Positions 1-64,000 of a DNA stretch of 64,000 nucleotides are shown piece by piece. Source of the stretch: Chloroflexota bacterium. GTDB lineage: Bacteria > Chloroflexota > Ktedonobacteria > Ktedonobacterales > JADMIN01. The notes under the pieces were generated by a model that saw only the letters and a list, made by a program, of their open reading frames with translations, did no database searches and was not told the DNA's origin. How positions within the stretch are numbered: position 1 is the first letter of the stretch; every line of letters starts with the position of its first letter. Position numbers and translations under genes: made by a program. The stretch lies in contig JAJPKE010000035.1 in the NCBI GenBank assembly GCA_021323855.1, positions 62,001 to 126,000 of the forward strand. The letters are read 5' to 3'.

Positions 1-418
1 CTTCGTCATCGCTGCCGCCCTCGAAGGCAATAGGAATGCCAAAAATCTTGCGAGTACGCGCACGCCGGCGCAGGTGATCCATGCAGAGATTGGTGGCGAT
101 GCGATAGAGCCAGGGGCGCAGACGAGCGGCGTCGCGTAGCTGTTCTAGACGGCAGTGGACACGAATGAAGACTTCTTGGGTCACGTCGTCGGCATCTTCC
201 TGGTTTCCCAGCAACCGGAAGGCATAGCTATGGATCGCGGCGCTGAACTGGACATATGCGTCGGTCAGGAGCGCTTCGGCCTGCGCATCTGCGGCAGCTC
301 TCTCGGCAGGCTCCATCTCGTCGGCGCTGGTGATCTCCTGGTCGTCGTTATTCACTATAAGGCCGCCAGGAAATGTGAGCGCCGGGACGACCAATACACC
401 ATTGGCATCCAGCCTCAT
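1..418 (-). CDS. ECF-type RNA polymerase sigma factor (partial)
   Basis: N-terminal part of an extracytoplasmic-function sigma-70 factor; the rest lies beyond the left edge. The visible protein contains region 2: a helix with FSAAIHSYAFRLLGN, then EDADDVTQEVFIRV (the conserved D-[AV]-[ED]-D-x-x-Q-x-[AV]-F element), then RPWLYRIATNLCMDHLRRRAR, the region 2.4-like segment that reads the -10 element. The ATG at 418 follows an AGGTGG ribosome binding site four bases upstream; a GTG further in (about 355) would give a shorter N-terminus. Members of this family redirect RNA polymerase to a small regulon and are usually controlled by an anti-sigma factor, which would be encoded off the window. The class is certain; regulon and subfamily cannot be told. 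Confidence 0.9.
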   Translation of the reverse strand, partial: MRLDANGVLVVPALTFPGGLIVNNDDQEITSADEMEPAERAAADAQAEALLTDAYVQFSAAIHSYAFRLLGNQEDADDVTQEVFIRVHCRLEQLRDAARLRPWLYRIATNLCMDHLRRRARTRKIFGIPIAFEGGSDDE

Positions 419-593
419 TACCACCTGCCACTCTCTTCATTGACCATGCCTGGAAGCGTCGCGGTTCTGGCGCTTTCAGCAGGTAAGACGTTGGAGTGGC
501 GCTAGATTTACAACCCTCTCCATTGATTATGATGCACAACGGGGACCCAGAGCAGAAGGAATATTGCGCATTCAGAGCGCAAGGCATCCTATA

Positions 594-2318
594 TCATGGC
601 ATCGTCGGATGGCCGTGGTGTGTCTCGTGGTTTGCTTCATGGTTGCGCGGGGTTGCGCTGCTCTCTGAGATGGCCGTCGTGTGTGCAGCGTTTGCCGTGT
701 TTGCGGCGTTTGCGGTACTCGTCGCTTCGTGCCGCGAACGACGTCTGCTGGCGGCGCGTGCCTCTGCCTTGCTCCATCGCTCTTGCTCGCCGCTCTGCTC
801 CGTCAGTGACGTATTGCTGGATTGGCCGTCATTGGTTGCCGTTGCCGCTGACTTCTCGGCCTCTCCTGATTCCATCGCCGCCAGGAAGGTGCGCGCCTCC
901 ACCTCGGCGCCCGCACGATCATCCGGGCTGAGCTTGCCATCAATGACCAGCCCCAGCAGGTGTTCTTTGAGCGGACGGAGCCAGGGACCGGGTCCGCGCC
1001 CAAACAACTCCATCAGGTCATTGCCGTCGAGCGGACTCTTCAGCGGCACGCGCTCTGCCTCCTCGCGCAACCAGGCGCAGCGCCGCTCCAACTCGTCAAT
1101 GCGGGCAGTGGCGCGGCTCACCTTCTCCTGCCGGTAGCTGGTAATGTCGGCGCGCGAGAGGTCCAGGAGATCGGGCAGCGCATCGCCGGCCTCCAGCATC
1201 AGACGGCGCACCGCGCCATCCGTCCAATCCGGCAGGTAGGCATTGGCGCGCATGTGCATCCGTACCAGCAGCGTCACATGCTCGATGAAGGGGCGGTCAA
1301 ACTTGAGGCGGCGCAGGATGTCGCGCGCCATATATGCGCCGACATCCTCGTGCCCAAAGAAGTGGATTTTGCCGTCTTCGATGCTGCGCGTGCGAGGCTT
1401 GGCGATGTCATGCAGCAGACCGGCCCAGCGCGTCGCTGGGCGCGCTGGCGCGCGCTCGACCACCTTTAGCACATGGTCATAGACATCTTTGGAGCGCACA
1501 ACCGCCAGCGTAGCCTTCTGGCTGACACCGCGCAGTTCCAGCACTTCCGGCACGATGAACGGCATCAGACCCAGATCAACCAGCAGGCGAATGCCCAACG
1601 CCGGATGCGGCGTGACCAGCAGCTTGGTAAACTCATCGCGGATGCGTTCACGGCTGATTTTTTCGAGCGTCGCCGCCTGGCGCTGCATCGCGGCGAGCGT
1701 CGCCGGTTCAATCGTAAAGGCGAATTGCGCGGCAAAGCGTGCCGCGCGCAGCAGGCGCAACGGGTCTTCATCGAAGCGCCGTTCCGGGTCGTCGCCGACC
1801 GCGCGTATCAGGCCGCGCTCCAGGTCTTCGCGCCCGCCGTAGGGGTCCAGGATGTCGCCGCTGAGTGGGTCGCGCGCCATCGCGTTGATGGTGAAGTCGC
1901 GGCGTAGCAGGTCTTCCTCCAGCGTATCGCCGAAAGTGACTTCAGGCTTGCGCGAGGCCGGATCGTAGCGGTCGCTGCGATAGGTGGTGATCTCCACCAC
2001 ATCAATATCCGGCGCGCCAGCCGCCACCACCGCCGACGGTTCCGGACTGGCGGATTCGGTAGTGGCAATTGCGGCGCTCTCCTGCCTGGGATAGTGCAGC
2101 CGCACGGTGCCGAACTGCTCGCCCACTGTCACAATCGCCAGCGGATGTGTCTGCGCTGCCAAACGCTTGATGTCGTCCGGTCGCGCGTTGGTGGTCAGGT
2201 CTACATCCGCCGACGCGTCGCGTCGCAGCAGCAGATCGCGGACTGTGCCGCCAACCATATAGAGATCATAGCCCTGGTCGCGGAACTGCCGCGCGAGGGT
2301 CAAGAGTATATCTAGCAT
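594..2318 (-). CDS. cca: CCA tRNA nucleotidyltransferase with HD domain
   Basis: Class II tRNA nucleotidyltransferase / poly(A) polymerase-type protein that adds or repairs the 3' CCA end of tRNA. The head domain has GGTVRDLLL (residues 23-31) and the metal-binding DVD (38-40), then EEDLLRRDFTINAMA and the neck motif RRFDEDPLRLLRAARFAAQF. An HD domain follows, with LLHDIAKPRT near residue 300. The head carries a low-complexity insertion (about residues 82-102, Ala/Ser/Glu rich) just before the DIDVVEITTYR strand. The last 60 or so residues are an Ala/Thr/His-rich tail, probably disordered, which family members usually lack. Length 574 residues, longer than typical enzymes of 400-480. The function is secure; whether it adds A and C or only one of them cannot be decided here. 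Confidence 0.93.
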   Translation of the reverse strand: MLDILLTLARQFRDQGYDLYMVGGTVRDLLLRRDASADVDLTTNARPDDIKRLAAQTHPLAIVTVGEQFGTVRLHYPRQESAAIATTESASPEPSAVVAAGAPDIDVVEITTYRSDRYDPASRKPEVTFGDTLEEDLLRRDFTINAMARDPLSGDILDPYGGREDLERGLIRAVGDDPERRFDEDPLRLLRAARFAAQFAFTIEPATLAAMQRQAATLEKISRERIRDEFTKLLVTPHPALGIRLLVDLGLMPFIVPEVLELRGVSQKATLAVVRSKDVYDHVLKVVERAPARPATRWAGLLHDIAKPRTRSIEDGKIHFFGHEDVGAYMARDILRRLKFDRPFIEHVTLLVRMHMRANAYLPDWTDGAVRRLMLEAGDALPDLLDLSRADITSYRQEKVSRATARIDELERRCAWLREEAERVPLKSPLDGNDLMELFGRGPGPWLRPLKEHLLGLVIDGKLSPDDRAGAEVEARTFLAAMESGEAEKSAATATNDGQSSNTSLTEQSGEQERWSKAEARAASRRRSRHEATSTANAANTANAAHTTAISESSATPRNHEANHETHHGHPTMP

Positions 2319-2400
2319 CGGGCCAAACTTCTTGGATGAGTGCCTTGTGTTCCATGAATACCGGCATCGCCTGGGATCATAGACATCGAGACGGAGAGCG

Positions 2401-3324
2401 TTACGCCTGCGGTTTATGTCGCATGATCCAATCCGCTATGTCGTCATCGAGCACCGAGCGGCCTGGCTCGAACTCGAAATCATGAGCAAAGTTGGGATAG
2501 GTCTTCCAGGTTTTGTCTTTGCTGCCAAGCTGCTCATAGCATTTGCGCGTTGCCGCCTGCACCAGCGTGGCGTCGCCTTCCGTCTGGATGACCAGCGCCG
2601 GTGTGCGCACCTTACGCGCCTGCGCCAGCACACGCGACCGCAGCAGCGTCACCTGATAGAGAAACGATTCGCTCTGGTTGCGCACCCAATACGTATCGTC
2701 ATTGAGCATGCGCACAGCATCGGGAATCAACGTCATCTCGTCGGTGCTGGGCTTGCGCATAAACAGCCGCTCCGAGCCGCGCATGCCGCCGGTGACGACG
2801 CGCAGCAGCGCCGCCGGTTTCACTTTGATCGCATCTTTGATCCACGGGTTGAGCAGAATCAACCCGCTGAGCAGCGATTGCTCACGCGCGGCATCGGCGG
2901 CTGCGGTGTAGATGGCGAAAATCCCACCCATGCTGTGCCCGGCCAGGAACAGCGGCGCGTCTGGATGCTGCTCACGCACATGCGCCAGGAACCGCTGGAT
3001 GTCCTCCACATAAACGATGCCATGCTGCACATGCCCGCGCGGACCCTCCGAACGCCCGAAAGCGCGGTGGTCGTCCATATAGACCGTCAACCCGCGCGCA
3101 TTCAGTTCGTTGCCCAGGTCAATGAACCAGCCGGTATGCGCGCCGAGGCCGTGCAGATAGACGACCACGGGAGCCGTCGCATCGGCTGCGCGCCAGTAGC
3201 GGAAGAACACCTTCGTGCCGTCGGCCATCGCCAGCGTATCGGTTCCATAGACGCCGCCCGCTGCCGCCTGCGGTGTTCCCCAATCGCCGACGTTCTCTGA
3301 ACTGTAGGCAACCTCTGTTCCCAT
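2401..3324 (-). CDS. Alpha/beta hydrolase, monoacylglycerol lipase-like
   Basis: Serine hydrolase of the alpha/beta fold, 307 residues. The oxyanion-hole motif is HGLGAHTGWF (from residue 58). The nucleophile elbow is GHSMGG with the catalytic Ser at 131. A TEGDATLV stretch offers the acid and NFAHDFEFEP the catalytic His. The segment DHRAFGRSEGPRGHV is typical of the lysophospholipase / monoacylglycerol lipase branch (Hydrolase_4). No signal peptide, so the enzyme is probably cytosolic. The ATG at 3324 follows GAAGGGAGC at good spacing. The gene stands alone between cca and an unrelated unknown gene. The substrate is inferred only from the family; an esterase on other small esters is equally possible. 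Confidence 0.85.
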   Translation of the reverse strand: MGTEVAYSSENVGDWGTPQAAAGGVYGTDTLAMADGTKVFFRYWRAADATAPVVVYLHGLGAHTGWFIDLGNELNARGLTVYMDDHRAFGRSEGPRGHVQHGIVYVEDIQRFLAHVREQHPDAPLFLAGHSMGGIFAIYTAAADAAREQSLLSGLILLNPWIKDAIKVKPAALLRVVTGGMRGSERLFMRKPSTDEMTLIPDAVRMLNDDTYWVRNQSESFLYQVTLLRSRVLAQARKVRTPALVIQTEGDATLVQAATRKCYEQLGSKDKTWKTYPNFAHDFEFEPGRSVLDDDIADWIMRHKPQA

Positions 3325-3501
3325 AGCCTGCCGCTCCCTTCCGTTCTGCCGGATCTACGACGCATCGCCGCTGATGTGCATGATGTGCGCTATTCTAGCA
3401 TGCTCGCTGGCGCGAAACAATACAACCTACCAGCGAGCATCTCAGGATATCCCAGGAAACGGTCTGCTACAAGGAGTCTAGCGCCACTGCTTGTTACTAT
3501 G

Positions 3502-4983
3502 TTACTGCGCGCTCGCCACCTGCGCGTCTATCGCCTCGTTTACGCGGTCGGCCAGCCGGCGTCCGCTATCCAGTTCACAGGCCAGACGCAGAGCCGCCGT
3601 GAGCAGCGCATTTTGTCCACCAGCAGCGAGGGCTGGTGGCAGCATCAGATATTCCTCGATGGCAGCGGCAGCCAGCGTCAGCGGATAGAACTCTTGCGTT
3701 CCGGCTGCGGGGAAATCACGGCTGGCGGCGACACTGCCGATGATGCCAGCCAATGCGCGCACCGGATGCCCCATTTGCAGGTAGCGCCGCGCAACTGCTA
3801 GCGCGCTGGCGGTATCACCCTCGCGCACCTGCTGTTCCAGTGTCCGCAACATGCTGGCGGCAATCAGTCCGCCGACCGGCGCGGAGACGGCAGCGCGTGC
3901 GCCGCGTTCGAGCGCAGCCGCATTGCCAGCGGGGCGCACCGCATTCACAGCGCAGGCAGCCGTATAGAGCAACGGCCAGATTTCCTGGTTCTGTGTCTGC
4001 GTGGTGGCGACATGCACCGAGTGGGCATAGTGTAATACCTGTGCCTGGCGCTTCAGCCCTTCGCTATCGCCCGGAGCAACGCTATTGACCTGTTCCGCCG
4101 CCGCCAGCGCGATACCAGCCGCGACGCCCATCGGTGTTGCGCCGTTACGCAGGGCTTGTAGCGTCGCGTCGCAGGCCGCCTGTGCATCGCCAGCGACCAG
4201 CGCCTGCTGGAACGCCGGTCCGGCAGCCTCCTCTTTAGGTATCGAGAGGCGTGTGCGCAGCCAGCCGAGGCCGTGGCCCTCGGCCTGCGCATAGGCGCGT
4301 GCAGCAGCCTCCACCGGCGTTCCAGGGGCGGCGTCCACCATCAGCGGCGTAAACCAGTAAATGAACGCCGGCAGCCGGTCGCCCCATTCCGCCATATCCA
4401 GCACACGGCTCCCCGCCACCGCAAAGCAGAGCGGCTTGCCACCCTCTGGATAGCGCAGGTCGAGCGCGGCGTAAATCGCCGTCAGCAGGTTGCGATAATC
4501 GGTGCCGGTCGCGTAGTAGCCGAGCAAGATGCGCTGCGCGTTCTGCACGTCGTGCGCTGCCACTGCGTCACGCAGCATGCCCAGCGGACCGTCTTTGTGC
4601 TTCACATCGCGCGGCACCAGCGGCTCTGGCAGCGACGGGTGCGGCTCCGGCAGTCCCTTCTTCAACTGATCTTTCACCGCCATGAAACCCTGCACTAGCG
4701 GCAACGCAGGCGCAAGCTGGCGTCGCTCGTCCGCGCCGGGTTCCGGGCCAATCGGAATCGCGCGCATCCATTCCGCAATGCGCCCGCAGAAGGAGAAGGC
4801 AGCGAGCGCGTAGCCATCGCCACCACCCCAGGCGGCGGGAATCCCCACGCGCGCAGCCAGCTTTGCCGGTGGAACCTTCTGCGACCCCAGCAGGCGCAAC
4901 GTTTCGCGGATGACGCGCGACTCATCGCCTGCGGTAATGCCATCGAGCAGATCGGTGATATCTGCTGTGACGAGTGTTGCCAT
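3502..4983 (-). CDS. Conserved-looking helical protein of unknown function
   Basis: 493-residue protein rich in Ala, Leu and Gln with long amphipathic helices and no signal peptide or membrane segment. It reads as an all-helical repeat-like protein; scattered aromatic and His positions such as QVLHYAHSVHVATT and LLGYYATGTDYRN look conserved in style but I cannot assign a family. The middle part (about 150-230) resembles helical domains sometimes found attached to Rieske-type proteins, but no Rieske Cys/His motif is present here. An AAGGAG box lies 13 bases before the ATG at 4983. The next gene upstream on the same strand ends only 59 bases away, so the two may be cotranscribed. That a gene is here is well supported by length and codon pattern. 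Confidence 0.7.
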   Translation of the reverse strand: MATLVTADITDLLDGITAGDESRVIRETLRLLGSQKVPPAKLAARVGIPAAWGGGDGYALAAFSFCGRIAEWMRAIPIGPEPGADERRQLAPALPLVQGFMAVKDQLKKGLPEPHPSLPEPLVPRDVKHKDGPLGMLRDAVAAHDVQNAQRILLGYYATGTDYRNLLTAIYAALDLRYPEGGKPLCFAVAGSRVLDMAEWGDRLPAFIYWFTPLMVDAAPGTPVEAAARAYAQAEGHGLGWLRTRLSIPKEEAAGPAFQQALVAGDAQAACDATLQALRNGATPMGVAAGIALAAAEQVNSVAPGDSEGLKRQAQVLHYAHSVHVATTQTQNQEIWPLLYTAACAVNAVRPAGNAAALERGARAAVSAPVGGLIAASMLRTLEQQVREGDTASALAVARRYLQMGHPVRALAGIIGSVAASRDFPAAGTQEFYPLTLAAAAIEEYLMLPPALAAGGQNALLTAALRLACELDSGRRLADRVNEAIDAQVASAQ

Positions 4984-5042
4984 AGGACGTGCGTTACTCC
5001 TTGTATAGTATTTCTATGGTATGGATGAATGACGGTTTAACG

Positions 5043-5843
5043 TCAGTTGCCTGCGTGCTGCTCGCCGTCGAGCAGCGCGCGTATCTCGCCCTCGATTGGC
5101 GGGATATCGGCGTATTCTTCGTCCGCGAGCTTGTAGGCGCGCTGGATATATAGCTGAGCCAGCCGCGAGCCGGTGGTGTCCGTGCGCAGCGCCGCGTCTA
5201 TCAACTGGTTGGCGCGATACTTCTCCGGCAGGGTGCGCGCAATCCGCCGCATGGACTGCGTGACTTCATCCAGCAGGCGTTTGTCGTGGCCATCTATGGC
5301 ATAGCGCGCCTGCCCCACCATCCGCGCGAGGTCCGCCAGCCGGTCGCGCTCGGAGAGGACTTCCGCCAGCACATCCTCGACATTGAGATCATCGAGCGGC
5401 GTGTTGTTCGCCGTCTCGGTGGAAGACGAAGACGGCGCGACCTGTGGCCACTCCTGCATATATTCGACGAACATCTGCGCGTAGGACTGGCAGGCTTCGG
5501 CGGCATAGGTCATGCGCTGGCCGTCGTCCGAGATGAAAACGGTGCCGATGTTGCAGAGATCATCGCCACGGCGCTCCGCCAGCAGCCGCAACTGTGCGAG
5601 CGCAGGCGCATCTTCGAGAATCGGTGGAATCGGCACGGCGCTGGTGGCGTCCGGGTCCTGCAATCCCTCCATTGGCAATTGGCCGGAGAGCATTGGCGGC
5701 AGGAACTTGCCTATCGAAAATTGTATGGGCAAGACAACGCAATACGTTGCCAGTACGCGATTGGGATCATTGCCAGCGCGGGCATAAATAATGGCATGGC
5801 CGCGTGGCGCCCGAGGATCACCCAGGTCAAAGCTCAGGAGCAT
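5043..5843 (-). CDS. Unknown protein, possible partner of the downstream gene
   Basis: 266-residue soluble protein that I do not recognise. The N-terminal half (to about residue 125) looks mixed alpha/beta, with strands such as HAIIYARAG and VLATYCVVLPIQF and a central DDLCNIGTVFISDDGQRMTY. The C-terminal half (about 160-260) is helical and charged and contains ARTLPEKYRANQLIDAAL. The ATG at 5843 is chosen because AGGAGGGCAGGT sits directly upstream; an in-frame start nine codons earlier has no ribosome binding site. It precedes the 493-residue unknown gene with a 59-base gap, suggesting an operon. A role cannot be proposed from the sequence. Confidence 0.65.
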   Translation of the reverse strand: MLLSFDLGDPRAPRGHAIIYARAGNDPNRVLATYCVVLPIQFSIGKFLPPMLSGQLPMEGLQDPDATSAVPIPPILEDAPALAQLRLLAERRGDDLCNIGTVFISDDGQRMTYAAEACQSYAQMFVEYMQEWPQVAPSSSSTETANNTPLDDLNVEDVLAEVLSERDRLADLARMVGQARYAIDGHDKRLLDEVTQSMRRIARTLPEKYRANQLIDAALRTDTTGSRLAQLYIQRAYKLADEEYADIPPIEGEIRALLDGEQHAGN

Positions 5844-5999
5844 ACCTGCCCTCCTCATCTTGCAAGGCATTGTGTGGCTGTTGCATGGCGCGTTTCGCGG
5901 CGCATCGAGGCCGCACTCCTCAACATGGTATCATATCGTTACCGCCGTCTCCATGCAAGCGCATGCGGGCGGCTGAACCTGCATAGATTTGGATACATC

Positions 6000-6692
6000 A
6001 TGCTGTTTCTCTTCGATATTGATGGAACGCTGCTGCGACGCATGCCGCCTGCGCATCGTCTGGCGCTCTGTGACGCCGCCGCAACGGTTTTTGGTGTGCA
6101 ACTGAGCACGCCTGACCTGGGGCAGACCGCTGGCATGACGGATAGCGCCATCACCTGGCGGATGTTGCGCGCGGCTGGTGTGCCAGACGCTACCATTGCT
6201 GAGGGGTTGCCAGCTTTCTTCACCGTCGCTGCCGATGCCTATGAGCGCCATGTCCCCAATGATCTGCGCCCGTATCACACGCCGCACGCCCAACCGGCGC
6301 TGGAGCGGCTGGCCGGACTCGGCGCGCACCTCGGCCTCGTCACCGGCAATATCCGCCGCGTCGCCTGGACCAAGCTGCGCGCCGCCGGATTGGCTGACTA
6401 CTTCATTGATGGTGGCTTCGGTGATGAGGCATCCGAACGCGAGAAGCTGCCACCGCTGGCGCTGGCCCGCATGGAGGATGCCTGCGCCCGCACCTTCGCG
6501 CCGGAGATGGTCTTTGTGGTGGGCGATACACCTGCGGATGTCGCCTGCGGCGCGGCCTGCGGTCTGCGCACGGTCGCCGTTGCCACCGGCCCTATCCATT
6601 CGCTCGCAGAACTCCGCGACGCCGGAGCTGACTATGCCTTCGAGGACCTGAGCGGCCTGACGACGCTGGAATTGGAAAACCCCCACCCCTAA
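6000..6692 (+). CDS. HAD-superfamily phosphatase (phosphoglycolate phosphatase-like)
   Basis: 230-residue haloacid-dehalogenase-type hydrolase. Motif I is DIDGT at residues 6-10 (nucleophile and acid/base Asp), motif II is GLVTGN, motif III is the Lys in AWTKLRAAGL, and motif IV is VVGDTPADVACG. The helical cap between motifs I and II suggests a subclass I enzyme acting on small phosphate esters. The open frame extends far upstream, but that is shadow sequence opposite another gene; the ATG at 6000 places motif I where the family expects it, though the ribosome binding site is weak. The last residues, NPHP, and the TAA stop are encoded by the left arm of a dispersed GC-rich repeat, and the facing Nudix gene ends the same way. 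The natural substrate is unknown. Confidence 0.88.
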   Translation: MLFLFDIDGTLLRRMPPAHRLALCDAAATVFGVQLSTPDLGQTAGMTDSAITWRMLRAAGVPDATIAEGLPAFFTVAADAYERHVPNDLRPYHTPHAQPALERLAGLGAHLGLVTGNIRRVAWTKLRAAGLADYFIDGGFGDEASEREKLPPLALARMEDACARTFAPEMVFVVGDTPADVACGAACGLRTVAVATGPIHSLAELRDAGADYAFEDLSGLTTLELENPHP

Positions 6693-6720
6693 CCCCTCCC
6701 CCGTGCGCGGGAGAGGGGAA
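6680..6720 (+). repeat. Dispersed GC-rich palindromic repeat, left arm
   Basis: A 41-base sequence that recurs as a perfect inverted copy at 6861-6901. It contains a hairpin-forming core around CCCCCGTGCGCGGGAGAGGGG and encodes the last codons and TAA stop of the HAD phosphatase gene. Related copies occur at 6819-6853, 13882-13930 and 47695-47760, so it belongs to a REP-like dispersed family. Confidence 0.85.
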
Positions 6721-6774
6721 TGCAGGCATGCCGGCAGGTGAAATTGCGCCTGGCTAGCATACTCGCAGCAAAAT

Positions 6775-6791
6775 CTGCCTCCGCAGGTTCG
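6775..6791 (+). repeat. Fragment of a second dispersed repeat
   Basis: The 17 bases ctgcctccgcaggttcg here are identical to the reverse complement of 19960-19976. Both lie in non-coding DNA with similar flanks (cgcag.. on one side, a purine-rich tract on the other), so this is a partial copy of a second repeat family nested between two copies of the first. Confidence 0.55.
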
Positions 6792-6818
6792 GAGCTGGCA
6801 CATGCGCCCGCCCGCGCT

Positions 6819-6853
6819 CCCCTCTCCTCGCGGGAGAGGGGCCGGGGGTGAGG
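6819..6853 (+). repeat. Dispersed GC-rich palindromic repeat, middle copy
   Basis: A hairpin-like copy (CCCCTCTC stem, loop around CTCGC, GAGAGGGG stem) followed by ccgggggtgagg. Bases 6834-6853 are the exact reverse complement of 47695-47714. With the two arms at 6680-6720 and 6861-6901 it forms a three-copy cluster that may act as a bidirectional transcription stop between convergent genes. Confidence 0.75.
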
Positions 6854-6860
6854 ATTCTGG

Positions 6861-6901
6861 TTCCCCTCTCCCGCGCACGGGGGAGGGGTTAGGGGTGGGG
6901 G
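6861..6901 (-). repeat. Dispersed GC-rich palindromic repeat, right arm
   Basis: Perfect inverted copy of 6680-6720. Read on the minus strand it gives the final PHP residues and the TAA stop of the Nudix gene. The 33 bases 6856-6888 are identical in direct orientation to 13882-13914 inside ecfA2. Confidence 0.85.
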
Positions 6902-7605
6902 CCATCTCCATGCAGCAACGTCCAGGCGCGCCAGATGCCCAGCACTGTCACCGAATTGCGTATCTCATTGCGCTGGCAGGCGGCGAATACCTCGCGGAGT
7001 GGACGGCGCTCGAGGGTCAGCGCCTCCGTCTCGTCCGGCTGCGGAATGCCTTGCCGTAGGTTCCTGGCGAGATAGATGTAGCTCGTCTGTGGTGAGACGC
7101 CAGGGGTGAGATAGTACGCGCCCAGCAAGTCCCAGCGGTCCGCCGTCAAGCCAGCCTCCTCCGCCAGTTCGCGTTGTGCGCTTGCCAGTGGCTCCTCATC
7201 GTCTTCCACCTTGCCGCTGGGAATTGACCACTCATAGCGTTGCAATGGATAGAGAAATGCGCCGACGAGATAGACGTGTTCCTCATCATCCAACGCGACA
7301 ATTGAGGCATTGTCGCCAGGATAGACCACGCCATAGATGCCGGGGTTGCCGTCCGGGCGGCGCACCGCGTATTCGACGACATGCAGCCACGGATTGCGAT
7401 ACATCTCACGCGCCGCCAATGTCCGCCAGGGACTCTCCGGCGCATCCTGCAGCGCGGCCAGCTTCTCCTCCATGCTCAACGCTTTGGATATTTTGGATAT
7501 ATCGCGTGCGTGCGGCTCGTTCCCGCCTGTCCGGTCGTTTTCTGCCATATGAAAAAAGCACTCTCTGTTCAATACTGGCCGCTCTGTTGCCGCGTGGCCA
7601 TTCAT
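6889..7605 (-). CDS. Nudix hydrolase, ADP-ribose pyrophosphatase-like
   Basis: 238-residue Nudix enzyme. The Nudix box runs from SGKVEDDEEPLASAQREL to AEEAGL and fits G-x5-E-x7-REU-x-EE-x-G-U, giving the metal-binding helix. The preceding YEWSIPSGKVE and the later YYLTPGVSPQTSYIYLA are typical of the ADP-ribose / nucleotide-sugar pyrophosphatase branch. The ATG at 7605 has GGAAGAG six bases upstream; ATGs at 7548 and 7473 are alternatives, and the first 45 residues look like a poorly ordered extension. The final three residues and stop codon come from a dispersed repeat. It converges on the HAD phosphatase, so the two are not cotranscribed. It probably clears nucleotide-diphosphate metabolites; exact substrate unknown. 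Confidence 0.88.
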   Translation of the reverse strand: MNGHAATERPVLNRECFFHMAENDRTGGNEPHARDISKISKALSMEEKLAALQDAPESPWRTLAAREMYRNPWLHVVEYAVRRPDGNPGIYGVVYPGDNASIVALDDEEHVYLVGAFLYPLQRYEWSIPSGKVEDDEEPLASAQRELAEEAGLTADRWDLLGAYYLTPGVSPQTSYIYLARNLRQGIPQPDETEALTLERRPLREVFAACQRNEIRNSVTVLGIWRAWTLLHGDGPHP

Positions 7606-7992
7606 GCGCGGCTCTTCCGTTATACTACGGCATCATATCGTAACAAACGCGCGTTGTCGCGGCGCACATCAGGAATTCCCTTCACCTCCTCCATCTCCTC
7701 TACTATCTGCCCCTCATTCGCTCATGGCGGGCACAGTCTTTGCAATCCTCTCTGACAACGCTCAGTCCGGCGTCGTTAGCAGATGATCGCCTGCCACACA
7801 AGCATGATCTACGCAAGGTGGCTCCACGCCGCATGGCCGGGTGGGCGCGGCGGAATTCACGTCCGCAAAACAGGAAAACGCACAGAAAAGCAGTATTCCA
7901 CTGGCGAGGAGCCACGCTACGGCAGGCAATATGGTTGAGGAACCGCAACAACGGTGGAATGGCGAGCAGCAAAGCAAAGGGGGCGAAAAGCC
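7606..7992. other. Divergent intergenic region, no convincing gene
   Basis: 387 bases between the divergent Nudix and TM2 genes. It must hold both promoters. Short open frames are present on both strands, but none has a ribosome binding site with protein-like composition. No clear palindrome or repeat is visible. Confidence 0.5.
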
Positions 7993-8241
7993 ATGTCTAC
8001 TATTGTCACAGAACGTTCGCCGCGCGATTGGCTGGCAACCTTACTGATGGCGATCTTCCTGGGGAGCTTTGGCGTGCAGAGCTTCTATAACGGGAAGATT
8101 CTGATTGGCATTCTGCAACTTCTCACAGTCGGTGGCTGTGGCATCTGGACCATCGTTGATATTGTATTGATTGCGACAAACAATTATCACGACGCGCAAG
8201 GGCGATTGGTGACATATACGCCATATACACCATATACGTAA
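7993..8241 (+). CDS. TM2-domain membrane protein
   Basis: 82-residue protein with two transmembrane helices. It matches the TM2 pattern: LATLLMAIFLGSFGVQSFYNGK, then IGILQLLTVGGCGIWTIVDIVLI, including the G-x-x-G-x-x-x-F-Y-x-G-x turn and the conserved ...G-x-W-x-x-x-D in helix 2. The ATG at 7993 follows AAAGGGGGCG; an earlier in-frame start would add 13 unlikely residues. The C-terminus is TYTPYTPYT, encoded by three copies of a 9-base unit (8212-8238). TM2 proteins are widespread small membrane proteins, often with undefined roles. The next gene is also a membrane protein but lies about 280 bases away. Confidence 0.85.
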   Translation: MSTIVTERSPRDWLATLLMAIFLGSFGVQSFYNGKILIGILQLLTVGGCGIWTIVDIVLIATNNYHDAQGRLVTYTPYTPYT

Positions 8242-8520
8242 CCATACATTTAGCGTCCAGGCGCGTGTATGAAGTGAGACATCATCAGGCAAGAGCAGGA
8301 AGGTGGGGCCAGCCTGCTCCTGGCGTGATGTGCCTTCTCGATTCTCTATTTTATGTGTTTCTTGTAGCGTAAGACCCCGACATCGGTAACACACTGGAAA
8401 TTGTCGGATATTGCTGAATTTTGTTGGTTTTTTGCCGGACATTGGCAGATTTTACAAGACCTCATGGAGGGCGCAGCATCTACCAATGAATGGAGAACGG
8501 ATGCAGGGGGTAAATCGCGC

Positions 8521-9297
8521 ATGGAGCATTTTCCGCAAGATCGTCTCATATCGCATCCGCAGCGCAACGCCCCGCCTGCGAATGCCACCAATCTCGCCAG
8601 TCCATCTAATCCGTCCAGTCCACCCAGGCCGTCTGTGGATCTGCAGACGCTCCTGGCAAAACGCTCAGACGACTTACAACGGATACGCCGCGAACGCCTG
8701 CGGCTGCTAGCGCTTGGGCTGGCGGTCGGCGGCCAGCTCGTGCTGCTCTTGATTGCGCTGATTCCGCAGAGCATCTGGGCAGATCATGGTTTGCCTGCTG
8801 GTCCTATCCCTGCGGCGCTTGCTCCGCTCGTCGCGGCGCTCTATTATCTTTTCCCAACGCTGACCGGGCTGCTCTGCCGCCGCTGGCAGATCGCCATTCT
8901 GCTGGCGACGTTCCCCGCCTGGCTCGATCTCGGCCTCTTTGCGGTTGCCGCCGCCGGACGCATCGGTCCTTTCTATCTCGCCCAGGAGGCGCACGCAGGC
9001 GGAACGGCGAGTACACTGGAACTCTTTGCCGCGCTGGGTGCGCTTGGCTGGCTGGCGCGCTTCGGCATCGCTAGCGCAACCCGGCATATCCGGCGCTACT
9101 GGCGGCTCTGGCGCCACTGGCAAACTCAGGCGCGAGAACAGAGACACCAGGCAAAACAGGATGCGCGCTGGGAACCGGACAATTCTGCGCCGTCCAGACC
9201 GCTGGTGACACAATTGCCATCGCCGCTATCTCGCTGGCCGAACATTCCTGAGGCCCAATCGAACGAGGCGCGGGATAAGCAGCCGGTAGACAGATAG
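8521..9297 (+). CDS. Unknown multi-pass membrane protein
   Basis: 258-residue protein with a Pro/Ser/Asn-rich N-terminus of about 60 residues, then four likely membrane helices: LLALGLAVGGQLVLLLIALI, APLVAALYYLFPTLTGLL, IAILLATFPAWLDLGLFAVAA and LELFAALGALGWLARFGI. The basic C-terminal tail (about 70 residues) is Arg- and Trp-rich and probably cytoplasmic. The ATG at 8521 is chosen because AGGGGG lies ten bases upstream; ATGs at 8464 and further upstream lack one. The GH3 gene begins only 16 bases downstream, so the two are likely cotranscribed, which might tie this protein to the cell envelope. I do not recognise the family. Confidence 0.68.
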   Translation: MEHFPQDRLISHPQRNAPPANATNLASPSNPSSPPRPSVDLQTLLAKRSDDLQRIRRERLRLLALGLAVGGQLVLLLIALIPQSIWADHGLPAGPIPAALAPLVAALYYLFPTLTGLLCRRWQIAILLATFPAWLDLGLFAVAAAGRIGPFYLAQEAHAGGTASTLELFAALGALGWLARFGIASATRHIRRYWRLWRHWQTQAREQRHQAKQDARWEPDNSAPSRPLVTQLPSPLSRWPNIPEAQSNEARDKQPVDR

Positions 9298-9313
9298 AAG
9301 GGAGCGGACCCCT

Positions 9314-10729
9314 ATGCGACGGCCCCCGATGCGCCGCTCCACCAGCGGAACTCGACTGACTGCTCGCCATGCTCGTTTTTCATTGGCTGCCCATCCGCAG
9401 GCCAAACACGCGGTGCTGCGGGGCTTGTTGGTGGTGGGTGTGCTGGCGCTGGCGCTACGCGCGGCGTTGGGAAGCCTGTCGTTTATGCTGCCGGGCGGGG
9501 ACATTCTTGGTTGGAGCCGTCTGCCAGTGGCGCATTGCCAGGTCTGCAATCCAGCCATCATCACACACACGCCCAATCATTCGCTGACGATGGATGACTA
9601 TGCTGCTCTGCTGACGCAACGGCTCTCACTAAGCGACAAGCTGGGGCAACTGCTGCTGGTCCAATTTCCGGGGACGGCGGCGACGCCCGACGCCATCCAG
9701 ATGATTGCCAACCAGGGCGCGGGCGGGGTCTTGCTCTACGCTGAGAACATCCAGTCGGCGTCGCAGATTCGTTCGCTCACTGCGCAACTTCAGCAGATGG
9801 CCTCGATTCCGTTGATTATCGCCACCGATCAGGAGGGCGGGCCGGTCAACCGGCTGATCTCCATCCTGGGGCCGTTGCCTGCCGCTGCCTCACTCACCAC
9901 GCCCGCGCTGGCAGAGCAACAGGGCGCGCAGGACGCAGGAAACTTGCACAGCTTCGGCTTCAACCTTGATCTGGCGCCGGTTGTGGATGTGGGCACAGCC
10001 AATCCGCAGTTGTGGGGGCGCACATTCGGCTCGAATCCGCAGCAGGTCGCCACGCTGGCTGGCGCGTATCTGGCGGGACTTCAGCAGAGCGGCGAAATTA
10101 CCGGCACGCTAAAGCATTTCCCCGGCCTCGGCGCCACCACCACTGACCCGCATATCGGGCTGCCAATCCTCTCGCGGTCGCGCGCCGATTGGGAGAACAT
10201 TGATCTCGCGCCCTATCGCATCTTGCTGCAACAGCAGGATGTGCGCGCTGTGCTGGTGACGCATGAGCTGATTCCGGCGGTGGACCCGCAATTACCGGCC
10301 TCGCTCTCGCCCGCGCTGGTAACAGGTGTATTGCGCCGGGAACTCGGCTTCAATGGCGTCGTCATCACCGATAGCCTGTATATGGGCGCGCTCAATAGTC
10401 GCTGGTCGCTGCCGGAGGCGGCAGTGCTGGCGGTGGCGGCTGGCGCTGACCTGCTCATTGGTCCTTATAGCCCAGAGACAGTACGCGAGACCGAGGATGC
10501 CCTTCAACAGGCGCTCGATCAGGGCATCTTGACGAAAACGCAGATTGACCAGGCGGTGCAGCGAGACCTGAAACTCAAGCTGCAAATGCGCCTGATTCCC
10601 ATGCCACAGAGCACCACACAGGCGGCTCAGGCATCACAGAACGCTTATCCATCTGGTTCATCTGGCCCATCACGGCCAGTCCAATCCGCTCAGTTGCCAC
10701 TGCTGGCGTACAAAGAGACCTATGCCTGA
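9314..10729 (+). CDS. Membrane-anchored glycoside hydrolase family 3 (NagZ-like)
   Basis: 471-residue family 3 glycosidase with an N-terminal membrane anchor (about residues 35-58). Visible motifs are IIATDQEGG (D172, substrate side), TLKHFPG (K267-H268), a TDPH motif (278-280) carrying the general acid/base His of the NagZ branch, and VVITDSLYMGA with the nucleophile Asp353. These features point to beta-N-acetylhexosaminidase, acting outside the membrane on wall-derived or other GlcNAc glycans. One small deviation is KHFPGLG where NagZ usually has KHFPGHG. The C-terminal tail of about 45 residues is Ser/Pro/Gln-rich. It lies 16 bases after a membrane-protein gene. The family is certain, the substrate inferred. 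Confidence 0.88.
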   Translation: MRRPPMRRSTSGTRLTARHARFSLAAHPQAKHAVLRGLLVVGVLALALRAALGSLSFMLPGGDILGWSRLPVAHCQVCNPAIITHTPNHSLTMDDYAALLTQRLSLSDKLGQLLLVQFPGTAATPDAIQMIANQGAGGVLLYAENIQSASQIRSLTAQLQQMASIPLIIATDQEGGPVNRLISILGPLPAAASLTTPALAEQQGAQDAGNLHSFGFNLDLAPVVDVGTANPQLWGRTFGSNPQQVATLAGAYLAGLQQSGEITGTLKHFPGLGATTTDPHIGLPILSRSRADWENIDLAPYRILLQQQDVRAVLVTHELIPAVDPQLPASLSPALVTGVLRRELGFNGVVITDSLYMGALNSRWSLPEAAVLAVAAGADLLIGPYSPETVRETEDALQQALDQGILTKTQIDQAVQRDLKLKLQMRLIPMPQSTTQAAQASQNAYPSGSSGPSRPVQSAQLPLLAYKETYA

Positions 10730-10955
10730 TGGTTTCTTCAGGCATGTTCAGGTACAGGTATATGTGGCGCGTCGCACAGGATAAGGGTGTCCATGAGTGG
10801 TAGACTGGGGACTGAGGTAAGATCATCCTGTAGACTGACGCGCAACCAGAGCGATAGACGTTTAACTCGCTAGTGTATGTAGAGATGATAGAGATTACGA
10901 CCCATGCCTTTCTCGCAACAGCGCTTGAAACGTAGTCTGAAGGGAGCAGCACGGC

Positions 10956-12008
10956 TTGTCTGAACAGCTATCGCGAGTGCAGGACAGACGGCGCAATGAC
11001 GACCCGACTACTCTCGTTCCAGAGCCAGATAGAGATGATAGAAACGACACGCAGCGCGCGCAGACTCACGCTGAGCCAGCACCGCGCAGGCGCTTTCTTC
11101 GCCTGCCGGGCGCCAAAGCCACTTCGGCAGATGCCCAGGATGAAGACGACCCTGGGATGTTGTTAGGCGCAGGCTGGCTAAACGCCGCCGGACTGGCGGA
11201 GGGTGGGCTGCTCGCGGATGTCGGCGTCGTTCTCGACCTGACCTCTATCTATCTGCCGCTGGTAGGCACTGTGCTGTCTTTTGCCGTGCCGACACCGTTC
11301 GCCATTCTGATGCTGCGGCGCGGGCCACGTGTGACGTTGCTGGCGGCCACCGTCTCCGCCTTTCTTATCACTATTCTGGCAGGGCCGCACTTCGGCTGGC
11401 GCATGGGCCTGGAAGCGATCATCGGGTTGTTGCTGGGCTGGGCAATGCGCAGAGGCATACGCCCCAGCTTTGCCTTCGTCGCTGGCATATTGCTCGTCGC
11501 CAGCACCACCTTTCTGGCCGCGCTCGGCGTAATCCTCGTCTCCGGTCTGCCGATATCAGATGTCGTAGGTGAGCTGCGTAACGGCCTCGGCTCCCTCGCA
11601 TGGCTGGTGGCGTCAGGCGCGGCGATCTTCGGCTTTCAGAGCCAATGGCTGGCGATTCGCCCGACGTTGGTGGCGCTGGGCCTGTTGGGGCTACATGTCT
11701 GGCCAGCGCTGCTCTTCCTCTCGCTCGTGGCTACGGCGACGCCGGTGGTGGCGTCCTACTATGTGCTGGCGAACGCAACGGCGCGCGTGTTGGGCTATGA
11801 GGTGCGTCCATTCCCCTCGCACGGCTTCATGCGCCTCGTACACTTCGTCTTTGTTGTCTTGACCGCGCCGGTGGCCCTGCCAGTGCGTGGCATACGCTGG
11901 CTTGCTCACGGCAGACGGCAACACAAGCGCAATGATAACAGTGTTGACGATGATATGCAGGATGAGATGCTATCCAGTGGGCGCTCGAATGGCCGGAGCA
12001 AGGAGTAG
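10956..12008 (+). CDS. Putative ECF transporter S component (DUF2232-like membrane protein)
   Basis: 350-residue integral membrane protein with a charged cytoplasmic N-terminus (about 85 residues, Arg/Asp rich) and roughly seven to eight helices, such as FAVPTPFAILML, VTLLAATVSAFLITILAG and MGLEAIIGLLLGWAMRRG. This pattern resembles DUF2232 / YybS-type proteins, which have the fold of energy-coupling-factor substrate-binding subunits. The context is decisive: it is the first gene of an operon with both ECF ATPases and EcfT, with gaps of 5 bases and overlaps after it. The start is a TTG at 10956 with AAGGGAG about nine bases upstream; no in-frame ATG fits better. The transported compound (vitamin, metal or other) cannot be read from the sequence. 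Confidence 0.75.
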   Translation: MSEQLSRVQDRRRNDDPTTLVPEPDRDDRNDTQRAQTHAEPAPRRRFLRLPGAKATSADAQDEDDPGMLLGAGWLNAAGLAEGGLLADVGVVLDLTSIYLPLVGTVLSFAVPTPFAILMLRRGPRVTLLAATVSAFLITILAGPHFGWRMGLEAIIGLLLGWAMRRGIRPSFAFVAGILLVASTTFLAALGVILVSGLPISDVVGELRNGLGSLAWLVASGAAIFGFQSQWLAIRPTLVALGLLGLHVWPALLFLSLVATATPVVASYYVLANATARVLGYEVRPFPSHGFMRLVHFVFVVLTAPVALPVRGIRWLAHGRRQHKRNDNSVDDDMQDEMLSSGRSNGRSKE

Positions 12009-12013
12009 TCTCT

Positions 12014-12988
12014 ATGGAACACCTCCCTGAGCAGCATACGCATCAAGCTGGCGCTAGCAACCATACCCGTAGCAGAGTTGCCGCCAGCCTGCCACTGATT
12101 GCGCTGGAAGATGTGACGTTTCGCTATCCTGCTGTGGCGTCGCGGCACGAGCGCACCGCCAGCCAGCGACCGGCACTGGAAAAGATCAATGTAACTTTCC
12201 AGCGCGGCGAGTATATTGCGCTGCTCGGTCACAACGGCAGCGGCAAATCTACCCTGGCGCGGCTGCTCAACGGCCTGTATTTGCCGACCGCCGGGCGTCT
12301 CCTCGTGGGGGGACTCGATACTCGTCATCCGGTTGCCCGCAGGCGCATTCGCGAACTGGTGGGGATGATCTTCTCCGACCCTGATAATCAGATCATCGCC
12401 ACGCTGGTGGAAGATGATGTGGCGTGGGGGCTGGCGGCGCGTGGCTGGCCGCTGGCGCGCATCCGCGAGCGGGTGACGGAGGCGCTCACCGCCGTGGGCA
12501 TGGAGCAGATGCGTGGGCGTCCGCCCTATGAACTCTCCGGTGGCCAGCGGCAACGGCTGGCTATCGCCGGAGTGCTGGCGCTCGCGCCCGATTGCATCGT
12601 CGCGGATGAACCGACGGCGCTGCTCGATCCGCAGGCGCGCGGTGAGATGGTCGCGCTGCTGCAACAGCTTTGCCAGCGCCAGGGTATCACCATCATTCAC
12701 ACCACCCATCTGCTCGAAGAGGCGGCGCTGGCGGATCGCATCCTGATTCTCGATGCCGGGCAGATCGTGCTTTCCGGCACGCCAACCGAGATATTCAGCG
12801 ACCTCGAACGGTTGCAGGCGTTGCGGCTGGTTGTTCCGCAGATGGCTCTGCTCGGCGAGCGGCTGCGTGCGCTTGGCATCCCTGTGCCGGTCAATGCGCT
12901 GACGCCAGAGTCGCTCATCGCTGCGTTGGAGCAGGCAAGAGGAGCAGCAAGCCAGCAAGAGCCGCCCGGCAGGGAGGCGCTACAATGA
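12014..12988 (+). CDS. ecfA1: ECF transporter ATPase A1
   Basis: First ABC ATPase of the energy-coupling factor module, 324 residues. Walker A is GHNGSGKST (72-80), the signature is LSGGQ (174-178), Walker B is CIVADEP with D198-E199, and the switch His is H232. The DPDNQIIATLVEDDVAWGL segment after the Q-loop is diagnostic of ECF/CbiO ATPases. The Q-loop glutamine itself is replaced by Ser121 (FSDPDNQ instead of FQNPDNQ), while the partner ATPase keeps it. A C-terminal extension of about 70 residues resembles the EcfA dimerisation region. AAGGAG precedes the ATG by ten bases. The stop overlaps the start of ecfA2 by four bases (ATGA), so translation is probably coupled. Confidence 0.93.
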   Translation: MEHLPEQHTHQAGASNHTRSRVAASLPLIALEDVTFRYPAVASRHERTASQRPALEKINVTFQRGEYIALLGHNGSGKSTLARLLNGLYLPTAGRLLVGGLDTRHPVARRRIRELVGMIFSDPDNQIIATLVEDDVAWGLAARGWPLARIRERVTEALTAVGMEQMRGRPPYELSGGQRQRLAIAGVLALAPDCIVADEPTALLDPQARGEMVALLQQLCQRQGITIIHTTHLLEEAALADRILILDAGQIVLSGTPTEIFSDLERLQALRLVVPQMALLGERLRALGIPVPVNALTPESLIAALEQARGAASQQEPPGREALQ

Positions 12989-13974
12989 GTGTTGGCATCA
13001 GCATCGAACACCTGACGCACATCTATAATCCGCGCACGCCGACCGCTAGAACGGCGCTCCATGACATTACGATGCAGATCGAAGCCGCCTCTTGCACGGC
13101 CATCGTCGGCGTCACCGGCTCCGGGAAAACGACCCTCGTTCAGCACTTCAACGGACTGCTCAAGCCAACCGAGGGCAGCGTGCGCGTGGGCGATATCGAA
13201 GTGACGAGCGACCGCACACGCAGCGCTGACCTGCGCAAGCTGCGGCGGCGGGTTGGCCTGCTCTTTCAATTCCCGGAAGCGCAACTCTTCGCGCCCACCA
13301 TCTATGATGATGTGGCCTTTGGCCCGCGCCAGCTTGGCCTGGCGGAAGCCGTGATCCGTATGCGGGTGATTCGTGCGCTGGATGCAGTGGCGCTCGATAC
13401 CAGCAGCGAGTTTCTTCAGCGGTCGCCCTTCGCGCTGAGCGGCGGGCAGCGGCGGCGCGTGGCGCTGGCTGGTGTGCTGGCGATGCGTCCGCAGGTGTTG
13501 GTGCTCGATGAGCCGAGCGCGGGACTGGACGCCGAGGCGCGTAACGAACTCTATGCGCGCCTTGCTGAGCTACGTGCCAACGATGGGCTGACGCTGGTGT
13601 TCATCTCGCATGACATGGCGGAGGTGGCGGCGCTGGCAGATCGGGTCTTCGTCATGGCAGGTGGTGAGCTTCGGCTCTCCGGCGCGCCGGAAGACCTCTT
13701 CCGCCAGCCCGATGATTTGATCGCCTGTGGGCTGGTGCCGCCACCACTGGCGCAGGTGACACGGCTGGCGCAGGAGCATGGCTGGCCCGCGCAGCCGCAG
13801 CATTTCACGCCGGAGCAGGTGGCAACGGCGCTGGCCGCCGGCATATCGAGTGCCTCTCACTCGTCGCTCTCGCAGGCAGCGTCTGGTTCCCCTCTCCCGC
13901 GCACGGGGGAGGGGCCGGGGGTGGGGGCTTCGAATCACAATCATCACATGCAGGGAGGCGCGGATGCTGAATAA
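12985..13974 (+). CDS. ecfA2: ECF transporter ATPase A2
   Basis: Second ABC ATPase of the ECF module, 329 residues. Walker A is GVTGSGKTT (42-50), the Q-loop is FQFPEAQLF with Q95 intact, the signature is LSGGQ (151-155), Walker B is VLVLDEP with D175-E176, and the H-loop is ISHDM. The FPEAQLFAPTIYDDVAFGP segment is typical of EcfA2. The ATG at 12985 overlaps the ecfA1 stop; the long upstream open frame is a shadow of ecfA1. The last 30 residues (SPLPRTGEGPGVG and after) are encoded by a dispersed palindromic repeat inserted in the 3' end of the gene. The gene overlaps ecfT by 11 bases. Confidence 0.93.
   Translation: MSVGISIEHLTHIYNPRTPTARTALHDITMQIEAASCTAIVGVTGSGKTTLVQHFNGLLKPTEGSVRVGDIEVTSDRTRSADLRKLRRRVGLLFQFPEAQLFAPTIYDDVAFGPRQLGLAEAVIRMRVIRALDAVALDTSSEFLQRSPFALSGGQRRRVALAGVLAMRPQVLVLDEPSAGLDAEARNELYARLAELRANDGLTLVFISHDMAEVAALADRVFVMAGGELRLSGAPEDLFRQPDDLIACGLVPPPLAQVTRLAQEHGWPAQPQHFTPEQVATALAAGISSASHSSLSQAASGSPLPRTGEGPGVGASNHNHHMQGGADAE
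13882..13930 (+). repeat. Dispersed GC-rich palindromic repeat inside ecfA2
   Basis: Bases 13882-13914 are identical to 6856-6888, followed by ccgggggtgggggc, which matches the other copies. The element lies in frame near the 3' end of ecfA2 and is translated as SPLPRTGEGPGVGA, a peptide known as a spurious translation of such repeats. Confidence 0.85.
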
Positions 13975-14830
13975 TTTGCCGATTGGCGTCTACATTCCCG
14001 GCCAGACACCGATTCACCGCCTGCGCGCACGGACCAAACTGCTTGTGCTCATCTGGCTGGCGTTGTTGTGCTTCGTCGCCAACCACAAACGGTTCCACTT
14101 TGGCGCGTATGTCGCGTCATTCTCATTGCTGGCGCTGGCGCTGCTGATTGCACAGGTGGATTTCGGCTATATCTGGCGGCGCATGCGGCTGCTGGTGATT
14201 CTGCTGCTGATTGGCGTGCCGTTTTCGCTGGCGCTCACGCCTGGGCCGACCTGGCATACCTTCGGTCCCATCAATCTGCATTTCGATCACCTGCTACACT
14301 TTCAGAATGTGACAATTCCGCTGGGGCCGATTGTTGTGACCTATGACGGCATCTGGTTTATGCTCTCCTTCGGCGCCATCTTCCTGCTGCTCTATCTCGG
14401 CTCGATGCTGTTGACGCTGACGACGACGCCGGTGGCGCTGGCGGAGGGCGTGATGCTATTGCTGCGCCCGCTGCGGCGCTTTGGCCTGCCGGTCGAGGAG
14501 TTCGGCTTGATGACGCTGGTGTCGCTGCGCTTCATTCCAGTGCTGATCCAGGAGGCGGAGCAACTGATGAAGGCGCAAATCTCGCGCGGCGCTGATTTCA
14601 CCACGGGATCGCTTACCGCGCGGCTGCGTCGCCTGGGCAGCCTGTTGGTGCCGCTGGTGCAGGGAGCGCTGCGCCGGGCGGCCAACCTCTCTTCGGCACT
14701 GGATGCGCGCGGTTACGGCGTCACCAACGAGGCCACCTTGCTGCATGAGGGACGGCTCGGTCTGCTGGATTGGTTGGTGTTACTGGCTGTCCCCATCATC
14801 ACAGCGTTGGCCTATTGGAAGCTATTCTGA
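13964..14830 (+). CDS. ecfT: ECF transporter transmembrane subunit EcfT
   Basis: 288-residue membrane coupling subunit of the energy-coupling factor transporter. The N-terminus YIPGQTPIHRLRARTKLL is the typical EcfT/CbiQ opening (…HRLDPRTKL). Membrane helices follow (LLVLIWLALLCFVAN, LLVILLLIGVPFSLAL, IFLLLYLGSMLLTLT). The cytoplasmic coupling region has MKAQISRGADF and SSALDARGYG; the two Arg-Gly elements contact the two ATPases. The ATG at 13964 overlaps the end of ecfA2 by 11 bases. With the S gene at 10956 this completes a dedicated (group I-like) ECF transporter. The gene ends at 14830, eight bases from the stop of the convergent glycosyltransferase gene. Confidence 0.93.
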   Translation: MLNNLPIGVYIPGQTPIHRLRARTKLLVLIWLALLCFVANHKRFHFGAYVASFSLLALALLIAQVDFGYIWRRMRLLVILLLIGVPFSLALTPGPTWHTFGPINLHFDHLLHFQNVTIPLGPIVVTYDGIWFMLSFGAIFLLLYLGSMLLTLTTTPVALAEGVMLLLRPLRRFGLPVEEFGLMTLVSLRFIPVLIQEAEQLMKAQISRGADFTTGSLTARLRRLGSLLVPLVQGALRRAANLSSALDARGYGVTNEATLLHEGRLGLLDWLVLLAVPIITALAYWKLF

Positions 14831-14837
14831 ATGTCCC

Positions 14838-16490
14838 TCATACCGGCTGTGGTCCCTGCGGCACTTTCTGATAGAGCGCGCGCCCATCGCCAAAATCGGC
14901 AATCTTGGTGAAATTGGCCTGCACCCACGCGCTGAAGCCGGGAACCAGCTTGAAGCGTCCGCTGGCAAAGAGGATCACGCGAATATCATCCTGGGTGATA
15001 ATGGATTCGAGTTGCGAGGCCGTCAGGTAGCCGCTTTGAATGCGCACGAGTGAGGTATCTACCAGTTGCGGCGGTGTATTGCGGTCTGCCAGTCCGGCGA
15101 TATACTGGTCGTCGCTGGCGACCAGATCACCAGGAATCGTTGCCGCCCGCAGCGCCGAAGCCATCTCCACAGTAGATTCCGGGAGTGGGGTGCGCACATC
15201 CCGCCGTGTGACCGCGCCGCCGATGAGCAGCGTGATGAGGATGACGCCGGTAGTGAGCAACAGCAGCGCGCGTCCCGCCGCCGTCTCAGGCAGCCGGAAT
15301 GCACGCATCCTTTGCTCCTTCGGCGCAATAGCCTCGGCCCGGCGATATCCATGCGCAATCAGGCTCGCCAGCAGGACGAGCGGCGGCACCAGCAATATGC
15401 GGTCGTGGTCCAGCAACGGTTGTTGCCTCAGCAGAAAGCCAAAACAGGCGACAGCCCAGAGCAGCAGAGGAATGACAGCCCAATTGCGCTGGCGAATGGC
15501 AACCACTGTTCCCACGAACGCCAGCGCCACCAGCAAATATTCAGTGGCGTCGCTTGCCAGCAGCCTGACGTTATAGCCCAGGCCGTTTGTCGCGTGCTGA
15601 CCAGCCGCCAGATGGTAGCGAATCACCTGATCGTAGACGATACCCAGGTGGCCGGCGAATGGCAGCAGCACAACGAGAAACGCCAGCAGCGCCCCGGCAA
15701 TGAGCAAGCCGATATCGGGCAGCGCGGCGCGTAGCCCCGCCAGCAGGGTTGCGCGGCCACGGAAGCGCAACCGTTTGCCCTCGATATCCCACGCATTTGC
15801 CACTGGCATGAGCAGATAGCAGAGCATCGGCAGCACGACAAAGACATCGAAGAGCTTGGTGAGAACGCCCAACCCCAGCGCGACACCACTACCAAAGGCC
15901 AGCAGACGCCGCGCTCTGCCACTGGAACGCATGGCGGCCACGGCCAGCGCCAGCGCCACCAGTTGCCACGCCAGCGCAGGCACCTCCGCCTGGAGCGTGT
16001 ACGACTCCTTCAGATAGAAAGGGTCGGCGGCGAGGAGCGCCAGCGCCAGCAATCCCACCCAGCGCCCGCCAATACTGCGCCCGGCAAAATAGATGGCGAT
16101 GAGGCCAATAACCGAGTAGACGACGATGCCTAACCGCGCAGCGACAAGCGTTTGTCCAAAGAAGAGGCCGAAGAAGCTGTAAAGTGGATAGAGTGAAAGG
16201 AGAAAGAATGGCGGCTGCGAGCTAAAGACGCTGGTGAAGAGCGGATAGCCGTTGCTCATCGCGCGCAGCGATTGCCAGTACACGCCCTCATCATAGTCGG
16301 TGGAGACGCCACCGACCGGCAGCAGCCGCAACACCAGCGCAATGACGCAGACCAGCAGCACCAGACGGGATTCCAGCGGCAACCGGCCAAACCATGCCGC
16401 AATGCTCGCAGATGTAGACCGCTTTTGATTTTGGGCATGGACTGATCGGGACACAATAGAACCTCTTAACTTTCGCTCAGTTATCCGCAA
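14838..16490 (-). CDS. Membrane glycosyltransferase, GT39/PMT-like (ArnT family)
   Basis: 550-residue polytopic membrane protein with about eleven to twelve helices and the GT-C glycosyltransferase signature early in the first external loop: STDYDEGVYWQS (D65-E68), the lipid-phosphate-sugar binding acid motif. SSQPPFFLLSLYPLYSFFG and LLAADPFYLKESYTLQAEVPAL also fit the dolichyl-phosphate-mannose mannosyltransferase (PMT_2) family. It would transfer sugar from a polyprenyl-phosphate donor outside the membrane. The C-terminal 100 residues form a soluble domain. The gene is monocistronic, converging on ecfT with a seven-base gap. The acceptor (protein, lipid or polysaccharide) is unknown. A weak AGAGG-like site lies upstream of the start. 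Confidence 0.82.
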   Translation of the reverse strand: MRITERKLRGSIVSRSVHAQNQKRSTSASIAAWFGRLPLESRLVLLVCVIALVLRLLPVGGVSTDYDEGVYWQSLRAMSNGYPLFTSVFSSQPPFFLLSLYPLYSFFGLFFGQTLVAARLGIVVYSVIGLIAIYFAGRSIGGRWVGLLALALLAADPFYLKESYTLQAEVPALAWQLVALALAVAAMRSSGRARRLLAFGSGVALGLGVLTKLFDVFVVLPMLCYLLMPVANAWDIEGKRLRFRGRATLLAGLRAALPDIGLLIAGALLAFLVVLLPFAGHLGIVYDQVIRYHLAAGQHATNGLGYNVRLLASDATEYLLVALAFVGTVVAIRQRNWAVIPLLLWAVACFGFLLRQQPLLDHDRILLVPPLVLLASLIAHGYRRAEAIAPKEQRMRAFRLPETAAGRALLLLTTGVILITLLIGGAVTRRDVRTPLPESTVEMASALRAATIPGDLVASDDQYIAGLADRNTPPQLVDTSLVRIQSGYLTASQLESIITQDDIRVILFASGRFKLVPGFSAWVQANFTKIADFGDGRALYQKVPQGPQPV

Positions 16491-16532
16491 AAAAGACTAC
16501 CAACGGGGATTATAGCGGACTGAAAGCGGCTC

Positions 16533-17633
16533 TCAAAGCGCAACAGTACCAAACTCGATGACCAGCAGGTCCAGGGCCAGTTCCGGGGTCATCTTGCTGC
16601 GCTTGAGCGAGGCATCAATATCGAGCAGCATGCGGTGCGCGGCTTCGAGCTGGGCAAACGAGAACTGGCGCACCAGCGGCAGCGACTTCTCGACGAGAAA
16701 CGGCGCCATCCCTGCGGCCTGCGCGATCTGTGGCACACGCATCCCGCGCTCGCTCAGCGCCTTCACCTGGAGCAGTGCGCGCGTCTGAAACGCCGTCAGC
16801 GCGACGATGCCAAGTGGCGACTCACCGCTATCCAGCAGTTCATGCAGTAGCGCCAGCGCGCTAGTGCGGTCGCGTCGCGCCAGCGCATCCGTCAGATCGA
16901 AGACGCGCGCCTGGTGTGAGGCAGGCGTCAGCGCGCGCACATCCTGGACATGTATCTCGCCGCCCTTGCCGACGTAGGTGCTGAGCTTTTCGATTTCGCC
17001 CGCCAGCACGCGCAGACTGTCGCCGCCCTCGGTTGCCAGTAGCCGCGCCGCATCAGGGGCCAGCCGCGCGCCTGCTGCGCTCGCCCGCCGCGTCAGCCAC
17101 GTTTCGAGTTGCGCGCCACGCGGCGGCGTGTATGCTTTGATCTTGCCATGCTTCTGCGCTGCCTGCACCAGCGGATGCGTCGCGTCCAGCGTCTCATCCA
17201 CCAGCACGACGAGCAACGTCGAATCTGGCATCTGCGTCACGTGATCGGCCAGCCCCTGCGCGAAGGCTTTGGGATCGGCGCTTCCTGTGGCGGACTTGCC
17301 CTTTTTCTTCTTGGCAGTGCCCTTGCCACCCGCAGCTTCAGCGGCATCGGCAGGCGCCTGTCCCTTGCTGCTCGCGCCGCCTGCGCTGTCGTCGCTCTCC
17401 TTATCTTCCTTCTCCTCTTTGGTGGCGCGTTTGCGCTTCGGCAGCCCCTCGACCACCACCAACCGGCGTTCGCTGAGGAACGGCAGCGTGTCGCAGGTCG
17501 CCAGGATGGTATCCAGGCTGATCTCTACGCCAGAAAACGTGTCGGTGTTGTAGCCGAAATCTTCGGTTGTCTTCAGCCGCGCGAGTTCTTCGTGCGCGCT
17601 AAACTCGTCCGGCCCATGCAGCAAGATCAACAT
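16533..17633 (-). CDS. holA: DNA polymerase III subunit delta
   Basis: Clamp-loader subunit delta, 366 residues, which opens the sliding clamp for loading. It starts MLILLHGPDEFSAHEELARLK and contains FLSERRLVVVEGL, the conserved beta-clamp-interaction area, then the AAA+ remnant (STLLVVLVDETLDATHPLV) and a helical C-terminal collar domain (LLHELLDSGESPLGIVALTAFQTRALLQVK). A Lys/Glu/Ala-rich low-complexity insertion of about 55 residues (about 65-120, rich in KKKKGK and EEKEDKES) sits after VVVEGLPKRKR; most homologues are shorter here. The ATG at 17633 fits the family N-terminus; an in-frame start 16 codons upstream is less likely. Downstream of R2lox on the same strand, 71 bases away. Confidence 0.9.
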   Translation of the reverse strand: MLILLHGPDEFSAHEELARLKTTEDFGYNTDTFSGVEISLDTILATCDTLPFLSERRLVVVEGLPKRKRATKEEKEDKESDDSAGGASSKGQAPADAAEAAGGKGTAKKKKGKSATGSADPKAFAQGLADHVTQMPDSTLLVVLVDETLDATHPLVQAAQKHGKIKAYTPPRGAQLETWLTRRASAAGARLAPDAARLLATEGGDSLRVLAGEIEKLSTYVGKGGEIHVQDVRALTPASHQARVFDLTDALARRDRTSALALLHELLDSGESPLGIVALTAFQTRALLQVKALSERGMRVPQIAQAAGMAPFLVEKSLPLVRQFSFAQLEAAHRMLLDIDASLKRSKMTPELALDLLVIEFGTVAL

Positions 17634-17704
17634 GGCTACATTGTATGCCAGCCGCGTTTCGCTGCGCAAACGACGCGCCAATGAAGAGAGCGGTATGCTG
17701 GTGA

Positions 17705-18625
17705 TTATGCCTGCTGTTCATCCAGTTCGTTGGCAATGCTGTTGATTTCATCGAGAGTCTGCTGCCGTGCCCGTTCGATGCGGCTCATCCGCTTCTGAAA
17801 TTGCGTCATGGCATAACCCAACACTTCGTCGTGTGGCAGATCAAACGGCATCTTGCCATCCTGGTATGTGACGTAGGTATCACTTACCACGCCCATCGTA
17901 AAGGGAAGTAACTCGTTCATGCGCTCTTGCAGCGCCGTCCAAACGCTCTCGCCATGTTCAGCCATCAGCCGTGAGATGAAGTATACGGCGAAGGCGATAT
18001 GGCGCGACTCATCCCGCTTGACCAGACCAATAAACTGTTGCATTCCCGGCAGAATATGGTTCTGGGTGAGCGTGCGCTCGAAGCCGTAATACCCGGTCTC
18101 TGCCAGAACGCCTTCGACAATCAGGTTATAGGTGGCGGAGGCACGTACCTGTGCAACTGGTGAGTTGTCGGTGAGCAAGCGATTCATTGCAGCGGGCAAC
18201 TCCTCACCGAAAATATGGCGGTAGTTAGGGCCATGATAGCGCGCGAGATCCGTATGATCCTGCGCCACCTCATCAAAGAAACGACGAAAACCCTCGACAT
18301 GTTTGGCCTCTTCCCAGAGGAATGAGGTCAGATACATCTCCTCTTCGAGACGGCCTTCTCGCGCAATTACGAGGATCAGCGGCAGCAGGTCCAGCGTGAC
18401 CGATTCCTCACCAGCGAGAAAGAGCGCACTCGAACGAGCGAGCGCCTCGCGTTGATCGTCGTTCAACTGCTGCCAATCCGCGATATCCTGGGTGAAATCT
18501 ATGTCGCCGGGATTCCAGATGCCCAGGCGTTTTGCCTTATTCCACAGGCGCATGGGCGGCAGATCATAGCGAAGACCTTGCGGGCTGGTAGTAATGAACA
18601 CGCGGTCATTCTGGGGGCTGGTCAT
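17705..18625 (-). CDS. R2-like ligand-binding oxidase (R2lox)
   Basis: 306-residue ferritin-like protein of the R2-like ligand-binding oxidase group, related to ribonucleotide reductase small subunits but not part of a reductase. All metal ligands expected for the Mn/Fe site are visible: E73 (AGEESV), E106 and H109 (EEAKH), E171 (IVEGVLAET), E206 and H209 (DESRH). V76 and Y166 (TYNLIVEG) match the residues that form the tyrosine-valine ether cross-link in characterised members. No reductase large subunit is near. Known members bind a long-chain fatty-acid-like ligand and perform two-electron oxidation; the natural reaction is not established. The ATG at 18625 follows an AAGGAG site. The family call is firm, the physiological role open. 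Confidence 0.9.
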   Translation of the reverse strand: MTSPQNDRVFITTSPQGLRYDLPPMRLWNKAKRLGIWNPGDIDFTQDIADWQQLNDDQREALARSSALFLAGEESVTLDLLPLILVIAREGRLEEEMYLTSFLWEEAKHVEGFRRFFDEVAQDHTDLARYHGPNYRHIFGEELPAAMNRLLTDNSPVAQVRASATYNLIVEGVLAETGYYGFERTLTQNHILPGMQQFIGLVKRDESRHIAFAVYFISRLMAEHGESVWTALQERMNELLPFTMGVVSDTYVTYQDGKMPFDLPHDEVLGYAMTQFQKRMSRIERARQQTLDEINSIANELDEQQA

Positions 18626-18764
18626 GGCACTGGCTCCTTATTCTCTGTCTATTGCGCGGACCTGAGCGATGCGAACACCTCATTGGTGGCAATACTACCA
18701 TGACATTTGCTCGCATCACCTATAGCCAGCTAACGTTCCTCGCTCGCAGACCAGCAGAACGATC

Positions 18765-18799
18765 AGGCAGCATCTCAAGCAATGCCTGAGATGCTGCCT
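18765..18799 (-). terminator. Hairpin downstream of mdh, probable terminator
   Basis: Perfect 13-base-pair stem (18765-18777 with 18787-18799) and a nine-base loop, 33 bases beyond the mdh stop. The U-tract on the minus strand is weak, so it may act with help or only stabilise the transcript end. Confidence 0.5.
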
Positions 18800-18831
18800 C
18801 ACTTACTTCTATTGGCTTGTTGTGTTAGTTG

Positions 18832-19770
18832 CTAGATGCCCATGACACCGACCAACTCTTGCACGGAGTCGGCAGACTTCTGAAGTTGCGCGCGTTCGTC
18901 CTCTGTCAGATCAAGCTGGATAATCTCTTCGACGCCGCCAGCGCCCAACTTGACAGGTACGCCGACGAAGAGGCCGTTGATGCCGTATTCGCCTTCAAGA
19001 TAGGTGGAGCAGGGCATAATCATCTTCTTATCCAGCAAAATCGAATCCACCATTTGCAACACCGAGGCGGAGGGCGCATAGAAGGCGCTGCCGGTCTTGA
19101 GCAGGTTGACGATCTCCGCGCCACCGTCACGCGTGCGCTGGACGATCTGCTCCAGCCGGTCGGCGGGAATCAGCGCGGGCAGTGGCACACCGGCCACCGA
19201 GGAGAGCCGCGCCAGCGGCACCATCGTATCGCCGTGCCCGCCCAGCACAAACGCCTGCACATCGCGCACGGAGACGTTCAACTCCTGGGCGATGAAGGTG
19301 CGGAAGCGCGCCGTATCCAGCACGCCGGCCATGCCGATCACACGCTGCTTGGGCAGGCCGCTCACCTTATAGGCAAGCTGCACCATCGCATCGAGGGGAT
19401 TTGTCACGCAGATGATAATCGTATTGGGCGAGGCTTTCATGATCTCCTGCGTCACCTCGGTGACAATCGCCTGGTTGGTGCGAATGAGATCATCGCGGCT
19501 CATGCCAGGTTTCCGCGCAATGCCTGACGTAATGACCACGATGTCAGAGTTGGCAGTGGCTCCGTAGCCGTCGCGCTTGCTGCTGACGCCGGTGACGAGC
19601 GAATCATAACCGAGGACTGGCCCGGCTTCCAGCAAATCGAGCGCCTTGCCCTGCGGCATATCTTCGATGACATCCACCAGGACGACATCAGCGTAGTCGC
19701 GCTCAGCGATTCGCTGGCCGAGGGTCGCGCCGACGTTGCCTGCGCCGACGACAGTTACTTTGCTGCGCAT
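18832..19770 (-). CDS. mdh: Malate dehydrogenase (LDH-like type)
   Basis: 312-residue NAD-dependent malate dehydrogenase converting malate to oxaloacetate in the TCA cycle. The Rossmann motif is VVGAGNVGA (7-15), with D33 in VLVDV selecting NAD over NADP. Substrate specificity is set by Arg86 in [14 protein letters not shown], which marks malate rather than lactate dehydrogenase. N124, D152, R155 and H179 ([12 protein letters not shown]) complete the active site. The ATG at 19770 is preceded by AAGGATGG; an in-frame start eight codons earlier is possible. The gene is apparently monocistronic, with a hairpin after its stop. Function is secure. Confidence 0.95.
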
Positions 19771-19794
19771 GGTACTTTTCCATCCTTTTTGCAT

Positions 19795-20173
19795 GAGTGC
19801 GATGGCGCGCTTCGCTACAATGCGGCGTGCCCCGGAAACTGCGCTCCCGCCATTGGAAGCGCCGGTTATTAGCCAGCCGGCGGTTAAAACCGCGACTGGA
19901 TGGCTTTCAGCCGCGAAGTCCGCCTGCGCGGACTAGAGACGGACCAAGCATACCTGATGCGAACCTGCGGAGGCAGGTTTCGCGGCGGTACGCCGTCCAA
20001 TCGCGAATTCATTCGCCAGCCAAAGCACAGAACCAGTGCGCCAGGCATATACTTCGTCTATACGCTGGCACAGCCACACCGTATTGTATCGCACAGACCG
20101 GCTTGCCGGAACGTTCCTGGCGAACGGTTTGCGCAGAACAGATGACACTAGCAGGCAGTGGGGAGACCTGAAC
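19795..20173. other. Intergenic region with a degenerate dispersed repeat
   Basis: Divergent region between mdh and the GDPD gene. From about 19855 to 19990 it has the look of a dispersed intergenic repeat: ccggcggttaaaaccgc (a short inverted repeat), cgaagtccgcctgcgcggact (another), then cgaacctgcggaggcaggtt, which shares 17 bases with 6775-6791. No gene with a ribosome binding site is seen. Promoters for both flanking genes must lie at its edges. Confidence 0.6.
19960..19976 (-). repeat. Second dispersed repeat, shared 17-mer
   Basis: Exact reverse complement of 6775-6791. It is part of a longer structured tract with several short inverted repeats (about 19855-19990). Confidence 0.55.
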
Positions 20174-20983
20174 ATGGTGAACATGAATGACATGGAGCAG
20201 GCGTTGGCAGCCGTGCCGCACCTGACGCAGCAGGTGACGGCGTATGCGCATCGAGGCGCACGGGCGTATGCGCCGGAGAATACCTTGCTGGCGTTTGAGC
20301 TGGCGTTCGCGCTCGGAGCAGACGCCATCGAATGTGATGTGCAGCGCAGTCGCGATGGACACCTGGTCATCATCCACGACGACACAGTGGACCGCACGAC
20401 CAACGGTAAAGGGCTGGTACGCGAGAAGACGCTCGATGAATTGCGCACGCTGGATGCCGGTCTGCGCTGGGGCACGCAGCAACGCATCCCGCTGCTGCAA
20501 GAGACGCTTGAGTTGGTCAACCGGCGTGGCAAAGCGATCAATCTGGAAGTGAAAGGCGCCTCAGTTGAGGAATCCGTTGCGACGGCGGAGGCACTGGAAC
20601 CAGTGCTACGCGCGCTGCCGGAGGAGCTGCGTCCGCGTGTGCTGGTTTCATCATTCGAGCATCCGGCGCTGGCACTGCTCAAAGAACGCCTGTCCTGGCT
20701 GCGCATCGGCGCGCTCTATGGCAGCGAATGGCGCGGCAAAGACCTGATCGAGCCAGCGCTGGCGCTCAATGCGGAGGCCATTCACCCAGAATCCGGGCTG
20801 CTCACTCAGGATATCGTGCGCCGGGCGCATCAGGCGGGTCTGCGCGTCAATGTCTGGACGGCGAATAGCTGGATCAGGATACGCCGCCTGCTCCAATGGG
20901 GGGTAGAGGGCATCTTCAGCGATTATCCAGAGCGCGTCGTCATCCTGCGAACGCTGGAGCACGCTTCGATTGGCCGCCCATGA
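20174..20983 (+). CDS. Glycerophosphodiester phosphodiesterase
   Basis: 269-residue GDPD-family TIM-barrel enzyme that hydrolyses glycerophosphodiesters to glycerol-3-phosphate and an alcohol. The diagnostic AYAHRGARAYAPENTLLAF carries the catalytic HRG and the metal-binding PEN. ADAIECDVQRSRDGHLVIIHDDTVDRTTNG carries the ExD and HD pairs (metal ligands and second catalytic His). Later strands are NLEVKGA, RVLVSSFEH and VNVWTANS. There is no signal peptide, so it acts in the cytosol (UgpQ-like). The ATG at 20174 follows GGGGAG; the open frame extends upstream without another good start. It probably recycles phospholipid head groups. Confidence 0.92.
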   Translation: MVNMNDMEQALAAVPHLTQQVTAYAHRGARAYAPENTLLAFELAFALGADAIECDVQRSRDGHLVIIHDDTVDRTTNGKGLVREKTLDELRTLDAGLRWGTQQRIPLLQETLELVNRRGKAINLEVKGASVEESVATAEALEPVLRALPEELRPRVLVSSFEHPALALLKERLSWLRIGALYGSEWRGKDLIEPALALNAEAIHPESGLLTQDIVRRAHQAGLRVNVWTANSWIRIRRLLQWGVEGIFSDYPERVVILRTLEHASIGRP

Positions 20984-21005
20984 CGTGCCGGCTGGGTCAT
21001 TGGGG

Positions 21006-21068
21006 CGGCGCGGACATTCTTGTCTGCGCTAACAAAAGAGGGCAGACATTCCTGTCTGCCCCACCAAG
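21006..21068. repeat. Dispersed palindromic repeat (gcagacattcctgtctgcc family)
   Basis: Two adjacent copies of a small palindrome: a diverged one at about 21009-21028 (gcgcggacattcttgtctgcgc) and an exact one at 21040-21060. The 21 bases at 21040-21060 are identical to 62140-62160 near the other end of the window. The outer stem (ccacc / ggtgg) is also shared. It lies between convergent genes (GDPD and GtrA). Confidence 0.75.
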
Positions 21069-21082
21069 GATGAGAACTCATC

Positions 21083-21694
21083 TTACGCCGTGTACGACTC
21101 TTTCGGCGTGCTGATATGCCGGTAGGTGAAGAGATGATGCACGGTGAAATTGAAGAACAACACAATGATGATGGCGATTGCCTCGGAGAACAGCGGGATG
21201 ATTCCCAGACGGTAGTGTACGGTAAACTCGATGAGGAAGGTCAGGGTCACTCCCATGATGTTCGTTAAATGGAACCGCAGGCAGCGCGCCAGCCAGGGAC
21301 GTTCATGGCCAGGCAGATGGCTGAAGGTGATGGCATCGTTAGGGATAAAATTCGCAATAATCGAAATCTCTGCGGCGACAAGGTAGGCCAGTATATTGTG
21401 CAATTTATCGTCAATTTTCAGCGGTACTAACAACCCAAGTTGGAAAACGATCAGGTTGACCACTGCTGCAAATCCGCCGATTATCAAGAAGGTGGAGAAG
21501 CGTTGAATGACGCCAGCGCGGCCATTGGTGCGCGCCTCCACTATCGCCAGAATCTTATTGACGAATGGCCAGCGTGTCAGATAATAGCTTGGCTGGGCAT
21601 GAGTATGTGCGTCAGCCGGTTGGCCGGTCATTTGGTCCTGCTGCACAGCCGGCATGGGCTGTGTCGTTCCGCGCATCATCAGCGCCTCCATCAC
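21083..21694 (-). CDS. GtrA-like membrane protein
   Basis: 203-residue protein with a hydrophilic N-terminus of about 65 residues and four transmembrane helices fitting the GtrA family: RFSTFLIIGGFAAVVNLIVFQLG, NILAYLVAAEISIIANFIPNDAITF, HLTNIMGVTLTFLIEFTVHY and SEAIAIIIVLFFNFTVHHLFTYR. Family members are thought to move polyprenyl-phosphate-linked sugars across the membrane or to assist cell-surface polysaccharide synthesis. A partner glycosyltransferase is not adjacent; the GT39-like gene is 5 kb away. Start at 21694 or six codons later; neither has a strong ribosome binding site. The family call is firm, the donor sugar unknown. Confidence 0.85.
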   Translation of the reverse strand: MMEALMMRGTTQPMPAVQQDQMTGQPADAHTHAQPSYYLTRWPFVNKILAIVEARTNGRAGVIQRFSTFLIIGGFAAVVNLIVFQLGLLVPLKIDDKLHNILAYLVAAEISIIANFIPNDAITFSHLPGHERPWLARCLRFHLTNIMGVTLTFLIEFTVHYRLGIIPLFSEAIAIIIVLFFNFTVHHLFTYRHISTPKESYTA

Positions 21695-22093
21695 TATACA
21701 CCACTACACGAATACCGCCCAAATGCTCATAACCTGTCATTGACACGCGAGCCAGGCGCCAGGCGCTGCCTCCGCTCCGCTCGCAGCATCACGCAAGCGG
21801 ACCGCATCCACCCTGCCAGACCACAACCGCAGAGGCAGCGTACAGACCAGACTACCAACTACAGCGACGGCCATGTCGCGGCGGCGTAACTGCCAGTAGG
21901 ACAGTAGGAGGGACAATGCCAGAAGTAAGCCCACTCTCCCGGCCCATCCACTGGTGGCGGCAATCCCACCTACAAGGAAATACGTACAACGATACCATGT
22001 GCTATGATACCAGCCTCGCTCTTCAGACGCCAACACTCGCGTGCGCTTTGGGGGATACCTGCTTGCGGGCTTGTCGCTTTGCGGTGTTGCGCC
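21695..22093. other. 399-base gap with a doubtful membrane ORF
   Basis: Holds the GtrA promoter region and the 3' side of the next gene. On the minus strand a GTG-started frame (21737-22036, 99 codons) encodes two hydrophobic stretches, but it lacks a clear ribosome binding site and its C-terminal third is not protein-like. It may be a decayed membrane-protein gene. No RNA gene or repeat is evident. Confidence 0.35.
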
Positions 22094-22846
22094 TCAGGCG
22101 AAAGCAAGCGCAATCGCCGGACCCACCACTTTGTTTGGGATATCTTCTGCGTCCTGCGCAAATGGATACTCGCTCGGCCCCCATAGCTCCAACGCCAGCG
22201 CGATGCAACGCATGCGGTCCGCCTCGTCTATCACCTCGTCCTCTTCGTCATCCTCCTTCTCTTGCTCCACCTGGTCCTCGTGCATGGTCTGCTGGTCGTG
22301 TTCTTCCCACCAGCCGGGCCGCAGCACCACCCGCGCGAAATCCTCGGCGCTCGTTCCCTCCGGCAGCAGGTCCGCGAAGCGTTCAGGATGTCCGCGCGCC
22401 GCCTCACTATCAATCGTTGCATTTTCGTCGTTCGCTGCGCTTTCGTCCGCCGTCTCTGCAAGCAGGGCGGTAGGGTCACTCAGATAGTAATCCACCTCAC
22501 TGCCCGCGCGCGCCAGCCGGTAGCCGGAGACGACATCGCCATAGACGAAGACGCTGAAGACGGCGCAGCCGCCCAACCGGCGCGACAGTTCCACCTCCAA
22601 ACCGACGGTGCGATTGCCCACTTCCAGCAGCGGCGTCCAGTCAACCTCAGCCGGTGGACGGCAAATCAAGTAGCGATAGCTTGCCGTCTCTTCCTGGGCA
22701 TCGAGCCGACCTAGCACCGCCGAAAACGTTCCCTCGATGCGCAGCACACGCGGACGCTCCTCGCCTGCAAAAATCGCTTCCAGCGCCTGCTCTATCTCAT
22801 CCGGGCCATGCCCCTGAATATGAAACGCGGTGATTGACGTACTCAT
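22094..22846 (-). CDS. Unknown acidic protein
   Basis: 250-residue soluble protein that I do not recognise. The first 120 residues look alpha/beta (ITAFHIQGHGPDEIEQALEAIF, RPRVLRIEGTFSAVL, FSVFVYGDVVSGYRLARAG). The later part is acidic, with a run of Glu/Asp (QEKEDDEEDEVIDEADR, about 200-216) that is probably a flexible linker, before a short helical C-terminus. There is no signal peptide. The ATG at 22846 fits; an AGGATGAGGA site lies just upstream. It stands alone between unrelated genes. Composition and length support a real gene. Confidence 0.65.
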   Translation of the reverse strand: MSTSITAFHIQGHGPDEIEQALEAIFAGEERPRVLRIEGTFSAVLGRLDAQEETASYRYLICRPPAEVDWTPLLEVGNRTVGLEVELSRRLGGCAVFSVFVYGDVVSGYRLARAGSEVDYYLSDPTALLAETADESAANDENATIDSEAARGHPERFADLLPEGTSAEDFARVVLRPGWWEEHDQQTMHEDQVEQEKEDDEEDEVIDEADRMRCIALALELWGPSEYPFAQDAEDIPNKVVGPAIALAFA

Positions 22847-23205
22847 TCCTCATCCTGCTTTTGGGTATCTTTCGTCTCGTGGGACTTTCAGGTCAGCCGT
22901 TTGCGTCGTCTCCGGGTCGTGCTGCCTGATGATACCACCAAATTGCGTAGCAATTCGGGAACCAATGGTCGCGATCTGACGTCTTTGGAGATAGCAGCCT
23001 TTCGGTTGATACTTTGATTATCTGTTTTGGCTATGTGTGGCCATGTTTGGCTATTGTGCCGGATTATGCTGACATATCTCAGCATCTTCTAACCATTGGG
23101 GCATAGACTTTGGCTAGGCACATGCAGTGACGTTCACTCAAAAATACTCGGCATAATCGGCGCGATGGGTGTGGGTGAGTAGAGCAATGCTTCTGAGGAG
23201 GAAAA
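22847..23205. other. Divergent promoter region, no gene seen
   Basis: 359 bases between divergent genes, more AT-rich than its surroundings (about 22985-23075). It has near-repeats of ttggctat / tggccatg. A possible TTGATA -35 box occurs near 23009 but its -10 box is poor. No open frame with a ribosome binding site. Confidence 0.45.
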
Positions 23206-24654
23206 ATGTCGCAGAACCAAGCGGGAGATGAATGCAAGGTCTCCCATCCAGTACATTCAGGACATCCAGGAAGGATCGGCAGGGAAAAGCGTGGCATCCG
23301 GTGGCTGGCCGTTATCTTTGGGTTGATCGCTGTGTTGGTCGCCGGGTGTGGTGGTTCAACCACCGGCAATAATAGTGGCCATAACACCGCGCCTTTGAAT
23401 GCGACTCCGCCATCTACCTCGGATGTCAATGGCGTGGTCGTGGCGATGCTCCAAAATATCAAACAGAACGGCTGGAACAGCAATCCCAACATCAACAATG
23501 GTTTGGGCGGCCTGTGGGTAAACTGGGAGTACGGCTCGAATCCGCTCAAAACCAATGGCGGCGATCCCAGCAAGCAGAACAGCCACGACCGGCTGACCGA
23601 CCTGCGCTATCTCCACAACTTGCTCTCATATCAGGCGGAGAATCCCACCGATACACAGTTTGCCAGCGAGATTCAGAAGTATACGCAGATCGTTAAGATG
23701 GAGTTCGCGGACGGCACCGATCAGCGTGGCTGGATCTATGACGAGTGGTGGGATATGTACCAGCTTTCCCATGACGACTGGTTCAAGACCGCTGCCTACA
23801 ATGAGGCCAACAACTATTATACGAATTGGTATCACCCGTCGGTCGGCGCGCTCTATCAGGTGACGAACAGCGAACCGAACGGTTACTATCGCACCGAAGA
23901 TACGATGGGCATGGGCGCCGCGCTGATCGAGGCTGGCGTGCAGTTCAATAATCCTAATTGGGTGAACGCTGGCAAGACGGCGCTTGCCTTCCTGCGCAGC
24001 CATGCCTACGTGCCGCAGTATCACATGTACCTGCATCTGCTCGACAATGTGGTGTCGAGCAGCGGCGCCGCCAACCAGAATGAATCTATCCAAAAGGTGG
24101 ACGTGCAGCAGAGCGACGGCAGCACCACCACACATGACGGCGATGTGGTGAAAGCTGAATCCATCGGCACCGAAGCGATTGCGCTGATGGAAGCCTATAT
24201 CGCCAGCCAGGATAAGCAGTATCTCGACCAGGCGGTTGACATGCTGACGTATATGCAGGCGAACACCAATCTGACGGGCATGTGGGATACGACCTATGGC
24301 GGCTATTTCTACGGCGTCGTTTTCTCCGGCACAGATACTGGCAGTCTTGGCTCGCCGCATGTCAAGGCAACGGAAAAAGAAGCCGGACGCCAGATGTTGA
24401 TGCTGCGGGCATATCACATGGCGAATATGCTGACGAACGGGCAGTTTCAGGGCATGGAGAACCTGCTGCTTCAGGTTGCCGTGACGAAGGCATATTACGC
24501 GCCCGGGCACGGCGTCCTCTACTCCGTGCAGCAGAACTGGCAGCCACACAAGCGCAAAGGCCAGCCACTGGACTATGTGACAACTGAGGCAATGGGCATC
24601 ATGCTCGAAGCGTTGCTCTCGCTGCATGCGCCCAACGCACAGATCGCCGGATAG
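23206..24654 (+). CDS. Secreted lipoprotein with an alpha-helical barrel, glycosidase-like
   Basis: 482-residue exported lipoprotein. After a basic N-terminus of about 33 residues comes a signal helix ending in a lipobox (VLVAGC, Cys about 48), then a Ser/Thr/Asn/Pro-rich spacer. From about residue 75 the protein is a chain of paired helices with conserved-looking aromatic and acidic clusters (WIYDEWWDMYQLSHDDWF, YYRTEDTMGMGAALIEAG, MWDTTYGGYFYG). This is the style of (alpha/alpha)6-barrel proteins such as six-hairpin glycosidases and AGE-type epimerases. GTEAIALMEAYIAS and TTEAMGIMLEALLSL look like repeats of one helix pair. The ATG at 23206 follows a perfect AGGAGGAAAA. A strong terminator follows, so it is one transcript. 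The substrate is unknown and the family not confirmed. Confidence 0.72.
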   Translation: MSQNQAGDECKVSHPVHSGHPGRIGREKRGIRWLAVIFGLIAVLVAGCGGSTTGNNSGHNTAPLNATPPSTSDVNGVVVAMLQNIKQNGWNSNPNINNGLGGLWVNWEYGSNPLKTNGGDPSKQNSHDRLTDLRYLHNLLSYQAENPTDTQFASEIQKYTQIVKMEFADGTDQRGWIYDEWWDMYQLSHDDWFKTAAYNEANNYYTNWYHPSVGALYQVTNSEPNGYYRTEDTMGMGAALIEAGVQFNNPNWVNAGKTALAFLRSHAYVPQYHMYLHLLDNVVSSSGAANQNESIQKVDVQQSDGSTTTHDGDVVKAESIGTEAIALMEAYIASQDKQYLDQAVDMLTYMQANTNLTGMWDTTYGGYFYGVVFSGTDTGSLGSPHVKATEKEAGRQMLMLRAYHMANMLTNGQFQGMENLLLQVAVTKAYYAPGHGVLYSVQQNWQPHKRKGQPLDYVTTEAMGIMLEALLSLHAPNAQIAG

Positions 24655-24673
24655 CCGGTAGCGCGTCAGAGAC

Positions 24674-24720
24674 AACCGGAGAGGCGTATCCTCAACGCGG
24701 GATACGCCTCTCCGGTTTTT
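24674..24720 (+). terminator. Rho-independent terminator after the lipoprotein gene
   Basis: Perfect 18-base-pair stem (24674-24691 with 24700-24717), eight-base loop, then a T-tract to 24720. It begins 19 bases after the lipoprotein stop codon. The complementary A-tract also allows it to stop minus-strand transcripts of the convergent gene. Confidence 0.93.
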
Positions 24721-24770
24721 GGAGGAGATAGAGATGGACAATCTATATCAAGTCTACGCCACTGTCTGGG

Positions 24771-26759
24771 TTAGCGTAGATCGTTGAGCTTGCGCTCGGC
24801 CTCGTCGAGCGAGAGCGCGCCGCTGCGCAATTGTTCGAGAATCGCGCGGCGCTGTGCATCGGCGTCGTCGCGTGTGGCTCCGGCAGCAGAAGCGGAGGCC
24901 GCTGGCTCTTCGTCATCATATTCGATGCGCACGCGCTGGGCGCCGCTGGACTTCGATGCACCGCTGCCCGTGCTGCCAGAAGATGAGCCACCAGCGCGGC
25001 GGGAATCCCAATCGCGGCGCAACTGCGAGAACGAGGCTTCCAGTTCGGACATCGCCTTCTCGACTGCCGAGCGCACATCACGGCCAATCGCTTCCCAGTC
25101 GGTCTCGCGGGCGCGCTTTGCCGCCTTCTCAGCGTAATCTTGCGCCTGCTCAGCAGCCTTGCGAGCCACCTTCTCAGCTTTGTTGCGCAGATCGTTCAGC
25201 CGTTCCTCATACTCGCCGTACATGCGTGCGCCCTGGCCTTTTTCCCACTCGAAGTGAATATCGCGCGCTGTGTGTTCGCCCAGGTCGTCGCGCTCGCTGG
25301 TCTCAGGCACCGGACCCTGGAAGTGGAAGTTGGCGCGGCCAGGAGCGCGGTCCCAGCGCATGCGGAACCGCTGCCCGCCGATGGACCCTTCCCAACTACG
25401 GCTGTCCAGGTTGTCCGAAGATTTGCCACTCTCTTGCTTCTCGAAGTCTTCGCTCATGTGTTGTTCCCTCTCATATCGGTCTGTCGCGGCAATCGAAATA
25501 TCGCCGCCATCGCTTACCAACGTCACGGTTGAACTGCCGCGACCAAGAACGCCAACCAAATTGCGGCGACGCCCACGTTCGACACTGAGCGGCAGCCGCG
25601 TCTTGATTTCACCGCCAAAGGTGCGCGCCACGAAACGCGCATTGACATCTTCGCGTACCCGCAGATCAATATCGCCGCTGGCGTGAATGTTGTATTCCAC
25701 CTGCTCGCCAAGCGCCGTATCTATCTCAGCATCGCCACCGACCCGCTTCACATCGAGTCCGCCGGTGGCGTTCTTCACTTCCAGGTCGCCGCCAACCGTG
25801 CTCAGCAGAATCGGTCCGCGCGCATCACGGATACGCGCGTCGCCACCGACGCTATGCACCTCGATGGCCTCTATCGCGCCCTGGACCTCCAGATCGCCGC
25901 CGATGGCCGCCAGCGTCATGCCCATGACGCTATCCACCTCGACATCGCCGCCGACCGAGCTACCACGCAGCATCACGGTTGAGCGCCGCGCCTCCAGATC
26001 GCCGCCAATCGTGCCCAGCAGGACAACAGTGCCGCAATCTACGAGATTCACATCGCCAGCAATCGCATCGCGCACTTCCAGTCCCGGCAAGTCGCGCGCT
26101 TCCAGGCTGCCGCTGATGTGCCCGATAACGGGCGCTTCGTCGTAGTCTTCGATGGTGGCATCGCCATTGACCATGCGAACGCGCAGACTGCCACCGGCGC
26201 GGGCTTCTAGCTCACCCTCCAATTGGGCGATTTCCGTAATCGCCACCCGCTCGATCTCGGCGTCTCCGCTGACTCGCTGCGCGAGTACATAGCCATCCAC
26301 ATGCTCGGCGTGCAGATCACCGTACACGCGGCGAACCAGCACCTCAGTGCCATCAGGAACCCGTAGCTCGCTGTCGTCTGGCAGGCGTGTGAAACGCAGC
26401 ACACCGCCAGTCTCATCTACGGTATCGTCCTCGATCTCCTCGCCGTCGGCGCTCAAAAGCACCTGCGGCGAACCGCCGAGAATAGTCAGGTCGCCCTCAA
26501 CGAGATCAATTTCGATGCGTAACCGTGGCGGCTCATGAGCCGCTTCCGCGGATCCCGTGGATTCTGCCGGTGCGCCAGCCGTCTCAGCCCCAGCATCGTG
26601 CGCCTCTTCGGCGCTATCGGTTGCTTCAACCATCTCAGGAATAGCTGGGATTTCCGGAATGTCGGGCATATCCGGAATATCAGGCACCGGCGGGACACTG
26701 GCGCTGCTCGCAGCGGACTCGTCTGTAGGATGTACGTTGTTCTCGTTCTCAGGTTCCAT
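24771..26759 (-). CDS. DUF4097-like beta-strand-repeat protein with helical C-terminus
   Basis: 662-residue protein in three parts. Residues to about 85 are acidic and Pro-rich with a tandem DIPDMPDIPEIPAIPE motif. From about 90 to 430 it is a regular chain of short strands with recurring SGDAEI, GGDLEA, GGDVEV, GGDARI and GGDLEV turns roughly every 20 residues, as in DUF4097-type beta-solenoids. From about 500 it is Arg/Glu/Ala-rich helix likely to form a coiled coil (LNDLRNKAEKVARKAAEQA). The final 30 residues (AILEQLRSGALSLDEAERKL) resemble a SHOCT-like motif. No signal peptide. The ATG at 26759 has GAGAGG nine bases upstream; a TTG eight codons earlier is less likely. It follows the DUF2089 gene by 68 bases, so they form an operon. 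Confidence 0.8.
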   Translation of the reverse strand: MEPENENNVHPTDESAASSASVPPVPDIPDMPDIPEIPAIPEMVEATDSAEEAHDAGAETAGAPAESTGSAEAAHEPPRLRIEIDLVEGDLTILGGSPQVLLSADGEEIEDDTVDETGGVLRFTRLPDDSELRVPDGTEVLVRRVYGDLHAEHVDGYVLAQRVSGDAEIERVAITEIAQLEGELEARAGGSLRVRMVNGDATIEDYDEAPVIGHISGSLEARDLPGLEVRDAIAGDVNLVDCGTVVLLGTIGGDLEARRSTVMLRGSSVGGDVEVDSVMGMTLAAIGGDLEVQGAIEAIEVHSVGGDARIRDARGPILLSTVGGDLEVKNATGGLDVKRVGGDAEIDTALGEQVEYNIHASGDIDLRVREDVNARFVARTFGGEIKTRLPLSVERGRRRNLVGVLGRGSSTVTLVSDGGDISIAATDRYEREQHMSEDFEKQESGKSSDNLDSRSWEGSIGGQRFRMRWDRAPGRANFHFQGPVPETSERDDLGEHTARDIHFEWEKGQGARMYGEYEERLNDLRNKAEKVARKAAEQAQDYAEKAAKRARETDWEAIGRDVRSAVEKAMSELEASFSQLRRDWDSRRAGGSSSGSTGSGASKSSGAQRVRIEYDDEEPAASASAAGATRDDADAQRRAILEQLRSGALSLDEAERKLNDLR

Positions 26760-26827
26760 TTTCGTAGACCTCTCGTTCTCCAACCTGCTGAATTGCCAGA
26801 TTTGTCAGATTTCACCTGTGTTTTGCG

Positions 26828-27265
26828 CTATTTGTCGCCACCCATCAATTGCTGGTGCGCTTCTTCAGTGGTGATGCGTCCGGCGGCGAGGTCCGCCAGA
26901 ATCTCGCGGCGAGTGCGGCGTTGCGCTGGGTCCGCCTGCTCCTCATCGGCGTTGAATCCCATCGTCGTGAGGACATTGGAGAGCCGTGCGCGGACGGTGG
27001 GATAGGAGATGCCAAGCATATCTTCGACATTTTTGATAATGCCACGACAGCGGAGAAACGCCTCGACAAATTCGAGCTGTGCATCATCCAGCCGCGCGAG
27101 CCGCCCGAAGCGCCCGGCGTCATCTCCTTGTGCGGGAGCCGCAGCAGGAGAGAGATGAAAACTGCCTTCCAGCGCGCTGCCACAACGCTCGCAGCGCAGC
27201 CGTGTAACGGTCATTGGGGCGCTGCAAACGGGGCAGGAGCCATCAACGGTATAGAGGTCTGGCAT
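26828..27265 (-). CDS. DUF2089-family zinc-ribbon/HTH regulator
   Basis: 145-residue protein of the DUF2089 type. An N-terminal zinc ribbon (CPVC ... CERCG, residues about 11-29) is followed by a helix-turn-helix domain with FVEAFLRCRGIIKNVEDMLGISYPTVRARLSNVL. The last 27 residues (RREILADLAAGRITTEEAHQQL) form a short SHOCT-like helical motif that is also found at the C-terminus of the next protein. The protein is probably a DNA-binding regulator of this two-gene operon. The ATG at 27265 follows TGAGGAG. The fold and family are clear from the motifs; the target is inferred. Confidence 0.88.
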   Translation of the reverse strand: MPDLYTVDGSCPVCSAPMTVTRLRCERCGSALEGSFHLSPAAAPAQGDDAGRFGRLARLDDAQLEFVEAFLRCRGIIKNVEDMLGISYPTVRARLSNVLTTMGFNADEEQADPAQRRTRREILADLAAGRITTEEAHQQLMGGDK

Positions 27266-27614
27266 CTGTGGCCGCTCCTCATGTGCATGTCAATAAGTCA
27301 GTAAGGATGTGTGTCTTGTAGATATATAACACAGCACTTCACAAAAATCAATGGTCTACTCAATAATATTTAATTTTCATGTCACGCACATTAACTTTTT
27401 CAACTGTGCTGCAACGATGCCAGGCTGAAGCGCAGAGAATCCACGTTCGTGGTATGGGGCGATGTTTTCAGCAGTATTGGAACTTTTGGGGGAAGAGTGG
27501 TTGCTCGCGTAGCCGCCTGATATCTGGCACGTCCTAATATGCGTAACTCCTGGGCGGCGCCCATGAGGAGCGTTTAAGCGGGGAATCTCATCAATCCTTG
27601 AGGAAGGATGCAGT
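27266..27614. other. AT-rich divergent intergenic region
   Basis: 349 bases upstream of both the DUF2089 operon and the small gene at 27615. About 27300-27400 is clearly AT-rich (atatataacacag, caataatatttaattttcat), which suggests promoters for one or both directions. Near 27573-27586 a palindrome tgggcggcgccca precedes the small gene. No convincing ORF. Confidence 0.5.
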
Positions 27615-27962
27615 ATGGCTCTCATGACCCGAAAAACGGAACTCTCGCCGCTCGAAGTGATCGTTGTCGAAAATACGTTAGGCGAAGAAGCACGCAAAGA
27701 TGCACGAGAAGGTACACTGGCGCGTATCCAACGGCTTACCAGGGAACGGCAAAAGCTCTACGCGCTTTCAGCGGCCCATCCATTCCTCGCACCGGCGAAC
27801 GGCCCGCGTATTCGCGAGATCAACGCGGACATTGAGTTGCTCTGGGAGACGCTACGGCGTGAGCGGGCATCGCGGCGCGTTGCCATCGAACGTGCGTTGA
27901 ACGTCACCAACGAAGACGAAGACGACCACTCCGAGCAAGAGAATTCCCATGATGCCGCTTGA
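27615..27962 (+). CDS. Small helical protein of unknown function
   Basis: 115-residue charged protein, mostly helix, with a heptad-like middle (ARIQRLTRERQKLYALS, INADIELLWETLRRERASR) and an acidic, probably flexible tail (NEDEDDHSEQEN). It resembles no family I know, though the arrangement suits a coiled-coil adaptor. The ATG at 27615 follows GAGGAAGGA; another ATG lies four codons later. It is monocistronic, with a 206-base gap to the PadR gene. Confidence 0.65.
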   Translation: MALMTRKTELSPLEVIVVENTLGEEARKDAREGTLARIQRLTRERQKLYALSAAHPFLAPANGPRIREINADIELLWETLRRERASRRVAIERALNVTNEDEDDHSEQENSHDAA

Positions 27963-28168
27963 CATGTAATGCTTGCAGGCGGCATCTCTCGACTTTCCAC
28001 CAGCGCCATATGTTCTCGATGCAGAACACGGTGCTGGTGGATTGGTCTATGGTGCTCCTCTCACTGTGAGTAGCAATACAAGTTCAGCGCTTTTGTATCA
28101 TATATTTTAATGACGATAGTTCCATAACGCAGTATGCTCATAGAAAATTGGGAAGGATATTTGCCAGC

Positions 28169-28777
28169 ATGTCTAATAAGCTAGATAGTGCGCGCCAGCT
28201 ATCTGTGGACGATCAAGATGAAAAAATGCCGACTCGCAATACGCTGCGCTATATCATCCTGGGGCTGCTCGCGGCGCATCCGATGTCCGGCTACGACATC
28301 AAGCGCGCATTTGATCGCTCGCTGGCGACCTATTGGAATGCTGGCAACAGTCAAATCTACACAACACTCAAAACGCTGGCGGAGCGTGGCCTCGTCTCTT
28401 CTGAGGTGGTCTATCAGGAAGACCGGCCCAACCGGCGTGTCTATCGCCTGACGCCAGCGGGGCGCGCAGCGTTCGATGCCTGGCTCTCTGAACCTGTGCC
28501 GCCGCGTTTTACCAAAGACGAATTTTTGACGAAACTCTTTTTCTGCGGTCAAACCTCCGACGAAGCGGCGTTGCGCCATCTGGAAGCACATTTGGAGGCC
28601 CTGCGCGCACAACTGGCCGATATGGAATGGGCGCTGCGCGAATACGGCGACCGTCCCACACGGCGGCCACGGCTGCTGGAATATCAAATGCTGGTGCGTG
28701 ACTATAAACAGGCTATCTTGCAGACCGACCTTGCCATGACCGAGCAGGCCATCGCGCGCATCCGTGCCCGCCTGTGA
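28169..28777 (+). CDS. PadR-family transcriptional regulator
   Basis: 202-residue PadR-type repressor. The winged-helix domain covers about residues 20-100: LRYIILGLLAAHPMSGYDIKRAFDRSL, then YTTLKTLAERGLVSSEVV and the wing RVYRLTPAGRAAFDAWL. The C-terminal part (about 115-200) is the helical Vir_act_alpha_C-type dimerisation and ligand domain. Such proteins often control neighbouring transporters or detoxification genes, but the next gene is on the other strand and is unrelated. The ATG at 28169 has GGAAGGA 12 bases upstream; a TTG seven codons earlier is the alternative. Inducer and targets unknown. Confidence 0.9.
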   Translation: MSNKLDSARQLSVDDQDEKMPTRNTLRYIILGLLAAHPMSGYDIKRAFDRSLATYWNAGNSQIYTTLKTLAERGLVSSEVVYQEDRPNRRVYRLTPAGRAAFDAWLSEPVPPRFTKDEFLTKLFFCGQTSDEAALRHLEAHLEALRAQLADMEWALREYGDRPTRRPRLLEYQMLVRDYKQAILQTDLAMTEQAIARIRARL

Positions 28778-28793
28778 TCTAAGCATTCGTTGT

Positions 28794-29174
28794 CTAAGCA
28801 ATCCAGGTGACGAGATTCCGCCATTCGTCCTGGCGGCTCGCTCCCCAATATTCGGCTATCGCCTGGATGGCTACGCCAATGGGTGTCAATTCTTCAATTA
28901 TCCAGACGCCAGGACTCGTCTCATTCGGTCCTAATTGCGCCAATAAGTCCGCAAGATGCTTTGGCATGGTTTTCTTATCGTGTGTGAGGACAATTCTGCC
29001 TAATTTCTGGGCAAAATTGAGCAATTCAGGATCTTTGATATGTAACTGCTGTGCTTCTTGGATAGTGAGTATATCTATATCAGGATAATGCAGGCGGAGT
29101 CCTTCTGTAACCTTCACATTGAAGTTCTCGTCAGCGAGAAGGCGCGGGCGCTCATAATCCTGAATTGGCTTCAT
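28794..29174 (-). CDS. DUF5615 PIN-like toxin
   Basis: 126-residue PIN-like nuclease of the DUF5615/Mut7-C type. Conserved acidic sites are visible: LLADENFN near residue 12 (first Asp), DILTIQEAQQL, then RIVLTHDKKTMP with the third acidic position. It is encoded directly after, and overlapping by 23 bases, a DUF433 protein, the usual antitoxin partner (VapB45/VapC45-like pair). The likely action is RNA cleavage when unbalanced. The ATG at 29174 lies inside the antitoxin gene, so translation is coupled. Type II toxin-antitoxin assignment is by family and order. Confidence 0.83.
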   Translation of the reverse strand: MKPIQDYERPRLLADENFNVKVTEGLRLHYPDIDILTIQEAQQLHIKDPELLNFAQKLGRIVLTHDKKTMPKHLADLLAQLGPNETSPGVWIIEELTPIGVAIQAIAEYWGASRQDEWRNLVTWIA

Positions 29175-29496
29175 TTTGCCTCCGCTGGTCCTCGATGCGC
29201 CGCCTGACGATATTCGCTGGATGATTTGGATTTTCGCGTTGCGCTCGTTTCAATTCCTCGAAATAGGCGTCATCTTCGGCAAACCGCTTATCAAGTTCCT
29301 CTTGATGCTCCAGATAATAGGCGATCACCCCATAGACGGTCGCTAGGGGTACGGTTGGAAAACTCTGCTGTATCTCTTCCGGAGTGTAGTGATGACCGTT
29401 GTGCATGGCGACAATGACATGCACTGTGACGCGCGTATCGCCTACATACAACTCGCCATCACGTTCTTCTATATAGCTTGGACTCTGGATTCTCAT
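29152..29496 (-). CDS. DUF433 antitoxin
   Basis: 114-residue protein of the DUF433 type, the common antitoxin partner of DUF5615 toxins. It has ERDGELYVGDTRVTVHVIVAMHNGHHYTPEEIQQSFPTV, a winged-helix-like DNA-binding core, then PLATVYGVIAYYLEHQEELD and a charged C-terminal tail (about 80-114) that would bind the toxin. The start at 29496 has a GAGG site; the longer open frame upstream has no ribosome binding site. It overlaps the toxin gene by 23 bases. It would repress its own promoter with the toxin as co-repressor (family knowledge). Confidence 0.83.
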   Translation of the reverse strand: MRIQSPSYIEERDGELYVGDTRVTVHVIVAMHNGHHYTPEEIQQSFPTVPLATVYGVIAYYLEHQEELDKRFAEDDAYFEELKRAQRENPNHPANIVRRRIEDQRRQNEANSGL

Positions 29497-29545
29497 ATAC
29501 TGCCTCGTTCGTATAAGCCTGCTTTTCTCTTCATTATATCCCGTT

Positions 29546-30160
29546 TTACAAATAGCACGGCGGGCTGCTGCCGCGATTGCGCGCCTGCGCGCGCGCAATT
29601 GCCTCGCGCGCCAGTTGGCGCACCAGCGAATCGAGCGGCATCGTCGCTATGAAGCCATCCTCATAGCCCAGGCGGCGCGCATCCTGGCGCTCGATATCGT
29701 CGCCGATCAACGCTACGAAGCAGCGATCAAAGAGATTGACCCGCTCAGCCGCTTCCAGCGCCATGCGTGGCCAGCGCCAGGACGGCGTACAGGCGCCTTC
29801 CGGCGTCTGCATGGTAAGCGCCTGCTGCTCTGCCCAGACCAGCACGGCGTCGGCATCGTTCTGCATGGCTGCCGCAAACACTGCCTCGATCTCCGTGCCG
29901 CTCATTCCAGACGCTGGCGTCTCGTGCAGCACGCGCACTTCCGGGTAGGCCGCCAGACGGAGACGCAACTCCTCGCAGGAAGCGCTCTGATGGCCGGAGA
30001 GATGTGGAGGTTCGAGCAGCAGCACCGTCAATTGGCGTCCCAAGTCTGTACGCAGCATCGTCGCCACCACAGCGGACGGATCGAGCGCTGGAATACGTGG
30101 ATCAGTATCGGAGGCATATCGGATAGATGACTCTTCGTGCGCCTGCTTCATCGTCGCCAC
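29546..30160 (-). CDS. Unknown Rossmann-like protein
   Basis: 204-residue soluble protein of alternating strands and helices: RQLTVLLLEPP, EVRVLHETPASGMSGTEIEAVFAAAMQNDADAVLVWAEQQ, and RCFVALIGDDIERQDARRLGYEDGFIATMPLDSLVRQLAREA. The last part recalls B12-binding-type flavodoxin-like folds (…GYDAGF…), but the cobalamin motif D-x-H-x-x-G is absent. It is not recognised as any specific family. The ATG at 30160 has a GAGGTGGCGACG site before it. It ends 49 bases before the antitoxin start on the same strand, and may be read through into that pair. Confidence 0.6.
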   Translation of the reverse strand: MATMKQAHEESSIRYASDTDPRIPALDPSAVVATMLRTDLGRQLTVLLLEPPHLSGHQSASCEELRLRLAAYPEVRVLHETPASGMSGTEIEAVFAAAMQNDADAVLVWAEQQALTMQTPEGACTPSWRWPRMALEAAERVNLFDRCFVALIGDDIERQDARRLGYEDGFIATMPLDSLVRQLAREAIARAQARNRGSSPPCYL

Positions 30161-30280
30161 CTCTTTCTCGTCGCCTCTTCAGCAGCATAGCTTGTGCCGG
30201 ATTGTTCCGTCAGGGAGGTAAAGACAACACGAGCATCCTGCAATATCCCGTCCCCTGCAAGGCGGAATCCACGAGCGCAT

Positions 30281-30307
30281 AGTGTACATAGTGTACATAG
30301 TGTACAT
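30281..30307. repeat. Three tandem copies of a 9-base unit
   Basis: The 9-mer agtgtacat is repeated exactly three times. It contains the palindrome gtgtac/gtacac and lies in the 176-base space downstream of the kinase gene and upstream of the 204-residue unknown gene. Confidence 0.9.
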
Positions 30308-30336
30308 GGCACATACGGCGCTGGTATGCTGGCTGG

Positions 30337-31548
30337 CTATGGGCGCAGTGGTTGACCGCAGGAGGTGCAGAAGCGTTGACCTGGGCTGTTACGATGACCA
30401 CAGGCGCGGCAAACAAAACCCGCCACTCCCGCCAGTAAGTTGTAGCCACAGGTGGTGCAGAAGCGATTGTGCGCCTGATTTGGCGCCTTGCAAGACGGGC
30501 AACTGATCCAGCTTCCTGTTTGTTGAGGATAAGGACCGCTTGGCGCCTGTTGCGGTTGAGGTAGCGCCTCACCGCAGGTGGAACAGAACCGTTGATAGGG
30601 CGAGTTCGGCTTGAGGCAGCGCGGGCAGATGATCGAGAGCGAGCCATTAGGAACGGCGGCGCGCCCCGTCACCGGCGCTGGCGCGGTCGCCTGCCGTCCA
30701 GTGGCAGTGTTCACCGGCGTCTGCGCGGCGACTGCCTGTTCCAGCGCCACAGCCATGTCAGTGGCTTTCTGGAAACGATCCGCCGGATTCTTCTCCAGCG
30801 CCTTCATCACCACTGATTGCACCGCTGGTGAGACACGCGGATTGAGTGTAGAAGGTGGAGGAACGGGTTCATAGATATGCGAATGGGCCAGCGCCGTGTA
30901 GTTATCCGCCTCGAACGGCGTATGGCCGGTCAACATCTCGTAGAGCATCACGCCAAGCGCGTAGATGTCGGCGCGCGCATCAACCGTGCCGCTACCACGG
31001 CATTGCTCAGGCGACATATACTCCGGCGTGCCGACGCCTGCGCCCGATTGTGTCAGTGCCGCCGAGGTTTGCAGCACTTTGGCGATACCGAAGTCGCTCA
31101 GTACCGCACGCCCGCTCACATCCATCAGCACATTGACCGGCTTGACATCACGGTGGACGATGCCGCGTGAGTGCGCATACGTCAGTGCGGAAGCGACCTC
31201 ACGGATGATGCGCGTTACCTCGCGCAGCGGCATACCGGCAGCCATTTTGTCTTTGAGCGTGCCGCCGCCGATGTATTCCATGATGATGTAGAGGCGGCCA
31301 TTCTCCTCGCCGGTGTCATGCACAATGACGATGTTGGGGTGCGAGAGTTGCGCCATTGCGCGCGCTTCCAGCTTGAAACGCTCCACGAAGGCCGGATCGG
31401 CGGCATAGTAGGGCGGAAGAACCTTGATCGCCACCTGGCGGTCGAGATTCTCCTGTTTCCCGCGATAGACCCGCGCCATACCGCCTTGCCCAAGCAATTC
31501 TTCGATGACACAGTGCCCCAGGGTAATCCCAATGAGGTCGTCGTTCAC
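30337..31548 (-). CDS. Ser/Thr protein kinase with three C-terminal zinc ribbons
   Basis: 403-residue PknB-like eukaryotic-type kinase without a membrane anchor. Motifs in order: GQGGMARVYRG (glycine loop), AIKVL with K42, HRDVKPVNVL, DFGIAK, and YMSPEQ (activation-loop end). From about residue 300 three CxxC...CxxCG zinc ribbons follow (CPRCLKPNSPYQRFCSTCG, CPSCKAPNQAHNRFCTTCG, CRACGHRNSPGQRFCTSCG), joined by Pro/Gln-rich linkers. These probably bind partner proteins or RNA. The GTG at 31548 is preceded by GAGGG; a TTG seven codons upstream is the alternative. It is the third gene after a kinase-FHA gene and an FHA membrane protein on the same strand, so the three probably work together. Confidence 0.9.
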   Translation of the reverse strand: MNDDLIGITLGHCVIEELLGQGGMARVYRGKQENLDRQVAIKVLPPYYAADPAFVERFKLEARAMAQLSHPNIVIVHDTGEENGRLYIIMEYIGGGTLKDKMAAGMPLREVTRIIREVASALTYAHSRGIVHRDVKPVNVLMDVSGRAVLSDFGIAKVLQTSAALTQSGAGVGTPEYMSPEQCRGSGTVDARADIYALGVMLYEMLTGHTPFEADNYTALAHSHIYEPVPPPSTLNPRVSPAVQSVVMKALEKNPADRFQKATDMAVALEQAVAAQTPVNTATGRQATAPAPVTGRAAVPNGSLSIICPRCLKPNSPYQRFCSTCGEALPQPQQAPSGPYPQQTGSWISCPSCKAPNQAHNRFCTTCGYNLLAGVAGFVCRACGHRNSPGQRFCTSCGQPLRP

Positions 31549-31607
31549 CGGATGGCCCTCGCTTCCCAAACGAGCGTATGATACGTGAACCGGCGTTGCC
31601 TGGCAAC

Positions 31608-32744
31608 CTAGCGGCGCACGAACGCCAGCACCGTCTGCCCCACCTGAATCTCATCGCCCTCTTCGAGCACCTGCTCGGTGATGCGTTGCTGATTCACATA
31701 GGTGCCGTTGGCGCTGCCCTCATCGCGGATGATGTAGTGACCGTTGCCATCATTATTGATGGTGGTGTGCAGACGCGAAACTGCCAGGTCTTCCAGGAAG
31801 ATATCGCTCTCGCGGCTGCGACCAATGGTCAGGCGCTCTTTGCGCAATTCGAAGATGCGTCCCGGCTCTTTGCCCTGGCGCACCACAATCACGCTGGTTC
31901 GTTGCTGGCCAGCGTTCGGGCGCACGACACGGGTTTTATCCGCATCGCCATACGGGTTATCATAGCCCGGCGCTCCCTGCGGCGCGTTACCGTTCCAGCC
32001 TGGCGTACCCTGTGGCGCTGCGCCACCCCAACCAGCGCTTTGCGGCGCAGGTTGGTTGCCCCATCCGGCGCTTTGCGGCGCTGCGGCTGGCGCACCACCC
32101 CAGGCAGCGGCAGCGCCCGGTCCACCCTGATCGCCCCAGCCGCCCTGGCCGGCCATCTGATTTGCGCCACTCCATCCGGCGGCAGCGCCAGCACCCGCTG
32201 CTGGCCGACTGCCCGGCCCTGGCTGCGCGTCCCAGCCACCGCCCTGGTTGCCCCAGCCACCTTGCGCCGCCGGTTCACCCCATTGGCTGCCACCCGCGCC
32301 TGCGCCCGCATACGACCGCTGATCGTTCCAACCGCCCTGCGATGGAGCGTTGTTCCAGCCCCCCTGAGACGCTGGTCCGGCTGCGCCCTGCTGGCCACCG
32401 AAGTTCGGCTCCCAGCCCGCGCCGCGCCCGCCAGCGGGACCCTGTGGCGGGTTGCCATAGTCGTAGCTCTCCGTCTGCGGCCAGCCCGGCGCGTTGCCGC
32501 CGCGTGGCGCTGGCCAGGCGGCGTTCTGGTCCTGTGGCTGGCCGAGAGGACCCTGCTGCGCGTCGTAGCCGATGCCACTGGCCGTGCGCTTGCCTGCGCC
32601 GTTGCTCCGCAGGAGCATGACAAAAACCAGAACAACCGTCAGCACGACGACGAATCCCGCCAGCCCCACGGCCAGCGTGCTGCTCAGACCCCCACTGGCG
32701 AGAACGGTGAGCGGCATATGAGCGACATAACCCATCTGAATCAT
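31608..32744 (-). CDS. Membrane protein with C-terminal FHA domain
   Basis: 378-residue protein. A single membrane helix near the N-terminus (about 18-42, LAVGLAGFVVVLTVVLVFVMLL) is followed by about 230 residues of Gly/Trp/Gln/Pro/Ala low complexity with repeated GGWGNQ and QSAGWG units, then an FHA domain (about 275-378): LTIGRSRESDIFLEDLAVSRLH, then GSANGTYVN. The FHA domain binds phosphothreonine, most likely on the neighbouring kinases or their substrates. The ATG at 32744 is chosen for its GGAGG site; the longer frame upstream runs over the kinase gene. It sits 22 bases after the kinase-FHA gene and ends 59 bases before the zinc-ribbon kinase. Confidence 0.86.
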   Translation of the reverse strand: MIQMGYVAHMPLTVLASGGLSSTLAVGLAGFVVVLTVVLVFVMLLRSNGAGKRTASGIGYDAQQGPLGQPQDQNAAWPAPRGGNAPGWPQTESYDYGNPPQGPAGGRGAGWEPNFGGQQGAAGPASQGGWNNAPSQGGWNDQRSYAGAGAGGSQWGEPAAQGGWGNQGGGWDAQPGPGSRPAAGAGAAAGWSGANQMAGQGGWGDQGGPGAAAAWGGAPAAAPQSAGWGNQPAPQSAGWGGAAPQGTPGWNGNAPQGAPGYDNPYGDADKTRVVRPNAGQQRTSVIVVRQGKEPGRIFELRKERLTIGRSRESDIFLEDLAVSRLHTTINNDGNGHYIIRDEGSANGTYVNQQRITEQVLEEGDEIQVGQTVLAFVRR

Positions 32745-32766
32745 TCCTTCCAACCTCCCCAGGCGT

Positions 32767-33942
32767 TTAGCGTGGGCGAATCTCGAAACGCAGCTCGACA
32801 TGCCCCAAACGCATGACATCACCGGAGTGGATTTCGACATCTTGGTGTGGTACCAGCGGCGTGCCATTGAGTCGAGTTCGATTAAATGCGTTCAAATCTT
32901 CGATATAGAAATGGCCGGCGCGTCGCGTAATACGCGCATGCCTGCGCGAGACGGTCTGCGCGGGATCGAACGAGAGCAGATCCACATCGGGCCGGAAGCC
33001 GCGCTGTGGATCGCTACGCCCGACGATCATATCCGGGGCGGTCAACGCCATCGGTGGCCCGCCCGCCGGAATCAATGCGCCTACCAACTCCTCGGACCGG
33101 GGAACACTTGACCCATGTCGCTCTGGAATTGGCAGAGCTTCTAATGCCTCAACGAAGGTGTGTGGCGTCTGATAACGGTCGCCCGGTTGTTTGGCGAGCG
33201 CCCGCTGGAAAAAGGCATCATACTCCGGCGGCAATTCCGGGCGCAGCATGCGTGCGGAGGGGATAGGACCATTGAGATGCTGCATGACGACATCCCAGGC
33301 ATGCTCACCATCGTAGGGGACGCGGGAAGTCAGCAATTCGAAGAAGACACAGGCCAGCGAATAGAGGTCCGCGCGCACATCTGCCTTGCGGCTGTTTTCC
33401 ACCTGCTCAGGAGCGACATAAAATGGGGTGCCCACAAAGAAGCCGGTCACTGTGATGTCTTTTGATTCATGGCTGCGCGCCAGACCAAAGTCAGTCAATT
33501 TGACGACATTGTCTATGCTCAGCAACAGGTTCTGTGGCTTGATGTCGCGATGCACGATATCGCAGGCGGCGGCGGTAGCGATACCGGCGGCGGATTGTTC
33601 CGTCAGGTCCACAGCACGAATGATGGGAAACTGCCCCCCGGTCAGGATGGCATGCTTGAGAGTGTGACCGTCTACGTAGTCCATCACAATGAACAGGCAG
33701 CCTTTGTCTTCGCCGAAATCCACCGGACTGACGACATGCGGCCCAGAGAGGCGAGTCAGCAACTCGAACTCACGCTGAAACCGTTCGACCAGTTCGCTCT
33801 CTGCGGCGGCCTGGCGGCTTAGCACCTTGACGGCATACAATCGGTTCGTCTCCAGATCACGGCCAATGTACACGGTGGCCATACTTCCGCTGCCACGCTC
33901 GTCAATCAATTTATAGCGGTTCTTTAGCACTCGACCGAGCAT
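32767..33942 (-). CDS. Ser/Thr protein kinase fused to an FHA domain
   Basis: 391-residue soluble kinase. Motifs: RGSGSMATVYIGRDL (glycine loop), YAVKV with K39, HRDIKPQNLLL, DFGLA, and YVAPEQ. The kinase domain ends near 270; after a short linker the C-terminal 100 residues are an FHA domain (MIVGRSDP, TVSRRHARITRR, NAFNRTRLNG). Fusion lets the kinase bind its own phosphorylated product or a phosphorylated partner. There is no membrane helix. It is first in a three-gene set with the FHA membrane protein and the zinc-ribbon kinase (22- and 59-base gaps). The ATG at 33942 has an acceptable GAGAGGGGACAGGC upstream region. Confidence 0.9.
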   Translation of the reverse strand: MLGRVLKNRYKLIDERGSGSMATVYIGRDLETNRLYAVKVLSRQAAAESELVERFQREFELLTRLSGPHVVSPVDFGEDKGCLFIVMDYVDGHTLKHAILTGGQFPIIRAVDLTEQSAAGIATAAACDIVHRDIKPQNLLLSIDNVVKLTDFGLARSHESKDITVTGFFVGTPFYVAPEQVENSRKADVRADLYSLACVFFELLTSRVPYDGEHAWDVVMQHLNGPIPSARMLRPELPPEYDAFFQRALAKQPGDRYQTPHTFVEALEALPIPERHGSSVPRSEELVGALIPAGGPPMALTAPDMIVGRSDPQRGFRPDVDLLSFDPAQTVSRRHARITRRAGHFYIEDLNAFNRTRLNGTPLVPHQDVEIHSGDVMRLGHVELRFEIRPR

Positions 33943-34425
33943 GCCTGTCCCCTCTCCGGCGTATTGCTATGCCTACGCCCGCTCCACCACACTGTTCTCA
34001 TTCTTTGAGTATCCTTCGCCGGCGCGGAGAGAACACGGCCAGGCAGTAGAACGCGCAACTCCTCATGTGGCCGCGCAGAGTCGCCACCCATTTAGAGCAT
34101 GCGCCCCATTATATCAACGCATAAGACCTGCTCGCAACGCTTCAGGCTCTTGGTCCTGCTCATGTTCCACTCATGCCCTGCTCATACCCTGCTCAAGTTC
34201 TGCTGTTCTTGTTCTCATCTTCTGTAGAATACGCAAAATCCCGTCGCGAGTGATGGTGATAGCCCACCAGATTTCTGTGATGTGGGTCATAGTCTTGCTA
34301 TAGCTTTCCTCGTGATTCCTCATAACTCCCAGTAGCTCGCGCATCCACGGCGTCCACCGTTCGTTGATTTTCTCAGCAAACCGTAAGGGCGCAGAAGGAC
34401 AAGGGACACCAGCAGGGCAGGAGAA
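33943..34425. other. Divergent region with a doubtful small ORF
   Basis: 483 bases between the kinase cluster and a histidine-kinase gene. The right half (about 34150-34250) has imperfect CCTGCTCAT-type repeats. On the minus strand, 34171-34344 encodes a 57-residue helical peptide with protein-like composition (HITEIWWAITITRDGILRIL) but without a good ribosome binding site. It may be a fragment of a lost gene. No RNA or terminator is evident. Confidence 0.4.
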
Positions 34426-35175
34426 ATGACGTTGGCCGAACACGATGAACAAGATGACGTAGAAGCGTTCAAGACCGCCTTCCTCTCGCTTATCTCACAT
34501 GAACTGCGCGCGCCGATCCAGACGATCAACGGCTATCTAGACCTGACGCTTGCCGGTTTGGGTGGCGAATTGAACACACAGCAGGCGCAGTTTCTGCGGC
34601 GGGCGCGCGCCAGCAGCGAGCGTATGGGGGCGCTGGTGGATGATTTGATTCTCCTGGCGCGCTATGCCGCCGGTAAGCTCTCCTGGGTGAAGTCCGACCT
34701 CGATCCGGCGCCGCTGATTCATGACGTCATCGAGGAGCTACGGCCACTGGCGGAGGAGGCGGGGGTGCAGGTGCGTACCCGTCTTCCGGCGCCGCTGCCA
34801 TTGCTGGCGGCGGATGGGCCAAGAATCGAGCAGGCCGTGCGTGATCTGCTGCTGAACGCGCTGGCAGCCACGCCTGCTGGTGAGGTGGTGTCTGTGTCAG
34901 CGCGCGTTATCCCCGATATGTCCGGCGTGGTTGGGATGTTGGTGCTAACTGTGCGTGATCGCGGCATTAGAATTGCTTCAGAAGGTCAGAAGAAGGTGTT
35001 GGAGCAGTTCTTTCGAGATGGCGCGCCAGCAGGAATTGAGCGCCCTCACACGTTTGGTCTTGCGTGCGTACACATCATCGCGGAGGGACACGGCGCGCAG
35101 ATGCGCATCCAGAGCGCCCCCAGAAAAGGGACAGCGGTGAGCATATGGCTCCCGGTATTGTCTGACAATGCCTGA
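34426..35175 (+). CDS. Small cytosolic histidine kinase with degenerate ATP lid
   Basis: 249-residue protein with only the HisKA and HATPase_c parts. The H-box is ISHELRAPIQTINGYLDL with H25 intact. The N-box is RDLLLNALAATPAGE (N present). The G1 box DxGxGI is DRGIRIA, lacking the second Gly, and the G2 box GLGL is GLACVHII, lacking its key Gly residues. ATP binding may therefore be weak. There is no sensor domain, membrane helix or adjacent response regulator. The ATG at 34426 follows CAGGAGAA. It could be a phosphatase, a phosphotransfer domain or a pseudokinase. Expressed as an isolated gene. Confidence 0.82.
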   Translation: MTLAEHDEQDDVEAFKTAFLSLISHELRAPIQTINGYLDLTLAGLGGELNTQQAQFLRRARASSERMGALVDDLILLARYAAGKLSWVKSDLDPAPLIHDVIEELRPLAEEAGVQVRTRLPAPLPLLAADGPRIEQAVRDLLLNALAATPAGEVVSVSARVIPDMSGVVGMLVLTVRDRGIRIASEGQKKVLEQFFRDGAPAGIERPHTFGLACVHIIAEGHGAQMRIQSAPRKGTAVSIWLPVLSDNA

Positions 35176-35387
35176 AGGAACAGTTGAACAGTTCTTCAGT
35201 TCCAGCATCAAAGGAGATGATACGTCTACCGAAGTGCGGTAATGTTGCGGCGCTAAGCGAATCGTAGAGGGTTTGGCCCAGGGTGGTATGAGATTTGCCA
35301 ATAACCAGGCCAATGAGGAGCGTCCTCGGTGTGGACGTATACGTCGAGGCACGTCTGACAAATTTGCTGATTTAGGAGGCATGAGAC

Positions 35388-35633
35388 ATGGGCATGTTGC
35401 GTGTAATGTCGCGACGTGGTGACGACCGGGTCGTCTGGGACCTCGAGAAAGCAGACGTTGGGGAACTCGACGCGGTCGCAGCAGTACAAGAGGCGGAGCG
35501 CATCTTCGCCGCCGAGCGTGAGCGCGGCGCCACCGCGTTCAAGGTGGAAACCGGCAAAGCACCGGAACGAATTGATGTCTTTGACAAGAAAGCAGAACAG
35601 ATCGTACTGGTTCCTCGCGTAGTCGGCGGCTAG
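35388..35633 (+). CDS. Small unknown protein, partner of the next gene
   Basis: 81-residue soluble protein: short strands (RVMSRRGDDRVVWDL, ATAFKVETG, QIVLVPRVVGG) around a helix (DVGELDAVAAVQEAERIFAAERERG). The shape recalls a small beta-grasp-like or split-beta fold but no family is recognised. The ATG at 35388 has a perfect AGGAGG box eight bases upstream. The next gene begins nine bases after its stop, so the two are translated from one message. Confidence 0.72.
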   Translation: MGMLRVMSRRGDDRVVWDLEKADVGELDAVAAVQEAERIFAAERERGATAFKVETGKAPERIDVFDKKAEQIVLVPRVVGG

Positions 35634-35642
35634 GAGGCTGCG

Positions 35643-36098
35643 ATGCTGGAGAGTACGTTTCAGGTCTTGGTACTCGTTTGGGTGGTGCTGACTGCGCTGG
35701 CGCTCTTTTGCCTGGCGCTCTCCATTGGGAGCCACTGGGGAGATTGGGGACGATTGCTCGGCCCGTACTTCTCAGGAGAGCGGCGCGCGCATGCGTTCAT
35801 GCGGGAAATGCTGACGCCGGAGGAATACCAGCAGGTAACGACCTGTGGCTATCTCGATGTCACCAGCCCTTCGACCCCAGACCGCACGTACCGCATCCCC
35901 GGCGCCGGTGGTCTGGTGCATGTCTATGAACATGGACACGCCATCATGGACCTGTGCCTCCAGCCAGTTGACGTTTTACCAGAGGGTGATGTCGTCGTCA
36001 TGCACAAGTTGATGATTCTTGGGAACGAAGACGAATATCTGATGAAAGCCAATCGCTTCGCCCCAGGCATCATCACCTTGCGTCGAGGCTTCCTGTAG
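35643..36098 (+). CDS. Unknown single-pass membrane protein
   Basis: 151-residue protein with one N-terminal membrane helix (about 5-29, VLVLVWVVLTALALFCLALSI) and a soluble domain (40-151) that I do not recognise. The domain has several strands, for example YLDVTSPSTPDRTYRI, LVHVYEHGHAIMDLCLQP and VVVMHKLMILGNEDEYLM. It follows the 81-residue gene by nine bases, so they form a small operon; the soluble partner may bind its cytoplasmic domain. AGGAGG precedes the ATG. It ends near a hairpin that also covers the end of the convergent gene. Confidence 0.68.
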   Translation: MLESTFQVLVLVWVVLTALALFCLALSIGSHWGDWGRLLGPYFSGERRAHAFMREMLTPEEYQQVTTCGYLDVTSPSTPDRTYRIPGAGGLVHVYEHGHAIMDLCLQPVDVLPEGDVVVMHKLMILGNEDEYLMKANRFAPGIITLRRGFL

Positions 36099-36160
36099 CC
36101 GCTCGCCAGAATTTGGCACGATACAGGCTCGCCTGATACCGTTCGATTACCCTATCTTTG

Positions 36161-36190
36161 CAGGGCAGTTGCTCACTGGCAACTGCCCTG
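36161..36190. terminator. Bidirectional hairpin between convergent genes
   Basis: Perfect 12-base-pair stem (36161-36172 with 36179-36190) and a six-base loop, placed 63 bases after the plus-strand gene and overlapping the stop codon of the minus-strand gene. There is no U-tract, so it may be a weak or factor-dependent terminator. Confidence 0.5.
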
Positions 36191-36937
36191 TGTATTGATG
36201 CTGACGGTTGGGCCACCGGCAAACTGGATCATCCCGTTCACCGGCGGGCCGCCGACCTGCACGTCTGAGGCGACCGTAAAGGAGATAACTTCCTTCCCTG
36301 CGCTATTCGTATGGTATGGCCCGGTGGGCGGGTCGTCTACGGTGCAGTCCCCATTTGGGCAATAGCCGAAATTGACGAGGATATTGGTGTACGTGTTGGG
36401 ATAGCCCGGCGCGCGAATGGTCAGCGTTCCGCTCTGCCCAACCATCAGCGGGCATGGATTGAAGGTCCAGGTCACGCCGCTGCCACCACCGGAGCAGATG
36501 AACGGCGCGTTATTGCCACCGCCCGGCGTATCGGTCGGCGTCGCGTCGTTGGGCGTGTCCGTTGGTGTGGCGTTGGGCTGTGGTGACTGCGAGCTGGCAA
36601 TGGTGCCGACCGGCGGGATAGCTGGCGTCTGGAACGGTGCGAAGGTGGCTGTTGGGAACGATGCTGCCTGTTGCACTTTATTGGTGCCGGTATTGCTGTT
36701 GACATCAGCGTTATTATTGCTGCTGGTGAGGCCGAAGCTGGCCAGCGCCGAGTTGGCGGTGGTCGCCACCAACAGCATGCACACGCACAGGAGCAGCACC
36801 ATCCCCAGCCCCACCACGCCCGTCACCGCTGCGCGATACTGTGGATTCGTCTCCCAGCGATCCTGAAAACGCTGAACATACTGGTCCAGCCAGGAGACGC
36901 GCCTGAATGGTGGGAATGGTTGCCTCGGTGTCATCAT
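36173..36937 (-). CDS. Membrane-anchored surface protein, paralogue A
   Basis: 254-residue protein with a cytoplasmic N-terminus (about 40 residues), one membrane helix (about 41-65, VVGLGMVLLLCVCMLLVATTANSA is the hydrophobic core) and an exported Thr/Pro/Asn-rich linker (FQTPAIPPVGTI, TPTDTPNDATPTDTP). A C-terminal strand-rich domain (about 150-254) has paired cysteines (FICSGG, FNPCPL, YCPNGDC). It is a tandem paralogue of the next gene: residues around RFQDRWETN through LTSSNN are nearly identical while the outer domains differ. The function is unknown; the exposed domain may bind or sense something at the cell surface. The stop overlaps a hairpin. Confidence 0.75.
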   Translation of the reverse strand: MMTPRQPFPPFRRVSWLDQYVQRFQDRWETNPQYRAAVTGVVGLGMVLLLCVCMLLVATTANSALASFGLTSSNNNADVNSNTGTNKVQQAASFPTATFAPFQTPAIPPVGTIASSQSPQPNATPTDTPNDATPTDTPGGGNNAPFICSGGGSGVTWTFNPCPLMVGQSGTLTIRAPGYPNTYTNILVNFGYCPNGDCTVDDPPTGPYHTNSAGKEVISFTVASDVQVGGPPVNGMIQFAGGPTVSINTQGSCQ

Positions 36938-37006
36938 GCTGCTTTCGCCTTCCCTCGCCGCTTGTACCTCGTTCCAGTCGCCGTATGCGCTGCTGTGCCT
37001 GCTCCT

Positions 37007-37711
37007 CTAAGATTTGCAGTTCACGGTTGTGCCAGTCTGTAGTGTCCCGCCTGGAAATAAGGCGAAGATCGTGATTGAACCCGTCCCCGTCGCCGTGCAT
37101 GACTGAAGTTGATAGGAGATGGTGCCATTGCCACTTCCATCAGTCTGGCCAGCAGGCTCTACGGTATTGGTGACACATCCAGGAATATTGTAGATGAGGC
37201 CGATTTGGACATTCGGCGAACTCGTGTGAAAAATCAGATTCCCTGTCTGCCCGCGAACCCAGGGATTTGGAGATTGGCTTACTGTCAACGTGCCTGGGCC
37301 ACCGCCACCACCTCCGCAGTTGGAAGTACAGGGTGTTGCCGTTGGCGTATCGGTGGGGATCGGCGTATCAGTCGGCGCTGGTGGCGGCGTTCCCGAATCC
37401 GGCAGGGTGCTGACCGGCGGGATGGCCGGTGTCTGGAACGGCGGGAAGGTCGCTATGGGGAAGGTCGCCACGCCACCCAACGTGCGGGAGCCGCTGGACC
37501 CCTGTGTATTCGCATCGTTGTTGCTGCTGGTGAGGCCGAAGCTGGCCAGCGCCGAGTTGGCAGTGGTCGCCACCAACAGCATGCACACGCACAGGAGCAG
37601 CACCATCCCCAGCCCCACCACGCCCGTCACCGCCGCGCGGTACTGGGCGTTGGTTTCCCATCTATCTTGAAAGCGCCGAACGAAGCGATCTAACCACGAC
37701 CTCTCAAACAT
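37007..37711 (-). CDS. Membrane-anchored surface protein, paralogue B
   Basis: 234-residue paralogue of the preceding protein. It shares the cytoplasmic start (RFQDRWETNAQYRAAV), the membrane helix and the beginning of the linker, and then diverges: a Thr/Pro-rich linker (PAPTDTPIPTDTPTATP), a Gly run, and a different strand-rich C-terminal domain with NPWVRGQTGNLIFHT and Cys pairs. At DNA level about 108 bases are identical but one between 36721-36828 and 37525-37632. It is upstream of paralogue A on the same strand, with a 69-base gap. Start at 37711, ATG with an AGAGG-like site. Confidence 0.75.
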   Translation of the reverse strand: MFERSWLDRFVRRFQDRWETNAQYRAAVTGVVGLGMVLLLCVCMLLVATTANSALASFGLTSSNNDANTQGSSGSRTLGGVATFPIATFPPFQTPAIPPVSTLPDSGTPPPAPTDTPIPTDTPTATPCTSNCGGGGGGPGTLTVSQSPNPWVRGQTGNLIFHTSSPNVQIGLIYNIPGCVTNTVEPAGQTDGSGNGTISYQLQSCTATGTGSITIFALFPGGTLQTGTTVNCKS

Positions 37712-37841
37712 GCGCCGCTATCCTGTCCATCCCTTGCTGTCCGGCAGACCGGAGCAGTCACCCTGCCCTAGTGGTTGCCGTCACTTGACTACGAAACGTC
37801 ATCATTTTAACAGGGTGAGGCGCAAGAGGCGGCAATGTCGC

Positions 37842-38873
37842 CTAGTGGCTGGTACTTCCTGGTGAGAGGCGTTCTGGGGACGATAGCAGCGTTTCCAGCG
37901 TCGCAATGACGGCGGGGACGGCGATATCTTCCATGCGGTGCGTGTCCGCGCGCAGGATAGTCACCTGCCGACCGACCGGCGCCCACACGCCAGGGTCGCT
38001 CGGCCCGAAGAGCGCCAGCGTTGGCACGCCAGCGAGCGCAGCGAGATGCGCCACGCCTGAATCATTGCCGATGTAGGAGGCGCAGCATTGCAGCAGCGCC
38101 ACCAACTGGCCGAGTGGTACGTTCCGCGCGACGGCAGGCTGCGGTAAGCTACTGGCAGCGAGGGCGGCGCGTGTCACCTCATCATCCAGTGGCCCCTCGA
38201 TCAAGAGCGGCGCACATCCCCGCGCTACAAGTTCCTGGATGAGCGCGGCGAATGACTGCGACGGCCAGCATTTCGCCGCGCCACCGCTCCCCGCGTGCAG
38301 CGCAATCACTGGCGTTTGCCCGGTATGCTCAGGAAAGGTGCTCCGCCAGAAGTTGTCTGCCGCTGCATCTTCGGCTGGCGTCGCATGGAGCGGCGGGAAA
38401 TGCGCAGCAAGGGCTTCGCGGGTAACTGGCGCATTGACACCAAGCGGCACCAGCGCGCGGGCCAGCGTCACCGCCAGATGTTCGGGCGACTGTACGGATG
38501 CTATGGGAATAGGGCGACCGGAGGCAATGACACTTGCCTGCGCGCCAAATCGCTGAAGGTTACGCTGTACCGCGCCATCCGCATCAGGCAGCCACGCGAC
38601 GACGGTGCTATCAGCGATCAGCCGCTGCACCGGACTGTTCGCTGGCGGCTCATCGGCAAAGAGCGCGGTCCAGAGTGGGCTGTCATAGGGCGAGAAATCA
38701 TCCGCCAGGCCGGACGCCCGCGCCAGTTGCCCAACATCGCGCCGTGCGACGAAATGGATAGATGCCGTCGGCCATTGCGCGCGGGCCAGCGCCAGCGACG
38801 GCAACGCCAGCAGCGTATCGCCCAGCGCTCCCGGACGAATGAAGACTAACCGCCTGATAGGATATGACTCCAT
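37842..38873 (-). CDS. Glycosyltransferase family 9 (heptosyltransferase-like)
   Basis: 343-residue GT9 enzyme. The N-terminus RLVFIRPGALGDTLLALPSLALAR is the classic GALGD opening of heptosyltransferases; ALHAGSGGAAKCWP and YIGNDSGVAHLAALAGVPTLALFGPSDP are the donor-binding motifs. In proteobacteria these build LPS inner core from ADP-heptose; in a Gram-positive-type cell they are more likely to glycosylate surface polysaccharide or protein. It is the last gene of a run with DUF1648 (17-base gap), on the same strand. Start at 38873, ATG. The family is firm; the acceptor is unknown. Confidence 0.88.
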   Translation of the reverse strand: MESYPIRRLVFIRPGALGDTLLALPSLALARAQWPTASIHFVARRDVGQLARASGLADDFSPYDSPLWTALFADEPPANSPVQRLIADSTVVAWLPDADGAVQRNLQRFGAQASVIASGRPIPIASVQSPEHLAVTLARALVPLGVNAPVTREALAAHFPPLHATPAEDAAADNFWRSTFPEHTGQTPVIALHAGSGGAAKCWPSQSFAALIQELVARGCAPLLIEGPLDDEVTRAALAASSLPQPAVARNVPLGQLVALLQCCASYIGNDSGVAHLAALAGVPTLALFGPSDPGVWAPVGRQVTILRADTHRMEDIAVPAVIATLETLLSSPERLSPGSTSH

Positions 38874-38890
38874 ATGCCGTATGCCATTAT

Positions 38891-40009
38891 TCAGCGCGTG
38901 GTGGAGAACACGATACTCAAGACGGCGATAACGATTGGCAGCGCCAGAACCCCGGCAAAGACGGCGATGGCTCTGGGATTGCCAAAGTTGAGTGTCCAGC
39001 CGACGCCGTAACGCCGCTCCACGAAAAGCGACGGATCACTGGCATTGACATAGAACGCGCCGTATTTCCAGTAGCGGTCGTCCATGCGGTCGGTCGTCGT
39101 TGCCGTTGCCGGGTCGAGTCGCGCGCCACCCTGGCCGGTGCGCAGGGATACCGCAAAGACGGCAACCAGCATCACCAACGTTGCGCCGATGGTAACGGGG
39201 GCAATCCAGGCTGCTGCGAAATGCTTCCCTGTGGCGGCCTGAGCAATAGCCACCGCCAGGAAGCCAAAGAGCGCAAGCAAGAATGTCTTGATAGCAAATA
39301 TCATACGCAGCCAGATACGGCGGAACCGTTCCTCAGCGCGGCCAGGAATGACTTTGGCCCCTACCATCAGAATCGAGACAATGGTAAGCAATAAATACAG
39401 GCCAAGTTGCGACCAGACGAGCGCAAAATACGAGCCGATGGTCTTTGGCCTGTAGGCGTTTGCATTGCCTGCCGTGTCGAAGTGTGTCGCGATAATCGCG
39501 GGCGCGCTGGCGTATTGTGTGGCAAGATAGGCCACCGTCGCGGCAATGATGGCGAGCGGCAGCAGTTCCCAGATCAGCGGCACATAGTCACCATAGTGAC
39601 GCGGGCGCAGTTCAGCGGCTGGCGCGACCTGCGGCTGTTGAGAACGCTCACCAGCCTGCGGCACGACCGCCAGGCTGCGGCTGGCGAAATGCGCCATGAG
39701 ATAGGGGACGCCAAAAAGGAGAACGGCGACGAGAATGATCAATGCCGAAAGACCGGCCCGCCAGAAGTCATCAGGGGCAAAGGCCAGGAGTAAGCCGACG
39801 CCCGCCGCAACCAGGATATCCACGATGATGATGCCAATACGGTAGCGCGTAATGATGCGCCGCCCCGCGTCAGTCTCGCGGGAGTTAGGCGCGACAGTGA
39901 CGCCGAAGAGCAGGTCACGGCGTGTCAGGGTTGGCATCACCCAGTCGAGCGCCGTGACGACAAGCAGGATGACGATGACTAATCCTGCCTCGAAATATTG
40001 CACCTTCAT
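38891..40009 (-). CDS. DUF1648/DUF5808 membrane protein
   Basis: 372-residue membrane protein with about seven to eight helices. The middle region has DUF1648 character: IATHFDTAGNANAYRPKTIGSYFALVWSQ. The C-terminus has the DUF5808 motif DDRYWKYGAFYVNASDPSLFVERRYGVGWTLNFGNP, residues about 313-350. Proteins of this type are linked to SdpI-like immunity or membrane-stress functions. The GntR/YtrA-type regulator is directly upstream (54-base gap), a common pairing, so the regulator probably controls it. Start at 40009, ATG with GGAGG at -10. Confidence 0.87.
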   Translation of the reverse strand: MKVQYFEAGLVIVILLVVTALDWVMPTLTRRDLLFGVTVAPNSRETDAGRRIITRYRIGIIIVDILVAAGVGLLLAFAPDDFWRAGLSALIILVAVLLFGVPYLMAHFASRSLAVVPQAGERSQQPQVAPAAELRPRHYGDYVPLIWELLPLAIIAATVAYLATQYASAPAIIATHFDTAGNANAYRPKTIGSYFALVWSQLGLYLLLTIVSILMVGAKVIPGRAEERFRRIWLRMIFAIKTFLLALFGFLAVAIAQAATGKHFAAAWIAPVTIGATLVMLVAVFAVSLRTGQGGARLDPATATTTDRMDDRYWKYGAFYVNASDPSLFVERRYGVGWTLNFGNPRAIAVFAGVLALPIVIAVLSIVFSTTR

Positions 40010-40063
40010 AGCTATAGGTACCTCCGCCTGAGATCAGGCCGGTTCAAATCGTCCAAAATCGTC

Positions 40064-40528
40064 TTACTCATGTTTGCCGTCCGCCGTTCCTAGCGAACCC
40101 GGTCCGTTCTGCGCGGGCGCGAGCCAAACCTCATCCGCCAGCGCCCGCAGACTGGCAATCGTCATGCCCGCCAGCAGCGCCTCCACACGTACATGCGCCA
40201 GCGCCCGCCGCACGCGCGCGATATCCACCGGCTGTGGCTCGCTGGGATGATTGAGCCGTGGATGGACGACGGCGCGCGAGCCATGCCGCAGCAGGATCAC
40301 CTGCTCAGCTTCCAGCGCGCGATAGGCTGCCAGCACGGTATTGACATTGATGCCCAGGTCACCTGCAAGCTGGCGCACGGACGGCAGCGCCATACCCGCG
40401 CGCAGGCGTCCCGCTGCCACGTGTGCCTTCACCTGCGCGACAATCTGCGCATACTTGGGGGCGGGATCGAGTTCATCTAGCTCAATCGTCGCCACCTCGC
40501 CTGTGTTTGTCGTATCTTTTATCCTCAT
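40064..40528 (-). CDS. GntR-family regulator, YtrA-like
   Basis: 154-residue transcription factor. The winged-helix domain (about 20-90) is PKYAQIVAQVKAHVAAGRLRAGMALPSVRQLAGDLGINVNTVLAAYRALEAEQVI, a textbook GntR reader domain. The short C-terminal region (about 95-154) is only helical, as in the YtrA subfamily, which lacks a big ligand domain. It lies upstream of the DUF1648 gene in the same direction, so they are probably cotranscribed. Start at 40528; a strong ribosome binding site is not visible. Confidence 0.9.
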   Translation of the reverse strand: MRIKDTTNTGEVATIELDELDPAPKYAQIVAQVKAHVAAGRLRAGMALPSVRQLAGDLGINVNTVLAAYRALEAEQVILLRHGSRAVVHPRLNHPSEPQPVDIARVRRALAHVRVEALLAGMTIASLRALADEVWLAPAQNGPGSLGTADGKHE

Positions 40529-40711
40529 AGTCGTTATCGCGGTCAGGGCATCGCTGCTAGCCCATCACCCTTGCTCATCACCATTACTAACTGTTATAGC
40601 ATAGGTAGTACAGTTCTGCAAGCATGAGAAGAGGATGGCTGGCTACCTCGGTGTATTTGGTTAGAAATCAACGTGCCAGCCTATTCCCGGGGTTCATCCA
40701 CTGGTCGCTGC

Positions 40712-41494
40712 TCAGACGGCGCGCGGGCCAATGGTCAGCCCGCCATCGAGAACCAGCGCCTGCCCCGTCATGAACGCCGCATCGTCTGAGGCGAGGTAGA
40801 GCGCGGCGCGTGCCACATCGCCGGGCGTGCCCATGCGCCCCAGCGGCGACTGGCGCGCCAGATATGCCTGCGCCGCCTCGGCGGGCGCACCAGGAATCAA
40901 GCGTTGAACGGCTTTTTCCACCATTGGCGTCCAGATCCAGGAGGGGCAAATGGCGTTGGCGCGCACGTTATGCGCTGCGCCTTCCGCCGCGAAGATGCGC
41001 ATCAGGTGAATGACGCCCGCCTTCGACGCGCCATACGCCGCGAATCCCGGCGCGCCAATGATACCCGCTACTGAACCGAGCGCAATAATGCTGCCCCCCT
41101 GGCGGCTGAGCGCGGGGAACGCATACTTCGCGGAGAGAAATGTTCCTTTGAGATTGACGGCAATGGTATTCTCGAAGGTCGCTTCATCCAGTTCGAGGAC
41201 CGGCGCACTGTCGCCCACACCGGCGCAGGTCATCAGAATATCCAGTTTTCCATAACGTTCCAGCGTGGCCGCGACGACCCGCTCGCACTCCGCACCCCGC
41301 GTGACATCCAGCCGCTCCCCTGAGGCGACGCCGCCATTCGCGGTCGCTTCGGTGGCAGCGGCGCGGGCGCCTTCCTCATTCAAATCAGCAAAGACGACGG
41401 ATGCGCCCTCCGCGACGAAGAGAGTCGCGGATGCCTTGCCTAGACCGGACGCCGCGCCTGTGACCAATGCCACCCGTCCATCGAGTTTGCCCAT
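40712..41494 (-). CDS. Short-chain dehydrogenase/reductase (SDR)
   Basis: 260-residue classical SDR. The nucleotide-binding motif is TGAASGLG (TGxxxGxG); D in FADLNEEG near residue 36 suggests NAD. NNAG-like motif is CAGVG, with the catalytic Ser in IIALGSVAGI and Tyr-Lys in YGASK. The C-terminal ALVLDGGLTIG ends the fold. It would oxidise or reduce a small alcohol/ketone; the substrate is not identifiable. The ATG at 41494 is preceded by GAGAGG; an in-frame start 20 codons upstream lacks one. Single gene. Confidence 0.9.
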   Translation of the reverse strand: MGKLDGRVALVTGAASGLGKASATLFVAEGASVVFADLNEEGARAAATEATANGGVASGERLDVTRGAECERVVAATLERYGKLDILMTCAGVGDSAPVLELDEATFENTIAVNLKGTFLSAKYAFPALSRQGGSIIALGSVAGIIGAPGFAAYGASKAGVIHLMRIFAAEGAAHNVRANAICPSWIWTPMVEKAVQRLIPGAPAEAAQAYLARQSPLGRMGTPGDVARAALYLASDDAAFMTGQALVLDGGLTIGPRAV

Positions 41495-41629
41495 TGCGCT
41501 GATCCTCTCATAACTGCTGGTGATATCTGACTGTTGCCGTAGCAAGTGTATCATGTCGCGTGGTCAATGAGCGCCCGCGCCACAGGCGCTATACAACAGC
41601 CAGAAGGTTCCAGTCAAATGTTCCATCGC

Positions 41630-41658
41630 TTGCCGGAGCGCGTGTAGAGGTGTATACT
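41630..41658 (+). promoter_or_regulatory. Probable sigma-70 promoter of rplI
   Basis: TTGCCG (41630-41635), 17-base spacer, TATACT (41653-41658). It lies about 113 bases before the rplI start, leaving a leader of about 105 bases. Confidence 0.65.
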
Positions 41659-41771
41659 GGTTGGGAGTGTGCCCCAGGCGTTGCGTGCAAACCCATGCCA
41701 ATCATGTCAGGTACTGTAGTCTTGCAGTCTGGCGCACGTAACCAGGGAATCAGAGGAGCGAAAGACAACAC

Positions 41772-42290
41772 ATGAAGGTTATTTTGTTACATGAGGTGCC
41801 GGGACTGGGCAAGCCGGGCGATGTCAAAGAGGTGGCCAACGGCTATGCCCGCAACTATCTGCTGCCGCGCCAGTTGGTGACGGCGGCGACGGGCACCGAA
41901 CTGGCGAATCTGCGCGAGCGCGTGGCGGCGGCGCAGCGGCGCGTGCAGAAGCAACGTGAAACTAACGAGGCGCTGGCGGCCCAACTGGCTGCTGTCACAC
42001 TGACGTTCGCTGTGCGCGTCGGCCAGGGCAATCGCCTCTACGGCTCCGTCACCAGCCAGAGCATCGCCGATGCGCTGAAAGAGCAGGAGGGGCTGAGCGT
42101 TGACCGCCGCCTGATTCAGTTGCGCGACCCACTGCGCCAGCTTGGCGAATTCGAGGTTGGCGTGCGGATAGCGCAGGGCGTCGAGCCAAAGGTTAAAGTC
42201 AAGATTGTGTCGGCGCAATCGCTCGAATCGGAGTCTGAGGAAGCGGAAACCGCTACTGAGGCAACAACGGAAACAGCGGAAGCGGAATAG
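41772..42290 (+). CDS. rplI: 50S ribosomal protein L9
   Basis: 172-residue bL9, which binds 23S rRNA at the base of the L1 stalk. The N-terminal domain is MKVILLHEVPGLGKPGDVKEV and ANGYARNYLLPRQLV, a near-perfect family signature, followed by the long connecting helix and the C-terminal domain (LYGSVTSQSIADALKEQEGLSVDRRLIQL). An acidic, Glu/Thr/Ala-rich tail of about 25 residues extends beyond the usual end. It has its own promoter and a strong terminator, so it is monocistronic and not in the usual rpsF-rpsR operon. The ribosome binding site AGAGGAG lies 13 bases upstream. Confidence 0.96.
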   Translation: MKVILLHEVPGLGKPGDVKEVANGYARNYLLPRQLVTAATGTELANLRERVAAAQRRVQKQRETNEALAAQLAAVTLTFAVRVGQGNRLYGSVTSQSIADALKEQEGLSVDRRLIQLRDPLRQLGEFEVGVRIAQGVEPKVKVKIVSAQSLESESEEAETATEATTETAEAE

Positions 42291-42327
42291 TCGCCGCCTT
42301 TCTCTAGCTATTCACCCCCATGTTATG

Positions 42328-42357
42328 AAGAGGACCCTGCTATCGGGTCCTCTTTTT
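42328..42357 (+). terminator. Rho-independent terminator after rplI
   Basis: Stem of nine to ten base pairs (AGAGGACCC with GGGTCCTCT), loop TGCTATC, then TTTTT, 38 bases after the rplI stop. Confidence 0.9.
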
Positions 42358-42630
42358 GCGTATTCTGGGGTATTTCCAGCAGGATGCCTGGATGATTGTC
42401 GCAGCTTGACAGAATATCTGGCACAAAAGATGCATTTCCATCTCATGCGATGTTCCTTGCTATGAACTATGGCAGTCCATGCCTGTTTTTCTATGGTCTT
42501 ATCGTCAATCGTACACCAGCCATCATCGTCGCCGGCCAGTCATCTGATGATTCAGGTGACGTTGCCTGACCCTGAATCTCCGCCCAGTCTCATTACCTGG
42601 CGCTAGCCTACATGAGAGGATGCCACTTCT

Positions 42631-44055
42631 ATGTCCATGGACATCAACCAGCTTACCCAGCCGCTTATCATCCCTCGCGCGTCGCCACAATTGGTGGCCG
42701 CCAATCATATCCTTGCTCTCTCTTCCACAGAGCTTCAAGCGTTGATCCATCGCGAGGTTGAAGAGAATCCGGCGATGGAGGTGGAAGAAGTGGCCGTGTG
42801 TCCGCAGTGTTCGCGTCCGCTACAAAATGGCGTTTGCCTGCACTGTTCGCACTCGTCCAAACAGGAGACGCGGCATACATCCGGCGACGATTTCAGCGAT
42901 GACGGCGATATCTGGCGGCGACACACCAGCAGCGGCGACGATGAGTTCGACCCGACAACCCGTGTTCCTGCGCAGATGAGCCTGGCGGAGCATCTCACCC
43001 TGTCGTTGCAGGCGCAATACACCGTGAAGGATGCGCCGATCATCGAATATCTCGTGGGAAACCTCGACGAAGACGGACGTTTGCACTGTAATGTAGAGGA
43101 GATGGTCAATCTCTTCGAGGTGGATGAACACCGCATCAAACGTATGATTCGCTCATTGCAGAGCATGGAGCCGGTCGGCGTCGGCGCACGCGATCTGCGC
43201 GAGTGCCTGCTGATCCAGTTGCGCTATCTAGAGTCGCAGGGCGTTCACCAGCCGTTTGCCCGCGAGGTTATCAGTCGTTTTCTGCCGCAACTCAGCGAAC
43301 ACAAATATGGGCATATCGCCCTGGCGCTGGGTACGACAACCGAAACCATCCATGAGGTGAGCGAATTCATCAGGCGCAACCTCAACCCGTTCCCGGCGCG
43401 TGGCTACCTGGGAACGAATCTGACGGGCGGCGGCGAATCTACCAGCCCGATTGTGCCGGATGTCATCATCAGCAAGCGCGAATTGCCGGACGGCACGGTG
43501 CAATATGATGTCGAGGTCGTGGAGTCCAAACGCTTCTTCCTGAACATCAATCCGGCCTATGCCCAGCTCTATGCCGACGCAAACAAGAGCCAGATGCTCC
43601 TCAGCGAGGACGAGCGCAAGCATATCCATCAGTATGTCGCACGGGCCAAGCTCTTCATCTCCAACATTGACCAGCGCCGCAAAACGCTGACCAAGATTAC
43701 CCGCCATCTCATCGAGTTGCAGCGCGATTTCCTCGACAACGGCATCCGCGCGCTGGTCCCGCTGACGCGCGCACGAGTCGCGGCGGACCTGGGCATGCAC
43801 GAATCCACCGTGAGCCGCGCCACCGCCGCGAAATATTGCATGCTGCCCAACGGCGAGGTGATTCCCTTCAGCAATTTCTTCGTCGCCAACCTGGGTGTCA
43901 AAGATATCATCAAGGGGTTGATTGACAAAGAGCAACGACCGCTGACCGATCAGGATTTAGCGGGCATCCTGTCCTCGCACGGCATTCCGGTCGCCAGGCG
44001 CACCGTGGCGAAGTATCGTGAGCAGTTGGGGATTCTCCCCTCAACACTTCGCTAG
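42631..44055 (+). CDS. rpoN: RNA polymerase sigma-54 factor with inserted zinc ribbon
   Basis: 474-residue sigma-54. The activator-interacting domain (about 8-50) is QPLIIPRASPQLVAANHILALSS and then TELQALIHREVEENPAME. The core-binding domain (about 115-310) has SLAEHLTLSLQAQY, EYLVGNLDEDGRL and MEPVGVGARDLRECLLIQL. The DNA-binding domain has HESTVSRATAAKYCMLPNGEV and the RpoN box ARRTVAKYREQLGIL near 456. Between domains, where others have an acidic region II, lies CPQCSRPLQNGVCLHC (57-72), a clear four-Cys zinc ribbon, followed by a Ser/Asp-rich stretch. It needs AAA+ enhancer-binding activators, none of which are in the window. Start at 42631 after GAGAGG; ATG two codons later is possible. 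Confidence 0.94.
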   Translation: MSMDINQLTQPLIIPRASPQLVAANHILALSSTELQALIHREVEENPAMEVEEVAVCPQCSRPLQNGVCLHCSHSSKQETRHTSGDDFSDDGDIWRRHTSSGDDEFDPTTRVPAQMSLAEHLTLSLQAQYTVKDAPIIEYLVGNLDEDGRLHCNVEEMVNLFEVDEHRIKRMIRSLQSMEPVGVGARDLRECLLIQLRYLESQGVHQPFAREVISRFLPQLSEHKYGHIALALGTTTETIHEVSEFIRRNLNPFPARGYLGTNLTGGGESTSPIVPDVIISKRELPDGTVQYDVEVVESKRFFLNINPAYAQLYADANKSQMLLSEDERKHIHQYVARAKLFISNIDQRRKTLTKITRHLIELQRDFLDNGIRALVPLTRARVAADLGMHESTVSRATAAKYCMLPNGEVIPFSNFFVANLGVKDIIKGLIDKEQRPLTDQDLAGILSSHGIPVARRTVAKYREQLGILPSTLR

Positions 44056-44069
44056 ACCATCGCTTTCCA

Positions 44070-45377
44070 TCACGTGCGCACGTAGGTCATCGGGCCGACC
44101 AGCATCACCAGCCCTTTGAGTTCCAGCATCACCAGCGTGCCGGAGACGGTGGCGACGGGCAAGCCAGAGGCGCGGCAGAGATCGTCTATGTGCTGCGCCT
44201 CGCCGCTTGCGCTGAGCAGTTTGAGCAGGCTCGCCTCCGCCTCGTTCTCCGGCAGCAGTTCGCGCATCTCGCGCTGCTGCGGCACCATGTGCAGGTTCAG
44301 CTCATCGAGGATATCGCTGATCTCCAGCACTAGCTTCGCGCCATCCTGGATCAGCCGCAACGCCCCCGCGCTCGACTTGTTATAGATGCTGCCAGGAACG
44401 GCAAAGACATCGCGCCCCTGTTCACCAGCAAAGCGTGCCGTGATAAGTGCGCCACTGTCTTTGGGAGCCTCCGCCACAAGGACGCCGAGCGACAGCCCGC
44501 TGATGAGGCGATTGCGCGCGGGAAAGTTGCCGGCGTCTGGCTGCGTCCCTGGCGGGAATTCGGTGACAATAGCGCCCTGCTCGATGATGCGCGCCGCCAG
44601 CTTCGCATTCTCCGGCGGATAGACCAGATCAGGACCGCAGCCAAGCACAGCGATAGTGCGCCCCTCAGCGGCGAGCGCGGCGTTGTGCGCGTAGGTGTCA
44701 ATGCCGCGCGCCAGCCCGCTGACAATCGTGATCTGCTGCCGCACCAACTCCGCCGTGAATTGCTCCGTCACCTGGCGGCCATAGGTGGTCGCGCGGCGTG
44801 TGCCGACGATGGCCACCGCCCAATCATCCTCCGGCAGCAGCTTGCCGCGTAGATAGAGAACCGGCGGCGGCAGCGAAATCTCCGCGAGCAGGCGCGGATA
44901 GTTTGCATCATTCCAGCGCAGTACGCCAACGCGCAGCTTGACCAGTCGCTCCAACTCGGCATCCGGCACGATGCGCCTGCGTTGCTCCGCGAAGCTCGTT
45001 ACGGTGCGTGCGTCCAATCCTGCCGCCTGCCAATCCTCCGGCTCAGAGCGCCAGACGGTTTCGGCGCTGCCAAACGCCTCCAAAAGCAGGCGAAAGCGCG
45101 CCGGTCCGATGCCACGCACGCGATTGAGCGCCAGCCAGAATGGCAGATCAGGGTCGCTGATATCATCACGTGGCTCCGGCACGTTGGCGGGCGCGGTATA
45201 GGCGACGGCCTGCGGCGCAACCCAGCCCTCGCCGCGCGGCTCCGCTATAGTTTGCTCTGCGGCCAGCGGCGCATACTCCGCTAGGATCTCTGCCGGAGCT
45301 GCCGCTGCTTCAACCGAGTCGTCGCTCTGCTCCTCGCGCGCAATGTGAGGTTCTCCCGGCTGGGTTTGCTCCGGCAT
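44070..45377 (-). CDS. dprA: DNA-processing protein DprA
   Basis: 435-residue DprA/Smf. The Rossmann-like core is present: AVAIVGTRRATTYGRQVTEQF, TIVSGLARGIDTYAH, IAVLGCGPDLVYPPEN, FPARNRLISGLSLGVLVAEA and GSALIT-like SGALITARFAGEQGRDVFAVPG. DprA loads RecA on incoming single-stranded DNA during transformation. The C-terminal about 65 residues form a winged-helix domain (HIDDLCRASGLPVATVSGTLVMLELKGLV). The N-terminal about 75 residues before the SAM-like region are Ala/Glu/Pro-rich and not typical. The ATG at 45377 follows AAAGGG; a start 13 codons earlier is possible. Ends 14 bases from the convergent rpoN stop. Confidence 0.94.
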   Translation of the reverse strand: MPEQTQPGEPHIAREEQSDDSVEAAAAPAEILAEYAPLAAEQTIAEPRGEGWVAPQAVAYTAPANVPEPRDDISDPDLPFWLALNRVRGIGPARFRLLLEAFGSAETVWRSEPEDWQAAGLDARTVTSFAEQRRRIVPDAELERLVKLRVGVLRWNDANYPRLLAEISLPPPVLYLRGKLLPEDDWAVAIVGTRRATTYGRQVTEQFTAELVRQQITIVSGLARGIDTYAHNAALAAEGRTIAVLGCGPDLVYPPENAKLAARIIEQGAIVTEFPPGTQPDAGNFPARNRLISGLSLGVLVAEAPKDSGALITARFAGEQGRDVFAVPGSIYNKSSAGALRLIQDGAKLVLEISDILDELNLHMVPQQREMRELLPENEAEASLLKLLSASGEAQHIDDLCRASGLPVATVSGTLVMLELKGLVMLVGPMTYVRT

Positions 45378-45409
45378 GGGTCGCCCTTTCTGGATATTCG
45401 TCCGGCCTG

Positions 45410-45449
45410 TTGCCATCAGTTGCCATCAGTTGCTATCAGTTGCCATCAA
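45410..45449. repeat. Four tandem copies of a 10-base unit
   Basis: Four consecutive copies of ttgccatcag, with one substitution in the third copy and one at the end of the fourth. The block lies just upstream of dprA, between it and yihY. Nearby (about 45467-45484) are two copies of the 8-mer attatgcc. Confidence 0.9.
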
Positions 45450-45688
45450 TGGCGAACGGGCAGTACCAGCATTATGCCATTATGCCATATTGTTGCTCCG
45501 GGTGTGCGGCGGATATCGCCTGGATGGGTTCATGCAGGGCGCGGAAAATTTCTTGTCTATTGGCATGATTCTTGAGGAGTGAACACCACACCGGGGAAGG
45601 ATCGCGCTTAGCACGTTGTCCAGCGAACGCCCATGCGGAGTGACGTAGGACGTTAGAGTGCTGGACACGCTGAAGGAGGGGGTTTTAT

Positions 45689-47113
45689 ATGTCAGCCACG
45701 TTAGGGTCGCCACAGCAAGAACGTCAACAACGTCAACAAGAGCGGGAAGAATCGCCAACGCAAGAGATCAAACAAAAGGTTGAGAAGGATGTTGGGCAGG
45801 TCAAAGAGAAGGCGCAGAAGGCGCAGAAGCGTTTTGCGCCGCTCATTGCCTTCTGGACGAAGATCAACAACGACTGGATTTTCAACTGGTCGGCGGCGCT
45901 GGCCTATACATTTCTGACGTCGCTCTTTCCGCTCTTCCTGGTGATTCTCGCCATTGGCGGTTTCATTCTCGGCGCTATCTCACCGGAAAGTTTCACACGG
46001 CTGCAAAACGTGCTTGCCGGTGGCTTTCCGGGCGGCGCCAGCGGCACCGGCGGCCAGATCGTCAAGGCGGTCTTGCATCAGTTGAATCGCAGCGCCGGCG
46101 TCTTCCTGATCGTCGGTATTATCGGCGCAATCATCGCTGGCTCCGGCCTGTTCCTCTCGCTGGAGAGCGCGTTTGGCATCGCTTTCCGTGTGCGAGGGCG
46201 CGACCCCATTCCGCAACGCATCATGGCGGTCAGCATGGTGCTGCTGTATGTCATCCTCGTGCCGATTATGGTCTTTGCCTCCATTCTCCCTAGTGCAGTC
46301 CTTGGCGTGCTGCATATTGGCACCAATAATCCCGGCGGCGCGTTCTTGATTCAGGTGCTTGGCTTGCTGGTGGCGTTTGCCAGCGCCTGCCTCTTCTTCG
46401 GCGCGATCTATTTCATCGTGCCCAACCGCCGGATGTCGTTCGCGGGCATCTGGAAGGGAACACTGCTGGCCGCAGCGCTGCTGATTCTCTATGAGCTGGC
46501 GTTTCCCATCTACGAGGGGCTGTTTCTACATCCGAGCAACTACGGCTCTCTCGTTGGCTTCGTCATCGTGATCCTGACCTTTATGTATTACCTGGCGTTC
46601 ATCGTGCTGCTGGGCGCGGAGGTCAACTCAATGGCAGTGGGATTGAATCCGACCACGAAATCGCTCAGCGCCCTTCTCGAAGAACTGCAAACACGCGATC
46701 TGATGATCGAACCAGAAGCAGTGGTCAACGGGCAAGAGACACCGCAACAGGCGCAGAAGGCAGAAGAAGCGCAGGAAAACAAAGCGGGCAGCAATAGGGA
46801 AGCAGTACATCAGGCTGCCGGTTCGCAGCAGCGCGCGGCAAGCGGCAAATCAGCGTTGCCTGTGGCAGCGGCAGTTGCCACACCGCGCGAACCAGTGACC
46901 GCCGAAGCGCCTGCGCCAGCCACCTCCCCCTCAACAGCGCCCGTTACGACGCAGCCGGCCCAGCACCCACCCGCGCGACCGCTGACGAAGCGCCAGCGGC
47001 AGGCGCTCGGAGCCGTCGTCGTTGCTGGCGTGGTGGCAGTCGCGCCGGTCATTGGCATCGCCAAACGCTTCATGCTGGGCGATGATACGGAGAGACGCAT
47101 GGCTTCAGATTAG
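45689..47113 (+). CDS. YihY/BrkB-family membrane protein
   Basis: 474-residue membrane protein of the YihY (virulence factor BrkB) family. The N-terminal 45 residues are charged and Gln/Glu/Lys-rich (a probable coiled coil); then WSAALAYTFLTSLFPLFLVILAIGG opens the six-helix core. FFGAIYFIVPNRRMSFAGIWKG is the family signature before the last helices. The C-terminal about 130 residues are Ala/Gln/Pro-rich and soluble, ending with a short hydrophobic stretch (LGAVVVAGVVAVAPVIGI) that may be a further helix. Members have been called RNase BN in error; the real function is unclear. Strong GAAGGAGGGGG ribosome binding site. Monocistronic. Confidence 0.9.
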   Translation: MSATLGSPQQERQQRQQEREESPTQEIKQKVEKDVGQVKEKAQKAQKRFAPLIAFWTKINNDWIFNWSAALAYTFLTSLFPLFLVILAIGGFILGAISPESFTRLQNVLAGGFPGGASGTGGQIVKAVLHQLNRSAGVFLIVGIIGAIIAGSGLFLSLESAFGIAFRVRGRDPIPQRIMAVSMVLLYVILVPIMVFASILPSAVLGVLHIGTNNPGGAFLIQVLGLLVAFASACLFFGAIYFIVPNRRMSFAGIWKGTLLAAALLILYELAFPIYEGLFLHPSNYGSLVGFVIVILTFMYYLAFIVLLGAEVNSMAVGLNPTTKSLSALLEELQTRDLMIEPEAVVNGQETPQQAQKAEEAQENKAGSNREAVHQAAGSQQRAASGKSALPVAAAVATPREPVTAEAPAPATSPSTAPVTTQPAQHPPARPLTKRQRQALGAVVVAGVVAVAPVIGIAKRFMLGDDTERRMASD

Positions 47114-47146
47114 CTGTCAATCGCCAGTTCATCACAAGGTATCAGA

Positions 47147-47593
47147 TTAGATGCCACTGAAGGTTGGGCGCGTATACGCGGGGCGTGGTCCCTGATAAGT
47201 GGGCTGCGTCTCCTCGGCGAAGATTGTTGTCTTGATGTTGCCGCGCACGTTGAATTCGCCGACCACCCGCATCCAACGCGGTTCCAGCAACTTGACGAGA
47301 TCATCGAGTATCTCGTTGGTGGCGCCTTCATGGCTGATTGCGCGGTTGCGGAAACCATTGATGTAGAGTTTCAGGCTGCGAAGCTCCACCACCGACGGAC
47401 CCGGCACATAATCAATCACTATCGTGGCAAAATCGGGATAGCCTGAGCGTGGGCAGAGACAGGTAAACTCTGGAATCTCGAAGTGAACCACATAGTCACG
47501 AGTTGGGTGCGGATTGGGCCACGGCTCCAGCTTATTGCGCGCGATTTCCTCCTGGCCATACGTGCCCGGCGTTCGCGTCGTCTCATCGCTCAT
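47147..47593 (-). CDS. queF: NADPH-dependent 7-cyano-7-deazaguanine reductase
   Basis: 148-residue unimodular QueF, which reduces preQ0 to preQ1 in the queuosine pathway. [16 protein letters not shown] carries the nucleophile C47 and D54; [14 protein letters not shown] is the QueF substrate motif; H88-E89 in AISHEGAT bind substrate. Length and order are normal for the small Bacillus-type enzyme. No other queuosine genes (queC, queD, queE, tgt) are in the window, and no preQ1 riboswitch is seen upstream. The start at 47593 is ATG with a weak GAGG-like site. Confidence 0.95.
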
Positions 47594-47694
47594 GAGAAAG
47601 TACCTCGTATCGTATGCTGAAATGGTAGAGGGGTGTTCTACCCCTGACAGCGTATTGTACCGCGTTTTCCGCAGCGAACGCGATATACTGAAAT

Positions 47695-47760
47695 CCTCAC
47701 CCCCGGCCCCTCTCCTCGCAAGGAGAGGGGTGGCCGCAGGCCGGGGTGGGGAGAGGGGTA
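47695..47760 (+). repeat. Dispersed GC-rich palindromic repeat upstream of ispD
   Basis: A double hairpin: cccctctcctcgcaaggagagggg, then ggccgcaggcc, ending ggggtggggagaggggta. Bases 47695-47714 are the exact reverse complement of 6834-6853. The last GGGGAGAGGGG lies five bases before the ispD start codon and looks like its ribosome binding site. Confidence 0.8.
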
Positions 47761-47763
47761 ATT

Positions 47764-48516
47764 ATGGCTCAGCCTGCAAACGGCGCGCAGCAAGTCATCG
47801 CGGTGATCCTGTGCGCAGGCCAGGGAACGCGCATGGGCGCCGCGCAGAACAAGGTGTTTCTGCCGCTGGCTGGCAAGCCGCTGCTGTTACATACCATCGA
47901 AGCTTTCCAGCGCGCTCGCTCGGTCAATGGCATCGTGCTGGTGGCGCATCCTCGCGAGGTGGACTATTGCCGCGATGAGATTGTGGCGCGCTATCATCTG
48001 GATCACCTGGCAAACGTCCTGGCGGTGGTTGCTGGCGGCGCGACCCGCCACCAATCCGAGGAGTGTGCGCTCTCCTATCTGCGCCCACGCATTGAAGGCG
48101 GCGAGGTGGGGATCGTGCTGTTCCACGACGGCGCGCGCCCATTCGTCACGCCTGATGAAATCGAACGGCTCATCCAGGCGGCGCGTGAGTCTGGTGGCGC
48201 GTTGCTTGGCACACGAGTGGAGACGCATGAGGTGATCGCCAGGCTGGGAGCCGATGGCGCAGTGAGCGATATCTTGCCGTCTGGCGATCTCTGGCGCGCG
48301 CAAACACCGCAGGCGTTCGCGGCGCTCACCCTGCTAGAAGCGTATGACCTGGCGCGCGGCGACGGCTTCGAGGGCACGGACACCGCCTCATCCTACGAAC
48401 GCCTGGGGCATGCCGTGCGGATGGTGGAAGGCAGCCGCGACAACATCAAAGTCACCACGCCAGATGACCTGCTACGCGGCGAGGCTATCTTGCGCCAGCG
48501 ACAGCGCGACCAATAA
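47764..48516 (+). CDS. ispD: 2-C-methyl-D-erythritol 4-phosphate cytidylyltransferase
   Basis: 250-residue IspD, third enzyme of the MEP isoprenoid pathway, forming CDP-methylerythritol. AVILCAGQGTRMG and NKVFLPLAGKPLLLHTIEAF are the nucleotide-binding motifs; HDGARPFVTPDEIE, RAQTPQAF and EGTDTASSYERLGHAVRMVEGSRDNIKVTTP complete the signature. The second Ala of the usual AAGxG is Cys here (ILCAGQG). The ATG at 47764 is preceded by GGGGAGAGGGG from the dispersed repeat; the six codons upstream in frame are encoded by the repeat. ispF is not adjacent, which is unusual. Confidence 0.94.
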   Translation: MAQPANGAQQVIAVILCAGQGTRMGAAQNKVFLPLAGKPLLLHTIEAFQRARSVNGIVLVAHPREVDYCRDEIVARYHLDHLANVLAVVAGGATRHQSEECALSYLRPRIEGGEVGIVLFHDGARPFVTPDEIERLIQAARESGGALLGTRVETHEVIARLGADGAVSDILPSGDLWRAQTPQAFAALTLLEAYDLARGDGFEGTDTASSYERLGHAVRMVEGSRDNIKVTTPDDLLRGEAILRQRQRDQ

Positions 48517-48548
48517 GCCAAACGACGACAACACCCGCTGCTATTTCC

Positions 48549-48578
48549 TTGACTTTTCCTCCCAATAAAACGTATATT
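48549..48578 (+). promoter_or_regulatory. Probable promoter of the speD leader
   Basis: TTGACT (48549-48554), 18-base spacer, TATATT (48573-48578), in a short AT-rich zone. It would start a transcript near 48586, about 365 bases before the SpeD-fusion start codon. Confidence 0.55.
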
Positions 48579-48600
48579 CTTCAGGCTGCGCGCAAATCAA

Positions 48601-48682
48601 TGACGCTGATTGACACTCATTGACACTCATTGACGCGCAGCAGATAACGACAAGATCAACACAAGATCAACATAAGATCAAC
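48601..48682 (+). repeat. Two blocks of short tandem repeats in the speD leader
   Basis: Block one (48601-48640) is four 10-base units: tgacgctgat, tgacactcat twice, and tgacgcgcag. Block two (48650-48682) is three 11-base units: acaagatcaac twice, then ataagatcaac. Both lie just downstream of the probable promoter and thus in the transcribed leader. Confidence 0.9.
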
Positions 48683-48813
48683 AATCGCAGGCACGCTACG
48701 TCGAACCGCCTCCTCGAACCGTCCGCCGGACGCTTCGCGGCTGTTTCCATCCACTTGTCGCAGGGAAGACAAGCCGTTTGGGTAGGGAGTTCGATTGCAG
48801 AGAAAGGGACTCT

Positions 48814-48918
48814 ATGAGTACCGACAGCAGTTCCCGTGCGATACACTATGCGCGGGGCAATCTGGTTGGAACCTATCTCAGTTGGTACATCGCCTGTTTC
48901 CAGAGCGGAAACAGCTAG
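48814..48918 (+). CDS. 34-residue upstream ORF in the speD leader
   Basis: A short ORF with its own ribosome binding site (GAAAGGG, seven bases before the ATG). It ends with TAG at 48916-48918, 31 bases before the SpeD-fusion GTG and in a different frame. The peptide is Ser-rich at the start and ends with GTYLSWYIACFQSGNS. Its stop codon falls next to a hairpin, the layout of an attenuator leader peptide. The reading frame and ribosome binding site are seen; a regulatory role is inferred, by analogy with upstream ORFs that control AdoMet decarboxylase in other organisms. Confidence 0.5.
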   Translation: MSTDSSSRAIHYARGNLVGTYLSWYIACFQSGNS

Positions 48919-48932
48919 CGGGCGAACCCCGC
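48894..48932 (+). promoter_or_regulatory. Two hairpins before the SpeD-fusion start
   Basis: Hairpin one has an eight-base-pair stem (48894-48901 with 48907-48914) and a five-base loop and overlaps the end of the upstream ORF. Hairpin two has a five-base-pair GC stem (48918-48922 with 48928-48932). The AGGAG ribosome binding site follows at 48939-48943. Confidence 0.5.
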
Positions 48933-48949
48933 ATAAGTAGGAGTGTGAC

Positions 48950-50605
48950 GTGTTCGGACCCCACCTGATTATTGACGGCTCTCGTTGTGACACCCGGAAA
49001 CTTGCCGACCGCGTACTCGTCGAGCAAGTGATGAATGATTACCCCGCCGCCATCGGCATGACCAAAATCGGCGGCCCCTATATGTTCGAGTATCAGGCTC
49101 CTGATCCGGCGTACTCTGGCGTCTCCGGCATCGTCGTGATCGCCGAAAGCCATATCGCCATCCATACCTTCCCGGAACTCGACTATTTCACGATGGACAT
49201 CTTCTCGTGCAAGAACTTCGACCACGAGCTGGCCATCGAATACATCAAAAAGGCGTTTGATGTCAAAGAGATGGACCGCATGCTGGTGCAGCGCGGCCTC
49301 TCGTTCCGTGGACCACATCACGGCAGCCTCGGCGCGACGGATGAATTGATCGCCGCCGCCAATGCCCGCCTCGAAGCCGGCATTATCAGCAAAGAAACGG
49401 CTATCCCAGGCGAGGTGTATGGCGCTGGTAAAGACATAGCGGACGAGCGCGACGCAGCCATCGCGCGCATCGAGCAGCGCACGCAGACAGGCGAAACGAC
49501 CGGGGCAAGCGCGAACGGTGCGAATGGCGGCAAGATGCTCTGGCCACAGTATGGTGTGACGCCGGATTACGGCACCTATGGCGCTGCGGCTGGCGAAACC
49601 GCTGATTGTGAGCCATGTGCGCGCGGCGGAGCCACCGTTATGCCGCTTACCCATACAGGCGCCGCGCCGCTAGCCGCTGATGGTCGGGCGCTGCCCGCCA
49701 GTGAGCCTGCACAGGTCAACCCAACGGCTTCGATCAGCGGGCTGCTGGATAAGCTGGGCTACGCTGGTGGGCACGCGCGCAGCCTGGGGCGCGGCGTCGC
49801 CATCTGGGAACGGCTGGCGCGCGATAGCCAGACGACGATTGCGCTGGCGCTCTCTACACCCGTCATTGCGGATGGCCTGCGCGAGATGCTGGTCTACGCC
49901 GCAGAACACCGCTATGTAGATACGGTGGTTGCCAGCGCCGATGACCTCTTTGCCGACCTCTACGAATCGCTGGGCTACGCGCACTTCGCCGGTAGCCAGG
50001 ATGAGATGATAGCCACTGAGGAAGGGCATCAGGCGGCGCTGGCGTTCTTTATGGAATTTCTGAACACCGTCGAGCCAGGAACTTGCACCAGCAGCAATGA
50101 CCTGTGGCGGCTGCTCGGCGCGTATCTGCCTGCGCATGCCCCGCGCAAGGGATTGCTCCAGGCGGCGGCGACCGCTGATGTTGCGCTCTTCACGCCTGAC
50201 CTCAACACTAGCGTCTTTGGCGGCGCATTGTTGACGGCGCGCTCGCGCGGGCTGGCGCTCGATTCTGCCAACGATGTCATCGCGCTGGCGCGTCTGCTCG
50301 GCAGAGCGCCACGGCTGGGCATCATCCGTGCGGGCGCAGGTCTGGCGGATGCGCTGGTCGGGCAAGCGCGCGATGTCGCGGCGGCACTTGGCATCGTAGC
50401 GCCAACACTCTCCGGCAGCGTCTCGCTCAACAGTGCGCGGGCGCTGGCACAGGATGATCGCGGCGAGCATCATGTCGCCATCGCCGCTGGCGCAGACCTC
50501 GTGTTGCCGCTGGCGCTGACGGCGCTGGCGCAGCGTCTCCCCGGTGGACGGCGGCGCACGGCTGGCGAGACGCGCAGCCGTGAGGCAACGCCTGCGCTGG
50601 TATAA
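48950..50605 (+). CDS. speD: S-adenosylmethionine decarboxylase fused to a deoxyhypusine-synthase-like domain
   Basis: 551-residue fusion. Residues 1-130 are a prokaryotic pyruvoyl AdoMet decarboxylase: SGVSGIVVIAESHIAIHTFPE with the self-cleavage site E66-S67 and H72, and MDIFSCKNF with C87. Residues about 130-245 are a low-complexity linker. From about 246 the protein aligns by eye with deoxyhypusine synthase: TIALALSTPVIADGLREMLVY matches the TxxLGxTSNLxSSGxRE region, VDTVVASADDLFADLYE matches VDVLVTTAGGxEEDLIK, and VALFTPDLNTSVFGG matches PVFxPALTDGSLGD. The catalytic-lysine region (GGGxxKHH) reads RAGAGLADAL, with no Lys, and the TAGG NAD-binding loop is also lost. The GTG at 48950 follows AGTAGGAG. 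SpeD makes decarboxylated AdoMet for spermidine synthesis, though some SpeD relatives decarboxylate arginine or ornithine. No spermidine synthase is nearby. Confidence 0.85.
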   Translation: MFGPHLIIDGSRCDTRKLADRVLVEQVMNDYPAAIGMTKIGGPYMFEYQAPDPAYSGVSGIVVIAESHIAIHTFPELDYFTMDIFSCKNFDHELAIEYIKKAFDVKEMDRMLVQRGLSFRGPHHGSLGATDELIAAANARLEAGIISKETAIPGEVYGAGKDIADERDAAIARIEQRTQTGETTGASANGANGGKMLWPQYGVTPDYGTYGAAAGETADCEPCARGGATVMPLTHTGAAPLAADGRALPASEPAQVNPTASISGLLDKLGYAGGHARSLGRGVAIWERLARDSQTTIALALSTPVIADGLREMLVYAAEHRYVDTVVASADDLFADLYESLGYAHFAGSQDEMIATEEGHQAALAFFMEFLNTVEPGTCTSSNDLWRLLGAYLPAHAPRKGLLQAAATADVALFTPDLNTSVFGGALLTARSRGLALDSANDVIALARLLGRAPRLGIIRAGAGLADALVGQARDVAAALGIVAPTLSGSVSLNSARALAQDDRGEHHVAIAAGADLVLPLALTALAQRLPGGRRRTAGETRSREATPALV

Positions 50606-50631
50606 CCGTCCGTTGGTATCGCGTATACGAC

Positions 50632-50666
50632 GAGCCGCTTTCTCAATTCTGTCGAGAAAGCGGCTC
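50632..50666. terminator. Hairpin between convergent genes
   Basis: Perfect 13-base-pair stem (50632-50644 with 50654-50666), nine-base loop, located 27 bases after the speD-fusion stop and 16 before the stop of the convergent propeller gene. No clear U-tract on either strand; probably a bidirectional transcript end. Confidence 0.6.
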
Positions 50667-50682
50667 ATACCGTCTGGCTCAA

Positions 50683-52152
50683 TTATGCGGCAGAAGAAAC
50701 AATGCCGATGGCCACAATCTGCGTGTAGTATTGCTGCCAGTAGCAGTGCCGTGGCGCGCCGTCGCTTGCCTCATCTCCTGGTAGGGCCGTGTTCGTCGGA
50801 TTGTCGCACGAGGTCACCTGCCAGAGTGCTTTGCCGTCAGATAGACGCACCGCTGTCAGCGACGAGGGGTTGCCCAATGGGGTGAAGCCTCCCTGAACAA
50901 ACAGCGTATCCTGGTCCGCCACCAAGCGAATGACCGGCTGTGACAATTCCAATGTTCTGAGTAGCTGGCCATCCGCAAGCCGTATGCTGAGCAGCGAAGG
51001 TATTCCAGTATATTTATCGGATTGATTGGTCACATACACTACGCCATTCACCTGCGTCATGGCAGTGATGAATTGGAGCGGCGCATGCCAGAGAAGATTA
51101 CCGTTTGCTGAAAAAGCATCCAGTGTGATTGGTAACGCAGGGTAAACGGGACCGCATCCATTCGTCGGGATGATGACCATACCGCCAGCGGCCAGCATGG
51201 GAACGGATTCCTGATCGCATTGCAGCTTGTGCGTCCAGAGCAGCGTCCCATCGCTCGCTCGCAATGCTTCGAGCGAAACGCCCGTGAGGTTACTGCTATA
51301 GGCTGGCTGCGGATCGGTGGCTGTTTCCGCATAGAGAATACCGTTGCCACTCACCAGTTGCGCCACCGCCGTTGAGCGCGGCACGGCACGACACCAGATC
51401 GGTTGTCCGGTGCGCGCCTGTAGCGAACAGATGCGCCATTGTGTCTGTCCGCTGGCATCAGGGAAATTGGCTGCAAGAGAGATATAGACAACCCCATGCT
51501 CCAGCGCCGTCATCTGTTCGAGCGCAGGAGTGGCGGGCGAAAATATGGCAAAGCCGACATCATTTGCAGGATTGGTGGTCATTTCCCACACCTGGCGCCC
51601 ATCGCTGGCGGCAAACGCAAAGAGTTGGGTCGCAGTGCGCACAAGAAACAAGCCGTCATCGCGGTCGAACTGCACTGCACCCAGGGTTGACCCTGTTGAG
51701 GGTGTCGGAAACAACCGGCACCAGTTTACATTACCGCCCGTCTCCTGCGCGGCGCAGATGCCAGCCCTCCCAATGAGATAAAGCAGATTGCCACTCTGTT
51801 CAATATCGTTCCAACCGTTGCCGGACGGCAAGTCGTTTGGATGGCTATTGATAATGAAATGCCGCCCCAGCGCGCCATCGGTGAGGCGCAAACCACAAAC
51901 GACCGGAGATTTGCGCTGGAAGCCGCGATATCCTCTGCCCGGCTGGATGACCACCATCAACTGCGGCGTGTTTGGTGCAAGCTCGACGCCCGGACTGTCT
52001 TGCTCGCAGACCAGCGGACTGGCGCTGGCAATGGAGAGATCGTTCAGGAAATTGTGGATGGCGAAGCCCCAGATGACACAAATCACCAGGCCCATGCTCA
52101 GCCCTATGAAGAGGGTGCGCCTGCTCTGCCCTTCTCGTGCCGTAGCTGCCAT
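50683..52152 (-). CDS. Membrane-anchored PQQ-like beta-propeller protein
   Basis: 489-residue protein with one N-terminal membrane helix (about 14-32, LFIGLSMGLVICVIWGFAI) and a large exported domain built from WD/PQQ-like blades, seen as repeated strands ending in DGxxLW/xxW: DGRQVWEMT, TGQPIWCRAVP, DGTLLWTHKL, NGNLLWHAPL, DGQLLRTLEL, DGKALWQVT. This is the outer-membrane-BamB-like / PQQ_2 repeat pattern, though no quinone site can be seen. Conserved Cys pairs may form disulfides outside. It probably binds a partner on the cell surface. It lies downstream of a small membrane protein (26-base gap). Start at 52152, ATG. Confidence 0.83.
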   Translation of the reverse strand: MAATAREGQSRRTLFIGLSMGLVICVIWGFAIHNFLNDLSIASASPLVCEQDSPGVELAPNTPQLMVVIQPGRGYRGFQRKSPVVCGLRLTDGALGRHFIINSHPNDLPSGNGWNDIEQSGNLLYLIGRAGICAAQETGGNVNWCRLFPTPSTGSTLGAVQFDRDDGLFLVRTATQLFAFAASDGRQVWEMTTNPANDVGFAIFSPATPALEQMTALEHGVVYISLAANFPDASGQTQWRICSLQARTGQPIWCRAVPRSTAVAQLVSGNGILYAETATDPQPAYSSNLTGVSLEALRASDGTLLWTHKLQCDQESVPMLAAGGMVIIPTNGCGPVYPALPITLDAFSANGNLLWHAPLQFITAMTQVNGVVYVTNQSDKYTGIPSLLSIRLADGQLLRTLELSQPVIRLVADQDTLFVQGGFTPLGNPSSLTAVRLSDGKALWQVTSCDNPTNTALPGDEASDGAPRHCYWQQYYTQIVAIGIVSSAA

Positions 52153-52178
52153 AGCGATGCCACCCTGTTACGTAATCT

Positions 52179-52508
52179 TCAAAAGCTCTTCACAAAGAGA
52201 ACGACCAGCGCGCCGATAGTGATGATCGGCGTAATGAACGCTGCTATCAGCATGCCCAATCCAATAAACCGTCCACGGCGGTTGGCGAGCAGAATTATAG
52301 CGACCACGAAGAAACTACACCAGCAAATGACGCCAGCAGTCAATGCAGCGTTTGTAGGGATGAGGAAAACCAGCGGCGCGGGTAATGATCCGATGCCCAG
52401 GCCCAGCAGAAAGCGCAGGAAGCCATTGCCCGATGTTGGTGCGGCGCCTGACTGCGAGGAGACGATGATGCCCGGTAGCTCCGGCGGCGGGGGGATATCC
52501 TGCTGCAT
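52179..52508 (-). CDS. Small unknown membrane protein
   Basis: 109-residue protein with a Pro-rich N-terminus (QQDIPPPPELPGI) and three membrane helices (FLRFLLGLGIGSLPAPLVFLI, AALTAGVICWCSFFVVAIILL, GLGMLIAAFITPIITIGALVVLF). The helix arrangement resembles DUF4190-like or TM2-like small proteins but is not assignable. The ATG at 52508 follows GAAGGCGGA. It leads the beta-propeller gene by 26 bases, so it is probably cotranscribed with it. Confidence 0.68.
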   Translation of the reverse strand: MQQDIPPPPELPGIIVSSQSGAAPTSGNGFLRFLLGLGIGSLPAPLVFLIPTNAALTAGVICWCSFFVVAIILLANRRGRFIGLGMLIAAFITPIITIGALVVLFVKSF

Positions 52509-52762
52509 GCTGATCCGCCTTCCCCTTTGCCAGTATGTGAGACAACCGCTCGATTATGCGTCACTTGTTATACGCGCACATCGCTGGCTATCTCACATAG
52601 AACAAAAAGCTATCCGTCATGCTCATTCCTGCTCGCGGGTGGCCGGTTGCGTGGATTGTGTAGATTGTTGGAGCGCGGCGAGGAGGTCGGCGGGCCGCGA
52701 GTTATCCGGATACGTTCCTTCATTCAACTGCTAGCAGGCGCATTGGCCTGCTGATAGCTCTC

Positions 52763-53464
52763 TCACCGGCGGCGCCTGGTCGGTTTCACCGTTTGCGGCG
52801 CTCTGGCGCTGGTGGGCATGCGCACCGGCTGCGGCTGGGATGGCGCTGGCAGCGTCTCGCTCTCAGCAGGCGATACAACAGTCGGATCAGGCGTGGCGAG
52901 CGGCAGCGCAACATTTCCATTCACTTGCTGTGTGGTAACGGCAGTGTGAATAGCGCGCACCAGCGTCGCCAGGTCGGCAATCTCCGCAGAGTGCGCCTGG
53001 GCGCTGGCGGCGATATGCTCATCTACCATACGCTCCAGGTTACACATCTGCTCCACCAGTTGCCGGTTCTGCTCGGCCATCTGCTCATTCTGAGCCGTCA
53101 ATTTCTCGATGCGGTTGGCCTGCGCGTGATCGCGGATAGCGCCGACGTTGGCCGCAATCAACAGGATTGGGCCAGTGAACGCCGCCTCCGCGCTCATGGC
53201 AAGGTTGAGGAATACAAACGGGTATTGATCGAAGTGCAGCGCAACGGTGAACGAGAGCGTATTGATAAGGACCCACAGCACCATCACCCCAGCCTGGATG
53301 CCAATAAAGCGCCAGCTCCCGATGCCTGCGGCGGTCTGCTCGGCAAGCCGCTGCCCGGTGGTGGGTTGATCGGGGTTTGGCTCTGTATGTCCCGACACGG
53401 AAAACATGCGCGGACGCGGCAACTGGCGCAGCCGTTCGGCAATCGGTGCAATCCACTTCAGCAC
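52763..53464 (-). CDS. DUF1003 membrane protein with coiled coil
   Basis: 233-residue protein. The DUF1003 core (about 48-130) has two membrane helices with WRFIGIQAGVMVLWVLINTLSFTVALHFDQYPFVFLNLAMSAEAAFTGPILLI as the typical run (see residues about 50-103). Then a coiled coil (about 115-170: RIEKLTAQNEQMAEQNRQLVEQMCNLERMVDEHI, charged and Gln-rich) and a Pro/Thr-rich basic tail ending TVKPTRRRR. Most family members are shorter after the core. The function of DUF1003 is not known. The ATG at 53464 is preceded by a GGGCAGG-type site. Confidence 0.87.
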   Translation of the reverse strand: MLKWIAPIAERLRQLPRPRMFSVSGHTEPNPDQPTTGQRLAEQTAAGIGSWRFIGIQAGVMVLWVLINTLSFTVALHFDQYPFVFLNLAMSAEAAFTGPILLIAANVGAIRDHAQANRIEKLTAQNEQMAEQNRQLVEQMCNLERMVDEHIAASAQAHSAEIADLATLVRAIHTAVTTQQVNGNVALPLATPDPTVVSPAESETLPAPSQPQPVRMPTSARAPQTVKPTRRRR

Positions 53465-53773
53465 GGGGAACCTGCCCTTTTCTCTGCCGGTCTCTCTTGC
53501 CGGTCTATCTTCACGAACGTTTGTGGCCCACTAGCCCATGCTATTCACTACGATCAACGGGAGCAAACGTTTCTCTGCCGGCTTGGGGTAGTATCTTGGC
53601 TACTTGCAAAGCGAGGAATGTTCACAAAGATCCCTGCCGCAAACGGTCTAGTAATAGCGCATCGGTAGAGTTACAATAGAGGGCAACTGAGCCATGCGAT
53701 AGTATGTTGTGCGGCAAACGGCGCGTGCATATGATGCGCAGCCTTGTGAGTGGTGACCAGCAGAGGTGTGACG
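53465..53773. other. Divergent promoter region
   Basis: 309 bases between DUF1003 and the pentapeptide gene. It holds a short inverted repeat (gtagtatcttggctac, about 53588-53603), possibly an operator or a weak hairpin. No ORF with a ribosome binding site. Confidence 0.45.
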
Positions 53774-54643
53774 ATGGCTTTTGACACATCTCGACCAGCC
53801 GACATTTGGGCATTTCTAGCCAAACAGCCGGGTGGCCTTGAATTTCTGACGTCTCGTCCCACTGGTCTCCTCGCGCCTACCGAAAAGGATTTTGCGATGG
53901 TAGACCGCGAATGGCCGCTACCCGCGCATCCCACCACTGAGCAATTGAACCAACGACTTCAACGCGCACAAGCGCATCAACTCATTCGCCTCTTTGCCGA
54001 ATGGAAAGCAGAGCAAGTGCGCGACACAGTTGAAGCGACGGGAACGAAGTTGCTCCCGCATTGGCACCCAAAACCACATCTCACCCTGCAAGAGCTGCTC
54101 GCACGCTATCAATCCGGAGAGCGCGACTTTGCCGAGGTCATCATAGAATCTATTGACCCTACAGCGAACAGCGCTGATGATCCGCAGCGTGAGAATCGAG
54201 GAAGGCAGGGGGCGCAGGCAATGATTGATTTGACAGGCATCAATCTGTATCGCGCAACACTACAACGCCTCCGCCTGGATCGTGTCATCTTGCGTGCAGC
54301 CAATTTGACCCAAGCAGACCTGAGCGGCGCCTCGTTAGGCGAGAGCGATCTGAGTTATGCCAGGTTAACCAGCGCCAACCTCTCACAGACGTGGTTGCAT
54401 GCAGCGGATCTTCGCGGAGCCGATCTGAGCAACGCCTACATTGATCAGGCGATGCTCGATAGTGTTGATTTGCGTGGCGCAACTCTCCTGGGTACCACCT
54501 TCGAGAACGTCTGGATGCGCCTGCCGTCTGTTCAGGTGGATGCAGACTGGCAGATGTATCTACGCCGCTTCTCCCTCCATCCGAGCAATGACGCCGATCA
54601 AGAGACGCGCATACACCAATTCCTCAACCAGCAGGTGTTCTGA
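53774..54643 (+). CDS. Pentapeptide-repeat protein
   Basis: 289-residue protein. The first about 150 residues are non-repetitive and charged (RLFAEWKAEQVRDTVEATG). From about 165 to 250 a run of pentapeptide repeats of the A[D/N]Lxx type is clear: RAANLTQADLSGASLGESDLSYARLTSANL then HAADLRGADLSNAYIDQAMLDSVDL, which folds as a right-handed quadrilateral beta-helix. A short tail follows (DADWQMYLRRF). It is not a long Qnr-type protein, and the role of the N-terminal half is unknown. The ATG at 53774 follows AGAGGTG. Single gene. Confidence 0.82.
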   Translation: MAFDTSRPADIWAFLAKQPGGLEFLTSRPTGLLAPTEKDFAMVDREWPLPAHPTTEQLNQRLQRAQAHQLIRLFAEWKAEQVRDTVEATGTKLLPHWHPKPHLTLQELLARYQSGERDFAEVIIESIDPTANSADDPQRENRGRQGAQAMIDLTGINLYRATLQRLRLDRVILRAANLTQADLSGASLGESDLSYARLTSANLSQTWLHAADLRGADLSNAYIDQAMLDSVDLRGATLLGTTFENVWMRLPSVQVDADWQMYLRRFSLHPSNDADQETRIHQFLNQQVF

Positions 54644-54757
54644 ATAGCGTATTGCGTACATTGACCATACCTGGACCATACCTGACGTTGGCTCTCGATA
54701 GTTGTTTTCCAATGAGCTACTTCCCACTGCATTGCACTTCTATGGTGATACAATGTA

Positions 54758-54786
54758 TTGACATGTCAACACAGATCTGTTACAGT
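54758..54786 (+). promoter_or_regulatory. Promoter with overlapping palindrome before the HTH gene
   Basis: TTGACA (54758-54763), exactly 17 bases, then TACAGT (54781-54786). The 10-base palindrome tgacatgtca (54759-54768) overlaps the -35 box, so a dimeric repressor could block the polymerase; the HTH protein encoded just downstream is the obvious candidate. Confidence 0.7.
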
Positions 54787-54829
54787 AGAGATGAATCATG
54801 AGAGCTATGACGTTTTTAGGGAGCGATCA

Positions 54830-55120
54830 ATGCCCGTTACATGCCATCTACGGATTCTGCTGGCCCGGCTGAATGTCGAACGCGCACAGCAGGCGCAACC
54901 GGCGCTCAGCCTGCGCCGCCTCGCCGAAGAGAGCGGCGTCTCGTTGAGTGTCCTCGTCGCGCTGCACACCGGACGCAGCCATCGCATTGACTTTGCGACG
55001 GTGGATCGCCTGCTCAGCTATTTCAACCGCTCGCTGCATGTCAGCGTGAACGACTTGCTGGTCTGGGAGCCTGCGCCGGATTGCGGAACCAGCAATGAGG
55101 CACTGGCGGCGGTGAGTTGA
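54830..55120 (+). CDS. Small HTH (Cro/CI-type) regulator
   Basis: 96-residue protein, mostly a single helix-turn-helix domain of the HTH_XRE/HTH_26 type: LRRLAEESGVSLSVLVALHTGRSHRIDFATVDRLLSYFNRSLHVSVNDLLVWEP. The recognition part is SLSVLVALHTGRSHRID. There is no ligand domain. The ATG at 54830 follows AGGGAG; the longer open frame upstream runs through the promoter. The peptide deformylase gene begins 38 bases after its stop, so the two are probably cotranscribed. It may regulate its own promoter, which carries a palindrome. Confidence 0.85.
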   Translation: MPVTCHLRILLARLNVERAQQAQPALSLRRLAEESGVSLSVLVALHTGRSHRIDFATVDRLLSYFNRSLHVSVNDLLVWEPAPDCGTSNEALAAVS

Positions 55121-55158
55121 GCGAGTGTTGCTACGGAATATCAGAGGAGCGTATAGGC

Positions 55159-55677
55159 ATGGCAGTGCGAAACGTGCTGATGCTGGGCAATCCCATCCTG
55201 CGGCAAAAATCCAAGAAGATTCATCGCTTCGATGCGTCGTTGCCGAAGCTGGTGGCTGATATGTTCGAGACGATGCACGCGTATAATGGCATCGGGCTGG
55301 CGGCGCCACAGATCGGCCAGCTGATTCGCGTGTTCGTGATTGAGTGTGACGATGAGAACGAACAGCATCACAAAATTGCGATGGTGAACCCGGAAATCGT
55401 CAAAGCTGAGGGCGAGCAGCGCGGCGTGGATGGCTGCCTAAGCATCCCTGGCTACTACGGCGTGAACGTACGCCGCGCCGCCCACGTGGTGGTGAAGGGG
55501 CAGGATGTGCGCGGCAAGCCGCTACGGGTGAGCGCGGAGGGGCTATTTGCCTGGGCGCTGCAACACGAGATAGATCATCTGGACGGCATCCTCTACCTTG
55601 ACCGGCTGGATCGCCCGGAAAACCTGCGCGAAGTCCATCCGAGCGACCCGATAGAAGAGGCCGGCGCAGTCAACTAA
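55159..55677 (+). CDS. def: Peptide deformylase
   Basis: 172-residue peptide deformylase, which removes the formyl group from nascent proteins. The three metal-site motifs are present: GIGLAAPQIG (44-53), DGCLSIPG with C93 (EGCLS in most, Asp here) and LQHEIDHLDG with H136, E137 and H140. It is of the bacterial type. The ATG at 55159 follows AGAGGAG; the longer upstream frame is unlikely. It lies in an operon with a small HTH regulator rather than with fmt. Confidence 0.95.
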   Translation: MAVRNVLMLGNPILRQKSKKIHRFDASLPKLVADMFETMHAYNGIGLAAPQIGQLIRVFVIECDDENEQHHKIAMVNPEIVKAEGEQRGVDGCLSIPGYYGVNVRRAAHVVVKGQDVRGKPLRVSAEGLFAWALQHEIDHLDGILYLDRLDRPENLREVHPSDPIEEAGAVN

Positions 55678-55689
55678 TTTGCTGGCCGC

Positions 55690-56607
55690 TTATTCTTTTG
55701 TCACTTCTTTTGCCGCCAGCACGATGCCGTTGCGGGATGGGTCGCGCACCAGAATACCAGCGGGCGTCTCCTCGGTGGCGATGCCTGCGCCGCGCACCCG
55801 CTCCAACACGCGCTCCAACTCCGCCTGATTTGGCAGTAGCACGACGAAATCACGCAGTCCGGCGGCGTCTGCTGGGGGTGGTGGTGCGCCGACACCGGCC
55901 CAGGTGTTGAGGCCGATGTGGTGGTGATAGCCGCCCGCCGAGACGAAGAGCGCCGAGGGACCGAAGCGCGCCATCAGATCAAACCCTAGGATATCCACGT
56001 AGAAGTGTTTTGTATCGTCCAGATGGGCGACATGCAGGTGCATGTGACCGAGCTTCGTGCCAGCGGCCAGCCCAGACCACGGCTCATCATGCCCATTCAG
56101 TTCATCGAGAATGCCCTCGATATCCAGCGGATCGCTCGCCATGCGTATCTGTTGGTTGGGTTCGTATACCCACTCGGCGCGCGGACGGTCACGATAGATT
56201 TCGATGCCGTTACCGTCCGGGTCCGCCAGGTAGATTGCCTCGCTGACCAGATGATCGGCGAAGCCCTGTAATGGTGTGCGCGTCTCCGCGAGGCGACGCA
56301 GCGTCCGCGCCAGCTCCAGCCGCGACGGCACCAGCACCGCGAAGTGATAGAGTCCCGTGGTGCCGCGCACATGCCGCGCACCCGGCTGCTCAGTCAGCAC
56401 GAGGATATCGGGTCCGCCAGCGCCCAGCCGCGCCATATTGTCCGTGAGCTGATGCACCTGGAAACCCAGCCGCTCCTGATAGAAGGCGAGTGAGCGGTCG
56501 AGCTGCGCGACAGTGAGCGAGACCGGGCCGAGCGTGGTATTGGGATGAATCGGGTGATGGGCTGGCTGAGTTGGCTGGATTGAGGTAGACGTTTCTGGCG
56601 TTGTCAT
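55690..56607 (-). CDS. Two-domain VOC-family dioxygenase (CatE-like)
   Basis: 305-residue protein with two vicinal-oxygen-chelate domains, as in catechol-2,3-dioxygenase CatE. Domain one (about 27-145) has GPVSLTVAQLDRSLAFYQERLGFQVHQ and GLYHFAVLVPSR, then YLADPDGNGIEIYRD. Domain two (about 185-300) has LGHMHLHVAHLDDTKHFYVDILGFDLMARFG, then YHHHIGLNTW and SRNGIVLA. Metal-binding His/Glu positions (H in LGHMHLHV, H in YHHHIG and E in the first domain) are plausible. It may open an aromatic ring or detoxify; the substrate cannot be inferred. The N-terminal 25 residues are Thr/Pro-rich. Single gene. Confidence 0.88.
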   Translation of the reverse strand: MTTPETSTSIQPTQPAHHPIHPNTTLGPVSLTVAQLDRSLAFYQERLGFQVHQLTDNMARLGAGGPDILVLTEQPGARHVRGTTGLYHFAVLVPSRLELARTLRRLAETRTPLQGFADHLVSEAIYLADPDGNGIEIYRDRPRAEWVYEPNQQIRMASDPLDIEGILDELNGHDEPWSGLAAGTKLGHMHLHVAHLDDTKHFYVDILGFDLMARFGPSALFVSAGGYHHHIGLNTWAGVGAPPPPADAAGLRDFVVLLPNQAELERVLERVRGAGIATEETPAGILVRDPSRNGIVLAAKEVTKE

Positions 56608-56744
56608 TGGTCGCTCTTTTCTGCCGCGCTGGCATGGATAAGTGCTTTTGTGCTGTGCGCTCTCGATTACACACTACAAAAAATGAAGTTATAGGGATAG
56701 TATACGCTACTGACAGGGCATAGCGCCAGTTTTTGTGTGATGCG

Positions 56745-57179
56745 CTAGCTGTTCTGTTCGCGTTCCTTGCGCGTGAGCGTCTTGATCTCTTCGCGCGGGC
56801 GGAAGCGCAACGCCGACCACGTATCATCAATCGCAACTGCCGAAACCACCAGGAATCCGGCCTCGCGTAGCGCATCCCAGCCAACATCGCGGCTGATATC
56901 CGTTTTGATCGCGCTAGATTTCTTGGGGTACGCGCACCAAAGCAGTCCACCTGGCTTGAGAGCGGCGACAGCGTTAGTAGCCTGCGCGTCGAGTTCGCTA
57001 ACGCTCTTGACGAAGAGTTGCACGACATCGAACTGCTCGCCCGGTGCGGCAGCGGTCGCCATCTGCGTACCCTCCGGCAATGGCTGCAACTGCTCCAGGT
57101 AGCCATCCGGCGCATTGAAGACGACGATGCGCTGCCCCGGCTTGATGTTGAGTTTCTTTGCAAGCGATGTTTCCGCCAT
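56745..57179 (-). CDS. DUF3052 protein
   Basis: 144-residue DUF3052-type protein with a methyltransferase-like Rossmann fold: LAKKLNIKPGQRIVVFNAPDGYLEQLQPLP, then FDVVQLFVKSVSELDAQATNAVAALKPGGLLWCAYPKKSSAIKTDISRD, and GWDALREAGFLVVSAVAIDDTWSALRFRP. AdoMet-binding motif I is not evident, so it may have no catalytic activity. The family is common in actinobacteria and Chloroflexota; function unknown. The ATG at 57179 follows GAGAGG; an in-frame start 20 codons upstream lacks one. Confidence 0.88.
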   Translation of the reverse strand: MAETSLAKKLNIKPGQRIVVFNAPDGYLEQLQPLPEGTQMATAAAPGEQFDVVQLFVKSVSELDAQATNAVAALKPGGLLWCAYPKKSSAIKTDISRDVGWDALREAGFLVVSAVAIDDTWSALRFRPREEIKTLTRKEREQNS

Positions 57180-57268
57180 ACTGGTCGCCTCTCTGGAGTG
57201 CTGCGGTGGTCTCAGAACAAACACTCTACATACAGGCACTATACCAAGAAGCGACGTGATAACGCAAA

Positions 57269-57318
57269 CTCACCGCCAGTTCGTTCCCATGCAGTGCGGG
57301 AGAAAGGCTGGCGGTGAG
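57269..57318 (-). terminator. Possible terminator of the nusA-rnpM operon
   Basis: An 11-base-pair stem (57269-57279 with 57308-57318) with a 28-base loop, 26 bases beyond the rnpM stop on the minus strand. The following bases on that strand are U-rich only in part (tttgcgtt). Confidence 0.45.
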
Positions 57319-57343
57319 GATACTATGCGCTAAATTTTTTATC

Positions 57344-57739
57344 TCAAGCTTCGCTGACCTGCTGATTTTTGGGCTTTTTCTTCGCGGTCGTGGCGGGCGC
57401 TGGCGCGGCCTCGACCGGCAATGTCTCGATATAGGCTTCGAGCGCCGCGCGGTCCTCTGGCAAGAGCGTCGTCTCGAACTCATGCTCGATCTTGCCCTTG
57501 CGCAGCGCCGGTTCCCAGCAGGAGCGGCGGGCGCAGAGATATGCCCCGCGCCCGGACTTCTTGCCGGTGGGGTCCAGTTCGATATGCCCCTCCGGCGTGC
57601 GCACGATGCGAATCAGTTCGCGCTTGGGGCGCACCTGCTTGCAGGCGATGCAGGTGCGCTGCGGCACATGACGCGGCTTCGGTTGCTGCCGCCGCTTGGC
57701 AGGCCGTGACTGCTGGGCGGCTGTTGTCTTCGCTGGCAT
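57344..57739 (-). CDS. rnpM: RNase P modulator RnpM (YlxR)
   Basis: 131-residue YlxR/RnpM-type protein encoded after nusA. It carries RTCIACKQVRPKRELIRIVRTPEGHIELDPTGKKSGRGAYLCARRSCWEPALRKGKIEHEFE, whose core motifs RTCIAC, GRGAYLC and CW are diagnostic. The family binds RNA and inhibits RNase P in Bacillus. The N- and C-termini are low-complexity basic or Ala/Pro/Lys-rich extensions of about 25 and 30 residues. The ATG at 57739 lies 12 bases after the nusA stop, so translation is coupled. infB does not follow. Confidence 0.93.
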   Translation of the reverse strand: MPAKTTAAQQSRPAKRRQQPKPRHVPQRTCIACKQVRPKRELIRIVRTPEGHIELDPTGKKSGRGAYLCARRSCWEPALRKGKIEHEFETTLLPEDRAALEAYIETLPVEAAPAPATTAKKKPKNQQVSEA

Positions 57740-57751
57740 GTGGCTACGCCA

Positions 57752-58888
57752 TTACCTTTCCACATGCGCCTGTGGCGTCTCCACCGGCGATAGCGGGGCA
57801 TCTACCTCTTCGGATGAAGGGGTCGAGTTCGCCTGATTCACCTGGTTCGCCTGGTCGCCGCTGGCGCGCGCAACATCCACGCGCCAGCCGGTGAGCCGGG
57901 CTGCCAGACGCGCGTTCTGTCCCTCTTTGCCGATGGCCAGCGAAAGCTGCCGCTCCGGCACCGTCACCAGCGCCGTGTGGTCGGATTCGCGCAGCTCCAC
58001 GCTGAGCGGCTTCACCGGGCTGAGCGCGTTGGCGATGAAACGCGAATTATCAGTATCCCACTGGATGATGTCTATCTTCTCGCCGTTCAGCTCGTTGACC
58101 ACGTTGTTGATGCGCGTGCCCCGCATACCGACACAAGCGCCAATCGGATCAATGCCTTCCTGCCGCGCCCACACCGCCACTTTAGAGCGGCTGCCTGGCT
58201 CGCGGGCGATGGCTTTGATCTCCACCTGCCCGTTGAAGATTTCCGGCACTTCAAGCTCGAAGAGCCGCTTGATGATATTGCGATGCGTGCGCGAGACCAT
58301 TGCCTGCACGCCACGTCCGCCGCCGCGCTTCAGGTCGTAGACGTAGACGCGCAGCCGCTGACCGACGCGAATACGTTCGCCGCGCATCTGCTCTTTCTCT
58401 TCCAGCACACCCTCGATCTTGCCCAGATCAATGATGAACGCCGAGCTATTGCGCTCGTCGCGCCGGACGACGGTGCCCATCACGAGATCGTCGAGCCGGT
58501 CCTTGAACGACTCGAAGAGATAATCTTGCTCGGCCTCGCGGATGCGTTGCAGAATGATCTGCTTGGCAGTCTGCGCCGGAATGCGGTCAAATATCTGCGG
58601 GCTGTCCACCTCCATGTGCTGCCCCAACGCCGCATGTGGGTCTATCTGCTGCGCCTCGCCCAGCGAAATCTCCTCAGCGGAATTGTGAACCTGGGCGACG
58701 ACGCGCTTCATCACCCAGACGCGCACGTCGCCGTTGGGTTCCACCTCGATGCGCACGTTTTCGCCGCCGCCCACACTCTTGCGATAGGCGGCGAGGAGGG
58801 CATTGGCGACTGCTTCCGTGACCACGTTCTGTGGCAGCCCTTTTTCATGGGTAAGCTGTGCGATTGCCGTTTGATATTCTGTCCTCAT
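57752..58888 (-). CDS. nusA: Transcription termination/antitermination factor NusA
   Basis: 378-residue NusA. The N-terminal polymerase-binding domain (to about 125) has GLPQNVVTEAVANALLAAYRK and NVRIEVEPNGDVRVWVMKRVV; the S1 domain (about 132-200) has LVMGTVVRRDERNSSAFIIDLGKIEGVLEEKEQ; then KH1 and KH2: VQAMVSRTHRNIIKRLFELEVPEIFNGQVEIKAIAREPGSRSKVAV and VGMRGTRINNVVNELNGEKIDIIQW ... LSLAIGKEGQNARLAARLTGWRVDV. No C-terminal acidic repeats, as in most Gram-positives. It leads rnpM by 12 bases. rimP is not upstream; a 500-base non-coding region is. Start at 58888, ATG. Confidence 0.95.
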   Translation of the reverse strand: MRTEYQTAIAQLTHEKGLPQNVVTEAVANALLAAYRKSVGGGENVRIEVEPNGDVRVWVMKRVVAQVHNSAEEISLGEAQQIDPHAALGQHMEVDSPQIFDRIPAQTAKQIILQRIREAEQDYLFESFKDRLDDLVMGTVVRRDERNSSAFIIDLGKIEGVLEEKEQMRGERIRVGQRLRVYVYDLKRGGGRGVQAMVSRTHRNIIKRLFELEVPEIFNGQVEIKAIAREPGSRSKVAVWARQEGIDPIGACVGMRGTRINNVVNELNGEKIDIIQWDTDNSRFIANALSPVKPLSVELRESDHTALVTVPERQLSLAIGKEGQNARLAARLTGWRVDVARASGDQANQVNQANSTPSSEEVDAPLSPVETPQAHVER

Positions 58889-59396
58889 GGTAATGACCCC
58901 CCTCCTGACTGATAGGCCTTCATCGGTAGCCCAGAGCGCCTGCCAGCAACTCCATACAACTGCATAGATTGAGGGCGTGAGATTACCCCACGCCCCTTCA
59001 AGCTGCCAGCCGCCACAAAAGCGTCTATCGGGATGTTGTACCGTATGCCTGAATACTACGGTTTGCTACGTTCTGTCTGTTCCGTCTCTTGCGCTATATG
59101 CGTTACAAGCACTACATTCACTGCTAAGCAAAAGAAAAGTGGGCGCGCCCACTTTTCTTCCCATACATCTTCGATTCCGCGCTTCAGTATACCACCAGCA
59201 AGAAGAAGTAGCAAAGGTTCGCCAACATCAGTTTTCTGACCAATTTCCTCGTCAACGCCCCTTTGCTTAAATTGACTGTCCCTTGCGGCGCTGGGTATAA
59301 TCGTGGCAGTGTCCTGGGTACAACGGACCCGCGACTTTTCCCTATCTGTTCCTCTATTTGCTGGCAGAGAAACCAGAACGCAAAGGAGCGTTTGCA
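58889..59396. other. 508-base divergent region upstream of nusA
   Basis: Between nusA (minus) and acyl-CoA dehydrogenase (plus). It contains a 28-base perfect palindrome at 59132-59159 and otherwise no gene. AT-richer parts at about 59045-59060 and 59210-59280 may carry promoters. Where rimP is normally found there is none. No ORF with ribosome binding site and protein-like composition. Confidence 0.55.
59132..59159. repeat. 28-base perfect palindrome
   Basis: Perfect two-fold symmetry around 59145/59146: aagaaaagtgggcg and its exact complement. It could be a protein-binding operator or fold as a hairpin with a T-rich flank. Its position in a divergent promoter region favours an operator. 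Confidence 0.9.
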
Positions 59397-60542
59397 ATGG
59401 CCGTTACGGCATCCGAATCCGAAGAGAGCATGCTGCTGGATATGGTCCGTGACCTGGTGCGCGAGAAGGTCGCCCCACGCGCGGCGGAGATAGACGCAGT
59501 TGGCGAGTTCCCCTGGGATATGAAAGAACTGCTCGCCAAGCAAGACATCCTCGCCATGCCGTTCCCAGAGGAATATGGCGGTCTGGGGTCCAGCGAAGTG
59601 ACCATCCTCAAGACAATTGAGGAACTGGCGAAAGCCTGCGCCACCACCGCGCTGATCCTCTGCGTGCAGCAGCTCGGCTCGCTGCCCATTCTGCTGGTAG
59701 GGACTGAGGAGCAGAAGCAACGCTACATCCCACGGCTGGCTACCGGCGAATGGCTGGCGGCCTATGCGCTCACCGAACCGGGGTCCGGCTCTGATGCTGG
59801 CGCGATGCGCACGCGCGCCGAGAAGCGCGGCGACACCTATGTGCTGAACGGCGTCAAACACTTCATCACCAACGCAGGCATCGCGCACGTCAATACCGTC
59901 TTTGCCGTCACCGACCCCTCCGCCGGTACGCGCGGCACCAGCGCCTTCGTCGTCGAGGCCGACCGTCCGGGCTTCCGCATGGGCAAAGCCGAGAACAAGA
60001 TGGGCATTCGTGGCTCGCAGACCGGCGAACTGGTCTTTGAGGATTGCGTGATTCCCGCCGAGAATCTGCTGGGCAAAGAAGGTGACGGCTTCAAGATCGG
60101 CCTGATGACGCTTGACCGCACACGTCCCGGCATCGCGGCGCAGGCGCTGGGCATTGCCCAGGGCGCACTGGACTTCGCTACCGACTACGCCAAACAGCGC
60201 GTGCAGTTCGGCAAGCCGATCTTCGAGAATCAGGCGATACAGTTCATGCTGGCAGACATGGACATCAAGGTTGAAGCCGCCCGCCGGCTCGTGTATCATG
60301 TTGGCGAGCTAATGGACCAGGGCGTGCCGCGCTTCACCCGCGAATCCGCGATTGCCAAGACGTTTGCCTCGGATATCGCGATGGAGGTGACGAACGACGC
60401 CATCCAGGTTCTTGGCGGCTATGGGTATATGAAGGAGTTCCCGGTGGAGCGAATGATGCGCGACGCCAAAATCTGCCAGATCTATGAAGGTACCAACCAG
60501 ATTCAACGTCTCGTCATCGCGCGCGCATTGGGACAGAAGTGA
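59397..60542 (+). CDS. Acyl-CoA dehydrogenase
   Basis: 381-residue FAD-dependent acyl-CoA dehydrogenase for the first step of beta-oxidation. YALTEPGSGSDAGAMRTRA is the FAD and substrate-binding signature; VLNGVKHFITNAG and the QIYEGTNQIQR motif with the catalytic Glu364 (short/medium-chain type position) are present. GTRGTSAFVVE and KMGIRGSQTGELVFEDCVIP also fit. It forms an enoyl-CoA with electron transfer to ETF. The ATG at 59397 follows AAAGGAG. The DUF4870 gene starts 12 bases after its stop. The acyl chain preferred is unknown; related isovaleryl- and butyryl-CoA dehydrogenases look alike. Confidence 0.94.
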   Translation: MAVTASESEESMLLDMVRDLVREKVAPRAAEIDAVGEFPWDMKELLAKQDILAMPFPEEYGGLGSSEVTILKTIEELAKACATTALILCVQQLGSLPILLVGTEEQKQRYIPRLATGEWLAAYALTEPGSGSDAGAMRTRAEKRGDTYVLNGVKHFITNAGIAHVNTVFAVTDPSAGTRGTSAFVVEADRPGFRMGKAENKMGIRGSQTGELVFEDCVIPAENLLGKEGDGFKIGLMTLDRTRPGIAAQALGIAQGALDFATDYAKQRVQFGKPIFENQAIQFMLADMDIKVEAARRLVYHVGELMDQGVPRFTRESAIAKTFASDIAMEVTNDAIQVLGGYGYMKEFPVERMMRDAKICQIYEGTNQIQRLVIARALGQK

Positions 60543-60554
60543 TGTGGGGAGTTA

Positions 60555-61409
60555 ATGGAAAATCAGACGGAAACGCAGCCACCAGCTTTGTCCCTGCGGC
60601 TGCGCGACGGCAGCACGCTGGAACTGCATACCGACGCAACAGGCGCTGAGACACTGCGCTATGGCGGCAGCGAGGCGTTGAACTATCCGCTGGCAGACCT
60701 GGCCGAGGCCAGCCTCGTGGCCGATACCACCGTGCCGCCGCTGCCGACCGGCCTGCCCTGGCCAGCGGTGCGCGTGCAATTGCGCAACGGCACCGCAACG
60801 GTCTTCTCACCGGCAGATCCACCGGAGGCGACGAAGCTGCTGGAAGCGATCTACCAGCGCCGGCCAGACCTGCGGGTGATGGCGCCTCCGCCACCGCCGG
60901 GAGCGCAATGGGGCGCGCCTCCACCTCCACCGAACTATGGCTACGCTGGGTATGCTCCAGGGTATCCAGGATACGCGCCTGGCTATCCGCCGCCGCATCC
61001 CTCCGGCATCCCGTCGTCTGACCGCAATCTGGCGGGCATCTGCCATCTCAGCGTCTTCTTTGCGCCGGTTATCTTTCCGTTGATCGTCTGGCTGGTGGTG
61101 CGTAACAGCCAGCCCTACGCCTCGCATCAGGCGAAGCAAGCGTTTTTCTGGCATCTGATTTTCTGGGGCATATCAATCGCGCTGTTTGCCGTCGCATATG
61201 GTGTTTTCTTCGCTGGCATGATGAGCAGCGCCGTCACCGCTGGCACAGGAGGACCCCACGCGCCGTTTGGCGCGGCTTTCCTCGGCGTGATAATCGCGTA
61301 TCTGGTCATCTTCGCGCTCAGCATCGTTGATATTGTCTTCAGCATCATCGGCACCGTCCAGGCATTCCAGGGGAGGCCGTTCCACTATCCCCTGCTCGGC
61401 AAGCTGTAA
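60555..61409 (+). CDS. DUF4870 membrane protein with Pro/Gly/Tyr linker
   Basis: 284-residue protein. The N-terminal 105 residues form a small beta-rich domain (LSLRLRDGSTLELHTDATGAETLRYGG), then a linker rich in Pro, Gly and Tyr (YGYAGYAPGYPGYAPGYPP) like a disordered adapter. The C-terminal DUF4870 domain (about 155-284) has NLAGICHLSVFFAPVIFPLIVWLVVRNSQPYASHQAKQAFFWHLIFWG, then two more helices and VQAFQGRPFHYPLLGKL. DUF4870 proteins are integral membrane proteins of unknown role. It lies 12 bases after the acyl-CoA dehydrogenase gene; GGGGAG precedes its ATG. Confidence 0.86.
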   Translation: MENQTETQPPALSLRLRDGSTLELHTDATGAETLRYGGSEALNYPLADLAEASLVADTTVPPLPTGLPWPAVRVQLRNGTATVFSPADPPEATKLLEAIYQRRPDLRVMAPPPPPGAQWGAPPPPPNYGYAGYAPGYPGYAPGYPPPHPSGIPSSDRNLAGICHLSVFFAPVIFPLIVWLVVRNSQPYASHQAKQAFFWHLIFWGISIALFAVAYGVFFAGMMSSAVTAGTGGPHAPFGAAFLGVIIAYLVIFALSIVDIVFSIIGTVQAFQGRPFHYPLLGKL

Positions 61410-61440
61410 CCAATTCCCTGCGTGGAAAAGGGGTATGCAC

Positions 61441-62106
61441 ATGGCTCTCTATGTTGATAGCGCATTCGTCGAGGATGTCGCGCGACTCGCAGCGGCATAC
61501 CCCATCGCTGGCGTCACCACCAATCCGACGATTCTGCTGACGGCGTTCGAGCGCGGCCAGCGATTACGCGATGTCGAAGTCTTGCGCGAACTCTTGCAGG
61601 TCTGCGCCGGACCCGTCTTCATGCAGCCGACCGCCGGTTCGCGCGATGAGCTGCGCAAAGCCGCACTCACCTATGTGGATGTGAACCCGCAGCGTGTGGT
61701 TCTCAAGCTGCCCGCGACACCGCTGGGATTACAAGCCGCGCATGATCTTGCGGGCGATGGCGCGCTTGTCGCCTTCACAGCGGTGGCCTCAGTGCCACAG
61801 GTATATCTGGGCACGATGATGGGCGCGCAGTGGGTGATTCCTTATTTCTGCCGCTTGCGCCGGGCGGGTGTGGATGTTAACCAGGAGATCACCGACATGG
61901 CGCGGCTGCTGGACGGGCAACAGAGCAGTACCCGTATCCTGGCTGCCAGCCTCAAGACGCCACGCGACATCATCGAGGCGACACTGGCAGGCGCGCACGA
62001 TGTCACCGCGCCACCCGATGTCATCGCCGCGATGGCGACCAGCGCCATGACTGAAGCCGCCGTTACGCAGTTCGCCAGCGATTGGGAGCGCCTGCGCCAA
62101 CTCTAA
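61441..62106 (+). CDS. Transaldolase / fructose-6-phosphate aldolase-like
   Basis: 221-residue small transaldolase-family enzyme (TalC/FSA type). D6 (LYVDSA), GVTTNPTILL (24-33) and the Schiff-base Lys89 in RVVLKLPAT are the signature residues. The barrel continues with ALVAFTAVASVPQ, VIPYFCRL and ILAASLKTPRDIIEA, which is the typical order. It may transfer dihydroxyacetone units in the pentose phosphate pathway or act as a fructose-6-phosphate aldolase. The ATG at 61441 has AAAAGGGG eight bases upstream; the ATG two codons earlier would be too close. It follows the DUF4870 gene by 31 bases. Confidence 0.92.
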   Translation: MALYVDSAFVEDVARLAAAYPIAGVTTNPTILLTAFERGQRLRDVEVLRELLQVCAGPVFMQPTAGSRDELRKAALTYVDVNPQRVVLKLPATPLGLQAAHDLAGDGALVAFTAVASVPQVYLGTMMGAQWVIPYFCRLRRAGVDVNQEITDMARLLDGQQSSTRILAASLKTPRDIIEATLAGAHDVTAPPDVIAAMATSAMTEAAVTQFASDWERLRQL

Positions 62107-62130
62107 ATCTGGCAGCCCGGTTCATTTCTA

Positions 62131-62162
62131 CATCTGGTGGGGCAGACATTCCTGTCTGCCAA
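62131..62162. repeat. Dispersed palindromic repeat, second locus
   Basis: The 21 bases at 62140-62160 are identical to 21040-21060 and form a palindrome (ggcagacattcctgtctgcc). It lies 25-55 bases downstream of the aldolase stop, where a transcript end is expected. Confidence 0.75.
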
Positions 62163-62331
62163 TTATCCCTTTGCCTGGGTCAACGGTCACAGACAGTAGC
62201 AGACATAAGAAGCGGTATTTCTCGGCCAATGCGGGCGCTGCCATCAGGTGATTGCGGGTGACCAGCATCAGGTGGCATAGTTCCTGCTCGTACCGTTCAG
62301 CAAAACGAGTGACGAGTTGGGAGGATGACGT

Positions 62332-63801
62332 TTGCGTCAGGAACAGCCACCAACAGAAAACGAATACAGCGCAGAATACAACGCATTTTTGCCAGCGCAA
62401 GCTCCGGATTCCACGCCCACCATACCCGCCCCCGCGACCCCAGCAATCCCCCCGGTTTCGCCCGTCGCCCCGCAGGGAATCGCAGCGAGCGTGCCGCCTG
62501 CGGCTCCGGTCTCTGCTGCCTCCAGCACTGGCGCATCCCAACAATCCGCACCATCTCGTGAATCAAGGCAAGTGTGGGCGTTGCGCGCTATCGCGGCGGC
62601 ACTGCCGGGGTGCCAGACGTTACGCATCCTGCGCTTTGCACCGGCTTCCGGTGGGCAGCAGGCGCAGTGGCAACAGGTCGCTGCCCTTCAGCGCGAGCAG
62701 AGTGGCTGGTCCGCGCTGGCAACGCCACCAGAGCAGCCGTTCATGCAGGCGCTTGAGGGTGGCCTGAGCGCGAGCGTGCCTACAGACGTGACGCATCTGC
62801 CTGGACGAGTGCTGTTACCATGCCGCGACGAACAGGGTACGCTACGCGGCGCGCTGCTGATCGAGCCAGATATCCTGACCGGCGGCGCGCAGCCAGACGC
62901 CGCGCTGCTTCCGCTGCTGCAAGCGCAGGCCTGGCTCATCCTGGAACTCGCCGCTGCCGGCCAGGAGCAGCAACGGCTGGCGGAGATGGCGGCAAGCGAA
63001 AGCAGCGCACGCGACGCCTTCATTTCGTTCGCCGCGCATGAGTTGCGCAGTCCGCTCACCTCAATCAAAGGCTATGCGCAGTTGCTCGTGCGCCAGGCGC
63101 GCAAAAACCCGCTGCCAGATGCCATGCTGCGCTCTGTGCAATCCATCGAGCAGCAGAGCGTGCGCATGTCTGAGATGCTTGGCGAAATGCTAGACGCCTC
63201 GCGCATTTTGCGTGGCAGGCTGGAGATGATTCCCTCGACAGTGGATCTATCGGCGCTGGTGAAAAAGGTGGTCGAGCGACGGCGCTCGTATTTCCCGGAA
63301 CACGACTTGATCGTTCTCGGCGCCGAAACGCCACTGATTGGCCGCTGGGATGGCACGCGCGTCGAGCAGATCGTGCGTGACCTGCTGGATAACGCCGCCC
63401 GCCATAGCCCCAACGACACCGCCGTCGTCATCGAGTTGATGCGCAGCCCCACCCAGGTGACGGTCAGCGTGCGCGATCAGGGGACCGGCATTGCGGAGCG
63501 TGAACACAGCCGCATCTTCGAGTATCTGTATCGCACACAGGACGCCGAGCGCCGCAACCTCTCAGGGCTGGGATTGGGGCTGTTTGTGAGCCGCCATCTA
63601 GCCGAGCGATTGGGTGGCCACCTCTGGCTCCACGCATCCAGCGTGACACCGCCGACCGGCAGCGAGTTTCGTTTCACGCTGCCGCTCACCACCGATGTAT
63701 CGCCCGAAAAGCGCAATGCTGACGCTAACGGGACGCGACCGGCGTCTCATCCTGACGCGCCGCATCCTCCGAAAAACGCGGCAGGTGATACGGCACATTG
63801 A
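62332..63801 (+). CDS. Cytosolic sensor histidine kinase with GAF-like domain
   Basis: 489-residue histidine kinase without membrane helices. Residues 1-78 are Pro/Ala/Ser-rich. A GAF-like domain (about 80-205) contains RVLLPCRDEQGTLRGALLIEP. HisKA follows: FISFAAHELRSPLTSIKGYAQLL with H236; then the ATPase domain with DLLDNAARHSPNDTA (N-box), DQGTGI (G1), IFEYLYR (F-box) and GLGLGLFVSRHLAERLGG (G2), all intact. The start is TTG at 62332 with GGGAGGA eight bases upstream. The tail (last 40 residues) is Pro/Asn/His-rich and overlaps antisense the end of the APC permease gene by 77 bases. No response regulator adjoins it. Confidence 0.92.
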   Translation: MRQEQPPTENEYSAEYNAFLPAQAPDSTPTIPAPATPAIPPVSPVAPQGIAASVPPAAPVSAASSTGASQQSAPSRESRQVWALRAIAAALPGCQTLRILRFAPASGGQQAQWQQVAALQREQSGWSALATPPEQPFMQALEGGLSASVPTDVTHLPGRVLLPCRDEQGTLRGALLIEPDILTGGAQPDAALLPLLQAQAWLILELAAAGQEQQRLAEMAASESSARDAFISFAAHELRSPLTSIKGYAQLLVRQARKNPLPDAMLRSVQSIEQQSVRMSEMLGEMLDASRILRGRLEMIPSTVDLSALVKKVVERRRSYFPEHDLIVLGAETPLIGRWDGTRVEQIVRDLLDNAARHSPNDTAVVIELMRSPTQVTVSVRDQGTGIAEREHSRIFEYLYRTQDAERRNLSGLGLGLFVSRHLAERLGGHLWLHASSVTPPTGSEFRFTLPLTTDVSPEKRNADANGTRPASHPDAPHPPKNAAGDTAH

Positions 63802-64000
63802 TGACTACGACGCCGGGATGCGTATACAGCGCCAGCTTGAGTCTCAGCGCCGTCTGGTTATGCAGAATGCGCTCCCACCAGTGCGCGGGCACAAATTCCG
63901 GCAGTATCACCGACACCGTCGCCTCTGGGTGGTCTTCACGAATGGCGTCAATGTAGGAAATCAACGGTGCGACCAGCGAACGATATGGCGACTGGATGAT
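63725..64000 (-). CDS. APC-family permease, C-terminal part (cut by window edge)
   Basis: Last 91 or so residues of a larger protein on the minus strand; the start lies beyond 64000. The sequence PYRSLVAPLISYIDAIREDHPEATVSVILPEFVPAHWWERILHNQTALRLKLALYTHPGVVVINVPYHL matches, over its core motifs (LPEFVP, HWWE, LHNQTALRLK), the cytoplasmic C-terminal domain found in a group of APC amino-acid permeases of about 600-700 residues. No membrane part is visible here. The 3' end overlaps the histidine-kinase gene by 77 bases in antisense. Confidence 0.82.
   Translation of the reverse strand: MIQSPYRSLVAPLISYIDAIREDHPEATVSVILPEFVPAHWWERILHNQTALRLKLALYTHPGVVVINVPYHLPRFSEDAARQDETPVASR

Follow-up and report, generated by a model that had tools for sequence, protein, structure and literature searches.

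An operon on the plus strand of a Chloroflexota contig (JAJPKE010000035.1) encodes, with a probability that we put at roughly 85%, a complete ECF importer in which a DUF2232 membrane protein is the membrane-embedded S component. The operon occupies positions 10956–14830 of a 64,000-nt stretch of this contig, referred to here as the window. The S component is the subunit that gives an ECF transporter its name. The transporter type is known, while the family of its capture subunit is unstudied and is also widespread in cyanobacteria. The first-pass annotation missed this cyanobacterial connection, and the link between DUF2232 and the plant-like EcfT is new. YybS is presumably the Bacillus name for the DUF2232 protein. 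DUF2232 was not mentioned in the literature searched, which lay mostly outside subscription journals, so that an earlier mention is possible; the available parts of PMC6828968, PMC11109136, PMC8696166 and PMC11487621 do not name it.

Composition and conservation of the operon

The four genes, S, A1, A2 and T, are arranged in this order on one strand (Table 1). A gap of 5 bases separates S from A1 and is followed by overlaps of 4 bases (ATGA) between A1 and A2 and of 11 bases between A2 and T, and because of this spacing the four genes are very likely to be co-transcribed. A consensus scan of the leader ahead of S found no sigma-70-like site, and the 64-kb window contains no Rfam match at or above the gathering score.

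Table 1. Features of the DUF2232 operon, with positions in the window
Feature	Position	Strand	Basis
Leader separating the GH3 gene from S	10730..10955	+	Rfam scan, sigma-70 consensus scan
S component, DUF2232 membrane protein (predicted), 350 aa, TTG start	10956..12008	+	PF09991, model, structural comparison
N-terminal extension of S, about residues 1–76, poorly ordered by prediction	10956..11183	+	Low pLDDT; many homologues have a short one or none
ATPase A1 (EcfA1-like), Walker A GHNGSGKS, signature LSGGQRQR, Q-helix DPDNQI	12014..12988	+	ABC_tran, motifs
ATPase A2 (EcfA2-like), Walker A GVTGSGKT, signature LSGGQRRR, Q-helix FPEAQL	12985..13974	+	ABC_tran, ECF_ATPase_2, motifs
T component (EcfT/CbiQ family), X-R-X motifs SRG at residue 207 and ARG at 248	13964..14830	+	PF02361, motifs

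Family assignments agree with this layout. In Pfam, T matches CbiQ (PF02361, E 1.8e-28), both ATPases match ABC_tran, and S matches DUF2232 (PF09991, E 1.1e-10) with 41.6 bits against a cut-off of 27.8. The NCBIfam models place A2 just above the ECF_ATPase_2 cut-off (331.7 vs 330 bits) and A1 slightly below that of ECF_ATPase_1 (308.2 vs 315 bits). Both ATPases carry the Q-helix motif X-P-D/E-X-Q-hydrophobic, described as specific to ECF ATPases in the available part of PMC6828968, from which its definition is taken, and T contains two X-R-X coupling motifs. PADLOC also matched A1 and A2, in what looks like generic ABC/AAA similarity. These matches and motifs, together with the predicted fold of S described below, bear out the first-pass reading of one tightly overlapping operon that encodes a complete ECF transporter.

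The arrangement recurs in relatives. PF09991 is present in 24 of 301 genomes of the host's phylum, host included, with 26 matches in all. With the window's own match set aside, the surroundings of the other 25 were inspected; an S gene could be identified in 23, and the order S-A1-A2-T is kept in 22 of these; a repetition of this extent is not due to chance. The 22 ordered loci include one in which T is cut by the contig end (L039) and one in which a HAD-type gene separates A2 from T (L048). The remaining locus, L029, has S and A1 only, and the single CbiQ-family match of its genome lies on another contig. No module was seen at L051 and L052, where the matches fall under the curated cut-off and contain in-frame stops. 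The first-pass annotation had made its reading depend on S being cotranscribed with the ATPases; the S gene lies inside the ATPase operon, and in relatives it keeps that place. Apart from the four genes, no neighbour is conserved in the 23 loci, and the comparison of neighbours that had been proposed as a route to the cargo yielded no gene family that names it. One family lies upstream of S in 3 of the 23 loci; of its three members, the two that were scanned match the ABC1 kinase family.

The predicted S component

The sole Pfam match of S at E 0.1 is DUF2232, a family whose title carries no function; BioY, ECF_trnsprt, CbiM and other known S families gave no match. S is therefore DUF2232-like and matches no vitamin-specific Pfam family, as had been proposed. 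All 38 members of an alignment that includes the window's S match DUF2232, and no other family has matches in two or more of them. The model built from this alignment has a mean pLDDT of 82, high in the core (approximately residues 77–280) and low in the tails.

Structural comparison was carried out against the PDB chains ranked highest by Foldseek, of which 997 were aligned. The first seven rows are all ECF S components, with Z from 11.3 to 7.0, including TmRibU (Z 11.3, rmsd 3.5, 147 aligned), FolT (Z 11.1) and ThiT (Z 8.1). CbiM follows in the eighth row with Z 6.7, a value also reached by the best unrelated row. The model of an orthologue gave Z 11.5 with RibU and up to 8.2 with unrelated rows, and the alignment tool itself cautions that helical bundles may reach Z 13 by chance. 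Foldseek alone returned nothing at E ≤ 0.001, and its first five rows were nonetheless S components. A PDB sequence search with the S alignment gave nothing stronger than b-iTHR-110 (E 0.0023) and a phosphoglycerate mutase (E 1.6), both weak. The predicted fold is thus that of S components, the outcome that the first-pass annotation had proposed to look for by structure prediction. The fold alone is no proof, because such Z values can be reached by chance and because the S-component fold is common to MreD and 5TMR kinases (as stated in the available part of PMC11109136). Taken together, the modeled fold and the operon context make DUF2232 convincing as an S component.

Several sequence features of S are shared across the family. 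AxxxA is named as the helix 1 motif of S components in the available part of PMC11109136; the window's S has G83xxxA87, GxxxA instead of AxxxA, and a small-xxx-small pair is found in helix 1 in most, not all, of the 38 rows. Four residues, E82, L86, R121 and G143, are invariant across the 38 sequences, which span the host phylum and cyanobacteria. The 20 host-phylum sequences also share, without exception, Asp88 (D88) and a tryptophan close to where the last core helix begins, neither of which is kept in the cyanobacterial rows. By manual reading of the helix list of the model, residues ~200–247 appear to lie outside the six-helix core, forming additional helices that separate the fifth core helix from the last. 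The N-terminal extension places about 76 residues ahead of the first core helix, with pLDDT block means of 48–70 over residues 1–70. The first-pass annotation described this region as an 85-residue charged cytoplasmic head. Its charge stands, with 27 charged residues among the first 75, but in place of a head of 85 residues the prediction gives a disordered tail of about 76 that is variable and unconserved among homologues.

The closest known architecture is that of the folate and riboflavin ECF transporters (EcfA1-EcfA2-EcfT; PDB 5kc4, 9kym, 4hzu), which have in common with the operon two different Q-helix ATPases, a T component with two X-R-X motifs and the S fold, here predicted. The window's S differs from theirs in being a DUF2232 protein that has no Pfam match to known S families and, in the model, in the additional helices ahead of the last core helix and in its terminal tails. 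The cobalt and nickel transporters CbiMNQO and NikMNQO resemble the operon in that its T belongs to the CbiQ Pfam family, and the fold of S resembles CbiM to the degree noted above, tied with unrelated rows. In contrast to them, the operon has two different ATPases, lacks a CbiM match and leaves no space for a further gene. By analogy with solved ECF transporters, from which we infer transport, its direction and the toppling in this system, the DUF2232 S component would bind a scarce extracellular nutrient. The loaded S would dock on T, topple in the membrane and release the nutrient into the cell while the A1/A2 pair hydrolyzes ATP.

Probable relation to the cyanobacterial plant-like EcfT

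DUF2232 also connects the operon to cyanobacteria. Of 405 confirmed loci the best 80 were kept, a set rich in Nostocales and obtained with a query close to them, and all 80 are cyanobacterial. A profile built from host-phylum S sequences only and the window's S itself each recover 80 reading frames at these loci (best E of the profile 5e-23). Across 194 genomes of the cyanobacterial phylum, DUF2232 is found in 87 (86 above the cut-off) and a close relative of the plant-like EcfT in 89, and 86 of these 89 also have DUF2232. T stands alone in three genomes (G355, G409 and G458), a sub-cut-off S stands alone in one (G404), and neither is present in 104. The co-occurrence is unspecific and for the most part reflects the divide between photosynthetic cyanobacteria and the other genomes, because PsaA/PsaB, present in 88 of the 194 genomes, have nearly the same distribution as S and T. 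An informative exception is the endosymbiont EtSB (G304), which has both S and T and gave no PsaA/PsaB match. S and T are retained in cyanobacterial genomes as small as ~1.6 Mb. Gloeobacter is described as having no such T (available part of PMC6828968).

Phylogenetic analysis of T points in the same direction. In a tree of 69 T sequences, the 22 operon T cluster together (98/86), and their sister group consists of 16 plant-like cyanobacterial T (91/74); the 16 include one protein twice, and a seventeenth row, L139, mislabelled by a threshold, is a different kind of T. After removal of five rows (four long and one duplicate, picked once the first result was known), operon and plant-like T form a joint group with 97/92, while support for the operon T alone falls to 82/23. 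A grouping of the operon T with six other host-phylum T is not rejected at 5% (p-AU 0.073), the host-phylum T outside DUF2232 operons being the highest-scoring matches and not a random draw. Among the sequences compared, the closest relative of the window's T is probably the cyanobacterial plant-like EcfT.

Given the 86/89 overlap and the probable kinship of T, DUF2232 is a candidate S component of the cyanobacterial transporter, and we consider it probable that its homologues there are the S partners of the plant-like EcfT. The gene arrangement differs: S, A1, A2 and T lie together in the window, whereas S and T were apart in the 4 T loci and 80 S loci (best 80 of 405) examined in cyanobacteria. 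The putative T gene of S. elongatus, synpcc7942_2341, is linked with engA (available part of PMC8696166). The plant-like EcfT has chloroplast relatives, ABCI12 and ABCI10, and for the S subunit of this chloroplast module DUF2232 is only a lead.

Cargo and clients of the motor

Nothing near the operon names its substrate. The first-pass annotation had noted that neither a biosynthetic gene nor a riboswitch nearby does so, which accords with the lack of an Rfam match in the window and of a conserved neighbor in relatives. Rfam scans at 20 relatives' loci and 20 cyanobacterial loci found no riboswitch; the four matches were two rRNA pieces and two tRNAs.

The same annotation called the transporter dedicated, which the host genome does not establish. 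This assembly (5.59 Mb in 45 contigs, 89% complete) contains one DUF2232, one CbiQ-family protein, which is the only EcfT found, and one BioY encoded elsewhere, and gave no ECF_trnsprt match. Since only one T was found, the A1-A2-T motor may also serve this separately encoded BioY. A stronger version, in which the motor works chiefly for BioY and DUF2232 is an additional client or an accessory subunit instead of the main substrate binder, appears doubtful. The single T and single BioY of the host fit it, as do four genomes of the host's family (G092, G100, G188 and G300), each with BioY and one CbiQ-family match. However, BioY occurs in 12 of the 24 DUF2232-positive genomes, and the 12 without it, several of them incomplete, still keep the operon; moreover, the motor adjoins DUF2232, not BioY.

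With DUF2232 taken as the S component, a metal ion, as proposed for chloroplast ABCI10 and ABCI12, would be an unlikely cargo. Chloroplast mutants have disturbed metal homeostasis (available part of PMC6828968), and two acidic residues of S are invariant, D88 within the 20 host-phylum sequences and E82 across all 38. Against a metal, the chloroplast effect may be indirect, S has no CbiM family match, and no histidine, cysteine or methionine is conserved in the 38 sequences, except the start methionine.

For cyanobacteria, a cobamide or corrinoid is our best guess, and a tentative one. In 15 of 20 varied cyanobacterial genomes, S is followed by a CobT-type gene (the misses are L228, L230, L232, L234 and L236). 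Such a gene also lies beside S in 60 of 80 loci (best 80 of 405), and in 10 of the 20 misses there under 2 kb of sequence remains. Two of the CobT-type proteins were scanned, and both score above the TIGR00303 CobT cut-off. EtSB is reported to be unable to synthesize pseudocobalamin yet has MetH and QueG, and its survival has been called a mystery (available part of PMC12903740). At its S locus (L098), CobT similarity is broken up over different reading frames, with no CobT match in any open frame of 100 aa. The EtSB S is full length, with a dN/dS of 0.23 relative to RgSB (L080), where CobT is intact; two neighboring genes gave 0.44 and 0.14, all values coming from a simple counting script. 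No FecCD permease, the only importer type searched for in EtSB, was found there. An intact S beside a broken CobT fits import of the finished cobamide and is compatible with an unrelated role too. The lower-ligand base that CobT activates is disfavored as the cyanobacterial cargo, since EtSB keeps S after CobT broke. The joint claim that DUF2232 is the S component of the cyanobacterial plant-like ECF transporter, a lead to the chloroplast S and an importer of cobamides in cyanobacteria is improbable as a whole.

That every lineage, the host included, would import a cobamide or corrinoid is a reading we hold to be quite unlikely, even though the CobT neighborhood and the retention of S, MetH and QueG in EtSB speak for it. 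In the host genome, a cobalamin riboswitch (70.2 bits) precedes a gene set of Peripla_BP, FecCD and ABC, and CobT gave no match; cobalamin is disfavored there on both counts and is an unlikely cargo for the window's host. CobT also does not track DUF2232 in the host phylum, occurring in 8 of 24 genomes with DUF2232 vs 5 of 20 without, and the loci of the 20 relatives and 20 cyanobacteria lack a cobalamin riboswitch. Many cyanobacteria synthesize their own pseudocobalamin (available part of PMC4850488), and therefore uptake would have no obvious use for them. Land plants are said not to use cobamides (available part of PMC12903740), which would exclude cobamides as the chloroplast cargo. From these gene distributions and from the residues that differ, D88 and the tryptophan of the last core helix, the host-phylum and cyanobacterial lineages may carry different cargo. 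If the cobamide guess is right, the transporter would resemble BtuCDF-type cobalamin importers in bringing in a scarce cofactor, but the membrane parts are not homologous and the host's riboswitch-linked set is a separate one of that kind.

A structural or signaling protein with an S-like fold that stands beside an ECF module by accident is very improbable for DUF2232: the fold shared with MreD and 5TMR kinases and the lack of a strict AxxxA would allow it, but the constant position ahead of A1-A2-T in 22 of 23 loci and the small-xxx-small pair of helix 1 in most of the 38 rows argue against it.

On the preferred reading, with DUF2232 as the S component of a complete ECF importer, the operon of the window is useful because all four genes adjoin one another in it, unlike in the cyanobacterial loci examined. 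If DUF2232 partners the plant-like EcfT, a single cyanobacterial knock-out could identify the cargo of that transporter. It would also provide a starting point for the chloroplast module of ABCI10 and ABCI12, whose S subunit and substrate are stated to be unknown in the available part of PMC6828968. Cobamide import by the cyanobacterial DUF2232, if true, would explain how EtSB keeps cobamide-dependent enzymes after loss of the pathway.

Repeat and helix architecture in the operon

The C-terminal tail of A2, one of the two ATPases of the S-A1-A2-T operon, contains a G+C-rich palindromic repeat that lies within the coding sequence and is translated in frame as SPLPRTGEGPGVG. Further copies resembling this palindrome, as well as a shorter pattern of it, occur elsewhere in the window (Table). 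The repeat was absent from all seven orthologous A2 tails compared.

At the family f3 loci L033, L038, L048 and L050 and others like them, which come from relatives in the phylum of the window, the T proteins are approximately 344 amino acids long, with a longer stretch between helices 3 and 4 than in the T of the window. An insertion between the third and fourth helices is likewise described for cyanobacterial and plant T proteins in PMC6828968.

Coordinates of features in the window and in two cobalamin riboswitch loci
Feature	Location	Strand	Remark
G+C-rich palindromic repeat	window 13889-13923		inside A2 tail coding sequence
Resembling copies	window 6684-6718, 6863-6897
Shorter pattern	window 6834-6854, 47694-47714
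R2-like ligand-binding oxidase gene	window 17705-18625	-	NF006202 above cut-off
Cobalamin riboswitch and downstream gene set	L253:5722-9844		window's own genome, contig C17
Cobalamin riboswitch, then similar-looking gene set	L255:6092-10053		a relative

DUF2232 loci in other genomes

Among the 80 cyanobacterial DUF2232 loci L053-L132, the best 80 of 405 confirmed stretches, a CRP-family regulator family was found in 70, and the regulator gene is positioned directly upstream of DUF2232 in 67; among 20 more varied genomes, such an upstream gene was seen in only two. The CobT-type gene adjoining DUF2232 is broken in the endosymbiont EtSB (L098:8598-10502), while the RgSB copy is intact (L080:8674-9774). 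Genome G272 carries two DUF2232 operons and a third DUF2232 match (loci L032, L048 and L052), the last of which has in-frame stops and is apparently decayed.

Cobalamin riboswitch gene sets

The gene set behind the cobalamin riboswitch of L253 encodes three proteins, with matches to Peripla_BP, FecCD and ABC.

Follow-up and report, generated by a model that had tools for sequence, protein, structure and literature searches.

The leader of a speD-family gene in a 5.6-Mb draft Chloroflexota genome (G000) raises the question of whether, and by what means, a short upstream open reading frame (uORF) controls a bacterial polyamine decarboxylase gene. AdoMet decarboxylase is under uORF control in plants and animals, as exemplified by the mammalian MAGDIS peptide and the plant SAMDC uORF, and the end of the peptide is important in these eukaryotic systems. 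The window analysed here, a stretch of 64,000 nucleotides from this genome, had initially been annotated as carrying a structured leader with a uORF that might act as a polyamine-responsive attenuator of an AdoMet decarboxylase gene. The promoter proposed in that annotation was recovered with a counterpart in the leaders of relatives, and the proposed leader length of ~365 nt holds when counted from the expected transcript start (about 48585) to the GTG codon of the main gene (Table 1). The product of this gene matched PF02675 (SpeD) and PF01916 (deoxyhypusine synthase [DHS]-like) in Pfam, and NCBIfam also supported a SpeD fusion. As relatives we used genomes of one order, the Ktedonobacterales, most of which are metagenome-assembled drafts. 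A search for the SpeD domain in these genomes yielded 15 full-length fusion loci in three families, f1 (the family of the window), f3 and f4; a sixteenth fusion locus (G001) was cut by a contig end and lies outside the full-length count. Close to the speD locus, at 42631-44055, a sigma-54 factor with RpoN domains is encoded.

Table 1. Coordinates of the leader and gene features in the window
Feature	Position	Strand	Basis or remark
Sigma-70-type promoter TTGACT / 18 nt / TATATT	48549..48578	+	equivalent -35/-10 boxes in relatives' leaders
Two tandem-repeat blocks	48597-48636 and 48642-48683	+	10-bp and 11-bp periods; lineage-specific
Three-way-junction RNA	48697..48797	+	RNAalifold, 8 genomes; single-sequence folds
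P1	48699-48706/48789-48797	+	junction helix
P1b CCUCCU/GGGUAGG	48709-48714/48780-48786	+	junction helix
P2	48715-48737	+	junction stem
P3	48738-48776	+	junction stem
uORF Shine-Dalgarno-like GAAAGGG	48802..48808	+	purine-rich stretch, same place, 14 genomes
uORF MSTDSSSRAIHYARGNLVGTYLSWYIACFQSGNS*, conserved leader peptide	48814..48918	+	TAG at 48916-48918, then CG
Post-stop hairpin GCGGG/CCCGC	48918-48922 / 48928-48932	+	at uORF stop, upstream of speD ribosome-binding site
speD Shine-Dalgarno AGGAG	48939..48943	+	sequence; AGGAG or AAGGA in relatives
Main gene, SpeD-family pyruvoyl decarboxylase + divergent deoxyhypusine-synthase-like domain	48950..50605	+	551 aa, GTG start

Conservation of the uORF and its stop codon

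The annotated 34-codon ORF with its own ribosome-binding site is present in the window, and a uORF was located directly upstream of the SpeD fusion in 14 of the 15 full-length loci. The encoded peptides have a length of 25-35 residues, start with MST and end in YLSW[YF]I[AG]C[FM][HQ][TS]G[END]S, followed by TAG and then CG. Specifically, the window peptide ends in YLSWYIACFHTGES; the relatives have similar ends, with TAG-CG next in all of them, and one genome (G008) has FMRW where the others have YLSW. The N-terminal part is variable in length and sequence, and the end beside the stop codon is fixed. For a genome-wide scan we used a degenerate nucleotide pattern covering the final 12 codons of the uORF, for which ~2 chance matches were expected by a rough estimate. 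This pattern matched 12 times in 84,980 species genomes, every time at a leader upstream of the fusion, and these 12 matches together with the uORFs of the window and of G013 make up the total of 14. The pattern had no match in viral contigs, and no uORF was found in the sister family f2, in which SpeD is unfused.

In the last 14 uORF codons, pN/pS, based on counts pooled over related pairs, was 0.14 in frame as opposed to 2.5 and 1.5 in the shifted frames. The variable positions in these codons comprised 12 of the 14 third positions and only four first and five second positions, the counts across the 14 genomes being phylogenetically non-independent. Judged by this codon pattern, the uORF is under selection at the protein level. 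In addition, the first eight bases of the uORF, ATGAGTAC (48814-48821), were identical in all 14 genomes, a hint that the uORF start is also constrained as RNA; the Ser codon in this octamer is always AGT, while the other Ser codons of the uORF are variable. The uORF stop is TAG in 14 of 14 genomes, as compared to TAA, TAG and TGA in six, five and four cases, respectively, for the stop codons of the SpeD fusion genes themselves. Furthermore, the two bases after the uORF stop are always CG, even where the predicted hairpin leaves these bases unused. The initial annotation was to be abandoned should the ORF and hairpins lack conservation in close relatives; upon inspection, the ORF and several of the hairpins turned out to be conserved.

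With respect to arrest peptides, we found the uORF to be short, to have its own ribosome-binding site, to adjoin the gene that would be regulated and to have its conservation concentrated at the C-terminus. When an arrest peptide stalls, it is the C-terminal residues that lie close to the peptidyl-transferase centre, and the variable N-terminus combined with a fixed end corresponds to the layout of arrest peptides.

Leader RNA structure and the speD start

As a whole, the leader was predicted to fold more stably than its shuffled versions (z = -2.5; none of 100 shuffles was equally stable). The hairpin CTTGTC/GACAAG proposed initially is real, though a few bases away from where it had been placed (48754-48759 / 48768-48773), and it forms part of stem P3 of a three-way junction upstream of the uORF. 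In a covariance analysis of eight f1 genomes with RNAalifold, as had been suggested for the leader, eight pairs with compensatory change were detected in the P1/P1b/P2/P3 structure. In this structure, 92% of the cells were paired versus 37-47% when the partners were slid by one to three columns, a control that leans toward the junction because that alignment had also served to derive the structure. Single-sequence minimum-energy folds contained P1 in all eight genomes and the entire junction in six, with G005 and G007 differing inside. Among the eight junction sequences, CCGCCUCC (with U next in seven of eight) and UAGGGAG were invariant. The CCUCCU strand of P1b, which hardly varies among the genomes, is a perfect anti-Shine-Dalgarno sequence and could pair with the AGGAG of speD. 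When used as a covariance model, the junction gave one match per genome in the window's family, exclusively at the speD leader. No recognisable copy was found in family f3; a closing helix is present at the junction site in four f3 members and is unclear in two others and in G013 (f4). Matches of the model outside the window's family were weak, rested largely on the ATGAGTAC flank, and were rejected. Rfam covariance models gave no match to the leader at E up to 5, and none at gathering scores in the window and the relatives. The three-way-junction RNA is possibly a new motif.

On the downstream side, the annotated 5-bp GC hairpin before the main ribosome-binding site is present, with a counterpart in all 14 genomes that lies on the uORF stop or immediately behind it. 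The stems of these hairpins differ in sequence and start either right at the stop or no more than a few bases away. With a DNA alignment too gappy for pair counting, they were judged by single-sequence folds with shuffles, and the 25-nt windows after the stop folded better than their shuffles, with a Stouffer z of -6.7 that, coming from 14 related genomes, is not a strict probability. The 8-bp hairpin CTGTTTCC/GGAAACAG (48894-48901/48907-48914), which had been noted over the end of the ORF, does exist in the window, but its conservation is restricted to close relatives sharing the QSG[DN]S codons; it is absent from the HTGES group, the constraint on the codons is enough to account for it, and we rejected it as a part of the device. 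The same applies to the two tandem-repeat blocks, which exist as annotated but are missing from the leader of every relative; their periods of 10 and 11 bp amount to about one helical turn.

Between the uORF and the start of speD lie 30-37 nt, with a single exception of 50 nt in G008, where the gap holds an extra self-folding hairpin of 20 nt, so that the effective distance is again ~30 nt. A readthrough product joining the uORF to speD was dismissed, as the frame in the window runs into TAA at the sixth codon past TAG. In all 14 uORF-bearing loci speD starts with GTG or TTG, as opposed to ATG in both fusion loci that lack the uORF (G007 and G001); the unfused f2 speD genes, also without a uORF, appear to start with ATG as well. 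In G007 a variant of the upstream RNA is retained and the peptide is lost, and in G001 neither was seen. This pattern, which reflects few independent events, fits a speD start that would be kept weak because the uORF supplies or controls the ribosomes. In the leader of G007, an unrelated ORF of ~51 codons, ending in TGGS-TGA, stands in the place of the uORF. Another short ORF with a strong ribosome-binding site (MKRLPLVI..ELDAFLVQRRL) was observed ~230-290 nt upstream of speD in loci L017-L022; members of a single genus in the sister family conserve this ORF, which precedes the apparent speD promoter.

The promoter-to-gene interval held no intrinsic terminator made up of a GC stem and a T-run on the + strand, and attenuation by transcription termination is thus unsupported. 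The anatomy of the leader rather fits translational control.

Substrate of the SpeD domain

The SpeD domain showed the family match and the catalytic Ser, His and Cys residues; the initial label of AdoMet decarboxylase is nevertheless doubtful. In the uORF-bearing genomes tested, no canonical speE was found, the best TIGR00417 score being 56 bits as compared to 218 bits in a genome of the sister family (G018), where speE adjoins a second, AdoMetDC-like speD. The uORF-bearing genomes do contain genes of the arginase/agmatinase (SpeB) family, and a full-length SpeY (deoxyhypusine/homospermidine synthase) that carries the VSWGKI lysine motif is present in most of them; a separate SpeY was not found in G005, G010 and G023, which are more fragmentary. 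The Orn/Arg decarboxylase family PF02784 was not found in G000, G007, G012, G017 and G019, and a member is present in G003, G004 and G013. It has been reported that SpeD homologs clustered with speB and speY in genomes without speE are arginine decarboxylases and are linked with homospermidine synthesis (PMC10407285), and that a DHS homolog couples two agmatines en route to homospermidine (PMC10981699). Taken together, the lack of a canonical speE, the presence of speB and mostly SpeY, and this precedent point to arginine decarboxylase (SpeDA) as a possible identity of the SpeD domain, as favoured by genome context. The ligand to be expected for the leader would depend on the substrate of this domain.

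In the fused DHS-like domain, all 12 fusions compared lacked a Lys at the position aligned with VSWGKI, where the separate SpeY has it. This domain is, moreover, poorly conserved and decays further in family f3. The missing catalytic lysine and the poor conservation indicate that it is probably not an active SpeY, but a pseudo-enzyme domain kept on the decarboxylase.

A proposed leader peptide gating speD translation

The variable N-terminus, the fixed end, stop codon and stop context, and the weak start at a set distance form the pattern of a termination-arrest leader peptide. We consider it somewhat more probable than its opposite that the uORF encodes a cis-acting leader peptide on which a metabolite of the polyamine pathway stalls termination at UAG and so gates how many ribosomes reinitiate at the weak start of speD. 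The genomes themselves show that the peptide is conserved and under protein-level selection, and they show the invariant stop context, the hairpin, the RNA structure, the link to the SpeD gene and the start-codon pattern; that ribosomes stall or reinitiate, which ligand is involved and that control is by repression are inferences. The conserved peptide end, inside the ribosome tunnel, would slow or block release by RF1 at UAG-CG when a metabolite, most plausibly a polyamine or a precursor thereof, is abundant and stabilises the nascent chain. Since speD, with its GTG or TTG start ~30 nt downstream, would depend on ribosomes reinitiating from the uORF, stalling would cut this flow and reduce SpeD synthesis, probably as polyamine feedback. 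The stalled ribosome would open the post-stop hairpin and come to lie against the speD ribosome-binding site, and the ~30-nt gap would be compatible with its either hindering or helping speD initiation. The three-way junction, predicted to fold just upstream of the uORF ribosome-binding site, probably sets the frequency of uORF translation. The core of the initial idea, a regulatory uORF in a structured polyamine-gene leader, is supported by the conserved ORF, the hairpins and the protein-level selection, without support for attenuation by transcription termination and with the AdoMet decarboxylase in doubt.

Conceivably, the uORF could serve plain translational coupling, merely delivering ribosomes or unfolding the RNA at the weak speD start without sensing anything. 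The short gap, the GTG and TTG starts, the ATG where the uORF is missing and the structure around both ribosome-binding sites would all agree with this, but the peptide-level conservation and the invariant TAG-CG would be left unexplained, and we regard coupling as unlikely. Distinctly unlikely, in our judgement, is a small protein acting in trans, for instance by binding the SpeD fusion enzyme in a manner comparable to antizyme or prozyme. A low pN/pS is equally expected of such a protein, as is its constant position beside the same enzyme gene; however, conservation is crowded into the final residues before the stop, in contrast to a variable N-terminal part, and invariance extends to the stop codon and the CG behind it, which lie outside the coding part. 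It is these invariant non-coding bases and the end-clustered conservation that disfavour both coupling and a trans-acting protein.

Alternatively, the three-way junction itself could be the sensor, a riboswitch for which the uORF is merely the expression platform. Compensatory pairs, an invariant core and the potential of CCUCCU to pair with the AGGAG of speD would speak for it, yet the motif is confined to the window's family, the sister families keep the peptide without it, the junction variant persists in G007 despite the loss of the peptide, and Rfam gave no match, which makes this reading very improbable. A combination of two stacked sensors, in which the junction RNA, as a possible riboswitch, would control the uORF and the nascent peptide would sense a metabolite at UAG, appears rather doubtful to us. 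That the uORF is a functionless chance ORF, short ORFs being common in long leaders, is opposed by its conservation, codon pattern and exclusive location; this extremely remote option was ruled out on the ground of conservation.

The arrest-peptide reading places the uORF next to known systems. SpeFL, an arrest peptide that senses ornithine and is encoded before speF in gamma-proteobacteria, inhibits the action of RF1, and TnaC that of RF2 (PMC8429421). Like SpeFL, the uORF encodes a short leader peptide before a bacterial polyamine decarboxylase gene with, as a candidate here, control of RF1-dependent release; it differs in sequence and phylum, and it precedes a pyruvoyl SpeD/DHS-like fusion instead of the PLP-dependent ornithine decarboxylase SpeF. 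With TnaC it would share nascent-chain control at the stop codon, and both peptides have a conserved Trp some dozen residues from their end, whereas TnaC belongs to the tryptophanase operon and involves UGA, RF2 and tryptophan as the ligand. The spermidine riboswitch, a SAM-I variant with a four-stem fold that acts on transcription termination (PMC10853860), is likewise a structured RNA upstream of polyamine genes, but the speD leader had no SAM-family match. The eukaryotic AdoMetDC uORFs resemble the bacterial one as peptide-coding uORFs before a gene of the SpeD superfamily; we claim no homology; the bacterial uORF uses initiation at a ribosome-binding site, and the SpeD domain encoded downstream may be a different decarboxylase. 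In the open-access literature, no account of a bacterial speD preceded by a uORF came to light. Devices of this kind are known; the peptide family, the gene it precedes and the RNA motif appear to be new.

To our knowledge, few metabolite-sensing arrest peptides of bacteria have been described, mostly from well-studied species. The present uORF is a strongly conserved candidate, tied to polyamine synthesis, from a branch of the Chloroflexota known largely from metagenomes. If confirmed, it would provide a new peptide for comparison with SpeFL and MAGDIS, and it would imply that bacteria and eukaryotes have converged in how they control genes of the SpeD superfamily. Should the reading with two stacked sensors be true, the leader would be a switch that arose in bacteria independently of the eukaryotic AdoMetDC uORF and parallels it.

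Follow-up and report, generated by a model that had tools for sequence, protein, structure and literature searches.

The window analysed here, a stretch of 64,000 nucleotides, contains a gene in which a SpeD-type pyruvoyl decarboxylase is joined to a domain related to deoxyhypusine synthase (DHS). From the sequences, the predicted structures and the analogy with known systems, we favor, with a probability of about one half, the reading that the SpeD domain decarboxylates arginine and that the fused, catalytically dead DHS-like domain would serve the decarboxylase as an assembly scaffold with no catalysis of its own.

Architecture and distribution of the fusion gene

The features of the gene are shown in Table 1. 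The Pfam family PF02675 (AdoMet_dc) matched residues 5-116 at 97.4 bits, and PF01916 (DS) matched residues 265-476 of the same 551-residue frame at 81.5 bits, the cut-off being 27. The initial annotation had described the gene as a SpeD-DHS fusion, and the presence of both matches on one frame in 15 genomes confirms this description. The fusion is a real gene. That is, a chance open reading frame or a chimeric assembly is ruled out by its occurrence in 15 genomes, one of which is a single contig, and internal stops are absent from all 15 frames.

Table 1. Features of the fusion gene in the window.
Feature	Position	Strand	Basis
Fusion gene, 551 aa, GTG start	48950-50605	+	ORF; identical architecture in 15 Ktedonobacterales genomes
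Shine-Dalgarno-like AGGAG, 6 bases 5' of the GTG start	48939-48943	+	Read from sequence
SpeD domain, aa 1-118, class 1b pyruvoyl decarboxylase fold; probably SpeDA-like arginine decarboxylase	48950-49303	+	Profile, model, tree
E66-S67, predicted self-cleavage site	49145-49150	+	S67 aligned to T. maritima S63
Short extension 3' of SpeD, FRGPHHG..GATDELIAAA.AR	49304-49375	+	Strongly conserved in fusions
Conserved linker motif GKMLWPQYGVTPDYG	49529-49573	+	Within an otherwise variable, low-pLDDT linker
Pseudo-DHS/SpeY domain, aa 257-535, catalytic residues lost	49718-50554	+	PF01916, Foldseek, residue table, lysine count

In 14 fusions, the residues G121, P122, H123, H124, G125, G128, L133, A136 and R140 of the extension behind SpeD were invariant, and so were M196, W198, P199, Y201, G202, P205, D206 and G208 of the linker motif. 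Most of the linker had low pLDDT in the AlphaFold model. No polyamine genes were found among the neighbors of the fusion gene; these are DprA-, YihY- and QueF-like genes (named by sequence inspection), which reflect general synteny in close relatives only. An Rfam scan of 48300-51000 gave no riboswitch or leader RNA match at E 0.1.

The search for other SpeD-DHS fusions found the full architecture in 15 of the 47 genomes of the order Ktedonobacterales, namely in 8 of 11 genomes of the window's own family (f1), 6 of 6 of family f3, the single genome of f4 and none of the 29 of f2. Of the three f1 genomes without the full fusion, G001 (58% complete) shows the start of a SpeD where a contig ends, and G009 has a fragment of the C-terminal domain; in G006, neither a SpeD start nor a C-domain fragment of the fusion was found. 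The fusion genomes gave no second SpeD match, and nearly all f2 genomes possess a stand-alone SpeD; the fusion replaces the stand-alone SpeD in the three families f1, f3 and f4. A scan of 84,980 species with fusion-specific peptides, which would miss diverged fusions, gave mostly records of Ktedonobacterales or Chloroflexi metagenome-assembled genomes (MAGs), two being labelled Proteobacteria. When SpeD was searched for in 400 Chloroflexota genomes, the long frames among the matches listed were the fusions and two BpsA-SpeD proteins; fusions that are rarer may have escaped this listing. The 507-residue SpeD frames of G230 and G289, considered as further SpeD-DHS fusions, are in fact BpsA-SpeD. 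Such 507-residue proteins, which consist of a branched-chain polyamine synthase and a C-terminal SpeD, are encoded in two Chloroflexota genomes at L119:3025-4548 (+) and L118:3983-5506 (-), and the profile scan of the L119 protein gave 228 bits for BpsA_C and 109 bits for the C-terminal SpeD. The literature searched contained no description of a SpeD-DHS fusion.

The SpeD domain and its probable substrate

The AlphaFold model of the SpeD half reached a pLDDT of about 95 over residues 1-110 with 30 alignment rows, compared to about 30-50 with 14 rows. Its best Foldseek match was the AdoMet decarboxylase (AdoMetDC) of Thermotoga maritima (1vr7/1tlu; E about 1e-9, TMt 0.84). The residues S67, H72 and C87 correspond to S63, H68 and C83 of that enzyme and were invariant in 30 of 30 SpeD rows; the E66-S67 site, H72 and C87 are thus all present, as had been noted initially. 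By its domain match, predicted fold and Ser, His and Cys residues, the N-terminal half is assigned to the class 1b SpeD-type pyruvoyl decarboxylases. As the conserved residues suggest, the domain would cleave itself between E66 and S67, and S67 would become the pyruvoyl group.

According to PMC10407285, SpeD homologs in genomes without SpeE and without PLP-dependent arginine or ornithine decarboxylases (ADC/ODC) are decarboxylases of arginine (SpeDA) or ornithine (SpeDC). The same paper states that speY and agmatinase genes are found clustered with SpeDA genes, that SpeDAs differ little from AdoMetDC, and that a proline (the 'gamma' Pro) kept in true AdoMetDC varies among SpeDAs. In the window's genome, canonical SpeE was not found, the weak matches being MFS_SpdSyn and a short, 209-residue methyltransferase-like protein, and the PLP-dependent families PF02784 and PF01276 were without match; since this genome is a MAG, 89% complete, a gene for SpeE or a PLP decarboxylase could have been missed in the assembly. 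Canonical SpeE was not found in the other fusion genomes either. The window's genome does carry an agmatinase (TIGR01230, 257 bits, above cut-off), an arginase and, at L001, an intact SpeY, a DHS-like homospermidine synthase (PRK00770, 489 bits), with the complete set of catalytic motifs. Agmatinase and SpeY together with no PLP ADC/ODC is the combination that PMC10407285 describes for genomes with SpeDA.

We also constructed a tree of 79 SpeD domains, including the 15 fusions and two solved AdoMetDCs. A branch with an SH-aLRT value of 99 had on one side the 15 fusions and 10 of 10 SpeDs linked to SpeB, SpeY or DHS (L131_9, which lies between SpeE and agmatinase, was counted as agmatinase-linked), and on the opposite side 31 of 32 SpeE-linked SpeDs and the two solved enzymes. 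The sole SpeE-linked SpeD on the fusion side, L154_8, carries the SpeDC residues, as does L169_18. In f2, the operon speY-speD-speB is explicit at L077. Two kinds of SpeD occur in one operon of G064 at L131:2521-5136 (-), a T. maritima-like one by SpeE and a fusion-like one by agmatinase. The SpeD homologs at L154:3345-3767 (-), which belongs to a SpeD-SpeD-SpeE cluster, and at L169:3945-4340 (-) both possess the Gln, Thr, Phe and Tyr that are diagnostic of SpeDC.

We consider the SpeD domain of the fusion to be probably a SpeDA-like arginine decarboxylase, because neither a canonical SpeE nor a PLP ADC/ODC was found, because agmatinase and SpeY are present, and because the domain groups with SpeB- and SpeY-linked homologs. 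That is, it would decarboxylate L-arginine to agmatine, from which the agmatinase would form putrescine and the separate, intact SpeY homospermidine; the genes for these steps are present, and the flux through them is proposed. The initial annotation had named the domain an AdoMet decarboxylase and had added that it could have changed to arginine or ornithine. Of these proposals, arginine is the one now favored, and ornithine is not supported, as the four SpeDC-diagnostic residues are replaced by V, E, T and T (aligned by eye). The name AdoMet decarboxylase is not supported either, since a canonical spermidine synthase was not found in the genome. It is nevertheless true that the domain scores above the cut-off of TIGR03330 for AdoMetDC (85.6 vs 75.65), that its predicted fold matches the T. 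maritima enzyme, and that it retains the processing residues and P75, which appears to be the proline conserved in AdoMetDC (position inferred) and which varies in three related SpeDs of the SpeB/DHS side. However, with canonical SpeE not found in any of the fusion genomes, with the tree setting the fusion SpeDs apart from the SpeE-linked ones, and with HTFPE/FSCK in place of HTWPE/FTCG, it is improbable that the domain is a true AdoMetDC and that the fusion makes decarboxylated AdoMet.

The proposed arginine decarboxylase shares with the SpeDAs of PMC10407285 the class 1b fold, the processing residues and a genome with agmatinase and SpeY in which SpeE and PLP ADC/ODC were not found. In the available part of that paper, SpeDAs are described as single-domain proteins and none is reported as fused to DHS or SpeY, whereas the protein studied here is a fusion and is known from its sequence.

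Fold and residues of the DHS-like domain

The DHS-like half was modelled over residues 262-535 (AlphaFold pLDDT about 90, core residues 280-490), and its best Foldseek match was the DHS of Pyrococcus horikoshii (7cmc; E 6.6e-13, TM 0.70 of target). Thus, the profile search with PF01916 and the structure comparison both bear out the DHS-like C-terminus that had been read from the sequence. The residues were compared in human DHS numbering (N106, S109, K287, H288, D313, D316, E323, W327 and K329). The catalytic, imine-forming lysine of human DHS is K329 in SWGK (PMC7226451), and a PDB entry of K329A DHS among the structure matches agrees with this; the lysine of GGGxxKHH is K287. The earlier claim that the catalytic lysine is lost holds in that the active site lacks lysine, but the lysine it had pointed to, that of GGGxxKHH, is not the catalytic one. 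Its readings of RAGAGLADAL at the GGGxxK position and of ASADD at the NAD loop were both confirmed, and the STGAN loop is lost.

In four aligned fusions, T131, G133, D238 and K287 were replaced by S, A, T/A/S and D/A, respectively, the K329 position was Q, S, H or a gap, and E323 and W327 were also gone. By comparison, T, G, D, K, E, W and K are all kept at these positions in seven DHS/SpeY enzymes. D313, D316, D243 and H288 were not counted as evidence because they vary among the bacterial enzymes as well. The stretch from D313 to E323 is a gap in the four fusions and the region through K329 is deleted or unalignable, and the alignment there is uncertain; two findings are independent of it, namely that the WGK motif occurs in 0 of 15 fusions and that the window's domain possesses only two lysines (268 and 400), neither at an active-site position. 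A displaced catalytic lysine was also considered and is ruled out, as neither of these two lysines is shared at the active-site place.

Taken comprehensively, the alignment and the model show that the fused domain keeps the predicted DHS fold, while its residues for catalysis, for the NAD loop and for polyamine binding are lost. Judged by its residues, it is a pseudoenzyme, as the initial annotation had offered as one possibility, and the loss is larger than claimed there, since K287, K329, E323 and W327 are all gone in the aligned representatives. The other possibility raised, a polyamine synthase of a new kind, is unlikely, since the domain lacks the catalytic block and has no lysine in its place.

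The dN/dS values of ten pairs were 0.09-0.41 for the C-terminal domain and 0.01-0.09 for SpeD; in several pairs, synonymous changes approach saturation, and only the contrast between the domains is used. In f3, erosion of the DHS-like domain has gone much further (matches of only 30-41 bits), but its N-terminal NPTAS motif and C-terminal helix LALPLL.TGL.QR are conserved even there. By these sequence comparisons, the C-terminal domain is under relaxed purifying selection relative to SpeD, and the selection appears to act on a fold.

Probable origin of the fusion and proposed role of the fused domain

All 15 fused C-terminal domains had their highest scores with the DHSs from L160, L161 and L164. 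These lie downstream of an unfused SpeDA-type speD, in the order speD-DHS, in other Chloroflexota families, and in L160 and L164 the agmatinase gene follows. The fusion SpeDs are nearest to a group that includes the speDs of these three loci (SH-aLRT 86). Because the C-terminal domains are closest to speD-linked DHSs and the SpeDs nearest to those speDs, it is most likely, as far as these sequences indicate, that a speD-DHS pair became a single gene in the common ancestor of f1, f3 and f4 and that its DHS half then lost catalysis. That is, the first two genes of a speD-speY operon would have become one, and homospermidine synthesis could have rested on the separate PRK00770-type SpeY while the fused half lost catalysis. 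Long branches dominate the DHS tree, which was left unused for rooting. A fusion with the order's own PRK00770-type SpeY is ruled out, since 15 of 15 C-terminal domains score better against the PRK00805-like DHSs beside speD. The unfused, speD-adjacent DHSs at L160:2873-4078 (-) and L161:4157-5185 (+) read SWKK and SWRK, compared to SWGK elsewhere, and keep the catalytic lysine. In G058, a 117-residue SpeD (5195-5548) and a DHS (4173-5192) lie two bases apart and unfused at L071:4173-5548 (-), and this DHS keeps GGGVPK/SWGK.

We favor a scaffold as the role of the fused domain because the known NAD and polyamine residues are gone and the fold still seems to be under selection. The stronger erosion in f3 fits decay as well as scaffolding. 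The C-terminal domain might indeed be what is left of the operon partner as it decays, contributing little or nothing except solubility, and its dN/dS, several times the SpeD value, and the low f3 scores agree with this; but open frames persist in 15 genomes of three families, dN/dS stays at or below about 0.41 in 10 of 10 pairs, and the two motifs kept even in f3 also speak against it, so that we regard this explanation as unlikely. In another explanation, which we think rather unlikely, the dead SpeY domain would be a prozyme in cis, hetero-oligomerising with the intact homospermidine synthase by insertion or tethering, so as to hold the first enzyme to the last or to activate SpeY allosterically; a single chain would then couple the first and last homospermidine steps and set the flux between them. 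Each active site of the DHS tetramer is shared between two subunits (PMC7226451), a dead paralog activates DHS about 3000-fold in trypanosomes (PMC3663545), the predicted fold of the dead domain is maintained, and an intact SpeY occurs in 12 of 15 fusion genomes, the other three being MAGs 79-89% complete. However, this co-occurrence is uninformative because nearly the whole order has SpeY, the fused domain (PRK00805-like) and the intact SpeY (PRK00770-like) belong to different DHS lineages, and the intact SpeY, with its complete motif set, is not visibly impaired. The initial annotation had also suggested that the domain senses polyamine or NAD and regulates the decarboxylase in cis. The fold of the pathway's end on the enzyme of its start would be a natural design for feedback, and the model and Foldseek indicate that this fold is kept. 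With D238, STGAN, K287, E323, W327 and K329 lost, the domain has neither the known NAD site nor the known polyamine site, and sensing through the old site is weakened; we consider a sensor of polyamine or nucleotide very unlikely, though sensing by a new binding mode is conceivable.

The proposed scaffold can be compared with known systems. From SpeY and DHS (PF01916), to which it is tied by sequence match, predicted fold and descent from a speD-linked DHS, the domain differs by the loss of K329, W327, E323, K287, D238 and the NAD loop. According to PMC10407285, Victivallis vadensis also has an N-terminal SpeD, active there, joined to a dead polyamine-enzyme domain, but that dead part is a SpeD homolog and not a DHS/SpeY homolog. 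Human spermine synthase, which needs its dead SpeD-like domain for dimerisation (PMC12803844), likewise joins SpeD and synthase folds with one part dead and kept for structure; it is the mirror image, with the SpeD dead and the aminopropyltransferase active. The trypanosome DHS/DHSp pair (PMC3663545) also retains a catalytically dead DHS homolog in the polyamine pathway, but DHSp is a separate subunit that acts on DHS and has no decarboxylase fused to it.

In conclusion, in one branch of uncultured Ktedonobacterales, a decarboxylase that probably starts the polyamine pathway is joined permanently to a disabled enzyme from the pathway's end, and this enzyme now probably has a structural or regulatory function. 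The surviving forms, that is, the unfused operons, the f4 fusion with a recognizable DHS domain and the eroded f3 forms, record how two genes of an operon became one and how one of the encoded enzymes gave up catalysis. The short genes offer a bacterial system in which the contribution of a dead polyamine enzyme to a live one can be studied, and the Ktedonobacterales genes annotated as AdoMet decarboxylase may often not encode AdoMet decarboxylases.
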